From Saccharospirillum sp. (GTDB lineage: Bacteria; Pseudomonadota; Gammaproteobacteria; Pseudomonadales; Natronospirillaceae), in contig JAIUML010000035.1 of NCBI GenBank assembly GCA_022565595.1, positions 1 through 40,797 on the forward strand: a DNA stretch of 40,797 nucleotides. Reading direction: 5' to 3'. Made by a program: the position numbers and the translations under genes. This document shows, one piece after another, positions 1 to 40,797 of this stretch; within the stretch, counting starts at the first letter, position 1, and the number at the start of each line of letters is the position of its first letter. The notes beneath the pieces are model-generated. The model did not search any database and was not told the origin of the DNA. It saw only the letters and a list, made by a program, of their open reading frames with translations.

Positions 1-72
1 GGCTCGACGCACAGCTTCGCGCCGAAAGTCTTCGGTGTAGTGATTGTACTTGTTCTTCGTCTTCCTGGTCAT
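1..72 (-). CDS. IS3-family transposase OrfA, N-terminal fragment cut by window edge
   Basis: Read on the - strand, an ATG at 72 opens a frame of 24 codons that runs off the left edge. The peptide is basic and contains YTEDFRREAVRRA, the opening of the helix-turn-helix OrfA subunit of IS3-family transposases, which binds the element's ends. A GGAGGG ribosome-binding site precedes the ATG. About 60 bp upstream lies the end of an integron attC site, so the element seems to have landed just inside the next cassette. I could not fix the inverted-repeat terminus. Family assignment rests on this short N-terminus only. Confidence 0.6.
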   Translation of the reverse strand, partial: MTRKTKNKYNHYTEDFRREAVRRA

Positions 73-129
73 AAGGACACCCTCCGTTAGCTGGGAATTA
101 GGTGTCTACTTCTCGTGGGTAACTTGGAT

Positions 130-230
130 GCCTAACGCCTTGCTCACCGGTTTGGTGAAGTTGTCGGCTTTTTAGCGCAAGCGAAAAAGGTGACAGCTTT
201 AGCAAATCCGCGTGCAGCAACTTGTTAAGT
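130..230 (-). other. attC recombination site of the YiiX-like cassette (attC4)
   Basis: This is an imperfect palindrome of 101 bp bounded on the + strand by GCCTAAC (130-136) and GTTAAGT (224-230), the RYYYAAC and GTTRRRY cores of integron attC sites. The inner arms TTGCTCACC (141-149) and its partner near 211-222 can pair. The cassette gene's stop codon lies in the 224-230 core. The GTTAAGT core matches the core at 1215-1221 where the same cassette begins, which delimits the cassette. Confidence 0.85.
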
Positions 231-1205
231 GACTTTCATCACATGTAAACTATTGCTGATCCTTAGATCAGTTAATTCAATCAATTTTTGGTAAAGCATA
301 ATATTTACAGCCGCATATTGGAGCTGCTTGTCTTGCCACATTTTCATATATAATTCATACATGTAGACATACCGCTTCTTAGTATCTCTAGCACTTTCTA
401 ACTCAACTTTAGCTATTTGGTTGAGTTTTTCTTTTGACACAGGAAGAGACAGAAACAATTCCTGGCTATAACGCCAAGGATTGGCATTAATCTCATGCTG
501 CCACATAAATAAGTAACCGGATTCCTTAATAATGTTGGTTATTTCTCCATCATTTTTATTGTCTTTCAGAAGATGATTGGCAATCTGTTCAAATGTTTGA
601 ATATCTTTACCCGTAACACCTCTAACCTTAGTGAAAATACTGTTAGTAATATTAGCTTGTTTTTCTAATGGATTTTCTGTGCTAGCGAATTCAATTTCCG
701 CATCCGTGGCCTTTCTTACGCAATCAGAAACGCGAATAGTATATTCTGAGCCATCTAGTTCTTGCGGGACACAATATGAACTATTTTTCACAAGCTTTAA
801 TCCTGCACTCTCAAATGATTGAGCGACTAAGCGTGAACAAAACTGCCTATTTGTTTCAGCCTTTTTTGAAAGTGGATTCTTTGTTTTTATTGCATCTTTT
901 ACAGAATACTCTTTCCCCACCTCATTTCTTGCAAACATACACGCTGTATCAATCAATTGACGGTCTATGCTCTCCTTAAGCCGTAAAACCTGAATATATC
1001 TCTCATGACTAAACAGAAGTCTTTGAACATTCCCCGCGTGAACGCCATTCCCATCAGAATGAATATAGCTTCCACCACCTACGTGCAACATCGCATGAGA
1101 ATAGTCACTTACCGTAAATGCTTTTATTGCTTTGCTCACGATATGCTTTTGAGTAGTCAAGAATATATCGCCAGCCTGTAGTTTTTCTATTTCTATAATG
1201 TACAT
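225..1205 (-). CDS. Cassette gene: YiiX/YebB-like permuted papain-fold (NlpC/P60 superfamily) protein
   Basis: The protein has 326 residues from the ATG at 1205. The longer frame from a GTG at 1232 would start inside the attC core and is unlikely. The N-terminal half has the features of circularly permuted NlpC/P60-like proteins: a GDIFL strand, a catalytic-type His in YSHAMLHVGGG (about residue 45) and, later, a catalytic-type Cys in RQFCSRLV (about residue 120). Such proteins hydrolyse or transfer amide or ester bonds in peptides or lipids; the substrate here is unknown. The C-terminal 170 residues, helical and Lys/Asn-rich, are unrecognised. There is no signal peptide. The gene is much richer in A+T than the chromosomal genes to the right, consistent with acquisition as a cassette. 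Its stop codon falls within attC4. Confidence 0.65.
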   Translation of the reverse strand: MYIIEIEKLQAGDIFLTTQKHIVSKAIKAFTVSDYSHAMLHVGGGSYIHSDGNGVHAGNVQRLLFSHERYIQVLRLKESIDRQLIDTACMFARNEVGKEYSVKDAIKTKNPLSKKAETNRQFCSRLVAQSFESAGLKLVKNSSYCVPQELDGSEYTIRVSDCVRKATDAEIEFASTENPLEKQANITNSIFTKVRGVTGKDIQTFEQIANHLLKDNKNDGEITNIIKESGYLFMWQHEINANPWRYSQELFLSLPVSKEKLNQIAKVELESARDTKKRYVYMYELYMKMWQDKQLQYAAVNIMLYQKLIELTDLRISNSLHVMKVT

Positions 1206-1214
1206 GCTCTTATC

Positions 1215-1238
1215 ACTTAACGCCTTGCTCACCGGAAA
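1215..1238 (-). other. Right-hand (R') part of intron-split attC3
   Basis: The + strand core ACTTAAC (1215-1221) followed by GCCTTGCTCACCGG is the terminal part of an attC. Its 18 bp from 1218 to 1235 are identical to 133-150 of attC4. It joins the group II intron directly, and the left-hand part of the site is at 3093-3136. Together the two parts total about 68 bp, a normal attC length. Confidence 0.75.
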
Positions 1239-1241
1239 ATT

Positions 1242-1317
1242 GGGTCGAGTAGGCCGAGGGAACTACCCCCTCAGCCTCTCACAGAACCGTACGTGAACCT
1301 CTCGATTCATACGGCTC
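1242..1317 (-). ncRNA. Group II intron domains V and VI
   Basis: On the - strand, 1317 to 1284 form a 34-nt hairpin starting GAGCCGTATG and ending GTACGGTTC, the catalytic domain V fold and size. It is followed by a second G/C-rich hairpin (GGCTGAGGG paired with CCCTCGGCC) of domain VI, then the 3' splice junction. Intact domains V and VI suggest that the ribozyme is still competent. Confidence 0.85.
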
Positions 1318-1337
1318 TTCTTGCCTAACCGTTTCAC

Positions 1338-2564
1338 CTAACAATTTCGCCAGTGAGGGAAAGCATGAGGGTATCTATGTCTCATGCTGACTATTCTCCT
1401 GGCAGCCTGTATGATACTACTCAGCTTTTTGAACTTGGCTTTCGCCCAGCGACTTAAGCGCTTGTCGAAATGAAAGAGCACATTACGGATGATACTCTTG
1501 CCAAACAAACCATAATAGTTCAACCATGCTTGCAGGCGACTACGACTGTACTCTTGAATCACCGCAAGGTCTTTGTGCCGCCAATACCTCCAAGGCCAGC
1601 TGTTTATCGCAGACCTAAGTTTCTTGGCATTTACAGCACTGATCGCAGCCATGAAGTACAAGCCTTGCCTGCCGTCGCGAGTCTGTATCCAGCGCGGCCG
1701 GAATGTGTATCCCAAAAAGTCGAAAGTGACATTAGGGTAGTTACCGGTTTGATACCCACCTTTGCAGTATACGATCTTCGTCTTCTTCGGATGAAGTTGC
1801 AAGCCACAGTCCACAAAGCGTTGTTCCAAACACGCTCTGAGCCGATTGACCTCACGCTCACTGGCACAGTGACAAACAATATCATCGGCGTAACGCTCGA
1901 ATTGAATGCCGCCCCAGTGCCGCTCCACCCAAACATCAAACACGTAGTGCAAAAACAAGTTGGACAGCAAGGGGCTGATTACTCCCCCTTGCGGAACGCC
2001 TCGCTTGGGTACTTCGAATCGTCCATCCGGATGTCGAATTGGTGCTTCCAACCATCTCTGAATATAGAGCAAGTGCCAGGGCTCTTTTACATGACGACGT
2101 ACAGCTTTCATCAACAGATGATGGTCGATGCTGTCAAAGAAGCCTTTAATGTCCATATCCAGCACCCAGGCCCGCTTAAAACAGCGATCTTTTGCTTTCA
2201 GTAAAGCCTGATGGGCCGATCTCCCCGGCCGGTAGCCGTAGGAGTCCGGGTGAAAGTGCTTTTCGAGTTCCGGTTCTATGTGAAGCTTGACCACCATTTG
2301 CGCGACACGATCTGCTACCGTTGGTATACCCAACTTTCGGGCACTGCCATCGGGCTTACCAATTTCAACGCGTTTTACCGCTGGTGGCATATAGCTGCCG
2401 GAGGATAGACGATTCCAAAGCTTGTAGAGGTTGTTCTTCAGGTCTAATTCAAAAGCCACAAGGCTTTCTTCATCAACCCCAGCACCACCTTTGTTGGCCC
2501 TTACACGCTTATACGCCTCAACGACGTCGTGTTTTGAAAGGTAAAACGATTTTGCCTGCGTCAC
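1338..2564 (-). CDS. ltrA: Group IIC intron reverse transcriptase/maturase
   Basis: The 408-residue protein starts at GTG 2564, preceded by GGGAGGAG. An upstream in-frame TTG at 2591 has no comparable site. Reverse-transcriptase motifs appear in order: DMDIKGFFDSI (about 136-146), RGVPQGGVISPLL (about 188-200) and the catalytic YADD (225-228), then FDFLGY and a maturase (X) domain with a basic C-terminus. No HNH endonuclease domain follows, as is usual for class C introns. The protein copies the intron into new DNA sites and assists splicing. No stop codon or frameshift interrupts it, so it is probably functional. Confidence 0.93.
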   Translation of the reverse strand: MTQAKSFYLSKHDVVEAYKRVRANKGGAGVDEESLVAFELDLKNNLYKLWNRLSSGSYMPPAVKRVEIGKPDGSARKLGIPTVADRVAQMVVKLHIEPELEKHFHPDSYGYRPGRSAHQALLKAKDRCFKRAWVLDMDIKGFFDSIDHHLLMKAVRRHVKEPWHLLYIQRWLEAPIRHPDGRFEVPKRGVPQGGVISPLLSNLFLHYVFDVWVERHWGGIQFERYADDIVCHCASEREVNRLRACLEQRFVDCGLQLHPKKTKIVYCKGGYQTGNYPNVTFDFLGYTFRPRWIQTRDGRQGLYFMAAISAVNAKKLRSAINSWPWRYWRHKDLAVIQEYSRSRLQAWLNYYGLFGKSIIRNVLFHFDKRLSRWAKAKFKKLSSIIQAARRIVSMRHRYPHAFPHWRNC

Positions 2565-3092
2565 CCTGCTCCTCCCAGACCCGGTTGGCAAGGCTTCGCA
2601 AGCAAGGCAAGCTTCTGCCTTCGCTCCATTCCCATTACAGGAACTTCAACACTACTACGCAGAAGTCCGCCCCTGTGCTCTGCATTGGTACTCTCGCCTC
2701 GTGGGATTTCCACTTGGGCTTCTCCCTTGGCATCAGAACGACAGGTTCTCATGTTCCGTATCAAAGCCTGTTCTGGGTTCATGCCACCTCTATGCCGGCT
2801 GCCGAATGGTCCGTATTCCAGATCACGTCCAAACTCATCCCGAAGAGACGCTCATTCCTCGGTTTTGACAACATTTGTACATATCGACACCTCATCAGCG
2901 GTTCACTCTCGTTCATCTCCCCAGACCTTACCTGACAGATCCTCGCCTGCCTTTTCCCTATCGCTCACGACCAGCACTCTTAATACCAGCCGCATAGGGT
3001 GGTTTGATTTCAACATCTGGCTGTCGAAACCGAGGGGCCTACCCTCATCTTTGATACAGCAAGAAAGGCTATTGCCTTTCGTCATGACACAC

Positions 3093-3136
3093 TAGCGCCA
3101 GCGGAAAAGCAGTCCGCCAACAGCGCCTTGTTACAA
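3093..3136 (-). other. Left-hand (R'') part of intron-split attC3
   Basis: On the - strand the site begins TTGTAAC (3136-3130), the same core, reverse-complemented, that starts this cassette at 3707-3701. It then forms a stem with GCGGA and TCCGC arms and a GCGC outer pair. The intron begins immediately after the stem. This is the attC of the toxin-antitoxin cassette. Confidence 0.78.
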
Positions 3137-3137
3137 C

Positions 3138-3166
3138 TTGCCTCATTTGTGGCATATTGCTACAAT
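3138..3166 (+). promoter_or_regulatory. Probable sigma-70 promoter of the cassette toxin-antitoxin pair
   Basis: TTGCCT (3138-3143), a 17-base spacer and TACAAT (3161-3166) lie 28 bp upstream of the antitoxin ATG. The promoter reads against the array direction, so the pair does not depend on the integron promoter Pc. Confidence 0.6.
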
Positions 3167-3193
3167 TGAGCCAAATCTACGTTGGAGGTACAG

Positions 3194-3415
3194 ATGGCTA
3201 CTAACAGCATTCGCTTAGATCAAAACCTTATTGAAAAAGCCACCATTATAGCCAAAGCACTTAATCGAACCCCGCCCAAGCAAATAGAGCACTGGGCAAA
3301 AATCGGCGAGATGATGGAAGATAACCCCGATTTACCCTATGAGTTTGTGAGGCAGGCCATCATCGCGCAGGCCGAACGGGACGCCGGAAAACTGGAGGCC
3401 TACGATTTTGGTTAA
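3194..3415 (+). CDS. Antitoxin, ParD-like family (integron cassette)
   Basis: The 73-residue protein starts at ATG 3194, five bases after GGAGG (3184-3188); a TTG further upstream is not needed. Its N-terminus (SIRLDQNLIEKATIIAKAL) looks like the ribbon-helix-helix DNA-binding region of ParD-like antitoxins, followed by PPKQIEHWAKIGEMMEDNPD, typical of a widespread ParD-like family. It should bind and neutralise the toxin encoded next and repress the shared promoter. Its stop overlaps the toxin start by 8 bp, indicating translational coupling. It is oriented opposite to the other cassette genes. Confidence 0.8.
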   Translation: MATNSIRLDQNLIEKATIIAKALNRTPPKQIEHWAKIGEMMEDNPDLPYEFVRQAIIAQAERDAGKLEAYDFG

Positions 3416-3698
3416 GGCCACGAGTGTATTACAAACTCCTACATTCAAAAAGGCGGTAAAGAAACTCAAGCCCAACCAGAAAAAAGACCTTGATTTGGCC
3501 ATTAAAGAGCTAATGGCCAACCCCAGCATTGGCGAGCAGAAGAAAGGCGACCTGACCTTTCTGCGAGTCCATAAATTCAAAATGAACAAGCAGCTCACTC
3601 TGCTGGGTTACAGCTTTGACGATGGCGCTCTTGTCCTTGAATTGATGGCCCTGGGCTCACACGAAAATTTCTACCGCGATATTAAGCGTAAGAAGTGA
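3408..3698 (+). CDS. RelE/ParE-superfamily toxin (integron cassette)
   Basis: The 96-residue protein starts at TTG 3408, nine bases after GGAGG (3394-3398), and overlaps the antitoxin stop by 8 bp. The pattern of an N-terminal helix pair rich in Lys (FKKAVKKLKPNQKKDLDLAI), central basic strands (GDLTFLRVHKFKMNKQ) and a terminal strand (VLELMALGSHENFYRDI) is that of RelE/ParE/HigB-type toxins. Known members cut ribosome-bound mRNA or poison gyrase; which applies here cannot be read. Such pairs in sedentary integrons are known to stabilise the array, because losing the cassette is lethal or growth-inhibiting. Confidence 0.85.
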   Translation: MVKATSVLQTPTFKKAVKKLKPNQKKDLDLAIKELMANPSIGEQKKGDLTFLRVHKFKMNKQLTLLGYSFDDGALVLELMALGSHENFYRDIKRKK

Positions 3699-3700
3699 CG

Positions 3701-3772
3701 TTGTAACGCCTGTAGCTGCGGCGAATTGCGTGCGCAGCGAGTGATTTGTCCGACAGCCTACAATTGTTAGGC
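3701..3772 (-). other. attC recombination site of the SAP-domain cassette (attC2)
   Basis: The site is 72 bp. On the - strand it opens with GCCTAAC (3772-3766, containing the stop codon of the preceding gene) and closes with GTTACAA (3707-3701). The inner arms TGTAGGCTG and CAGCTACA pair. The GCCTAAC core matches the start of this cassette at 4302-4308. Confidence 0.88.
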
Positions 3773-4294
3773 ACTTGGTTTGCCCCGCTTGAGCCACCAG
3801 GCCGCAACGGCTTCCGCGTGCGTACCATCCGGATTCAGCGCCTTAAACTCGCGCATATGGCGGTTATATTCGAACTGAGCAGCAATGGGCTGTGGACCTT
3901 TGCGCAAACTATTGACGTATAAAGCAACTGCGGCCGACAGAGGCTGCCCGTTGCCAGAAGCAATGAACTCACGTAGTGGCGCATTGAACCTGAATCCCGA
4001 TCCGCACTGTGACTCAAAAAACGACCGAAGCTCCTGCGTGCAGCGCCAACCTTCGCCGACCCTAGTGTCTAGTGAAAACGCGTTAGGCATTTTGGCCGCT
4101 CGACGAGGTTTCCGATTGGTAGGCGGCGGGGTGCGGCAGCTAAGGTGAGCTGCAATACGCTCCGCAATGTCTTGCTTGAGGCCAGTTGGCGACAACCTGA
4201 GTTCGCGCGCGAATGCAGCTAATTCGAACTTAAGCCAATACCAGCGACGAAACTCAACTTCGGACAGAGATGCTGTGAGTGGGGGTCGTGTCAT
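3767..4294 (-). CDS. Cassette gene: SAP-domain protein with conserved C-terminal domain (DUF6434-like)
   Basis: The protein has 175 residues. The N-terminal 45 residues resemble a SAP motif (FRRWYWLKFELAAFARELRL, then GLKQDIAERIAAHL), a helix-loop-helix that binds nucleic acid in other proteins. The C-terminal part (MPNAFSLDTRVGEGWRCTQ, SQCGSGFRFN, QFEYNRHMREF, AEAVAAWWLKRG) matches my memory of a conserved domain found in small SAP proteins, numbered DUF6434 if I recall correctly. Function is unknown. The stop codon overlaps the attC2 core, and the start lies 8 bp from attC1, so the gene fills its cassette. There is no strong ribosome-binding site; the start is chosen from the position of the SAP region. 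Confidence 0.72.
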   Translation of the reverse strand: MTRPPLTASLSEVEFRRWYWLKFELAAFARELRLSPTGLKQDIAERIAAHLSCRTPPPTNRKPRRAAKMPNAFSLDTRVGEGWRCTQELRSFFESQCGSGFRFNAPLREFIASGNGQPLSAAVALYVNSLRKGPQPIAAQFEYNRHMREFKALNPDGTHAEAVAAWWLKRGKPSA

Positions 4295-4301
4295 ATCAGG
4301 A

Positions 4302-4393
4302 GCCTAACGCTTCACATCAGCGGCAGTAAAAAGCATAGCGACGAGGAACGAGGAGCGACGCTTTTTACTGTCCGATGGATGTGTTTGTTAGCC
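4302..4393 (-). other. attC recombination site of the first cassette (attC1)
   Basis: The site is 92 bp. On the - strand it opens GGCTAAC (4393-4387) and closes GTTAGGC (4308-4302). Outer arms CACATC and GATGTG pair, and a long central arm AGTAAAAAGCG pairs with CGCTTTTTACT, loop side included. The opening core matches the attI core at 5368-5374, which defines the attI-proximal cassette. Confidence 0.88.
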
Positions 4394-5339
4394 GTTTTTT
4401 CTCTACACCTTGCAACCAATCTAGTATTTCCTCTGGCTTGCGTAAAACAGCCTGATTCTCTTCTAAATGCTTTAGTTCCATAGGAGTCAATGTACGTGTA
4501 ATGATTGAGGACTCATTATTATTGTTAGTTGCTTTTACAACCAACAATGACCCGGCCTGTATACAAGCATTTGCTGTATTGGCTAGAGAGCTTATCAATG
4601 CTGAAGCTGCTTGTGCTTGACATAAGTTCGCTTCCGCTTGTGGCTTATCTAAGACTGCAATTTCTATAGCTCTTTCACCTTTCTTAACTCTATCTGTTAC
4701 TTCTTTGTTTGTGACTGCATCTTTTGTCCTGAAAACAAATCTTTTCCACCATGATCCTTTTTCTTCTGGAAACTCATCTGATCTTTCAAAACCAGTATCT
4801 TCTAGAATCTGAGCAATTGAATCAGATAGTTGATTCAATATGTTCCGTTCCGGAACGGGGTCTGACAAATAAACTCTAACGGGAATATATCGGTTAACCT
4901 CAACTTTGGTAATATCTATACCGGCACCAAGTAACCACAAGTAATCTTGGGCTGTTCTTCGAAATAGTGCTGCTTCTGATTTGTGTTTAGATAGGTCGGA
5001 TTGTAGCGATTGGGTACGCTCCTCTATCTTATGAATAAGTTTTTCCAATCCATCAATTTTTTGATTAGTTGATTCTTCAAAGCTCCTTCTGAATCCTTCG
5101 AGGACGGAGGTAGCAATGTCACGAGATTCAGATAGTCTTCTACTTCTCGATTTTTGTGGGTAACGTAATTTACGCCTTAAAAGATGATCTATCTCGGGAT
5201 CGAAAAACTCAGAGCGCTTAAGTCTGTCTCTAATTCTTTCATAGAGCATTTCACCTAAAAATGGATCATCTTCGTCAGATACCGATTGCAGCAATAAAAA
5301 AAGCAGCAGTAGATCTGAGTCATTTCCTGGCATTGCCAT
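4365..5339 (-). CDS. First cassette gene: unrecognised coiled-coil protein
   Basis: The 324-residue protein starts at ATG 5339 after a purine-rich AGGAAGGGG stretch; a second ATG two codons in is equally possible. An acidic and hydrophobic N-terminus is followed by a basic region, a predicted coiled coil (about 85-130) and a C-terminal domain of about 170 residues beginning near RYIPVRVYLSDPVPE, with GSWWKRFVFRTKDA and AVLDKPQAEANLCQAQA as its most distinctive stretches. The C-terminal layout reminds me of domains seen at the ends of multidomain proteins of bacterial conflict systems, but I cannot name it. The gene is A+T-rich relative to the core genome. Its stop lies inside attC1. As the cassette next to attI it is probably the latest acquired and the best expressed from Pc. 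Confidence 0.7.
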   Translation of the reverse strand: MAMPGNDSDLLLLFLLLQSVSDEDDPFLGEMLYERIRDRLKRSEFFDPEIDHLLRRKLRYPQKSRSRRLSESRDIATSVLEGFRRSFEESTNQKIDGLEKLIHKIEERTQSLQSDLSKHKSEAALFRRTAQDYLWLLGAGIDITKVEVNRYIPVRVYLSDPVPERNILNQLSDSIAQILEDTGFERSDEFPEEKGSWWKRFVFRTKDAVTNKEVTDRVKKGERAIEIAVLDKPQAEANLCQAQAASALISSLANTANACIQAGSLLVVKATNNNNESSIITRTLTPMELKHLEENQAVLRKPEEILDWLQGVEKKRLTNTSIGQ

Positions 5340-5367
5340 TATTTATTCCCCTTCCTCTTCGTTCGAC

Positions 5368-5440
5368 GGCTAACAGTTTATTTCTGCGCATGCGCATTTT
5401 TCTGGACTTATGATCAACACACTATTCCGATAAGTACTTG
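5368..5440 (-). other. attI: attI primary integration site (right boundary approximate)
   Basis: The - strand core GTTAGCC (5374-5368) marks the junction between attI and the first cassette; the same core closes that cassette at 4387-4393. The integrase-binding repeats of attI should lie in the roughly 65 bp to the right. The whole space between the first cassette and intI (5340-5703, 364 bp) has no gene and is very A+T-rich. It should also contain the cassette promoter Pc reading leftward, for which I see only weak candidates (TTGCAT near 5455 on the - strand). Confidence 0.65.
5386..5397. repeat. Palindromic 12-mer, copy 1 (attI region)
   Basis: GCGCATGCGCAT, part of the perfect palindrome TGCGCATGCGCA (5385-5396), lies 11 bp from the attI core. 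An identical 12-mer occurs at 5491-5502. It stands out as a G/C-rich island in A+T-rich DNA. Confidence 0.7.
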
Positions 5441-5490
5441 ATTTCAAAACCATAATGCAAATTCTCATCGATATCCACAACCAGAAATAC

Positions 5491-5502
5491 GCGCATGCGC
5501 AT
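5491..5502. repeat. Palindromic 12-mer, copy 2 (attI region)
   Basis: GCGCATGCGCAT is identical to 5386-5397, and the start-to-start distance is 105 bp, ten helical turns. It may be a binding site for a dimeric or bivalent protein, or part of attI; this is inference. Confidence 0.7.
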
Positions 5503-5642
5503 AAATTCGCTTTCACTTCCTTTACATAGCGCGCATTAACATGGGTATGATCCATTTAACTTGTTGATTTAATTAAAAATATCTAATCACTATCTACAGA
5601 AACGAGCATATTGTAAGCAAAACTTACAGAACAAAGCGTGCA

Positions 5643-5694
5643 TTGCACCCTAAGGAATCATGAAATAAACTGGATATACATACAGCATAAAGGA
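5643..5694 (+). promoter_or_regulatory. intI promoter with LexA (SOS) box
   Basis: TTGCAC (5643-5648), a 17-base spacer and TAAACT (5666-5671) make a plausible promoter. CTGGATATACATACAG (5670-5685) matches the enterobacterial LexA consensus CTGTATATATATACAG at 14 of 16 positions and overlaps the -10 and start region, so LexA bound there would block intI. The ribosome-binding site AAGGAG follows at 5690-5694. SOS control of integron integrases is established for class 1 and Vibrio integrons. Confidence 0.8.
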
Positions 5695-5703
5695 GATTTT
5701 AAC

Positions 5704-6666
5704 ATGGCTAGTAGTCCATTCTTGAATGATATCCGCGCTTCCATCCGAGTCCGTGGCATGAGTTACCAAACGGAAAAAACCTATATTTACTGGATACGCT
5801 TCTTCATCCGATACAACAACTGTCAACATCCAAGTCAATTGAACTCTAGTGATGTTGTTCGTTTCCTGACCTATTTAGCTACCGAACGCCATGTTGCAAT
5901 CAATACTCAGCGGATTGCATTGAATGCGCTTGCTTATCTGTATAACCAGTTTCTCAACCAGCCGTTGGGTGATCTTGATTTCAACTATGCCACCAAACCC
6001 AAGCGCCTTCCTGAAGTGCTCTCTTCTTCAGAAGTCTCCAGAATTCTCAAATGCATGTCAGGCCGTGACAAACTGATTTTTTCGCTGCTGTTTGGCTCTG
6101 GCTTAAGAATAACCGAGTGTTTGCGCATTCGCGTGAAAGACATAGATTTCGAGCGTAATTCTCTGACGATCAGAAATGGCAAAGGTGCAAAAGATAGAGT
6201 CACCATTTTGAGCCCTTCTACCCATCAGTATATTAAAACAGAAATCATAAGAGTCCTGGCGATTCAGAAGGTAGATAACAGAAAAGGAGTCGGGCCTTCC
6301 ATTCCTGGCGTGTTGTCTAAAAAGTTTCCGTCTGCCTTTAAAGAACCTGCCTGGATGTATTTGTTTCCCTCCAATAGCTTCAGCCACCATCCCATTACCG
6401 GTGAGGTATGCAGGCATCATTTGCACCCTTCAGTGCCACGCAAAGCCCTAAAAAAGGCTGTTGGCAAGGCCAAACTGAACCATAAGCGGATTACCTGCCA
6501 CACTTTTCGCCATAGCTTTGCGACGGAGTTATTAAAAGGTGGCCAGGATATACGCACAGTACAAGAACTGCTCGGGCATTCAGATGTATCTACTACGCAA
6601 ATATACACGCACGTTCTCGGTGATCACTTCGCCGGTACAACAAGCCCGTTGGAAGCCATCGCTTAA
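5704..6666 (+). CDS. intI: Integron integrase IntI (tyrosine recombinase)
   Basis: The 320-residue protein starts at ATG 5704 after AAGGAG; the longer frame from 5638 would run through the LexA box and is rejected. It has the N-terminal SAM-like DNA-binding domain (FLNDIRASIRVRGMSYQTEKTY) and the catalytic domain with Arg135 (SGLRITE), His266/Arg269 (HTFRHSFAT), His292 (GHSDVS) and nucleophile Tyr301. The extra stretch specific to IntI proteins is present (about 205-223, KKFPSAFKEPAW). It recombines attC hairpins with attI to insert cassettes and attC with attC to excise them. It points away from the array, the standard integron layout. All catalytic residues are intact, so it is likely functional and SOS-inducible. 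Confidence 0.96.
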   Translation: MASSPFLNDIRASIRVRGMSYQTEKTYIYWIRFFIRYNNCQHPSQLNSSDVVRFLTYLATERHVAINTQRIALNALAYLYNQFLNQPLGDLDFNYATKPKRLPEVLSSSEVSRILKCMSGRDKLIFSLLFGSGLRITECLRIRVKDIDFERNSLTIRNGKGAKDRVTILSPSTHQYIKTEIIRVLAIQKVDNRKGVGPSIPGVLSKKFPSAFKEPAWMYLFPSNSFSHHPITGEVCRHHLHPSVPRKALKKAVGKAKLNHKRITCHTFRHSFATELLKGGQDIRTVQELLGHSDVSTTQIYTHVLGDHFAGTTSPLEAIA

Positions 6667-6836
6667 CTGAAAAATTGCTCTTGCGAAGCGTTCAAGCACG
6701 CTACCGCCCGGTCGGATTCATGACAAACCAAAGAACCGGCGATGTGGGGTGGATTTTTACCGGTTAGGCTACAAATAGCAGTTTTGTGTAAAGGGTTCAA
6801 GGCTTGAGGTGCAGCACTTGCTGGCGGGCCAGGCTG

Positions 6837-7415
6837 TTACGCCTGGCCACCACTGCCACTGAGGAACATCTTGTCGATACCAAGCCGCTTCAGGGCGGCG
6901 TCGTAGCGGGTTTCTATCCCTTCCTCGAAGATCAGTTCCAGGTCGGCCGGTACGGTGAGCCAGGCGTTGCCTTTCAGCTCGCCTTCGAGTTGCCCTGGGG
7001 ACCAGCCAGAGCAGCCGAGGCAGACCAGGAAGTCTGTCGGGCCTCGGCCTTTGGCGATGGCCTCTAGAACATCCGGGCTGGTGGTGATGCTGAGGTAGCC
7101 GTTGTTGGCGGTGCTGCTCCAGGGGCCTTCTTTTGAGCGGTGGATGATGAAGCCGTGTTCCGGCATGACGGGGCCGCCGGAGTAGACGTTGGTGTCGCGC
7201 AGTTCTTCGTCGTCGCATTCGATGTCGAGCGAGTCAAACACTTCGCCGAGCTTCATGGAGGTGAGGCGGTTGATCACCAGGCCCATGCAGCCTTCGTTGT
7301 CGTGCTGGAACAGGTAGGATACGGTGCCGTTGAACCAGGGGTCTTCCATGCTGGGCATGGCAACGATGAATTGGTGGCTTAGTCCGGCGTCAACCGAGGT
7401 GAGAGGATCTTTCAT
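6837..7415 (-). CDS. algH: YqgE/AlgH family protein (UPF0301)
   Basis: The 192-residue protein starts at ATG 7415, seven bases after GGAGGAA; a longer upstream frame is not supported. Family features are HQFIVAMPSMEDPWFNGTV at the N-terminus, GCMGLVINR, VYSGGPVMPEHGFIIH, and CLGCSGWSPGQLEGEL followed by AW near the C-terminus. The family is widespread in gammaproteobacteria. In Pseudomonas it was linked to alginate gene transcription, but its biochemical role is unsettled. It lies 152 bp downstream of moeB on the same strand. Its stop codon sits inside the hairpin GGCCAGGC/GCCTGGCC (6827-6848), which lacks a T-run. The 170 bp between it and intI hold nothing else I can support. Confidence 0.9.
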   Translation of the reverse strand: MKDPLTSVDAGLSHQFIVAMPSMEDPWFNGTVSYLFQHDNEGCMGLVINRLTSMKLGEVFDSLDIECDDEELRDTNVYSGGPVMPEHGFIIHRSKEGPWSSTANNGYLSITTSPDVLEAIAKGRGPTDFLVCLGCSGWSPGQLEGELKGNAWLTVPADLELIFEEGIETRYDAALKRLGIDKMFLSGSGGQA

Positions 7416-7433
7416 GGTGCGTTCCTCCGCAAG

Positions 7434-7451
7434 GCAGCCCTGTTGGGCTGC
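7434..7451 (-). other. Stem-loop in the algH leader
   Basis: GCAGCCC, a four-base loop TGTT and GGGCTGC form a perfect 7-bp stem 19 bp upstream of the algH start. A second dyad, GGCCA/TGGCC, lies at 7453-7471. Neither has a T-run, so they are leader structures or remnants rather than intrinsic terminators. Confidence 0.4.
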
Positions 7452-7567
7452 GGGCCAATGGACCACTGGCCAGTTAAGCCCTGATGAGCATTGCCATAAG
7501 GCCGTCTTTAAAATACTAGCTTAAATACTGAGGTTTTGGCAGTACTGGATCAACCCGTCCGCACTAC

Positions 7568-8338
7568 TTACCCGCAAACGGGGCACTGTGGCTGGCGATG
7601 GAACCGGAACCGTTGCCAGCTCATGTCCATCGCATCCAGCACCAGCAGTTGCCCGGTGAGGCTTTGGCCAAAACCGGCCAGCAACTTGAGTGTTTCTGTG
7701 GCCTGCACGCAGCCTATGGTGCCCACTACGGGGCCGAGCACGCCGGAGCTGGAGCAGTTGAGTTGCTCGTCCTGACCATCCGGGTAGAGGCAGGCGAAAC
7801 AGGGGCTGGCTGGGTCCCGAAAGTCAAACACGCTCACCTGGCCAGAAAGGCCAATGGCAGCGCCGGATACCAGCGGAATACCCAGTTGCTTGCAGACTCG
7901 GTTGGCGGCATAGCGGCTGCTGAAGTTGTCGGTACCAATCACAACGGCATCGCAGCCTTGTGCCCAGTGCGCTATGCCGGCTTCATCCAGCGCCTGCTCG
8001 ATGCATTCCAGTTGCACATCCGGGTTCAGTGCCTGCAGTTGCTGGCGTGCGCTCTCGGTTTTTGGCTGGCCGAGGGTGTTCATGCCGTGAACAATCTGCC
8101 GTTGCAGGTTGGTCTCATCGACCACGTCGCCATCGGCGAGGCGAATGTGGCCAACGCCTGCGGCCGCGAGGTAAAGCAATATCGGGCTGCCGAGGCCGCC
8201 TGCGCCCAACACCAGTACACGGGCGTTAACCAGTGCTAGCTGGCCTGCCACATCGACTTCCGGCAAGAGGATATTGCGGCTGTAGCGCAACAGTTGCTCG
8301 TCGGTCAGCTCTGTGGCGGCCTGGTGTTGGTCGGTCAT
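7568..8338 (-). CDS. moeB: Molybdopterin-synthase adenylyltransferase/ThiF-type E1-like enzyme
   Basis: The 256-residue protein starts at ATG 8338; the frame continues upstream but that part is an Arg-rich shadow of grxD. Features are RYSRNILLPEVDVAGQ at the N-terminus, the ATP-binding GAGGLGSPILLYLAAAGVG, the acidic DGDVVDETNLQRQ, the GTDNFSSRY segment, and two CxxC zinc pairs (CFAC and CPVC, the latter at the very end). It adenylates the C-terminal glycine of MoaD, or of ThiS in some organisms, to prepare sulfur transfer in molybdenum cofactor synthesis. It follows grxD after 5 bp, so the two are co-transcribed. No MoaD or MoaE gene is in the window; a ThiF-like role cannot be excluded. Confidence 0.9.
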   Translation of the reverse strand: MTDQHQAATELTDEQLLRYSRNILLPEVDVAGQLALVNARVLVLGAGGLGSPILLYLAAAGVGHIRLADGDVVDETNLQRQIVHGMNTLGQPKTESARQQLQALNPDVQLECIEQALDEAGIAHWAQGCDAVVIGTDNFSSRYAANRVCKQLGIPLVSGAAIGLSGQVSVFDFRDPASPCFACLYPDGQDEQLNCSSSGVLGPVVGTIGCVQATETLKLLAGFGQSLTGQLLVLDAMDMSWQRFRFHRQPQCPVCG

Positions 8339-8343
8339 GCGGC

Positions 8344-8676
8344 TCAGTCTTCGTCGGTGTCGACGGCGGCTTCTTCGATCAGCGGTTGCAGCTCGCCTTT
8401 TTCGAACATCTCGGTAACGATGTCGCAGCCGCCGATCAGCTCGCCTTTCACCCAGAGTTGCGGGAAGGTCGGCCAGTTGGCGTGCTTGGGCAGCTCGGCG
8501 CGGATGTCCGGGTTGGACAGTACGTCGACATAGGCAAAGCGTTTGCCGCAGCCCATTACGGCCTGAACGGTCTGGGCAGAGAAGCCACACATGGGCTGGT
8601 TCGGGTTGCCCTTCATGTACAGCAGCACGGGGTTGCTTTCGATCTGTTCTTTGATGGTGGCCAGAGTATCGGTCAT
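8344..8676 (-). CDS. grxD: Monothiol glutaredoxin Grx4
   Basis: The 110-residue protein starts at ATG 8676. It has the CGFS active site (QPMCGFSAQTVQ) preceded by VLLYMKGNP, then NWPTFPQLWV and GGCDIVTEM, all typical of the monothiol glutaredoxin family. Family members bind a [2Fe-2S] cluster with glutathione and pass iron-sulfur clusters to client proteins, together with BolA-type partners. It is the first gene of a grxD-moeB pair. A small inverted repeat ACTGAA/TTCAGT (8719-8739) lies in the divergent region shared with argF. The C-terminal acidic tail is unremarkable. Confidence 0.95.
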   Translation of the reverse strand: MTDTLATIKEQIESNPVLLYMKGNPNQPMCGFSAQTVQAVMGCGKRFAYVDVLSNPDIRAELPKHANWPTFPQLWVKGELIGGCDIVTEMFEKGELQPLIEEAAVDTDED

Positions 8677-8859
8677 AAAGGTATCCACATTTCTAGGGTG
8701 AGTGTTAGCGCCTATTCTACTGAAAACTGTCGCTTCAGTCAGCGCTATTACTGCCCTCACTATGAGGGCCAGGGTGGGTTTTTCAATCACTACTGGCCGT
8801 GACGCCAGCGCTTCGGTAAGATTGCCGGTTTTCCCCACCATACAGGGAGTGCCCTAGCG

Positions 8860-9768
8860 ATGTCTGTAAGACATTTTCTGACCCTGACCGATTTGAGTCA
8901 GGACGAGCTGCGCCATTTGATCGACCGCGCCAGTGAACTGAAGGCCATGCACCGCAAAGGCGAGGTGTATCAGCCTCTGCAAGGCCGCGTGCTGGGCATG
9001 ATATTCGAGAAGTCCTCAACCCGTACGCGCGTCTCCTTCGAGGCCGGCATGGTGCAACTCGGCGGTGGGGCCATTTTCCTGTCGCCGCGTGATACCCAAC
9101 TGGGCCGGGGCGAGCCCATTGAAGACAGCGCCCGGGTGCTGTCGCAAATGGTCGACGCGGTGATGATCCGTACCTTTGAGCACGATAAAGCCGTCACCTT
9201 TGCCAAATACTCCAATGTGCCCGTCATCAACGCCCTGACGGACGATTACCACCCCTGCCAGTTGCTGGCAGACATGCAAGCCTATCAGGAAGCCCGTGGC
9301 TCCGTTACCGGCAAAACAGTGACCTGGGTGGGTGATGGCAACAACATGTGCAACAGCTACATCAACGCAGCCATCCAGTACGATTTCAAACTGAACATCG
9401 CCTGCCCGGAAGGGTTTGAGCCAATGCAGGCCCTGCTCGATAAAGCCGGTGACCGAGTCACCCTGTATCGGGACCCAGCCGAAGCGGTAGAAAAAGCCCA
9501 CCTGGTAACGACCGATGTCTGGGCCAGCATGGGCCAGGAAGAAGAAGCCCAGGCGCGCGAATCCGCTTTTGCAGGCTTCCAGGTCTCGCCGGCGCTGATG
9601 GATAAGGCAGACCCCGAGGCGGTTTTCCTGCATTGCTTGCCTGCCCACCGTGGCGAGGAAGTCAGCATAGACATGCTGGACGACCCCCGCTCGGTCGTCT
9701 GGGAGCAGGCTGGCAACCGCCTGCATGCACAGAAAGCGCTGCTCGAGTTCTTGCTGTGCAGTGAGTAA
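8860..9768 (+). CDS. argF: Ornithine carbamoyltransferase
   Basis: The 302-residue protein has the carbamoyl-phosphate-binding STRTR (residues 53-57), the HPCQLLADM segment and the ornithine-side [11 protein letters not shown], all intact. It condenses carbamoyl phosphate with ornithine to give citrulline in arginine synthesis in the cytosol. It is the short anabolic form (about 300 residues), as in Pseudomonas-like ArgF. It stands alone on the + strand, divergent from grxD with 183 bp between them and convergent with apaH. I saw no clear arginine-repressor box; the 6-bp dyad at 8719-8739 is the only obvious symmetric element upstream. Confidence 0.97.
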
Positions 9769-9787
9769 TTACTCTCGCCATGACCCG

Positions 9788-9823
9788 GGCCATGAACCAG
9801 GCAGCTTGATCTGGTTCATGGCC
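9788..9823. other. Perfect 13-bp inverted repeat between convergent argF and apaH
   Basis: GGCCATGAACCAG and CTGGTTCATGGCC surround a 10-base loop. A partial copy of the arm, TTCATGACCTGGTTCATAG, follows at 9827-9845 and runs into the apaH stop. There is no T-run, so it is not a standard intrinsic terminator, although its place between converging genes suggests a role at transcript ends. Confidence 0.55.
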
Positions 9824-9839
9824 TCGTTCATGACCTGGT

Positions 9840-10637
9840 TCATAGCCTGATCAACCGCCCCGCCTCCATCTTCACCATACTCAGCTCTCCGCCATACACA
9901 CAGCCTGTGTCCAGGCAGCAAATGTCGTCACGGCCGGTGTTTCCTTGCAAGTCCGACCAATGGCCAAACAGCCAGGTTTCGGTCTGTGATGGCCATAACT
10001 CATACCAGGGAAAAAGGTTGGGGTCTGACGGCCAGGGGGCTTTGCTGTAAAAGCTCAACCGGGGCCCGTGCAGGCCGGATACATCGCAGTGGCGCATTTG
10101 CGTAAAGGCGTTGATGATGTCCACCCAGGGCGCCAGCTCGGGCGTTGTGAACGGCCTGCTCTTGTAGGGAGATAGCGCCAGGGCCTGCAGCAGAGCCGGG
10201 TTGCCGCGGCGCAACTGGTCGCTGGCGGCTTGTGCATGGGCCTCTGCCTGGTGCCGATTCCACCCGGGAAAGACCCCGGCATGGGTCAGGGTGAGGTAGT
10301 TTTCAGGGTCGCGCAGCATCAGGGGTTTGCTCAGCAACCATTGTCGCCAGTATGGGGCTGAGGCGTGTGCCACTATTGGCTGCAGTGTGGCGTCGGCCGG
10401 CATTCTGGCGCTGGCCATTAACGCCAACAGGCGGATTTCGTGGTTGCCAAGCACCATGTTGAAGCGATCGCCCAGGGCATGAACCCGTTGCAATACGGCC
10501 AACGAATCAGGCCCCTTGCCTACCAGGTCCCCCACGCTCCAGAGCCGATCCGATGTCGGATCAAACCCCACCTGTTCAAGCCGCTGGTCCAACTGCTCCA
10601 GGCAGCCGTGAACATCCCCTACAATAAATAACGCCAC
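9840..10637 (-). CDS. apaH: Symmetrical bis(5'-nucleosyl)-tetraphosphatase
   Basis: The 265-residue protein is read from GTG 10637, so that it opens LFIVGDVHGC as in the family. The longer frame upstream overlaps the ABC ATPase gene and is rejected. Metallophosphatase motifs are in order: GDVHGC, GDLVGKGPDS, GNHEIRLL, HAGVFPGW and FGHWSDLQG. It cleaves Ap4A and related dinucleotides to ADP in the cytosol. It begins 8 bp after the stop of the ABC ATPase gene, so it appears to be the last gene of that transport operon, unlike the ksgA-apaG-apaH arrangement of enterobacteria. No strong ribosome-binding site is visible, which agrees with translational coupling. Confidence 0.9.
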   Translation of the reverse strand: MALFIVGDVHGCLEQLDQRLEQVGFDPTSDRLWSVGDLVGKGPDSLAVLQRVHALGDRFNMVLGNHEIRLLALMASARMPADATLQPIVAHASAPYWRQWLLSKPLMLRDPENYLTLTHAGVFPGWNRHQAEAHAQAASDQLRRGNPALLQALALSPYKSRPFTTPELAPWVDIINAFTQMRHCDVSGLHGPRLSFYSKAPWPSDPNLFPWYELWPSQTETWLFGHWSDLQGNTGRDDICCLDTGCVYGGELSMVKMEAGRLIRL

Positions 10638-10645
10638 GGCAAGGC

Positions 10646-11713
10646 TCAGTCGAAGGCCAGCAGGGCCTGGTGTGAAAAGGCCACCTGCAGTTTTGCACCG
10701 GGCTGCTGTGCTTGTTCGCTGAGCATGGCCAGTTCGGCGCCACCGAGGTCCAGCCGCAAACGCCACTGGTGGCCTTCAAACAGGCATTGTTTGACCGTCC
10801 CGTTCATGTAATTGGTGTCTGTTCGTTCGTTTTCACCCTGGGTGCAGAGGCGAATGGCGTCGCTGTGCAGCATCAATTGCACGGCCTTGCCGGGCTCCGG
10901 GTTCATCGGGTTGCCGACTCGGCTCACCAGACGCTGATCACCCACCTGCACCTGCCAGTAGTTGCTGTCCAGCGGGGCATGAAGGCGGGCGGGCAATTGG
11001 CTGTCGTAACCCGCCAGGCCGGCTACCCAAGTGGTTGCCGGGTTGGCAAAAAGGGATTGAGTGGTGCCGGTTTGCTCCAGGTGGCCATTGCGCAGGATCA
11101 GCAGTTCATCCGCCAGTGCACAGGCCTCCAATGGGTCATGCGTGACGTACAGCACGGTTTTGTTCAAGCGTTGAAAGAGGTCGGCCAGTTCAAAGCGCAT
11201 GGTCATACGCAATTGCACGTCGAGATTGGACAGCGGCTCGTCAAACAACAGCACCTCAGGGTCTGTTGCCAGTGCTCGGGCAATGGCAACCCGCTGTTGC
11301 TGCCCGCCAGACAACTCGGACGGCAAGCGGTCGGCATAGGGCGTCAGTTGCATCAAGGCCAGTAAATCATCCACGCGGCACTGACGCGCCTGGCGGTTCA
11401 TGTTGGCCAGGCCATAGCCGACGATCTTGCGCACCTTCATGTGTGGCCACAGTGCGTAATCCTGAAACACCATGTTGATCGGGCGTTTCTCCGGCGGTAA
11501 CGAATAGCTCGGCGATGTAATCAACTGGCCGTTGATGCGCACCTCGCCAGCGTCGGGGTCTTCCAGGCCGGAAATCAGCTTGAGCAAAGTCGACTTGCCG
11601 CAGCCAGAGGGCCCCAGTACAGCCATGACCCGCCCGGTTTCCAGACGAAAATCCAGGCCATTCAGCGCAGTGGCAGAGCCGTAGTGTCGACTCAAGCGGG
11701 AGACTTCAAGCAT
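10646..11713 (-). CDS. ABC importer ATPase, FbpC/PotA-like
   Basis: The 355-residue protein starts at ATG 11713, which overlaps the permease stop by 8 bp; an upstream TTG is also in frame. It has Walker A GPSGCGKST, Q-loop VFQDYALWPH, signature LSGGQQQR, Walker B VLLFDEP and the switch VTHD, then a C-terminal TOBE-like domain. This domain order is that of importers for iron(III), polyamines, sulfate, phosphonates or sugars. With the fused permease and the family-1 type binding protein upstream it most resembles iron(III)/2-aminoethylphosphonate-type systems; the substrate is not decided by sequence alone. Confidence 0.9.
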   Translation of the reverse strand: MLEVSRLSRHYGSATALNGLDFRLETGRVMAVLGPSGCGKSTLLKLISGLEDPDAGEVRINGQLITSPSYSLPPEKRPINMVFQDYALWPHMKVRKIVGYGLANMNRQARQCRVDDLLALMQLTPYADRLPSELSGGQQQRVAIARALATDPEVLLFDEPLSNLDVQLRMTMRFELADLFQRLNKTVLYVTHDPLEACALADELLILRNGHLEQTGTTQSLFANPATTWVAGLAGYDSQLPARLHAPLDSNYWQVQVGDQRLVSRVGNPMNPEPGKAVQLMLHSDAIRLCTQGENERTDTNYMNGTVKQCLFEGHQWRLRLDLGGAELAMLSEQAQQPGAKLQVAFSHQALLAFD

Positions 11714-13472
11714 GACGAACCTCAATGTTCAGCGAATTCACGGGGGGCTCTGCCGAGTGCACCTGGAACAACTGTTTGAACAGATTGCGCACGGCCAGTT
11801 GTGTGGCCTGTATCAGGCCAAGGGTTACGGTAGCGGCCACCAGGGTAGAAGCGGTAGAGAGGCCGTAATATCCCTGCAGGAACATGCGGTCGATCACCAC
11901 CGGCAATACGGCATAGCCTGGCGGGTGCAAAATGGAAGTGACCGCCAGATCAAAAACGCTGGAGCCGAAGCTGGCCAGGCCAGCGGACAAAAAGGCTGCC
12001 AGAGTCAAAGGCAACAGAATGGTCACCAGGCGCCGGGGCAAGGAGACGCCTTGCAAGGCCGCCGCGGCCATAAAGGATTGAGGAATCTGCCCCATGGCAC
12101 CGAGCAACACCCGAATGGCGATGGGAATGGCCCCAGCCATGCCCGCCAGCACCAGAATAAAGGGGTGGCCATAGAGGCTCAGCCCCAGATTGAACAGTAG
12201 CGGATGGTTCCAGAAGAAGATAAAACCAACCCCGAGAATGACGCCCGGCACGGCCAGCGTCATGGTGCAGATGACGTTGATCAACCCATTCAAATAAAAC
12301 TGGCTGAAGGTGAGTAGATAGGCCGCCAGAAAGGACACAAGCAAGCTGGCGGTGGCAGCCATCAAAGCGATTTGCAGGGAGTTACCCAAGGCTTCGCGCA
12401 GCAAGGAGCCGCTTTGCAAAACGGACTGGTAATGCACCAGTGTCAGGTTACCTGGGGTGAAACCGGTGTTCATCTGGTCGATGAACGACACCATCAAACT
12501 GGTGCCCATAGGGATGCCGAGGGCAATGGCCACAAAGGCCAGTGCCACAAACGACAGCGCTTTATTCACCCGACGACCACTGCGAAAACCGGCCTCTGCC
12601 TTGGCCGTCAGGAAGTCGAACCGGGAGCGCTTCAGCAGCCACAGGTAGAGTGCCACGGCGGCCATCAGAATCACCATCAGATACACCGAGAGCACACCGG
12701 CCAGATCGAACCGAATCGGCGACTGATTCATGGCGGTAAAGATGGTGTAGGGCAAGGTTGGAAAACGATACGTAGTTGCCAGGGCGGCCGGCAAGCCAAA
12801 GTCGCCAAGGGTGTCGATAAACACCAACACCATGCCGGACAGGATGGCAGGCAACAACAGGGGCAAGCGCACCGTTAACAGGGTGCGCATCGGGCCTGCG
12901 CCGCACAGCCGGGCCGCATGCTGGTATTCCTTCACATGCCATTGCATGGCGGCACTGACCGCCAGGTACGCAAAGGGGTAGTTCTTGAAACTCATGATGG
13001 CGACCAGGCCTTGAGGTGAAAATACCCAGTCGTACACCCAGGGCATGCCCAGCCATTGCGCTGCAATGCCATCGCGAATGCTGAACAGTATCCAGCCCTG
13101 AGCGATGATAAAGGATGGCATGATCAGCATCGCCCAGGCGCAGAGATCCAGAGCGGTGGCACCCTTGATTGGGTACTGATGGCGAATGATCGCCAACGAG
13201 GCTCCAATCAGAGTGCCGAAGATGGCCGTATAGCTGGAGAGGTACAGGGAATTCATCAGCGATACCCGCCACAGCCTGCGCTGAAACAATTCCTGCAGCT
13301 GGCTGATGCCACTAAAGGCGAGATCCCCCTGCAGAATGCCCGGGAAAAAAGCCTGAGCCAATACCAGCCCCATGGGCGCTGCCACCAGAATCAGCAACAG
13401 CAGGCTGATGGCGATACCGACCAGGGTATCGGGTTTCAGGGCACGCATTCGTCGAAATCGCCTGACCATCAT
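11706..13472 (-). CDS. ABC importer permease, fused two-domain (FbpB-like)
   Basis: The 588-residue inner-membrane protein has two homologous halves, each with about six membrane segments. Each half has an EAA loop that contacts the ATPase (GAGPMRTLLTVRLPLLLPA near 200, and ALQGVSLPRRLVTILLPL near 480). This fused arrangement is typical of iron(III)-type importers. It starts 7 bp after the binding-protein stop and overlaps the ATPase start, so the three genes form one operon. Two consecutive ATG codons open the frame. The length is normal for the fused family. Confidence 0.9.
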   Translation of the reverse strand: MMVRRFRRMRALKPDTLVGIAISLLLLILVAAPMGLVLAQAFFPGILQGDLAFSGISQLQELFQRRLWRVSLMNSLYLSSYTAIFGTLIGASLAIIRHQYPIKGATALDLCAWAMLIMPSFIIAQGWILFSIRDGIAAQWLGMPWVYDWVFSPQGLVAIMSFKNYPFAYLAVSAAMQWHVKEYQHAARLCGAGPMRTLLTVRLPLLLPAILSGMVLVFIDTLGDFGLPAALATTYRFPTLPYTIFTAMNQSPIRFDLAGVLSVYLMVILMAAVALYLWLLKRSRFDFLTAKAEAGFRSGRRVNKALSFVALAFVAIALGIPMGTSLMVSFIDQMNTGFTPGNLTLVHYQSVLQSGSLLREALGNSLQIALMAATASLLVSFLAAYLLTFSQFYLNGLINVICTMTLAVPGVILGVGFIFFWNHPLLFNLGLSLYGHPFILVLAGMAGAIPIAIRVLLGAMGQIPQSFMAAAALQGVSLPRRLVTILLPLTLAAFLSAGLASFGSSVFDLAVTSILHPPGYAVLPVVIDRMFLQGYYGLSTASTLVAATVTLGLIQATQLAVRNLFKQLFQVHSAEPPVNSLNIEVRHA

Positions 13473-13479
13473 TTATGCC

Positions 13480-14460
13480 TCAGTTCACGGCCTGATCGGC
13501 AAACCAGCTTTTGATTGCGGCTTCATGCTCGGCGGCCCAGGCTGCCGGTGCGACTCTATAAACTGCCTCTGCTGGCGGGCCATAAGACAAGGGGTTTACC
13601 CCCTCAACAGGAGACAGGAAGAGACCGTCTGCGCCACCGTTTTCGGTCAGGAATTGTTGGGTGGCCGGGCTCAGCATCCAATTGACAAAGGCCTGAGCCG
13701 CGTCGGTTTTGTCGGTGCTGGCCTGAACAGCCACACCGCGGGAGGAGGACGGTGCGCCCGCCTCAGGCCACACAACCTCAACCGGCTCGCCCGACTGAAT
13801 CATCGAATAGGCGTTGGGAGACGACAGCATCGCGACCGATATTTCGCCAGCACTCAAGGCACGGCGGGTGGGGCCATTGGTGCGAAACACACGCAAGTCG
13901 TTGTCGAGAATGCCAGAATACAATTGGCGTGCGGCATCCATGCCCATGTCGTAATGCAAGGAGGCAACACAAGGGTATGCCGGAGCGGCGACGGCCGGGT
14001 CGGCCTGGCCGATCACGCCCTTGAACGCGCTGCTGGTCAAGTCGGCAAAGGTGGCGGGCGGCTCAGAGACGAGGTCCGTACGGTAAACGAGCACACAAGA
14101 AGCCGTAGTACCGGCCGGCATCCAGGCCCGGCTTTCAGGCACCAGGGAGCGGCCCTGTTCGGTCAGATACTGCTCGTTTTCCGGTGCCAGGTTTCTCATG
14201 AACATGCCTTGCTGGTCCATGCTGTACAGGCTACCGACGCCATCAAAGAGCAGTACATCCCAGCGCGGGTTGTTGGCTTCTGCAGCGATGCGCGCCAGCA
14301 AATTGCCGCCACTCATCTGGATAACCTCGATTTCGTGACCGGTATCAGCGGTGAATCGGTCACCGATGATGTCTTCAAAGTCGTTGGTGTAAAGCACCAG
14401 AGAAGAAGCCATGGCGGCGTTCCCCAGCAGGAGAGCACAGAGTGCTGTCACGGTTTTCAT
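13480..14460 (-). CDS. Periplasmic binding protein of the FbpABC-like importer
   Basis: The 326-residue protein starts at ATG 14460 after GGAGAAA; the upstream extension is discarded because it would bury the signal peptide (MKTVTALCALLLGNAAMASS). The mature start SLVLYTNDFEDIIGDRFTAD is that of family-1 extracellular solute-binding proteins. WDVLLFDGVGSL, AFKGVIGQADPAVA and AFVNWMLSPATQQFL are family-like. The paired Tyr iron ligands of FbpA are not evident, so an organic or phosphonate-like ligand is as likely as iron. It is the first gene of the operon and is divergent from a LysR gene, the likely regulator. Confidence 0.85.
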   Translation of the reverse strand: MKTVTALCALLLGNAAMASSLVLYTNDFEDIIGDRFTADTGHEIEVIQMSGGNLLARIAAEANNPRWDVLLFDGVGSLYSMDQQGMFMRNLAPENEQYLTEQGRSLVPESRAWMPAGTTASCVLVYRTDLVSEPPATFADLTSSAFKGVIGQADPAVAAPAYPCVASLHYDMGMDAARQLYSGILDNDLRVFRTNGPTRRALSAGEISVAMLSSPNAYSMIQSGEPVEVVWPEAGAPSSSRGVAVQASTDKTDAAQAFVNWMLSPATQQFLTENGGADGLFLSPVEGVNPLSYGPPAEAVYRVAPAAWAAEHEAAIKSWFADQAVN

Positions 14461-14562
14461 GGTGTTTCTCCATTCAAGGTGAGTGAGAGTGTCTAAAAGA
14501 CCGCGCCACAATACCGAGCATGCGGGGTTACCGGAATGCGCGTGAGCGTCCTGGTATACAGG

Positions 14563-14596
14563 ACATTTTTTGCAGAAATGTGTCACACAACTGACA
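14563..14596. promoter_or_regulatory. Dyads in the binding-protein/LysR divergent region
   Basis: ACATTT, seven bases, AAATGT (14563-14581) overlaps at its last base with TGTCA, six bases, TGACA (14581-14596). Both lie in the 194-bp divergent region, 60-90 bp upstream of the LysR gene, the usual distance for a LysR recognition site. Assignment is by position and symmetry only. Confidence 0.4.
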
Positions 14597-14654
14597 TGGT
14601 CCTTTGGTACACCACACCACCGGCATAAATCGCAACCGCACAAGAGAGCGCAGC

Positions 14655-15590
14655 ATGGCAGAGACAAAACAGAGCGGAGATTCGCTGTCACAGGTGAACG
14701 CCTTTGTACAAACCGTGCGCCAGGGGGGCTTTGCTTCGGCAGGCAGGAAATTGGGGCTTTCGGCCTCGGCCGTTGGCAAAAGCGTGACCCGAATGGAGCA
14801 GCGGCTGGGCATCAAACTGCTGAACCGAACTACGCGCAGCGTCTCGCTGACCGACATCGGCGAAACCATCTTTGCGCGATACTCGGAGGTGATCGATCTG
14901 CTCAAGGAGGTGGACCTGCTGGCCGGGGAAGATGCCCAGGTGCTGCGTGGCAACCTCAAGCTGGACTTGCCCAAGGTGTATGGCGCTCGGGTAATTGGAC
15001 CCATGTTGTCGCGATTTGCGAAACTTTACCCGAACGTCAGTATGGATATCCGGCTCAATGACGAGGTGTGCCACTTGGTGGAGGAGCAGGTGGATCTCGC
15101 GGTCAGAATTGGCTCGGTCGCCGACAGCTGCCTGATTGCCCGGCCGTTCGATTGGCAAGATCTGGTGGTGGTTGCATCACCAGAGTATTTGCAGCTTGCT
15201 GGGCGCCCTGCTCTCCCCCAGGACCTTAACCACCATCAGTGCCTGGGTTTTCGCAATGCCTCTACCGGCCGCATCCGGCCATGGCATTTCTTGCTGGACG
15301 ATGGGCCTGAGCAGGCCTTGAGCCTTGAACACCGCTACCGTTTCGATGAAGGCATAGCCGTCAAACGGGCAGCCGAGGCGGGTTTGGGCGCGGCCCAACT
15401 GCCCGCCTATATGATCCGGCGGGGCGTGCAGGATGGCACCCTGGAGTTATTGCTTGAGGATTACAAGCCGAGGCCTGTGCCCATTCAGTTGATTTATGCG
15501 CAGGAGAGCAAGCACAACGCCCGGGTTCGAGCGCTGGTGACGTTTTTGCTGCAGGAAGCCGAAGCCGGGCACTTCGGCCCGGGGTACTGA
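14655..15590 (+). CDS. LysR-family transcriptional regulator (divergent from ABC operon)
   Basis: The 311-residue protein starts at ATG 14655, giving the usual LysR length; an upstream frame start at 14604 is not needed. The N-terminal winged helix (FVQTVRQGGFASAGRKLGLS, then SVTRMEQRLGIKLLNRTTR) is followed by the effector-binding domain (from about residue 90). The domain resembles the large DsdC/AaeR-like branch (RIGSVADSCLIARPF, AAEAGLGAAQLPAYMI). It probably controls the divergent ABC operon and itself. The effector is unknown. Its end is 12 bp from the convergent eamA stop, with a small dyad CTCGCC/GGCGAG (15595-15612) at the junction. Confidence 0.92.
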   Translation: MAETKQSGDSLSQVNAFVQTVRQGGFASAGRKLGLSASAVGKSVTRMEQRLGIKLLNRTTRSVSLTDIGETIFARYSEVIDLLKEVDLLAGEDAQVLRGNLKLDLPKVYGARVIGPMLSRFAKLYPNVSMDIRLNDEVCHLVEEQVDLAVRIGSVADSCLIARPFDWQDLVVVASPEYLQLAGRPALPQDLNHHQCLGFRNASTGRIRPWHFLLDDGPEQALSLEHRYRFDEGIAVKRAAEAGLGAAQLPAYMIRRGVQDGTLELLLEDYKPRPVPIQLIYAQESKHNARVRALVTFLLQEAEAGHFGPGY

Positions 15591-15602
15591 ACACCTCGCC
15601 TG

Positions 15603-16484
15603 CTAGGGCGAGACACTCGCCTGCCGCACCGGCAGTTTGGCTCGCTTGTGTTCCACCAGGCCAATGGCAATGAGTGGCAGCACGATCAGCACAGAACCGC
15701 TGATGAACCAGAGATCCGGCGCTTCGCCAAAAAACCACCAGCCCCCCAGTATGGCCCACATCAGGCCGGTGTATTCTGCACTGGTAACCTGGTTGGCGGC
15801 GACCCAGCGGTAGGCCATCAACACGGTCATGTTGTAGCAGAGGATGAAGAAGGCGGAGCCCAGGGCGTTGACCACCAGCGACCAGGTGGGCAGCGCGCCT
15901 TCCCACACGGCCAATACAGTCGCGGCAGGCAGCATGCACAGGTGAACCAGTAGCAGGGTGTGCACCATGCTTTGGCGTACGGGCAGTTTGCGAATCAGCA
16001 TGATGTTGATGGACAACGAGAAGGCGACCCCGATGGCGCTGAGGCTGGCCCAACCCAGTTCTACAGGCCGCAATATTACAATAATGCCGATAAAGCCGCT
16101 GATGGCGGCGATGAAGCTCAATGGGGTGAGCCGGTCCCGAAAGAAGGCGACGGAAAACACCATGACGAGGATGGGGGCGGCGTAAAACAGGGCGTTGGCC
16201 GTGGCCAATGGCAGGGTGTTGAGGGCGACAACCATGCAGGATACGCCGATGAGGCCAACGTGGGCACGGATCAGGTGGATTTTGATGCCGGCGAAGAGGT
16301 TGTTGCGGTCGACCATGGAGACCAGTGGCAGCAGCAGGACGATGGTGCACAGCAAACGGACCAGTACAAAGAGGAAGACGGGGGCGTCGGAGCCCTGGAG
16401 TTTTATGATGGCGTCAGAGATTACGGCCAGGGCGTTGCCGATGACCAGTAATAGAATGGCGCTGTTGACGGTTTTTCCTGACAT
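15603..16484 (-). CDS. EamA/DMT-superfamily transporter
   Basis: The 293-residue protein has ten predicted membrane segments in two EamA repeats, the usual size for drug/metabolite transporters. The first repeat ends LNTLPLATANALFYAAPI and the second contains RWVAANQVTSAEYTGLMWA, both typical. Family members export amino acids, nucleosides, osmolytes or drugs across the inner membrane; this one's substrate cannot be inferred. It is divergent from a GcvA-like LysR gene 182 bp away, which may regulate it. Confidence 0.9.
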   Translation of the reverse strand: MSGKTVNSAILLLVIGNALAVISDAIIKLQGSDAPVFLFVLVRLLCTIVLLLPLVSMVDRNNLFAGIKIHLIRAHVGLIGVSCMVVALNTLPLATANALFYAAPILVMVFSVAFFRDRLTPLSFIAAISGFIGIIVILRPVELGWASLSAIGVAFSLSINIMLIRKLPVRQSMVHTLLLVHLCMLPAATVLAVWEGALPTWSLVVNALGSAFFILCYNMTVLMAYRWVAANQVTSAEYTGLMWAILGGWWFFGEAPDLWFISGSVLIVLPLIAIGLVEHKRAKLPVRQASVSP

Positions 16485-16632
16485 GTTGTTTCCTGAAGTG
16501 CACAGTTAAACCCGCGAGCGCCACCTGTTCAGCCAATCGGATTATTCGTTCGCGCACATTATCCTGAGTTTGGTGTTTATAGGGTGTGGATCCTAAGCCA
16601 TGCTTTTCATTCATAAAAATGATATTTTAGCT

Positions 16633-16657
16633 TTATTATTCATTAATTAGATAATAA
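16633..16657. promoter_or_regulatory. Probable LysR operator: perfect 7-bp dyad
   Basis: TTATTAT (16633-16639), 11 bases, then ATAATAA (16651-16657) form a perfect inverted repeat ending 9 bp before the LysR start at 16667. The arm length and T-N11-A spacing suit a LysR dimer. At this position it would overlap the LysR gene's own leader, consistent with autoregulation. Confidence 0.5.
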
Positions 16658-16666
16658 GACGACCCC

Positions 16667-17626
16667 ATGAAACTTCCTCCCATGAAAAGCCTACCAGTAT
16701 TCGAGGCGGTGGCGCGGTTGAACAGTTTTTCTCGCGCAGCGGATGAGTTGAGTATCAGCCAGAGTGCGGTGAGCCATCAGATTCGGATGTTGGAGGGTCA
16801 TCTGGGGGAGTTGTTGTTTACTCGTCAGGGGCGGTATCTGTCTTTGACGGAGGAAGGGAGGCGGTATTTTGATGCCATTGGGTCGGCGTTGTTTCAGATT
16901 GAGCGGGCCAGTGAGCAGATTCAGGGTCGGCCGGGGTCTCAGTTGCGGTTGGCGTTGTTCAGTTCCTTTGCGGTGCGCTGGTTGGTGCCTAACCTGCCGA
17001 CGCTGCAGCATCAGCACCCGGAGCTGGATCTGGTGTTGGAGATGATGAATGAATCGCCGCAGCTTTCGGACCGGGTAGCGGATTGTTTTGTGACGATTCA
17101 CAAGGAGCCGCTGGGCTATACCGCAGACCTGCTCTACTCCGAGCAACTTTTTGCCATTTGCAGCCGTCCTGTATGGCAGAAAATCTGCCACCAACTGGAG
17201 CAGGATGGCTTGTGGCGAGAGGGTGAGGGCCAGCCTTTTGAGCCTGGCTGGTTGAAGGGGCATACTCTGCTCTCAACTTACAGTATTTTTGGAACGACCG
17301 GTGAAGACTGGCGACGCTGGTTCGCGGCCGGTGGTGAGCGCCTGGCGCCAGAGACGCGGGTGCAGCATTTCAGCCACATGCTGCTCGCACTAGAGGCGGC
17401 TCGGTACCATCAGGGCATTGCCCTGACCAACGATTACATGCACAACGTGGATGACGACCCGGACCTGGTGCGCCTGCCCTGTCATACCCTGACCACGGGA
17501 GACTGCTTCTACTTCGCCTTCAAGACCAGCCGCAGACATGAACCCGGCATCGCCACCCTGCGCCAGTGGATTCGCCAGCAGGCGGTTATTAGTGGGTTGT
17601 TGCCGGGTAATTCCAAGCCGCAGTGA
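16667..17626 (+). CDS. LysR-family transcriptional regulator, GcvA-like
   Basis: The 319-residue protein opens MKLPPMKSLPVFEAVARLNS with the winged helix continuing FSRAADELSISQSAVSHQIR, the hallmark of the GcvA/AmpR branch. The effector domain contains LRLALFSSFAVRWLVPNL and ends with VRLPCHTLTTGDCFYFAF, also GcvA-like. Regulators of this branch respond to small metabolites such as glycine or cell-wall fragments. It is divergent from the EamA exporter and has a dyad just upstream. Downstream, 17627-17799 has no supported gene. Confidence 0.92.
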   Translation: MKLPPMKSLPVFEAVARLNSFSRAADELSISQSAVSHQIRMLEGHLGELLFTRQGRYLSLTEEGRRYFDAIGSALFQIERASEQIQGRPGSQLRLALFSSFAVRWLVPNLPTLQHQHPELDLVLEMMNESPQLSDRVADCFVTIHKEPLGYTADLLYSEQLFAICSRPVWQKICHQLEQDGLWREGEGQPFEPGWLKGHTLLSTYSIFGTTGEDWRRWFAAGGERLAPETRVQHFSHMLLALEAARYHQGIALTNDYMHNVDDDPDLVRLPCHTLTTGDCFYFAFKTSRRHEPGIATLRQWIRQQAVISGLLPGNSKPQ

Positions 17627-17799
17627 CTGTGCGTTAAAATGCAGTGAAGCGACTCGCTTGAACAGCCCATAGAAGAGACCTTTAAGACTATTGCGGAACA
17701 GTTGGAAGCTCGGGGTGAAGTACCTGGCCTTTCCATACCACTCCCTCGCTTCAACCCCCTAAATCCAACGACTCCTGAACACCCACAATCCTGACAGGC

Positions 17800-17836
17800 A
17801 AAAAAAAGCCCGCGAAAAGGGGAAGAAAACGCGGGC
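17800..17836 (-). terminator. Intrinsic terminator of the flavoprotein operon
   Basis: On the - strand GCCCGCG (17836-17830), a loop rich in T and C, and CGCGGGC (17814-17808) form a 7-bp G/C stem followed by eight T residues (17807-17800). It lies 35 bp after the flavoprotein stop. Confidence 0.9.
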
Positions 17837-17871
17837 CTGGAACCAATATTGAAGCGGTATAGAACCCGATG

Positions 17872-19290
17872 TCAGGTCTTTTCCGCTTCTGGTTCGGATT
17901 TGGTAGATGTTTTACGGAACAGCTTGACCAGTGGATGTTGAAAAATGTTATCCAGCAATACTTGTTGGCTGAGCTGTCGTAGCGCATCCGCATAGGTAGG
18001 ATAAGGATGGATCACCTTTTGCAATTTGGCAAAGTTCAACCCCAGAGTTTTCATTACCTGTACCTCGGCAATTAACTCCCCGGCTCGCTCGGCGAGGATG
18101 TGGGCGCCCAATACCTTGCCGCGGTTGCTGGTGATCAGCTTGATCAGGCCGGTATCGCCGGCTTTGGTCTGGGCTCTGTCCAGTTTGGCGAAGTCGTAGT
18201 GGTACACCCTTATGCTGTCGCCGTGGGCGGCTCTGGCTTCGGCTTCGGTCATGCCGGCTCGGGCGAATTCGGGGTCGGTGAAGGTGGCCCAGGCGGTGTG
18301 GTCGTAGTTGACGGAGCGGTTGATGGGCAGAATGGCGTTCATGGCGGCAATTTTGCCTTGGTAGTTGGCCATGTGGCTGAGCAGGTAGGGGCCGGCGACG
18401 TCGCCACAGGCGTAAATGCCTTTGATGCTGGTCTGCAGATGCTGGTCGACTACCACGCCCTTGTCGGTTTTGACGCCGATGTCCTCCAGGCCAAGACCTT
18501 TGATATTGGATGACCGGCCCAGGGCTACCAGCAGGCGTTCGGCTTCCAGGCTGCCTTGCTGGTTATTGGCTTCGGTGCTGAGGCGAATGCCCGCTTCTGT
18601 CTTCTCGACCCCTATGGCTTTGGTGCCCAGTTGAAAACGAACGCCTTCGGCTTCGAGTTTCTGGCGCACCAGTTTGGCGAATTCGGGCTCTTCGCGGCCG
18701 AGCACTTCAGGCAGCATTTCGATAACGGTTACCTGCACACCAAGGCGGTTCATCGCCTGAGCCAGTTCCATGCTGATCACACCACCGCCTAGTACGATCA
18801 ATGAGCCCGGTAAGGATACCTGCTCGAAGACGTTCTCGTTGGTCAGGTAGTCGACCTGATCGAGGCCCGGAATGGGCGGCAATAAGGGGGAACTGCCGGT
18901 GGCCAGAATAAAGCGTTTGCCTTCGTAGCGCTTGCCGTTCACTTCTATGGCCTTGCTGGTCACAAAGCGGGCCTGGCCTTTGAGGTACTCGGCACCGGCC
19001 TTCTCCAGTACTTCGGGTGTTTCGTGCTGGTAGATCCGCTCCGAAACGGCGCGGACTCGGGTCAGGAAGGCACTGGTGTCGACTTCAAAGTCGGCAAACT
19101 TGCGTGCGGTGTGTACTGCCTTGGCTTCGTTGATCAGGGCCTTGCTGGGCACGCAGCCGGACCAGGTGCATTCGCCGCCGGGGCGGTCTTTCTCGACGAT
19201 CAGCACTTTCTTGCCGAAGCCGAGAGCGGTAAAGGCGGCGGTCAGGCCGGCGGCGCCGGAGCCGATGACGATCAAATCATAAGGTTTCAC
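17872..19290 (-). CDS. Mercuric-reductase-like flavoprotein disulfide oxidoreductase
   Basis: The 472-residue protein has the FAD motif [19 protein letters not shown], the redox-active disulfide GGECTWSGCVPSKAL, the NAD(P) motif VLGGGVISMELAQAMNRLG, GIYACGDVAGP, and the dimerisation domain. The C-terminal active-site segment reads VIHPYPTYADAL, where lipoamide dehydrogenase has His-Pro-Thr with a downstream Glu. The catalytic His is replaced by Tyr and the Glu by Asp, so it is not a standard lipoamide dehydrogenase. MerA's heavy-metal domain and C-terminal Cys pair are absent. The substrate is therefore an unknown disulfide or oxidant. It follows the DUF1499 gene after 28 bp and ends at a terminator. 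Confidence 0.88.
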   Translation of the reverse strand: MKPYDLIVIGSGAAGLTAAFTALGFGKKVLIVEKDRPGGECTWSGCVPSKALINEAKAVHTARKFADFEVDTSAFLTRVRAVSERIYQHETPEVLEKAGAEYLKGQARFVTSKAIEVNGKRYEGKRFILATGSSPLLPPIPGLDQVDYLTNENVFEQVSLPGSLIVLGGGVISMELAQAMNRLGVQVTVIEMLPEVLGREEPEFAKLVRQKLEAEGVRFQLGTKAIGVEKTEAGIRLSTEANNQQGSLEAERLLVALGRSSNIKGLGLEDIGVKTDKGVVVDQHLQTSIKGIYACGDVAGPYLLSHMANYQGKIAAMNAILPINRSVNYDHTAWATFTDPEFARAGMTEAEARAAHGDSIRVYHYDFAKLDRAQTKAGDTGLIKLITSNRGKVLGAHILAERAGELIAEVQVMKTLGLNFAKLQKVIHPYPTYADALRQLSQQVLLDNIFQHPLVKLFRKTSTKSEPEAEKT

Positions 19291-19318
19291 AGTGTGCTTT
19301 CCCTCTTCTCTTCGTGAG

Positions 19319-19774
19319 TCAGACTTCCGTCTCGCGATAGAGTTCCGTCATGACTTCGAAGCGTTTGCGATTGAGGCCCATGTCGGAATAACCGGCGCGA
19401 CTGGCCGAGCGAAAATGCACCAGCTGTTCTTCTTCGTTGAGGTAGAACTCGGCGTCGTCGTGGAACTTCATCAGATTGGTGGTAAACACCACGTAGAGGT
19501 AATGATCGTCCTGTTCGACGATGCGGGCGCCACCGTACTGCTCAACCACTTTCAACAGGGCTTGCATGGTCTGCTCACGACTTTCCTTGAACGGCCAGGG
19601 TTGCACCCACTTGTCGGTATCGTCAGTCTGTGTAGACACGCTATTGGGACGGGGGCCGAGTGGCTTCAGTTGGCCTGCGTCATGGCCCAGGCCAGGCACC
19701 TGGTTGTTCTGCCAGTAGATGCGAATCAGATTTACAACGACCAGGGCGACCAGTATGGCCAGGAAGATTCTCAT
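19319..19774 (-). CDS. DUF1499 membrane-anchored protein
   Basis: The 151-residue protein has an N-terminal membrane anchor or uncleaved signal (MRIFLAILVALVVVNLIRIY). The rest is probably periplasmic and ends VHFRSASRAGYSDMGLNRKR, the diagnostic stretch of DUF1499. The usual CPSSPNCVSS-like element is altered to GPRPNSVSTQ, without the Cys pair. The function of the family is unknown. It is the first gene of a two-gene unit with the flavoprotein and is divergent from a MarR/OhrR-like regulator across a 99-bp region with palindromes. Confidence 0.87.
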   Translation of the reverse strand: MRIFLAILVALVVVNLIRIYWQNNQVPGLGHDAGQLKPLGPRPNSVSTQTDDTDKWVQPWPFKESREQTMQALLKVVEQYGGARIVEQDDHYLYVVFTTNLMKFHDDAEFYLNEEEQLVHFRSASRAGYSDMGLNRKRFEVMTELYRETEV

Positions 19775-19793
19775 GCTGATTTCCTTATTTAGT

Positions 19794-19847
19794 TTGTGCG
19801 CAAGACTTTAATCGGTTCGCCTTGACGCGTCAATAGCTTGCGCGCAA
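19794..19847. promoter_or_regulatory. Paired MarR-type operators between DUF1499 gene and OhrR-like gene
   Basis: TTGTGCGCAA (19794-19803) and the perfect palindrome TTGCGCGCAA (19838-19847) are 44 bp apart start to start, about four helical turns. Between them lies another perfect palindrome, TTGACGCGTCAA (19822-19833). Together they cover most of the divergent promoter region, so one regulator dimer could bind near each promoter. Confidence 0.65.
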
Positions 19848-19873
19848 AATAAAAGCGAATGAAGGAGACCCGG

Positions 19874-20350
19874 ATGGCCAAACACACCGACACCCCTGCC
19901 CAGTTGCAGCTTAGTCAACAAATCTGTCACTCGCTGTACAGCGCCACCAACGCCCTGGTGCGCACCTACAGGCCTCTGCTGGATGCGGCAGATCTGACCT
20001 ATCCGCAATATCTGGTGATGCTGGCGCTCTGGGAAGAGAACGACGTCCCGATCAAGAATCTGGTTGAGCGCACTCGCCTGGATTCCGGCACCCTGACTCC
20101 CATACTGAAACGACTGGAAGACAAGGGTCTGATTCAGCGTGTTCGCTCCAGTCAGGACGAGCGGCAACGGCTGATCGAGGTCACAGAAGCCGGCTGGGTC
20201 AGGCGTGATGCCTGCCTGGACATACCACAGCAATTGTTTTGCAAAACACGCCTGTCGGAAGAGGAAGCGCGCGAATTGAAAAGCCTGGCAGAGCGGCTAT
20301 ACCGGCACCTGGGTGCGCTCGATAATGACAGGGGTGCGCTCGCGGAATGA
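19874..20350 (+). CDS. MarR-family regulator, OhrR-like two-Cys type
   Basis: The 158-residue protein starts at ATG 19874, preceded by GAAGGAGA. An OhrR-like N-terminus carries Cys18 (QQICHSLYSATNAL) and the paired aromatic environment LTYPQYLVMLALWE. A winged helix (VERTRLDSGTLTPILKRLEDKG) and the wing SSQDERQR follow. Two more cysteines, Cys114 and Cys123, occur near the C-terminus, resembling the two-Cys sensing of Xanthomonas OhrR, where an N-terminal sensing Cys forms a disulfide with a C-terminal one. No ohr gene is adjacent. It probably represses itself and the divergent DUF1499/flavoprotein pair until oxidised. Confidence 0.88.
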   Translation: MAKHTDTPAQLQLSQQICHSLYSATNALVRTYRPLLDAADLTYPQYLVMLALWEENDVPIKNLVERTRLDSGTLTPILKRLEDKGLIQRVRSSQDERQRLIEVTEAGWVRRDACLDIPQQLFCKTRLSEEEARELKSLAERLYRHLGALDNDRGALAE

Positions 20351-20396
20351 ACCTCCTGGACTATACTGACAGAGTTCGCTGGCAAGGTACCTATTG

Positions 20397-21152
20397 ATGC
20401 GGTGGGTGACGTTTTGTTGTGCAATCATGTTGAGTAGTACCGTCTTGGCTGAAAGCCGGCTTGTGTTGAGCACGGGCGGCTGGCCACCTTTCATTACCGA
20501 CGAACAACGTCAAGATGGTTTTATCGGCCACCTGATTCGCGATGTCTTTGCCGAATCGGGCATTGAGGTGGAATACCAGTACATTCCCTGGCGCAGAGCC
20601 TATGTGGAAGCCTCCATTGGTGACTTCGCAGGCACCGCAGTCTGGATGGAAGCAGCCGACCGCCATGTGGATTTTATTTACAGCGACCCGGTGCTGGATG
20701 AAACCTTTGTCTTCTTTCACCGCCGCGATCAGTTCTTCGATTGGGATACCTTCGAGGACCTCGAAGGCCTGACCCTGGGCGCAGTCATCGGTTACAGCTA
20801 TGGCCCGGGGCTGGATGCCGCCATGGAAAACGGCATTGTTCAGGTGGAATGGGTAAAGGACGACGAAGCCAACTTCCGCAAACTGCTCGCAGGCCGTATC
20901 GATGCCTACCCACAGGAAGTCAAAGTAGGCCAATACTTTAAACGCAAACATTTAACCGAAAGCGAGCAGGAACAACTGACTTTTCACGAACATCCGTTGC
21001 TGGTCAACCAGAGCTTTCTGCTGCTGTCGCGCGCTCTGCCCGAAAGCCAACAACGGATGGATCAGTTCAACGCCCAGTTGCGACTCTTCAAGGAAGATGG
21101 CCGCTTCCAATCCTATTTCCGGGCTTTCAACAGGGGTGACTACGATCCCTGA
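20397..21152 (+). CDS. Periplasmic substrate-binding protein, SBP_bac_3-like, orphan
   Basis: The 251-residue protein starts at ATG 20397; a TTG one codon earlier is less likely. A signal peptide (MRWVTFCCAIMLSSTVLAES) precedes LVLSTGGWPPFITDEQRQDG, the start of polar amino-acid-type binding proteins. DFIYSDPVLDETFVFFHRRD and LGAVIGYSYGPGLDAAME are family-like. No permease or ATPase gene is beside it, as with many such proteins in marine gammaproteobacteria, where some act in sensing. Its end overlaps the convergent choV end by 13 bp. The ligand is unknown. Confidence 0.82.
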   Translation: MRWVTFCCAIMLSSTVLAESRLVLSTGGWPPFITDEQRQDGFIGHLIRDVFAESGIEVEYQYIPWRRAYVEASIGDFAGTAVWMEAADRHVDFIYSDPVLDETFVFFHRRDQFFDWDTFEDLEGLTLGAVIGYSYGPGLDAAMENGIVQVEWVKDDEANFRKLLAGRIDAYPQEVKVGQYFKRKHLTESEQEQLTFHEHPLLVNQSFLLLSRALPESQQRMDQFNAQLRLFKEDGRFQSYFRAFNRGDYDP

Positions 21153-22315
21153 GTGCTCGCCTCATGCCGCCCCAATAGACCCTGATAAAACAGCTCGTCG
21201 GTCACGATCTGGCAGGGTGCATCTGGCCACTCCACCAGTACCGGGTAACCGGTGACCTGACGAATGCGCATGGCATCGCGAAAGCCGCACTCGGGTGACA
21301 CCAGAGTCGGCTTGCTGGACAAATCATCCGGCGATGTCAGGGTTTCCCAACGCTGCCAGTCAACTGGCTTGCCCAGATGCAACAACTGACTTTGCTGAGG
21401 GTCAACGCTGTATTGCGCCAAAGCATCAATGGGCACTGGCTCAGCGTTACCGCCCTGCCCGGCCATGGGCTGACAGACATCCTGAACGCGCAACACATTC
21501 AACGGGTTGGTGTGGGCGACAAAGTCTTCCACATAGGGCGTTGCGGGTGACAGCACAATTTCGTGCGGCTTGCCTTGCTGCACGATGCAACCGTCTTTCA
21601 TGATGGCAATGGTGTTGCCGAGCTTCAGTGCTTCGTCCAGATCGTGGCTGACAAAAATAATGGTTTTTTGCAGCTTGGATTGCAGCGCCAGCAGTTCCTC
21701 CTGAAGCTGTTGACGGATCAATGGATCCAGCGCCGAGAACGGCTCGTCCATCAACAGAATGTCAGACTCTGTCGCCAGGGCTCGCGCCAGACCAACCCGC
21801 TGTTGCATACCACCCGAGAGCGCACTGGGTTTGTGATCGCGCCACTCGGTTAGCCCTACCAGCGCCAGTTGCTCATCGACTCGCCGCTTGATTTCCGCTT
21901 TGGGCAGTTTCTGGATGTCCAGTGCAAAGGCCACGTTCTCGGCCACCGTCAACCAGGGCATCAGTGCAAACTTCTGAAAGACCATGGCGATGCGCTTCAT
22001 GCAGAAAGAACGCTGCGTTTCGGCATTGGCCTCAAAAAAGTTCAGCGATTCGCCTTCATGCTCGATCAACACCTTGCCACGGGTAATGCGGTTCAGGCCA
22101 TTGACGCAGCGAATCAGGCTCGACTTGCCCGAGCCGGATAAGCCCATCAAGACACAGATCTCGCCTTTCTCTATCTTCAGATTGGCATCGCGCACACCCA
22201 ACACCAGGCCAGTCTCGTCGAGCAACTGATCACGGTCGTAGCCCTTGTCGAGCAAGGGCAAGGCACGTTCGGGTTTCTTGCCAAACACCAGGTCAACATT
22301 TTGAAATTCGATCAT
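21140..22315 (-). CDS. choV: Choline/betaine ABC importer ATPase
   Basis: The 391-residue protein has Walker A GLSGSGKSS, Q-loop VFQKFALMPW, signature LSGGMQQR, Walker B ILLMDEP and switch VSHD. The insertion at the N-terminus (LLDKGYDRDQLLDETGLVLGV) before the ATP-binding core is characteristic of quaternary-amine importers (ProV/OpuAA/ChoV). The C-terminal 110 residues replace typical CBS domains with a shorter regulatory region. Its ATG overlaps the permease stop by one base (TGATG), so the two are translationally coupled. With choW and choX upstream it feeds choline to the bet genes. Confidence 0.9.
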   Translation of the reverse strand: MIEFQNVDLVFGKKPERALPLLDKGYDRDQLLDETGLVLGVRDANLKIEKGEICVLMGLSGSGKSSLIRCVNGLNRITRGKVLIEHEGESLNFFEANAETQRSFCMKRIAMVFQKFALMPWLTVAENVAFALDIQKLPKAEIKRRVDEQLALVGLTEWRDHKPSALSGGMQQRVGLARALATESDILLMDEPFSALDPLIRQQLQEELLALQSKLQKTIIFVSHDLDEALKLGNTIAIMKDGCIVQQGKPHEIVLSPATPYVEDFVAHTNPLNVLRVQDVCQPMAGQGGNAEPVPIDALAQYSVDPQQSQLLHLGKPVDWQRWETLTSPDDLSSKPTLVSPECGFRDAMRIRQVTGYPVLVEWPDAPCQIVTDELFYQGLLGRHEASTQGS

Positions 22316-23145
22316 CAGCTGACCTCCTCTTTTTGTTTGAAGAAGCGATCGAGCATGATGGCCAGCAGCACAATGGCCAGGCCTGCTTCAAAACCACGAG
22401 CGATATCGACGGTGTTCAGTGCACGCACAACCGGGCGCCCCAGGCCATCCGCCCCCACAAGCGCAGCAATCACCACCATCGACAAGGACAACATGATGCA
22501 CTGAGTAATGCCCGCTGCAATGCTGGACGAAGCCGCCGGCAATTCAATGCGCCACAACATCTGCCGATGGGTGCAGCCAAAAGAACGGCCCGCTTCGCGC
22601 AGCTCCAGCGGTACCTGAGAAATACCAAGGTAGGTCAAACGAATGGGTGCGGCAATGGCAAAGACCACGGTCGCAATAAGGCCGGGCACCACACCCAGGC
22701 CAAAAAGCGTCAGCGTCGGGATCAAATAAACGAAGGTGGGCACCGTTTGCATCAAATCCAGCACGGGTCGCATCAGGGTAAACAACCAGGGCCGATGGGC
22801 CGCAGCAATGCCAATAGGCACTCCGATAACCACACACAACACCGTCGCCCAGACGACCATGACCAGGGTCTGCAAGGTATCGACCCAGTAACCCAGGTTC
22901 CAGATCAACAGGAACGACAGTACAGAAAACACAGCAAGCCCAGGGTTACGGCGAACGACCAGAACCAGAATACCGATCAGCACGATAAACAACCAGGGCG
23001 GGAACCAGAGCAAGGCGTCGGTCGCGATGCGAATCAGCCACTCCAGTGCGATGGCCAGGTTATCAAAGAACCAGGCGCCAGAATCCACCAACCAGTCGAG
23101 GAAACGCTCCATCGTTCTGCCCAGTGGGATTTTATAATTTTGCAT
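22315..23145 (-). CDS. choW: Choline/betaine ABC importer permease
   Basis: The 276-residue inner-membrane protein has about six membrane segments. The N-terminal half (FLDWLVDSGAWFFDNLAIAL) and the ProW-type loop LGISQVPLELREAGRSFGC, then MLWRIELPAASSSIAAGITQ, are typical of quaternary-amine permeases. It is coupled by a one-base overlap to choV. It is separated from choX by 252 bp that contain a 113-bp structured repeat, an unusual spacing for this operon. Confidence 0.9.
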   Translation of the reverse strand: MQNYKIPLGRTMERFLDWLVDSGAWFFDNLAIALEWLIRIATDALLWFPPWLFIVLIGILVLVVRRNPGLAVFSVLSFLLIWNLGYWVDTLQTLVMVVWATVLCVVIGVPIGIAAAHRPWLFTLMRPVLDLMQTVPTFVYLIPTLTLFGLGVVPGLIATVVFAIAAPIRLTYLGISQVPLELREAGRSFGCTHRQMLWRIELPAASSSIAAGITQCIMLSLSMVVIAALVGADGLGRPVVRALNTVDIARGFEAGLAIVLLAIMLDRFFKQKEEVS

Positions 23146-23240
23146 GGTGAAACAACTCTCAATGCCTCAGGCAAGATGTGCTGCATGAGGTTACACTTTC
23201 GGAAAGGTTCTCTGACTCAGTTGGAGACGGGTACGGGCTA

Positions 23241-23353
23241 GCGTCGGATGCCGGGGGTGCCCAGCAAAGGGGGTCCGCAGCAAGGATGCTGCGGTCCAGG
23301 CCCCAAGGACGGGTTTACGCCGACCTTGGATGGGCACCCCCGGTAGCCGACGC
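23241..23353 (-). repeat. 113-bp structured repeat, copy 1 (between choX and choW)
   Basis: A near-palindromic element with 21-base terminal arms (GTCGGATGCCGGGGGTGCCC and its partner) pairing at 19 of 21 positions, and two inner hairpins. Its - strand aligns without gaps to 24464-24576 at 87 of 113 positions by my count. Four stem pairs change on both sides between copies and keep pairing. It sits at the binding-protein/permease junction of the operon. Confidence 0.85.
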
Positions 23354-23397
23354 GGGTTTCTGCCACAGTTCTTACTTAAATCCCGAAACGTAACTGT

Positions 23398-24321
23398 TTA
23401 AAAAGCGGACTGAGCTACCGGTAAGGCTGCTTCGCCACTCACTGTTGTCACACCTTCCAGCCAGGCTTCCAGCACGTCCGGGTTGGCGCTGATCCAGTTG
23501 CGGGCGGCTGCATCCGGGTCTTGCCCTTCATCGAGAATCAAAGCCATGACTTCGTTTTCGATTTCCAGAGTGAACTTCAGATTGGTCAGGAAGCGACCGA
23601 CGTTGGGGCACTCATCGGCGTAGCCATGACGTACGTTGGTGTAGACGGTTGCGCCGCCCAGGTCCGGGCCGAAAAAGTCGTCACCACCTTCGAGATAGGC
23701 CAGCTCATAGTTGGCGTTCATCGGGTGTGGTTCCCAGCCGAGGAAAACGATCCACTCATTGCGGCGCACGGCTCGACCGACCTGAGACAGCATGCCCGCT
23801 TCGCTGGATTCGACCACGCGGAAGCCGTTCAACTCAAAGGCGTTCTGGTCGATCATGTCCTGGATGAGGCGGTTGCCGTCATTGCCGGGTTCGATGCCGT
23901 AAATACGGCTGGAGAATTGATCGGCATGCTTGGCAATGTCCTCGAACCGGGTGACACCCGCTTCATACACATATCGAGGGACGGCCAGGGTGTATTTGGC
24001 GCCCTCCAGGTTCTCGCCAAGGATGTCGACCGTACCGGCTTCGCGGTAGGGTGCTATGTCGGCTTCCATGGTTGGCATCCAGTTACCCAGGAATACATCG
24101 ATGTCGCCGTTGGCGAGTGACCGATAGGTGACGGGTACTGAGAGCAGTTGGGTGCGAGTTTCATAGCCCAGACTTTCCAGTACGACGGAAGCCATGGCGG
24201 TGGTGGCGGTGATGTCGGTCCAGCCTACGTCGGAAAAACGGACCTGTTCGCATTGATTGGCGTGTGCCAAGCTTGCGCTGCCGGCGATGACGCCAGCGAT
24301 CATCCAGTTCTTGAGTGTCAT
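23398..24321 (-). CDS. choX: Choline ABC importer substrate-binding protein
   Basis: The 307-residue protein has a signal peptide (MTLKNWMIAGVIAGSASLAHA) before NQCEQVRFSDVGWTDITATT. VFLGNWMPTMEADIAPYREAG and IVFLGWEPHPMNANYEL are diagnostic ChoX/ProX-like stretches carrying the Trp and Tyr residues of the aromatic box that holds trimethylammonium groups. It is the first gene of the choXWV operon. The leader (24322-24463) has two perfect small hairpins, GGGCGC/GCGCCC (24360-24374) and AGTCTG/CAGACT (24401-24417), then the second repeat copy. Confidence 0.92.
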   Translation of the reverse strand: MTLKNWMIAGVIAGSASLAHANQCEQVRFSDVGWTDITATTAMASVVLESLGYETRTQLLSVPVTYRSLANGDIDVFLGNWMPTMEADIAPYREAGTVDILGENLEGAKYTLAVPRYVYEAGVTRFEDIAKHADQFSSRIYGIEPGNDGNRLIQDMIDQNAFELNGFRVVESSEAGMLSQVGRAVRRNEWIVFLGWEPHPMNANYELAYLEGGDDFFGPDLGGATVYTNVRHGYADECPNVGRFLTNLKFTLEIENEVMALILDEGQDPDAAARNWISANPDVLEAWLEGVTTVSGEAALPVAQSAF

Positions 24322-24463
24322 ACAGGTTTCCTCTCTGTTTTGGTTAGCGCTTTCTCTGCGGGCGCGATGCGCCCTACTCTTTGGTTCACCTCGGTTATTC
24401 AGTCTGTTTGGCAGACTTGTCTTTCAAAAAATGCGGCCGGGTTCTACTCGTGCCCCATGGCCC

Positions 24464-24576
24464 GCGACGGCTACCGGTGATGCCTCTGCAGGGTCGGCGT
24501 GAATCCATCCATGGAGCCTAGACTGCAGCATCCCTGCTGCAGACTCCCCTGCTGAGGCATCACCGGCATCCGCCGC
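24464..24576 (+). repeat. 113-bp structured repeat, copy 2 (between betB and choX)
   Basis: This is the inverted second copy of the element at 23241-23353. Terminal arms GCGACGGCTACCGGTGATGC and its partner pair at 18 of 21 positions. The middle stem is CTGCAGCA/TGCTGCAG and the small stem TCCA/TGGA. The conserved segment GTCGGCGT stays outside the stems in both copies. It lies between the betB stop and the choX leader. Confidence 0.85.
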
Positions 24577-24607
24577 TCACTTTTGCACCAACTCAGAAAT
24601 TCGAGTT

Positions 24608-26068
24608 CTAAAACGGCGCCTCTACCGGGTTCATCCCCATGTAGATGGATTTAATCTGTGTATATTGCTGCAAAGTCGCGAGACCATTTTCTCGTCCAAT
24701 GCCGGATTGTTTGTAGCCACCAACGGGCATTTCTGCCGGTGAGTTGCCGTAGGCGTTGATCCAGCAGATGCCGGCCTGTAATTGGTGTATTACCCGGTGC
24801 GCTCGTTGCAGGTTTTGGGTGAATACGCCTGCGGCCAGGCCGTAGGGGGTGTCGTTGGCGCGGGCGATGACGTCGTCTTCGTTGTCGAATTTGAGGACGG
24901 ACATGACCGGGCCGAATATTTCTTCTCTGACCTGTGGCATGTCGTCGGTGCAGTCGGCAAAGACGGTGGGTTCGACGAAGTAGCCGCCTTCACAGCCCTT
25001 GGGTTTTACGCTGTTGCCGCCGGTGACGAGGCGAGCACCGCTGTTGTTGGCGGCGTCGATATAGCCCATGACCTTGTTCAGGTGGTCGGCGGAGATCAAT
25101 GCACCGATGTTGGTGTTGGGGTCCATGGGGTCGCCGATGACGGCGCCCTTTTCGGTGCGTTCTTTGACTCGGTCGAGAAAGGCGTCGTAGATGGCGTCGT
25201 GCACGAAGACGCGGGTGCCGTGGGTGCAGACTTCGCCCTGGGTGTAGAAGTTCGCCAACAAGGCGCCGCTGACGGCGTTGTCGAGGTCGGCGTCGTCGAA
25301 GATGATCAGCGGTGATTTGCCACCGAGTTCCATGGTGACTTCCTTCAGGGTGGCGGCGGAGTCGGCCATGACTTTTTTGCCGGTTCCGACTTCGCCGGTG
25401 AAGGAGACTTTGGCGATGCCCGGGTGGGCGGTGAGTGCCTGGCCGACGCGGTAGTCGCCCTGCACGATGTTGAAGACGTCGGGCGGCATGCCGGCTTCGA
25501 TAAATATTTCTGCCAGTCTGGCAGCGCCCATGGGGGTTTCTTCCGAGGGTTTGAATACCATGGCGTTGCCGCAGGCCAGTGCCGGTGCCGCTTTCCAGCA
25601 GGCGATCTGTAGGGGGTAGTTCCAGGCGCCAATGCCGGCGCAAACGCCCAGCGGCTCTCGCCGGGTGTAGTAGAAATCGCCACCGAGGTCCTGGGCTGTG
25701 CCTTCTATTGCGGCGGCAAGGCCGGCGTAGTATTCAATGCTGTCGGCGCCCGTTACTACATCGACTATGCTGGCTTCTTGCCAGGGCTTGCCGGTATCCA
25801 GCACTTCCGTTCGGGCCAGGTCGTCATTACGTTCACGCAACAAAGCGACCGCACGGTTGAGAATGCGGCCGCGCTCCATGCCACTCTTGGCAGACCATTC
25901 GGCGAAGCCCTGGCGGGCAGATTGTACGGCCTGATCCACCAGGCTGGCATCGGCCTGTTCGACCTGGTAGATCACCTGGCCGGTGGCGGGGTTGATGACA
26001 TCGAAGACGTCGCCGCTCTGGTTGCCGACGAATCGGCCTCCGATAAAGGATTGCAGCGGGGAAATCAT
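24608..26068 (-). CDS. betB: Betaine-aldehyde dehydrogenase
   Basis: The 486-residue enzyme has the aldehyde dehydrogenase core: cofactor motif [28 protein letters not shown], catalytic Glu in [12 protein letters not shown] and catalytic Cys in [20 protein letters not shown] and the C-terminal [16 protein letters not shown] fit BetB. It oxidises betaine aldehyde to glycine betaine with NAD(P). It follows betI after 25 bp. In the usual betIBA order, betA (choline dehydrogenase) would come next, but here choX follows. Confidence 0.93.
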
Positions 26069-26093
26069 GGGGCGACTCCTGTATTGATGGGGT

Positions 26094-26672
26094 TCATTGG
26101 GCGTCTCGAATCAGGTCAATGTGTCGTCGGCAGAGTTGCACACAACGTTCGGCATCAATGCCTTCGGGCGACAGGGCGCCCCTCAACCAGAGGCCGTCGA
26201 TCAGGGCGGCAAGGGAGGCGGCGGCGAGATCCGGGTCAGAGATCGCCATCGCCTTGAAGGCGAACTTGAGGTTGGAGTGTAGTCGTTGTTTGTTGATCTG
26301 TTGCAGTTGGGCAAAGGCTGGCTCGTGCATGGCACTGCTCCAGAATGCCAGCCAGGTCTTGGCGGAGAGGGGGTCGACCTGGGTTTTGGAGAAGTTGGTC
26401 TGGATGATGGCATTCAGCCGTTGCTCGGGCGTGGGGTTCTCCGGCAGACGTTGCATCAGGTCGAGTTTGAGTTGCGCCAGCAGTTCGCGCATGGTCGCCT
26501 CGAGCAGGCCCATCTTGTTGCCAAAATAATGCGCAATGATGCCAGAAGACACGCCCGCACGCCGCGCGATGCTTTGCACTGTTGTGGCGGCAAATCCCAC
26601 TTCACCAATGCTGTCGCGTGTGGCTTCAATCAGTTGTTTGCGACGGATTGGCTCCATTCCGACCTTGGGCAT
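26094..26672 (-). CDS. betI: Choline-responsive TetR-family repressor
   Basis: The 192-residue protein opens [20 protein letters not shown], the exact style of BetI, with the helix-turn-helix [35 protein letters not shown] and [13 protein letters not shown] are BetI-specific. BetI represses bet genes and releases DNA on binding choline. A ribosome-binding site AGGAG is 9 bases from the ATG. Directly upstream is a 20-bp operator-like palindrome within a larger dyad. Confidence 0.95.
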
Positions 26673-26693
26673 GCAGTAAGGCTCCTGTTATTT

Positions 26694-26713
26694 TTAATTG
26701 ACCGTTCAACTAA
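26694..26713. promoter_or_regulatory. Probable BetI operator
   Basis: A 20-bp near-palindrome with core TTGACCGTTCAA (26698-26709) is symmetric at 16 of 20 positions and 21 bp upstream of the betI start. It is nested inside TTATTTT/AAAATAA and the perfect 10-bp outer repeat TGCAGTAAGG/CCTTACTGCA (26672-26681 and 26719-26728), making a 57-bp dyad whose left edge touches the start codon. Confidence 0.75.
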
Positions 26714-26799
26714 AATAACCTTACTGCATCCTGACAATGCATTCAAGCGTGGCTTTGGTGAGAGATCTACACCAAAACCCGTTCGGTTGTCGTTGAGGC

Positions 26800-27204
26800 T
26801 TACTGATCGTCCTTCTTGTCGAGCGATATGGAGGCCGAATTGATGCAGTAACGCATACCCGTAGGCGCCGGGCCATCCGGGAACACATGCCCCAGGTGCG
26901 CATCGCAGCGACGACAAAGCACCTCTACGCGGCGCATTCCGAGCGAAGTATCCTCACGCTCGGTAATGGCATTCGGGTCCAGGCCCTGATAGAAGCTGGG
27001 CCAGCCGCATCCGGCATCAAACTGGGTGTCGCTGGCAAACAGCGCTGCATTGCAGCAAACGCACCTGAAGGTGCCTGACTCCTTGTTATCCCAATAGGCT
27101 CCGGTAAAAGGCCGCTCCGTGCCGGCCTCCCGCGTAACGCGGTATTGCTCAGGGGTGAGTTGCTCGCGCCATTCGGCGTCTGTTTTGACAATCTTGTCGG
27201 CCAT
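26800..27204 (-). CDS. msrB: Peptide-methionine (R)-S-oxide reductase
   Basis: The 134-residue protein starts at ATG 27204 after GGAGGGT; the 14-codon upstream extension is not needed. It has two CxxC zinc pairs (CVCC and CRRC), CGWPSF, and the catalytic Cys in RYCINSASI. It repairs the R form of methionine sulfoxide in proteins using thioredoxin. It is divergent from alaA. No msrA is in the window. Confidence 0.95.
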
Positions 27205-27348
27205 TGTACCCTCCAACTGTGAAAGTATTCGAATTCGAGCAGCCATAGGAAAAAGGCTTTCAGCCCCTTATACTGCGCCTTCGTGCGATTGGACTTGCCT
27301 CGCATGATACCACCGTTTTTTTGCCTCTACTGTGAAACCCGGAGCACC

Positions 27349-28566
27349 ATGAAAGAGCTGCACAAATCGCACAAGCTGGCCAATGTGTTTTACGATATTC
27401 GCGGACCGGTGCTGGATGAGGCCCGTCGCATGGAGGATGAAGGCCACCGCATCCTCAAACTGAACATCGGCAACCCCAAGCCCTTTGGCTTCGATGCGCC
27501 AGACGAGATCATCACCGATGTGATTCGCAACCTGCCTCAAGGCGAAGGCTACAGCGACTCCAAGGGCCTGTACTCGGCCCGCAAGGCCGTCATGCAATAC
27601 TATCAGCAACGGGATGTGCAGGGCGTCGAGATTGACGATATTTACCTGGGTAATGGCGTCAGTGAGTTGATTCAACTGGCCTGCATGGGCCTGCTTAACA
27701 ACGGCGACGAAGTTCTGGTGCCAGCGCCAGACTACCCACTGTGGACAGGTGCCGTCACTCTGTCCGGCGGTCGGGCCGTGCATTATTTGTGTGACGAAGG
27801 TGCCGACTGGTTTCCGGATCTCGAAGACATTCGCAGCAAGATTACCGAACGCACCAAGGCCATTGTGCTGATCAACCCCAACAACCCGACCGGGGCAGTC
27901 TATTCGAAAGAACTGCTGTTGGATGTCGTTGAACTGGCGCGTCAGCATAATCTGGTGATTCTGGCCGACGAAATTTACGACAAGATTCTCTACGACGGTG
28001 TCGAACATCATTGCCTGGCGGCGCTCTCCCAGGATGTGCTGACGCTGACGTTCAATGGCCTCTCCAAATCCTACCGTTTGGCGGGTTTTCGCTCCGGCTG
28101 GTTGCTGGTCTCTGGCCCCAAATACCAGGCAGCGGATTTTATCGAAGGCCTGAACATGCTCGCCAGCATGAGATTGTGCGCCAATGTGCCAGCTCAACAT
28201 GCCATTCAGACGTCGCTCGGGGGTTATCAAAGCATCAACGATCTGATCATCCCCGGTGGGCGCATGTGCGATCAGCGCGACCTCTGCTTTGACATGATCG
28301 AGTCCATTCCCGGTTTGAGTTGTGTCAAACCAGCCGGTGCTCTCTACATCTTTGTTAAAATGGATAAGCAGCGATTCAGTATTACAGACGACGAACGCAT
28401 GGTGCTCGATCTGCTGCGCCAGGAAAAAATACTGGTGGTACATGGGCGCGGCTTCAACTGGCCGGATGTCGATCACTTCCGGCTGGTGTTTCTGCCACCC
28501 AGAGAAGTTCTGACCGACGCCATGAAACGCATGGAGCGCTTTTTCAGTCACTACCGACAGTCCTGA
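27349..28566 (+). CDS. alaA: Glutamate-pyruvate aminotransferase AlaA
   Basis: The 405-residue enzyme starts at ATG 27349 after GGAG; its length equals that of E. coli AlaA. Class-I aminotransferase features are NIGNPKPFGFDAPDE, YSDSKGLYSARKAV, NPNNPTGAVYS, and the PLP lysine in FNGLSKSYRLAGFRSGW. It makes alanine from pyruvate and glutamate. A hypothetical gene follows 22 bp later on the same strand. Confidence 0.95.
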   Translation: MKELHKSHKLANVFYDIRGPVLDEARRMEDEGHRILKLNIGNPKPFGFDAPDEIITDVIRNLPQGEGYSDSKGLYSARKAVMQYYQQRDVQGVEIDDIYLGNGVSELIQLACMGLLNNGDEVLVPAPDYPLWTGAVTLSGGRAVHYLCDEGADWFPDLEDIRSKITERTKAIVLINPNNPTGAVYSKELLLDVVELARQHNLVILADEIYDKILYDGVEHHCLAALSQDVLTLTFNGLSKSYRLAGFRSGWLLVSGPKYQAADFIEGLNMLASMRLCANVPAQHAIQTSLGGYQSINDLIIPGGRMCDQRDLCFDMIESIPGLSCVKPAGALYIFVKMDKQRFSITDDERMVLDLLRQEKILVVHGRGFNWPDVDHFRLVFLPPREVLTDAMKRMERFFSHYRQS

Positions 28567-28588
28567 CCGCCCAACCGAAAGGCCCGTT

Positions 28589-28981
28589 ATGCTCGACATC
28601 CACATCACTGAGTTCTACAACGACATGGCGAGAATACTGGTGACACTCTACCGCCAGTTTCCGCGCCAGGTGTCGGTATACATTGAAGACATCAGCGGGC
28701 CGGATACGCCGGATGACTACGGGCTGCACAGCGAACGCCACATGGCCTGCTTCAGTACGGTGTTGTGGATGGAACAGGAAGGCTTGATTCGTTATGGCGA
28801 TATCGAGCGACAGGTTGCCTTTAATCATTGCACCCTGACCTTGCCGACTTTTCGGAAGTTGGCCGGCTTTGATCGGGAGCTGGAAGGGCCGCCTTTGATT
28901 GATGAGTTGCGGTTGGCCTTGAGTGAAGGGTCTTCTGATATGACTGAGGGGGCTTTGAAGCGGTTGTTGGGTGGGGTTTAG
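28589..28981 (+). CDS. Conserved-looking hypothetical protein
   Basis: The 130-residue protein is not recognised. It is acidic, without signal peptide or membrane segment. The first 75 residues (LDIHITEFYNDMARILVTLY) look helical, and the middle (HMACFSTVLWMEQEGLIRYGD) could be a winged-helix wing-like element; that is a guess. The ORF is 22 bp after alaA and probably co-transcribed. Its last codons run against the convergent pdxB end with a 4-bp overlap. Codon use in the last third is T-rich (ttg, ttt), unlike alaA. Confidence 0.7.
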   Translation: MLDIHITEFYNDMARILVTLYRQFPRQVSVYIEDISGPDTPDDYGLHSERHMACFSTVLWMEQEGLIRYGDIERQVAFNHCTLTLPTFRKLAGFDRELEGPPLIDELRLALSEGSSDMTEGALKRLLGGV

Positions 28982-30126
28982 TTCAGAGTAAACCCCAATC
29001 GTCCCAACCAATCCCCAGCCTTCTCAGGCACCCCAACCACCCCCGCCGAAGCAATCTCCCGGCGCGGTGGGTATTCCTTGCGCAGTGCATCGAAAGCGTG
29101 CGCACCAACCTCACCCTTGCTCAGCGATTGCCCCAGGGCGACATGGTCGCGCGCAGGGTCGTAGAGGGATAGTATCAGTTCTGCTCCCAGTGACTGAGGC
29201 GTTGCATCATCGAATAATCGGCAATCCAGGCGGGGGGCCTTTGGCGGGGTTGGTGCTTCCGGCACTGGTTGTTGCAGATGTTGATACAAGGCCTCCGCCA
29301 GCATCCTTGTGCCGGCCCATTTGCCTTCCTGACTGTAACCGGCAACGTGTGGCGAGCCGAGATAGACGGCTTCGAGCAGGGCCTGACTGATGCGTGGCTC
29401 TTCCGGCCAGACATCCAATACCGCTTGAATCCGCTGTGCCTGGAGTGTTTTCAGCAGTGGCTCGGACTGAATGACCGGGCCACGGCCGGCATTGATTAAC
29501 CAGGCGCCGGGTTTCATGCGCGCCATGCGGTCGGCATTGATCATGCCGGCTGTGGCATGGTCACCATCCCGGGTATAGGGGGCATGCATACAGAGGATGT
29601 CACTGACCGACAGCAAGGTATCGAGATCGACAAAGCCTTCTTGCCCTTCGCGCTCGCCGCGGGGCGGGTCACACACCAGAACAGTGGCACCCAGTAAACG
29701 CAGGCGCTGTACAACACAACTGCCGACATGCCCTGCCCCAATCACACCGATGGTTTTCTGCCACCAGGGTATCTCCAGGTCCAGTTGCAGCCTGGACAAT
29801 ACCGACAATAACCAGTCGACCACACTTTGCGCATTGCTGCCGGGTGCATGAGCAAAGGCAATGCCCGCCTCGGCGAGCCAGTTCTGGTCGATATGATCGG
29901 TGCCGATGGTGGCACTGCCGACAAAGCGCACGGAGGAGCCAGCCAACAAGGCTTCATTGACCTGGGTAACGGAACGCACCAGGAGTACATCGGCGGTTGC
30001 GATGTCCTGGGATTGAATGCTTCGCCCGGGCAGGCGGGTAATAGAAGAGGCGAGCCCTGAAAACCAGGGCTCGACCAAAGGCATGTTTTCGTCCGCTACG
30101 ATGCGCAGCGGAGGAGTCAGACTCAT
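28978..30126 (-). CDS. pdxB: Erythronate-4-phosphate dehydrogenase
   Basis: The 382-residue enzyme opens [16 protein letters not shown], with [14 protein letters not shown], the NAD motif [40 protein letters not shown] and [12 protein letters not shown], the PdxB form of D-2-hydroxyacid dehydrogenases, plus the PdxB C-terminal dimerisation domain. It oxidises 4-phosphoerythronate in pyridoxal-phosphate synthesis. Its ATG overlaps the rhlB stop as ATGA, so it is translationally coupled to the helicase gene, an uncommon partner. Confidence 0.95.
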
Positions 30127-31598
30127 GAAGAGGTCGAGCTGCCTGCTTTTTCGGCGTCGGCTTGCTCGCTGGCTTCTTCAGTGGTCGCATCTGCTGCCTT
30201 GGGCTCATCCGCAGTTGAGACAGCGGCCTTGTCTTTTTCAGTGGCGCTTTCAGAGCGGTTTTCGTTGTCGGTGACAGCTTCAGATTCAGTGCTGGTCTCG
30301 ACTACGGCTTCAGCAGGTGCAGCTTCGCTCACCGCTGAATCTTCATTCAACCAGTCTGCCGGCGGCTGTTCCAGCTCGATCTTGCGTTTGATGTAGTCTT
30401 CGATGGCCGGAATCTGGAAGGAGTCGTCTTCACAGGCAAAGCTGATCGACACGCCCTTGGCGCCCGCACGACCGGTACGGCCTATGCGGTGTACGTAGTC
30501 TTCCGGGTCTTCCGGCAGGGTGTAGTTGACAACATGAGACACGCTGTCGACGTGAATGCCACGGCCGGCGACATCGGTTGCTACCAGGACAGGCAGCTTG
30601 CCTTCCTTGAAAGCGTCCAGTGTCTTGATGCGTTTGGCCTGAGGCACTTCACCAGACAGCACCTGGCAATTAATGCCGTCCTTGCGCATGCGCTCACTCA
30701 GATCACGAACGATGTCGCGTCTGTTGGCGAATACCATGACTCGATCTGCTTCGGGTTGTCTCAACACGTGGCGCAGCAGAGGGTACTTTTCCTCTGAGCT
30801 GACCAGGTAGATGTGCTGGTCAACGTCTTCAGCAGTTTTGACCGTGGGCTCGACTTCTACACGCACGGCTTCTCTGGTCCAACGCTCGGCCAGGTTGAGA
30901 ATGTCGTAGGAGAAAGTGGCCGAGAACAGCAAGGTCTGACGATCTTCATTGCGCGGGGCTGCACGGACGATGGTTTTGATGTCCGGAATGAAACCCATGT
31001 CGAGCATGCGGTCCGCTTCGTCAATCACCAGAGTTTCCAACTGGTCGAGGAAGACCTGTTTGCGGTTCATGAAATCGAGCAGACGACCAGGCGTTGCCAC
31101 CAGGATATCCAGGCGCGCTTCTTCCAATTGTTTGCGCTGCTTGTCCATATCCATGCCACCGACCAGGGCCGCAACTTTCAGGCGGCTGTGTTTGGTCAGC
31201 GATTTGGCATCTTCGGCAATTTGCAGTGCCAGCTCCCGAGTCGGTGCCAGAATCAAGGCTCTGGGTTCACCGGCGTATTGTTCGGGCAGACGATGCTCCA
31301 TCAGATCGGTAATGACGGTGATCAGAAAGGCTGCGGTTTTGCCAGTGCCGGTCTGCGCCTTGCCAATGCAGTCGTGCCCGGCCAGGGTATAAGGCAAAGT
31401 CATCGCCTGGATGGGGCTGCAGTATTCGTAACTCAGTTCATGAATGGCCCGCATCAGGGCGATGGGCAGAAACAGGTCATGAAAACGGACTTTGCCTGGT
31501 GCTTCTGGAACTTTGAACTGAGAGATATGCCAACGAGGTTTACGAGGTTTTCTGGATTGATTGGTCACAAATTCACACTTTTCTCTGTAGGGCGTCAA
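30123..31598 (-). CDS. rhlB: DEAD-box RNA helicase RhlB
   Basis: The 491-residue protein has a basic N-terminus, Q motif ([14 protein letters not shown]), motif I AQTGTGKT, Ia [14 protein letters not shown] as [12 protein letters not shown] as LLFSATF, and [15 protein letters not shown] with [10 protein letters not shown]. The C-terminal tail of about 90 residues is low-complexity and rich in Ala, Glu, Ser and Thr, unlike the short basic tail of E. coli RhlB. RhlB unwinds RNA for the RNase E degradosome. The start is uncertain: a GTG 11 codons in is an alternative. The 294 bp upstream (31599-31892) has no gene, only dyads. Confidence 0.9.
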
Positions 31599-31892
31599 CA
31601 GCGATGCACCGACTATTGACCCCGGGTGGACTTTATTTCAAGACAACGCCTTGCCGATACGGCGACTCTGGTCGCCAGACGGAGTAATAGGGCGTTATCA
31701 GCTTCAGTGTCGGAGCCTGGCGGTGTAGCAGCCGAAGGCGCCTCAAGACACACTCATACCATTCAGCGTTTTGAATCGCTGTCTTTACTCTGCAAGGGCT
31801 GTGCGTCGGCCGCTAACCAGGGCCAGCTATACCATCCTCATTGCAGCGTATTGCCCGCCTTCTTGCACGGGCCGCCGATTGTAGCGCACTTT

Positions 31893-32786
31893 TCAGTCAG
31901 GCTCGACCTTTTGTGGCTGGATTCGGTGAATCAGAACCGAGGTATCGCATCGATTCATGCCCTCCTGCTGCAACTCACGATAAAAGCCGTTAACCTGCTC
32001 GGCGACTGGCAGCGTCAACCCAAGACGCCTGGCCTCGGCCAGGGCATAGTCGAGGTCTTTACGCATCCAGTCGATGGCAAAGCCAAAGTCGAACTTGCCT
32101 TCAGCCATGGTCAAGGCACGGTTTTCCAGTTGCCAGCTTTGCGCCGCGCCCCCGGCCAGCACCTGCTGAACCTCGGCGATGTCGAGCCCCGCTTGCTGGG
32201 CAAAGCGCACCCCTTCTGCCAGGCCTTCCAGTATGCCGGCAATGCAGACCTGGTTGACCATCTTGCACAACTGGCCACTGCCGGAGGGGCCGAGCAAACG
32301 CCATTGTTTGCCGTAGGCTTCGAAACACGGGATGGCTCGGTCGAAATCCGCCGCTTCGCCACCGCACATGATGCTCAGCTGGCCTTTCTCGGCCCCCGCC
32401 TGACCACCGGATACCGGTGCATCCAGAAAATGCATATGCCCCTGGCGACAGAGGGCGTCCAGATCTCGGGCCAGGGCGGCCGAGGTGGTGGTATGGTCAA
32501 CAATCAGCGTCTCGGGTTGAGCATGGGCCAGAACACCATCATCCCCCTGCAGGACAGAGCGAACGTCGTCATCATTGCCAACACAGACCAGCACGATCTG
32601 AGCATTGGCTGCCGCCTGTCCGGGGGTAGCTTCACTGCGCCCACCGTATTCCGCCACCCAGCTTTCGGCTTTTGCCGAGGTTCTATTATAGACACAGACA
32701 TCAAAGCCGTGGCGCTGTAAATGCCCGGCCATGGGATACCCCATCACCCCCAAACCAATAAAGGCTATTTTGACCCTGTCGTTCAT
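31893..32786 (-). CDS. NAD(P)-dependent beta-hydroxyacid dehydrogenase (GarR/MmsB family)
   Basis: The 297-residue protein starts at ATG 32786 after GAGG; the longer frame is discarded. It has IAFIGLGVMGYPMAGHLQR (dinucleotide motif), the substrate-binding FLDAPVSGGQAGAEKGQLS, the catalytic Lys in GSGQLCKMVNQVCIAG, and KDLDYALAEARRLGLTLP. Relatives oxidise 3-hydroxyisobutyrate, tartronate semialdehyde or similar acids, or reduce succinic semialdehyde. The specific substrate is unresolved. It is divergent from the EAL gene, 98 bp away. Confidence 0.9.
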   Translation of the reverse strand: MNDRVKIAFIGLGVMGYPMAGHLQRHGFDVCVYNRTSAKAESWVAEYGGRSEATPGQAAANAQIVLVCVGNDDDVRSVLQGDDGVLAHAQPETLIVDHTTTSAALARDLDALCRQGHMHFLDAPVSGGQAGAEKGQLSIMCGGEAADFDRAIPCFEAYGKQWRLLGPSGSGQLCKMVNQVCIAGILEGLAEGVRFAQQAGLDIAEVQQVLAGGAAQSWQLENRALTMAEGKFDFGFAIDWMRKDLDYALAEARRLGLTLPVAEQVNGFYRELQQEGMNRCDTSVLIHRIQPQKVEPD

Positions 32787-32884
32787 GGGAACCTCTTCAA
32801 GTCTGCTTGATGTCTGTAGTTGAGCACGGTACTGTCCCGAAGGACGGTGATTACAGTAACCTCCCTGGAGTCTAAAGCCAATCG

Positions 32885-35509
32885 ATGACACTCAGGTTTT
32901 TATCGGTCTTGTTGCTGAGCCTCAGCTTAGGTAGCAAGACCCTTGGTCTGGAGTTGACCGATCAACTCAGGCAGCAACCCCTGACTGAACACGCCTTTTA
33001 CTGGGAAGACCCGAGTGCGCAGCTTTCCTGGCCTGAGGCCCTGGAGGCCTTCGAGCGAGGAGAATACCGGGCGACAGAGGGCACACCGCCCAACCTTGGC
33101 TATAGTCGCTCTGCTCTATGGATCGCCATTCCGATAACCACCCAGACCAGCCCAGAAGGCGCCACCACCTTTGATGGCCTGATTCAGTTGAACAACCCGG
33201 CGATGGACTGGGTCGAGCTATGGGTGCTCGAACAGGGACAACCAACTCACACCTTCAAGGATGGCGATCTCGAGCCCGAGCCAACCATCAATGAACGCCT
33301 GTTTAGCCCGAGGTTTCCGATCGAATTCCAACTGGATGGGCGCGACTATCTATTGCTGGTGCGCGTCCATGGGGAAGGCTCCATCCAGGCGCCACTCACT
33401 CTGTGGCAGCGCACAGAGTATTTCACCAATTTACCGCTGAGTAATTTTTACTGGGGCCTCTTTTACGGCGTCCTGCTGTTCGCTTTGGCATTCAATTTAC
33501 TGTTGGCACTGAGTACAAGGCGCAATGCCTATTGGCCCTACATCGGCTTTGTATTGGGGGTTACCGCCGCCACGGCCTTGCTGAATGGGCACTTTCGCTA
33601 TCTCTTTGGCCAGTCCGTTTCCCATCAGTTGGCACCCTTCGCCCCCCACTTCGGTTTTTTCGCCCTCTTTGCCCTGGTAATGTTCACTCAACAGGTATTG
33701 CAGACCCGCGACAACCTGAAGCGATCCCACCGCATATTGCAGGCTACGGTATGGGTAAACGTTGCCGTATTGTTGGCCAGCCCCTGGCTCAGCTACCGCA
33801 TCCTAAGCCTGCTGATCCTGGTCGATCTGATCTGGCTGTTGACCATTAGCCTGACGACGGCGGCGCTGTTGGTCCGCCAGCAACGGCGGGTGGCGTTGTT
33901 TTACTTGACGTCCTGGGCGCCCTTTTTGCTGGCCTTGATCCTCTACATGGGCCGCAATGTCGGCTGGTTGCCAGTCAATTTCCTGACCCAGTTGGCTCTG
34001 CCAGTTGGCCTGATGTTCTCGGTGGTTTTGCTGTCCCTGGTATTGGCCGACAGTCTTAAGCAGGCCGAATTGGCGGCACTGAACGCGGCTCAACGAGAAC
34101 GGAGCGCCTTGAAGGCGCTGACCCGAAACCAGCGAGAAACCGCACGCCGAGCACTCACCGACCCGGTTTCTGGTCTACCCAATAAGGCGCAGTTGGCGCG
34201 CTGGTTTGAGCAAAACATGACCGGCGAATCAGCCCCTGCCATTGTCCTCATCGTTCGGCCAATCAACCTGCGCGCCTTGCTCAATACGCTGGGAGAAGCC
34301 AATGTGGACCGGCTGAATCAGACTGCGGCACAGCGCCTCGTCGCCATGAACCTGCCCGCGTTAAAGGCCGTGAATTTAAGCAACGACGACGAAAGCCCTT
34401 CTTACCTGGCCCAGGTGGAAGCCAGGAACTTCCTGATTGTGTTGCAACCGGCACCGGATACGCCCCACTTGCGTCTCTGGGCAGAGCGTATCTACCAGAC
34501 GCTCGCCGCCCCCATGCAACTGCCTGAGCTGGAAATTGACCTGATATACACCCTCGGGGCTGCACGCTTCCCGGAAGACGGCATAACCTTACCCACCCTG
34601 GTGCGCAAAGCTCAGGTCGCGGTCGACCATGCTCGCCGCTTGAGCACTCATTTCGCCTTCTATACCGCCGCAGAAGACCCTTACCGACCAGAACGATTGC
34701 AACTGGCGTCACAGTTAAGGCGTGCCATAGACCACAACGAGCTTCGGCTCTATTTTCAGCCGCAATTGAATTTGCGCACTGGCAAGGTGACCGGTGTCGA
34801 AGCACTGGCTCGCTGGCCTCGGGCTGAGGGTGATTGGGTACCGCCCGACCGCTTTATTGGCATTGCCGAAAGCACCGGATTGATCAACGATTTGACCGAC
34901 TGGGTGCTGATGCAAGCATTGGAAGCGCTGGAAGATTGCCTCAGCAAGGGGCATCGAATCTGCATGTCGGTTAACCTGTCTGCGACTGACCTGCTGCGTG
35001 CAGACTTGGCAGAACGCATTGCGCACCAGGTAGCCATAAGAGGTTTGCCCACTGAGTTGCTCGCCTTTGAAATCACCGAATCTACTTTGATTCAGGACTG
35101 GGCCAGAACAACCCAGACACTGAATCAGTTGCGTGAATCCGGCTTTGCTATCTCTTTGGACGACTTTGGCACCGGTTACTCGTCTCTTGCCTACCTCGAT
35201 AGCCTGCCAATCGACTGTTTGAAGATCGACCAACGTTTTGTCAGCCCGCTGGATCATCCCGACTGGAGCGCTTCCATGGTCCAGACCATCATTCAATTGG
35301 CGGCCAACCTGGGCATCAAGACTCTGGCCGAGGGTGTCGAGACCGAGGTGGCTTCGCTTCGGCTCGCCGAACTGGGTTGTGAAAGCATTCAGGGTTATTG
35401 GCTCGCTCGCCCCATGCCACTCGAAGAACTGGATGAATGGTGCAGATGTTACGCCGAGGGTAATTCAGAAAATGAGGCGGCATTTGGCAGAGGTCGACAA
35501 AAGCGCTGA
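32885..35509 (+). CDS. 7TMR-DISM membrane sensor with degenerate GGDEF and intact EAL domain
   Basis: The 874-residue protein has a signal peptide, a periplasmic DISMED2-like sensory domain (about 25-180), seven membrane segments (about 185-390), a short coiled linker, a GGDEF-type domain (about 430-590) and an EAL domain (about 610-860). The GGDEF signature position reads VEARNFLIVL, so it cannot make cyclic-di-GMP. The EAL domain keeps EALARW, SVNLSA, FEITEST, LDDFGTGYSSL, LKIDQRFV, AEGVET and QGYWLARP, so it should hydrolyse cyclic-di-GMP. The 3' end overlaps the convergent epmC gene by 61 bp. Confidence 0.93.
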   Translation: MTLRFLSVLLLSLSLGSKTLGLELTDQLRQQPLTEHAFYWEDPSAQLSWPEALEAFERGEYRATEGTPPNLGYSRSALWIAIPITTQTSPEGATTFDGLIQLNNPAMDWVELWVLEQGQPTHTFKDGDLEPEPTINERLFSPRFPIEFQLDGRDYLLLVRVHGEGSIQAPLTLWQRTEYFTNLPLSNFYWGLFYGVLLFALAFNLLLALSTRRNAYWPYIGFVLGVTAATALLNGHFRYLFGQSVSHQLAPFAPHFGFFALFALVMFTQQVLQTRDNLKRSHRILQATVWVNVAVLLASPWLSYRILSLLILVDLIWLLTISLTTAALLVRQQRRVALFYLTSWAPFLLALILYMGRNVGWLPVNFLTQLALPVGLMFSVVLLSLVLADSLKQAELAALNAAQRERSALKALTRNQRETARRALTDPVSGLPNKAQLARWFEQNMTGESAPAIVLIVRPINLRALLNTLGEANVDRLNQTAAQRLVAMNLPALKAVNLSNDDESPSYLAQVEARNFLIVLQPAPDTPHLRLWAERIYQTLAAPMQLPELEIDLIYTLGAARFPEDGITLPTLVRKAQVAVDHARRLSTHFAFYTAAEDPYRPERLQLASQLRRAIDHNELRLYFQPQLNLRTGKVTGVEALARWPRAEGDWVPPDRFIGIAESTGLINDLTDWVLMQALEALEDCLSKGHRICMSVNLSATDLLRADLAERIAHQVAIRGLPTELLAFEITESTLIQDWARTTQTLNQLRESGFAISLDDFGTGYSSLAYLDSLPIDCLKIDQRFVSPLDHPDWSASMVQTIIQLAANLGIKTLAEGVETEVASLRLAELGCESIQGYWLARPMPLEELDEWCRCYAEGNSENEAAFGRGRQKR

Positions 35510-36012
35510 GACAGATGATTCACCAGTGCCTTGGGTCGAGCAAGCAAGCCCTGCTGCGCCCAACTCAGGGCTTGAGCCTGAACCGCCCGTTGAAACGGCC
35601 GACAGTCTGTTCGCGCTCCCGCCAGGTTATCAAGACTGATACGGAAGGATCGACCACAGACAAGGCTGTACCACCACTCCAGCGCCTGAGGTTTGACCTC
35701 AACCCGCTCGAATTCAGCTTGCTGTTGCGCGGTTCTGCCATCGGGGCAATACCAATAACCGAAATCCTCCAGTTGACGACGCTGCTCTCCCGCCAGGCTC
35801 CAGTGTGCCAGTTCATGCAAGGCGCTACTGAAATAACCGTGAGCAAAGACAATGCGGTGAGGTTGCTCGTCCACTTGGCTTGGCAAATAAACGGGTTCAC
35901 CAGCGCCAGCCACCAGTTGAGTGCGCCAATGAGCGACCAACCAGGGGTTCAATCCATCCAGCAGTTCGGCCACGCCGGGCTCCCACTGCGCTTTGGGCAA
36001 GCGTTGAATCAT
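35449..36012 (-). CDS. epmC: Elongation factor P hydroxylase
   Basis: The 187-residue protein has the metal-binding stretch IVFAHGYFSSALHELAHWSLAG, with His and Glu ligands, and DFGYWYCPDGRTAQQQAEFE, diagnostic of EpmC (YfcM). It hydroxylates the beta-lysyl-lysine on elongation factor P. Partners epmA, epmB and efp are not in the window. Its last 61 bp run antisense through the end of the EAL gene. It is divergent from the MATE gene. Confidence 0.92.
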   Translation of the reverse strand: MIQRLPKAQWEPGVAELLDGLNPWLVAHWRTQLVAGAGEPVYLPSQVDEQPHRIVFAHGYFSSALHELAHWSLAGEQRRQLEDFGYWYCPDGRTAQQQAEFERVEVKPQALEWWYSLVCGRSFRISLDNLAGARTDCRPFQRAVQAQALSWAQQGLLARPKALVNHLSQRFCRPLPNAASFSELPSA

Positions 36013-36150
36013 GCAAAAGGCCAGAGGTGATCAGTTCGGCGCGAAGTTTAAGGATTAAAGCACCCCAGGAAAAGCCCGCCATTGCCTTTGCTCTAAAAGA
36101 GGGCACAATAGGTGCGCCCTCGACCCCTTGGACAGGTTTTCAAAAGACGG

Positions 36151-37584
36151 ATGACTCAGCCCTTGCCCACAAAACACCAAAGCCTCGTCAGCAGAACACT
36201 GATTGAGTGGCGTACCCTTGGCATATTGGGTGGCCCCATCCTGATCGCCCAACTGGCGCAAATGGCCAATGGCGTTATTGATACTGTCATGGCAGGACAC
36301 GCCAGTGCGGAGGACCTGTCCGGCGTTGGCATTGGTTCGAGCCTGTGGACGCCGCTTTTTCTGTTCTTCATGGGTGCTCTGAGCGCTCTGCAACCGATCA
36401 TTTCCGGCTACCGGGGTGCGGGACAGTTGAATCGCGTCGTGCCGATGACCTGGCAGGGTATCTATGTTGCCCTCGTGGGCAGTGTGCTGATGATCCTGTT
36501 TCTGACCAATGTCGGCCCTATCCTGTCCTTATTGCAACTGGAGCCGGTCACCGCTGGCATCACCACGGGCTATCTGAAAGCCTTTGCCTGGGGCGTACCG
36601 GCCTTGCTTGGTGTCTCTGCATTGCGCGGACTGACCGATGGCCTGGGCCACACCCGCGTGATCATGGCCTTTTCATTGCTGGGCACCGCCCTGAATTTGC
36701 CGCTGAACTACATCTTTATTTACGGCAAGCTGGGCGTGCCCGCTATGGGCGGCGTAGGCTGCGGCTGGGCCACATCCATTTCTGTCTGGGTTTCTTTTCT
36801 GGCCCTGGCACTCTACCTGCACCGCGCCAAAGCCTTCGCAGCCTTTCATCTCTGGTCGCAGCGTGTATTGCCACAACGTGAAGATTGGCTCTACCTGTTG
36901 AAGCTGGGGGTGCCCATTGGCTTCACCATCTTCGTGGAAGCCAGCATGTTTGCTGTGATCGCCCTCTTTCTGGCGCCACTGGGGCCCATCGTTGTGGCCG
37001 GGCATCAAATTGCATTGAACGTGGTCTCCCTGGTATTCATGGTGCCCTTGAGCCTTGGTATGGCGCTGACATTGCGCATCAGCTTTCTGATTGGCGCTCG
37101 CACGCCGGCTAATGCTCGGCTGGTGGCGCGCAGCTCCCTTGTTCTGGTGCTGGCCATTGCCTTTTTCTATGCAACGGTGTTTTTCCTGGGCGCCGAGTGG
37201 ATTGCGCGGCTCTACACCAGCGATACAGCAGTACAGGCAGTCACCATTAGGCTGCTGGCCTTTGCGGCGCTGTTTCAGATTGCCGACGTCATGCAAGTTG
37301 CCTGCATCAGCGCACTGCGTGGCTACCGAGATACACGCATTCCGATGTACATCATGGTGTTGTCGTTCTGGGCGGTTTGCCTACCCCTGGGCTATCTGCT
37401 GACCTTTACCGACCTGATCATACCGTCCATGGGGGCAGCGGGCTTCTGGCTGGGACTGACCATCGGCTTGACGATGGCGGCACTGCTGTTGGTGATCCGG
37501 CTGTTCTGGCTCAGCGGCCGCTCTTGCGAACCCGATACCAGTACTGATCGTCCTGCTCACCCTGCTCCAGCAGATCATGGCTGA
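36151..37584 (+). CDS. norM: MATE-family multidrug/cation antiporter
   Basis: The 477-residue protein starts at ATG 36151; a GTG 39 bp upstream would extend it without a better site. It has twelve predicted membrane segments in two halves (LGGPILIAQLAQMANGVIDT at the start, ALRGLTDGLGHTRV at the end of the first bundle, LGVPIGFTIFVEASMF opening the second). Members export cationic drugs in exchange for Na+ or H+. The hydrophilic C-terminal tail of about 20 residues lies over tusA on the other strand, a 74-bp overlap. Confidence 0.9.
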   Translation: MTQPLPTKHQSLVSRTLIEWRTLGILGGPILIAQLAQMANGVIDTVMAGHASAEDLSGVGIGSSLWTPLFLFFMGALSALQPIISGYRGAGQLNRVVPMTWQGIYVALVGSVLMILFLTNVGPILSLLQLEPVTAGITTGYLKAFAWGVPALLGVSALRGLTDGLGHTRVIMAFSLLGTALNLPLNYIFIYGKLGVPAMGGVGCGWATSISVWVSFLALALYLHRAKAFAAFHLWSQRVLPQREDWLYLLKLGVPIGFTIFVEASMFAVIALFLAPLGPIVVAGHQIALNVVSLVFMVPLSLGMALTLRISFLIGARTPANARLVARSSLVLVLAIAFFYATVFFLGAEWIARLYTSDTAVQAVTIRLLAFAALFQIADVMQVACISALRGYRDTRIPMYIMVLSFWAVCLPLGYLLTFTDLIIPSMGAAGFWLGLTIGLTMAALLLVIRLFWLSGRSCEPDTSTDRPAHPAPADHG

Positions 37585-37741
37585 GAAACTCACAGAATTG
37601 AGGAATGTCGCGCTGGGTAGCCGGGTCCGTCGCCAGCACCCGCACGACCTCTCCTGCTTTCATTGAGCGAATCTGGCGGTGCAGCATCATCACCGGCTCG
37701 GGGCAGCGCAGCCCGGTGGTATCCAGGTCGTAATCAGTCAT
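37511..37741 (-). CDS. tusA: Sulfur carrier protein TusA
   Basis: The 76-residue protein reads YDLDTTGLRCPEPVMMLH with the sulfur-carrying Cys, and LATDPATQRDIPQFCEFL, as in TusA. It passes persulfide sulfur from IscS towards tRNA 2-thiouridine synthesis and other acceptors. Its ATG overlaps the rlmM stop by 8 bp, placing it at the end of the yheT-rlmM operon. It lies wholly or largely antisense to the end of the MATE gene. Confidence 0.95.
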   Translation of the reverse strand: MTDYDLDTTGLRCPEPVMMLHRQIRSMKAGEVVRVLATDPATQRDIPQFCEFLSHDLLEQGEQDDQYWYRVRKSGR

Positions 37742-38828
37742 GAACCCCCTCCAGCGTGGCTCTGGGTGCGATCAATAGAGTGATTTCTTCACGATCAAAA
37801 TACAGGTGCTTTGCCTTGAACCCATAGGGTTCCGGTAATGCCTGTAATGCCTCCTGCAACGGTTCGCGCAGGCCGAGCCAGGCCTGCCAGCGTTTCTTCA
37901 TCGGCAGTTTCAGGTTGAACAGCGCTTGCTGTGTGCGTCCCTGCTGCAACCAATGCAGCATAAGGCGCAATACCTTGTCTGGCTGTTCGACCATGTCACA
38001 GACCAGCCAATCCACTGCGTGCTCGGGTTGCCAGCTGAACCCGTCGGCTCGGTGATGTTCAACCAGGCCCGTTGCCATCAGCGCCTCATCCATGGGGCCA
38101 TTATCGATAGCGGCCACCGCCACACCCTGGTTGACCAGTTGCCAGGTCCAGCCGCCCGGGGCGGCACCCAGATCGACACCTGTATGGGTCGGCTGCAGAT
38201 GCTCACGCCATTGGGCGCCCAGGAAAACACGAAACGCCTCTTCCAGTTTGAGAGTACTGCGGCTTGGTGCCGCTGCCGGGAACTTCAGCCGGGCCAGTCC
38301 CATGGGCCAGACCGGGCGCTTTGATGCGAGGTCCGCGCCGAGCAATACGCTCCCGGAATCCGGAAAAAAAGCGTGCAGCGCGGGCAAATCCGCTCTTTCA
38401 CGCGAACTGATCCAGCTCTCCTTGCGCAGTGCCTGACGCAAGGGGTGAACGAACTTGCCGGCAAAACGAGCGGTGGAGCGGTAGGCGTCGCCTTCGGCGT
38501 AATCGCAGAACAACTGCCCGAAGGGGGTCGAACTTTCACTGCGATAACGCGCCAGACCAGCCAGAATGGGGCTGATGCGATCGGCACTGGGCAAGGCGTC
38601 GATTTCAGCAAAAACCGGCCAGACTTCGCGCGCAAAGATCAGCTCCGGCAGTTGCTCGTAGAGGCGACCTGCCCGGTCAGACTGGAATTGCACCATGCCG
38701 CTGTCCGCTATCAACTTCGACCAGCCCGCATGGCCACATTCAGCCGCCGCCTCGGTCACTTCAGCCAGACATTCCTTTTCGAAGCCAGGTCGACAAAACA
38801 GTAACAGAGAGGCAAAAGACTGGGTCAT
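37734..38828 (-). CDS. rlmM: 23S rRNA 2'-O-methyltransferase RlmM (C2498)
   Basis: The 364-residue protein starts at ATG 38828, overlapping the yheT stop as TGATG; the frame upstream is a shadow. A THUMP-like N-terminus (LLFCRPGFEKECLAEVTEAA) is followed by a Rossmann methyltransferase domain with GVDLGAAPGGWTWQLV, AIDNGPMD, DWLVCDMVEQPDKV and LFNLKLPMKKRW, the K-D-K type residues of 2'-O-methyltransferases. It methylates C2498 of 23S rRNA before 50S assembly is complete. Confidence 0.95.
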   Translation of the reverse strand: MTQSFASLLLFCRPGFEKECLAEVTEAAAECGHAGWSKLIADSGMVQFQSDRAGRLYEQLPELIFAREVWPVFAEIDALPSADRISPILAGLARYRSESSTPFGQLFCDYAEGDAYRSTARFAGKFVHPLRQALRKESWISSRERADLPALHAFFPDSGSVLLGADLASKRPVWPMGLARLKFPAAAPSRSTLKLEEAFRVFLGAQWREHLQPTHTGVDLGAAPGGWTWQLVNQGVAVAAIDNGPMDEALMATGLVEHHRADGFSWQPEHAVDWLVCDMVEQPDKVLRLMLHWLQQGRTQQALFNLKLPMKKRWQAWLGLREPLQEALQALPEPYGFKAKHLYFDREEITLLIAPRATLEGVHD

Positions 38829-39850
38829 CAGGCCACCTCGATCGATGCCGGACGAGTCCGACTCGAAGCACTGGCTGGCCTCTGCTCCAGCAATGCCTGT
38901 GCAAAATTCAGGGCACGCTGCTCCGACCACAGCGGCTGGTTCAGGCGCCAACGCATGAAGCCGCAATGCCCTCCCCGCAATGGGCTTTCCATGTGCAAAT
39001 TGGATGAGTTTTGGCCAGAACTGCGATAACAGCCCGGCGCCAGGAAGGGGTCGTCGAGTGCATTGACCACCAGCGCAGGCCGCTGCAGGCGAGCCAGTGC
39101 TCGACCGGAGGAGCACCTGTGCCAATAATCTTCGGCATTGTAAAAACCATGCAGAGGTGCTGTATAGCGATCATCAAATTGCTTGAAATTCCGGATGTGG
39201 TCGTACCCATCCAGGCTGACCAGATCCGGGAAACGTTCGGCCTTGTCGGCTATCTTCAGCTTGAGGTCTCGGAGGAAGCGCCGCATGTAAATACGCTGTG
39301 CCGGCTTTGCCAGAGCGCCTGCACAGGCGGCGAGATCCAGGGGGACGCTGAAGCCTACGCCACCCATCACCTCCGGTTCAAGGTCCGGTTCGGCAAGCGT
39401 CAGCAGCGTCTGGTTACCACCCATACTGAAACCAACCAGCGCAATTCTGCTGGCACCGAGGCTCAGGCCATGGCGAATTACGGCTCGCAAATCCCCGAAG
39501 GCGCCAGAATGGTAAAAGCGTGGCAGACGGTTGGGCTCGCCGCCGCAGCCGCGAAAATTCCACGCCAATACGTGCCAACCGGCCTGATGGAAATGCCTGG
39601 CCATACCCTGAATATAGGGACGATGGCTGTTGCCCTCGAGCCCATGGCTGAGTATGACCAGAGGCGCCTCCTCGTCTTCTGCCCTGAGGGAGTCGACCAA
39701 CAGAAAATCGCCATCGTCCAGTTCCAGACGATGGCGCTCATAGGGAACCGTGACCCGGCGAAACAGGGAAGGCAGGATGGATTGCAAATGACCGTTGGCC
39801 AACCCTGCACCTGCGGTATAGGACGGAAAATCGAACTCGCTGGAAATCAC
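38828..39850 (-). CDS. yheT: YheT-type alpha/beta hydrolase
   Basis: The 340-residue protein has LANGHLQSILPSLFRR, typical of YheT, the oxyanion region VILSHGLEGNSHRPYIQG, the nucleophile elbow GFSMGGNQTL, the Asp-bearing VVNALDDPFLAPG and a His near the C-terminus (RGGHCGFMR). The natural ester substrate is unknown. It is coupled to rlmM by a one-base overlap and follows the 36-residue peptide gene after 51 bp. Confidence 0.9.
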   Translation of the reverse strand: MISSEFDFPSYTAGAGLANGHLQSILPSLFRRVTVPYERHRLELDDGDFLLVDSLRAEDEEAPLVILSHGLEGNSHRPYIQGMARHFHQAGWHVLAWNFRGCGGEPNRLPRFYHSGAFGDLRAVIRHGLSLGASRIALVGFSMGGNQTLLTLAEPDLEPEVMGGVGFSVPLDLAACAGALAKPAQRIYMRRFLRDLKLKIADKAERFPDLVSLDGYDHIRNFKQFDDRYTAPLHGFYNAEDYWHRCSSGRALARLQRPALVVNALDDPFLAPGCYRSSGQNSSNLHMESPLRGGHCGFMRWRLNQPLWSEQRALNFAQALLEQRPASASSRTRPASIEVA

Positions 39851-39901
39851 TGCCTGCTACCACCTCAAAACCGAGGCGGCATTCTACTTAAAACTGGCTT
39901 C

Positions 39902-40012
39902 TTAAGCACCCCCAACACCCTGTAACAAGCGGTAGCCAACCAGCGCTACGATGATCAAGAACATGATCATCCATCGTGTCTGCTGGCACCGGCGGCAGGT
40001 CTTCTTTGCCAT
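39902..40012 (-). CDS. Small membrane protein (36 residues) with CxxC motif
   Basis: The ATG at 40012 overlaps the stop of the upstream gene as TGATG, and the frame ends TAA at 39902. The peptide starts MAKKTCRRCQQTRW, with a basic Cys-x-x-Cys head, followed by one strongly hydrophobic segment (MIMFLIIVALVGYRLL) and ends GVGGA. The coupling and coherent layout argue for a real gene, and it fills most of the 161 bp between its neighbours. The likely topology is head in the cytosol. Function is unknown. Confidence 0.6.
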   Translation of the reverse strand: MAKKTCRRCQQTRWMIMFLIIVALVGYRLLQGVGGA

Positions 40013-40548
40013 CAAAGCGCCTTTTTCGGCATGTAGCGTGTACTCAAGGCGTCAAAAAATCGTTCGCGCAACTGTGAAATCTCCTGCTTGGCTTCGTCCA
40101 GAGTATGCAGTTCTTCGCCGCTGAATTGCTGCTTGTCGGCGTGTACCTGACGGCGCAGGTGGACGATTCTGGCACCGTAGATGCGCAACGCCCGTTCCAG
40201 CTTCTTCTCGCCCAGCAACAAGAGTGTGCTCTCGGCCTCGGTCAGGTCGCGGAAGACCTCGACCAGTTGTTGGCCAACCCGGTTCATCTCCTCGCGACGG
40301 CTTTTTGGCCAATGCTGACCATAGCGGGTGAATTCTGTCACCAGCGAGAGATACTGCTGATAAACATGGTGCACCCTGCCGACATTGGCGGCAACCCGCT
40401 CGAGCAACTCACGTCGTTTGCGCACATCCTCGGACTGTTTATGGTCCAGGCTATGGTGTCGCTTCAAATAGAACCAGAACACCAGAGCACTGAGAATCAC
40501 GCCTGCCGCAATTTTGACACCGGTATCGATCAGTTCCAGCGTAATCAT
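40012..40548 (-). CDS. Membrane-anchored coiled-coil protein, unrecognised
   Basis: The 178-residue protein has an N-terminal membrane segment (GVKIAAGVILSALVFWFYL), then a charged, almost entirely helical region likely to form coiled coils (EDVRKRRELLERVAANVGRV through HTLDEAKQEISQLRERFF). No enzyme motif is seen. It may be a scaffold or structural protein. It is the first gene of a five-gene operon with the small membrane protein, yheT, rlmM and tusA. Confidence 0.75.
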   Translation of the reverse strand: MITLELIDTGVKIAAGVILSALVFWFYLKRHHSLDHKQSEDVRKRRELLERVAANVGRVHHVYQQYLSLVTEFTRYGQHWPKSRREEMNRVGQQLVEVFRDLTEAESTLLLLGEKKLERALRIYGARIVHLRRQVHADKQQFSGEELHTLDEAKQEISQLRERFFDALSTRYMPKKAL

Positions 40549-40680
40549 AGAGACCTCGTTAGAATTTTGACGGTTATAGGGTCGGAAATCGACTACAGAG
40601 AGGTGTTAGCAGGATTCGTGCCTGGCGTTGAGTAAAAGCCAGAAGAGCCGAAAAAGCTAAAAAAAACAACGTATTACTCC

Positions 40681-40708
40681 TTGACTCCTGTTCTCCTTTC
40701 ACTAGAAT
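40681..40708 (+). promoter_or_regulatory. Promoter of tRNA-Asn
   Basis: TTGACT (40681-40686), a 16-base spacer and TAGAAT (40703-40708) lie 13 bp upstream of the tRNA. A G/C-rich CCGCC stretch follows the -10 element, the discriminator type found in stringently controlled stable-RNA promoters. Confidence 0.8.
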
Positions 40709-40721
40709 ACCGCCTCGTTGT

Positions 40722-40797
40722 TCCTCGATAGCTCAGTTGGTAGAGCAGTAGACTGTTAATCTATTGGTCGCAGGTTCGAGTCCTGCTCGAGGAGCCA
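40722..40797 (+). tRNA. asnT: tRNA-Asn (anticodon GTT)
   Basis: A 76-nt cloverleaf: acceptor TCCTCGA paired with TCGAGGA, D arm GCTC/GAGC, anticodon loop CTGTTAA with GTT, T arm CAGG with TTCGAGT and CCTG, and an encoded CCA at the very end of the window. Confidence 0.97.

Follow-up and report, generated by a model that had tools for sequence, protein, structure and literature searches.

What are the two inverted 113-bp repeats that flank choX in this Saccharospirillum genome, and what keeps their structure? The window, by which we mean the whole stretch of 40,797 nucleotides that was analysed, holds one copy on either side of that gene. The explanation that we consider best, at a probability of roughly 55%, is that both are copies of a dispersed, MITE-like repeat built around a structured RNA of the TwoAYGGAY type, itself a putative ligand of CsrA/RsmA.

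The repeats around choX

The initial annotation had aligned the minus strand of 23241-23353 without gaps to the plus strand of 24464-24576, and the identity that it had counted, 87 of 113 positions, proved correct. So did the four pairs that it had found changed on both sides with pairing kept: 15/99 (G-C to T-A), 17/97 (G-C to A-T), 61/78 and 41/52 (both C-G to T-A). On the consensus structure, 9 of the 39 pairs differ between the copies on both sides and stay paired and 29 are identical; none is changed on one side only, and one is broken in one copy. In this structure an outer stem of 25 pairs encloses hairpins 1 and 2, with GGA in each loop; hairpin 2 consists of a lower stem, GGC...GCC, and a short upper stem. 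The sequence GTCGGCGT, which had been described as conserved outside the stems, is present in both copies but does not lie wholly outside them, as the GGC of this sequence forms one arm of the lower stem in hairpin 2.

Copy 1 occupies 23240..23352 with its GGA strand on the plus strand, antisense to choX and choW, and copy 2 occupies 24465..24577 with its GGA strand on the minus strand, in the sense of betB and choX. Both form two hairpins within a long outer stem, an assignment based on fold and covariation as well as on scores of 124.7 and 132 bits, respectively, against a covariance model (R1) of which the two copies are themselves part. By sequence and motif scan, hairpin 1 was placed at 23275..23294 on the plus strand of copy 1 (CCGCAGCAAGGATGCTGCGG) and at 24523..24542 on the minus strand of copy 2 (CTGCAGCAGGGATGCTGCAG), in both cases with a loop that fits CANGGANG. 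Hairpin 2, for which the consensus structure is a further basis, lies at 23299..23321 on the plus strand (GGC-CCC-AAGGAC-GGG-TTTAC-GCC) and at 24496..24518 on the minus strand (GGC-TCC-ATGGAT-GGA-TTCAC-GCC), again with GGA in the loop.

All three neighbouring genes are read from the minus strand. Between the copies lies choX, for a presumed choline-binding protein (23398..24321, an open reading frame of 307 aa, assigned by gene order); beyond copy 1 follows the candidate choW, for a permease (22315..23145, 276 aa, assigned by synteny). Both names come from the initial annotation. The frame beyond copy 2 (24608..26068, 486 aa, also placed by synteny) we take to be betB, for betaine aldehyde dehydrogenase. 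The gene order in relatives is betI-betB-...-choX-choW-choV.

For copy 1 the initial annotation had proposed a role like that of REP structures in transport operons, in which it would stabilise choX mRNA or lower choW expression. Its place between choX and choW would suit such a cis-acting element, as would its fold, which is stable on either strand, and any long intercistronic hairpin can affect mRNA ends. The case is weak, however, as copy 1 is missing from this place in two other Saccharospirillum: the choX-choW gap, 252 bp in the window with the element included, is 64 and 55 bp in those two, which lack it there. Moreover, relative to the operon the GGA strand of copy 1 is antisense, the genome has more than 140 other copies elsewhere, and the copies show no orientation bias to genes. 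Of the single copies between tandem genes, 26 are sense and 20 antisense (p = 0.46), and further counts on small samples gave no bias either; about half of any read-through transcripts would therefore carry the strand without GGA loops. We regard a cis-acting operon element as very improbable. A local effect of copy 1 on choX and choW is possible as a by-product of the dispersed element that we favour.

Other local roles fared no better as candidates. A terminator was rejected: by eye no T-run follows the element, and the two terminator-like sites that were found both lie away from the copies. A sigma-54-like spacing seen by eye in the 5' flank was dropped because it would put the start within the outer stem. 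In a weak promoter scan of 23100-24700 one site emerged, on the minus strand at 23162-23134, and neither copy has one upstream of its GGA strand.

At the other end of choX, Saccharospirillum M30B14 carries a copy between betA and choX (locus L069, 107 bits) in the same place and orientation as copy 2. By eye this copy is much less like copy 2 than are other copies of the host genome, and because those are so much more alike we did not adopt orthology of the two. In M30B14 a betA-type gene stands between betB and choX, and in others the space is wide enough for such a gene. Copy 2 lies at this place in the window instead (24464-24608), and no relative of betA was found within the window; deletion through recombination between copies is one possibility. 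Elsewhere in the window, the minus strand of 1244-3046 gives group II intron signals (RF01999, 106.7 bits; RF00029, 63 bits).

Copies and fold across Gammaproteobacteria

The initial annotation had named a lack of further copies as a result that would count against its structural reading. Further copies are numerous: 145 were collected in the host genome, at E <= 1e-8 and at least 51.7 bits, from 91 stretches. A DNA search with copy 2 had listed 60 matches there, some of which matched parts of the palindrome at a single place, and gave matches in 13 of 57 genomes, the host included. From 56 copies, 40 of them from the host and 16 from other genomes, we made the alignment A2 and from it R1, which finds at least 139 places in the host genome at E <= 0.01 among the best 150 of 1776 candidates, the ones that were scored. 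With the genes called by a codon-usage caller written for this analysis as reference, 134 of the 145 copies lie between genes and one overlaps a gene; the other 10 stand at a locus edge and were left unclassified, so that the intergenic share is 134 of 135 classifiable copies.

The element extends well beyond this genome. Five relatives in the genus gave at least 146, 18, at least 150, at least 150 and 7 R1 matches, and 14 of 24 relatives have a match when the host is counted. In an evenly drawn sample of the class, searched at E <= 1e-6 with strict filters and with at most 13 best candidates scored per genome, 44 of 274 genomes, again counting the host, gave a match. The RNA core is thus common to genomes of many families of the Gammaproteobacteria. 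That the window repeats are copies of a dispersed structured repeat is close to certain.

Selection on structure, which the initial annotation had suggested from two copies, gains support from three alignments, in the sense that the structure is selected or otherwise maintained. In A2, from which the structure was itself derived before the alignment was scored against it, 96.6% of cells are paired (95.3% in the outer stem), double changes occur at 32 of 39 pairs, and the covariation score is 0.442, against 0.158 after shuffling and at most 0.093 when the partner column is slid. The 25 copies in the alignment A4 were drawn from 23 loci, and 21 copies come from genomes outside the order; the values for A4, which lean towards the model as the copies were fitted to R1, are 97.2% paired cells, double changes at 36 of 39 pairs and a covariation score of 0.999 against 0.209 shuffled. 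The same fold is thus kept by compensatory change in distant Gammaproteobacteria.

The third alignment comes from one genome, G144, in which the 31 best-scoring of 41 matches were examined; two antisense self-matches (L235 on the plus and L217 on the minus strand) were dropped from the 33 rows of its alignment, A5, before counting. The outer arms of these 31 copies are on average only 45% identical between copies, the most alike pair reaching 92%, yet 97.7% of outer-stem cells are paired, a value that falls to 54.8% when arms are exchanged between copies. Pairing has therefore been kept while the sequence turns over. Loci such as L217, L235 and L238 combine widely differing outer arms with near-perfect pairing. 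In this GC-rich genome, open reading frames were called over 10 of the 31 copies; we took the calls as probably spurious and for that reason left its gene context out of the analysis.

Which strand folds can be judged from the wobble pairs. On the GGA strand, G-U cells outnumber A-C cells by 81 to 6 in A2 (41 to 5 without one mostly G-U column), by 225 to 32 in the alignment of 145 copies (130 to 31 without the mostly G-U column), by 21 to 5 in A4 and by 24 to 5 in the outer stem of G144. When the structure is derived on the opposite strand the asymmetry is mirrored, with 36 A-C to 7 G-U. Counted by column, A2 has some G-U in 18 columns and some A-C in 4 (p = 0.004). The corresponding figures for the 145 copies are 20 to 10 over all helices (p = 0.10) and 18 to 3 in the outer stem alone (p = 0.0015, for a split picked after the data had been seen); it is in the outer stem that the excess is located, and the hairpins of these copies have none.

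We read the G-U excess as folding of the GGA strand, whether as RNA or as single-stranded DNA. The latter is possible because G-T pairs in DNA are likewise more stable than A-C pairs; as the form in which the GGA strand acts, however, single-stranded DNA seems less likely to us than RNA, and the element probably works as RNA on this strand.

A different origin of the paired changes needs no selection at all. Templated correction of one arm by the other during replication, a process known for quasipalindromes in bacteria, would keep palindromes perfect and so mimic compensatory change, and the arms in G144, near perfect although very different between copies, are what it would produce. It leaves unexplained, however, the preference for G-U over A-C, the near-invariant GGA loops and the unpaired bases that are invariant in A2, for example columns 38, 56, 63, 79 and 82. 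We therefore hold templated correction to be improbable.

GGA loops, CsrA/RsmA and TwoAYGGAY

The most constant parts of the element are its loops. In A2, GGA is present in loop 1 of 55 and loop 2 of all 56 copies, and the longer ANGGA in 47 and 56, respectively. Among the 123 host copies of at most 131 nt, 118 and 119 have GGA in the two hairpin windows, and in G144 every one of the 31 copies has it in both loops. At least two occurrences of CANGGANG are found in 80 of the 145 host copies, 24 of 25 in A4 and 29 of 31 in G144, but in 7 of 8000 mononucleotide shuffles; the other strand never has two. A longer motif, TACARGGATGT, occurs in 10 of 145, 7 of 25 and 2 of 31 copies, respectively, and never on the other strand. 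According to the consulted sections of PMC4347634, the consensus selected by CsrA in SELEX is RUACARGGAUGU with GGA in a hairpin loop. The paired GGA hairpin loops of the element fit this consensus site.

We give even chances that CsrA/RsmA would be the ligand. The distribution of csrA neither supports nor excludes such a ligand. The host genome has one csrA gene; in the class sample, csrA was matched in 40 of 44 carriers of the element and in 194 of 230 other genomes (p = 0.35), which is no association, and co-occurrence was accordingly dropped as support for the CsrA reading. The four carriers with no csrA match are G063, G124 and G155, which are 67-88% complete, and G250, which is 98% complete and whose lack of csrA is read from its absence among the csrA search matches.

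The CsrA-sequestering regulatory RNAs CsrB, CsrC, RsmX, RsmY and RsmZ likewise have hairpins in pairs whose ANGGA loops fit the CsrA site. These are single loci with many sites and promoters of their own, whereas the element has two sites per copy and about 145 copies. We suggest that the GGA strand would act as RNA and that one CsrA/RsmA dimer could dock on its two GGA hairpins. Transcribed copies might then titrate CsrA in trans or bring it in cis to the transcript that carries them; since read-through at roughly half of the sites would yield the strand that lacks GGA loops, we find titration by the copies that are transcribed the simpler picture. The spread of the element would depend on a transposase provided in trans.

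The initial annotation did not recognise the element as a named family, and the window copies indeed match none at Rfam thresholds; relatives, however, do match RF01731, the TwoAYGGAY family (clan CL00106). Like this RNA, the element has two hairpins with AYGGAY-like GGA loops within an enclosing outer stem, and the two are related and alike, yet the window copies match RF01731 neither at its gathering score of 43 bits nor at E values up to 10. In the host genome RF01731 gives three matches, the best at 37.8 bits and all below the cut-off; one copy of the element there scores 35.7 bits. R1, built largely from host copies, finds at least 139 places in the same genome, many more of its repeats than the Rfam model. 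Over its cut-off RF01731 was matched in 5 of 19 genomes. Of the 8 loci taken, 5 have an R1 match at the same place (L054, L055, L056, L057 and L059) and L052, L053 and L058 do not; among the 5 loci above the cut-off the count is 3. Among distant R1 loci, none of 15 (of 19 taken) reaches the gathering score of RF01731.

TwoAYGGAY is listed for gut, Gammaproteobacteria and Clostridiales in Table 1 of Weinberg et al. (PMC2864571), the part of that paper used here, and the available text of Gardner and Eldai (PMC4333381) reports it as proposed to bind CsrA. In these sources TwoAYGGAY figures either as an RNA whose function is unknown or as an sRNA proposed to bind CsrA, and not as a mobile repeat of high copy number; we met no description of it as such a repeat in the open-licence part of the literature. 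In our reading three entries that are otherwise kept separate come together, namely an Rfam motif without a known function, an RNA proposed to bind CsrA and a mobile repeat of high abundance.

The complementary strand is weakly like Ysr224 (RF02770), with 21.4 bits at 23268-23354 on the minus strand and 15.5 bits at 24460-24544 on the plus strand against a cut-off of 70; this sRNA family may overlap with a related element in antisense.

Ends, mobility and nested modules

The evidence for mobility is clearest in G303, a genome from another family of the class with at least 144 R1 matches among the best 150 candidates, which were those scored. Complete units there run from CAGCAATTCCCA to TGGGAATTGCTG over 165-400 bp, with terminal inverted repeats and the RNA core inside. 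The unit table, for which lengths of 150-450 bp were accepted, has 25 rows, with L274 entered twice, and hence 24 distinct units. Of the 24, 16 show an exact target duplication of 9 bp, and with up to one mismatch allowed the number is 19; inspection by eye adds two units with 10-bp repeats, one exact and one with a single mismatch. The R1 core was found in 17 of the 24 units, 12 of which have the exact 9-bp duplication; the other seven contain long nested inserts and no R1 core, a core being seen in them by eye only. From 147 sites with the end pattern 20 regions were taken, and 16 of these yielded a unit of 214-400 bp; L262, L269, L279 and L280 yielded no complete one. No transposase was recognised in the regions that yielded a unit. 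Terminal inverted repeats and target-site duplication, the features that define a MITE, are both present in G303.

In the host genome the outer ends, CTCAAGTTTCGG...GTTGGCAC, occur at 8 places with at most three mismatches, against one place for the reversed control; they are decayed, and the host genome gave no established target duplication. Host copy pairs with cores 94% identical have flanks that are 42% identical upstream and 61% downstream, over a background of about 27%. This would fit a core preserved by selection or by conversion, or else a unit that extends little beyond its core. The initial annotation had also named, as a result that would count against its reading, copies explained as recent decayed insertions of one mobile element. 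This holds in part: the element is indeed of a mobile kind, and we think it very probable that it is mobile by descent, but the copies are not simply decayed, because structure and loops are intact while the flanks decay.

The element resembles bacterial MITEs such as ERIC, NEMIS and QMITE1/2, which are likewise short, non-coding and bounded by terminal inverted repeats and target duplications, ERIC and NEMIS being likened by description. Transcribed MITEs are on record, for example the QMITE sRNAs (PMC5896051; PMC10969869); the word CsrA occurs in neither paper. The element differs from MITEs with RNA products in that its RNA core spans many families. High copy number, intergenic location and head-to-head dimers also recall REP and REPIN sequences tagged with GTAG or CGTC, but the element measures 113 bp and has several helices, whereas a REP measures 20-40 bp. 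Stems of CGTC-REPs almost always begin with AT pairs (PMC3733652, in the part available); by eye those of the element do not. Also by eye, GTAG lies within the outer stem of many host copies, and CGTC precedes hairpin 1 in many distant ones. A REP mobilised by a RAYT was rejected as an identity: the single Y1 gene of the host, a RAYT-like transposase gene at L155 (G000:C10:3839-4171), is flanked by inverted repeats of the GGGTCAGAGTCATTGAT type, which are unrelated to the element, and no copy lies within the surrounding 3.3 kb.

The main rival to our reading is a purely selfish DNA element whose fold and GGA loops serve mobility and have no function as RNA, the recognition target being a single-stranded hairpin or the terminal inverted repeats. 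To this account belong the terminal inverted repeats and 9-bp target duplications of G303, the high copy number, the lack of orientation bias to genes and of any csrA association, and the arrangement of close pairs: all 33 pairs of host copies less than 400 bp apart stand head to head, as REP dimers predominantly do (PMC3733652, same part). Recognition of double-stranded ends by a transposase, however, predicts neither a preference for G-U over A-C nor arms that are widely diverged and still paired. In G303 the terminal inverted repeats lie outside the RNA core, and it is the core that is common to distant lineages; in the host, a single Y1-type transposase gene was found, and the repeats around it are different ones, with no copy of the element beside it. 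We judge the purely selfish element a serious but minority possibility, and continue to prefer a MITE-like element with a structured RNA as its body.

A selfish repeat may in this way have sprinkled regulator sites over whole genomes. We propose tentatively, and with more doubt than belief, a transposable CsrA-binding RNA, that is, a MITE family that would carry a dimer-ready CsrA/RsmA site as conserved cargo and rewire or buffer the Csr network. Some Gammaproteobacteria would then possess well over a hundred dispersed CsrA sites, and if CsrA binds them, the site distribution of a global regulator would be set in part by a transposable element. If CsrA does not bind, one has to ask what makes a mobile element preserve an RNA-like fold and two near-invariant GGA loops across many families of the class.

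The close pairs of the host genome are separated by gaps of 39-185 bp (for example at L022, L018 and L030), and no spacer shared among them was seen by eye. Recent inverted duplication was rejected as their origin, since the similarity between pair members equals that between random copies (0.598 against 0.598). The window copies, 1.1 kb apart, have the orientation opposite to that of these pairs. One head-to-head close pair each is listed in G144 and in genome G293; in G303 there is a same-strand pair at L265, with weaker matches in L262 and L264.

In some host copies, smaller modules with GGA hairpins of their own are nested in the loop of hairpin 1. Two types were distinguished by eye: one adds 51 nt in reverse orientation (L024:1985-2147, L027:1969-2132, L176:1858-2020 and others), and one adds 71 nt on the same strand (L022:300-483, L039:8670-8853). 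Similar modules in G303 are, by eye, oppositely oriented. As these and the 51-nt type of the host run against the main element, their GGA loops are not simply an addition to the same RNA. A 400-bp unit of G303 with the same ends (L265:2302-2701) contains a row of nested modules, and its GGA-rich strand, which is opposite to that of the main element, has 13 GGA, many of them in hairpin loops.
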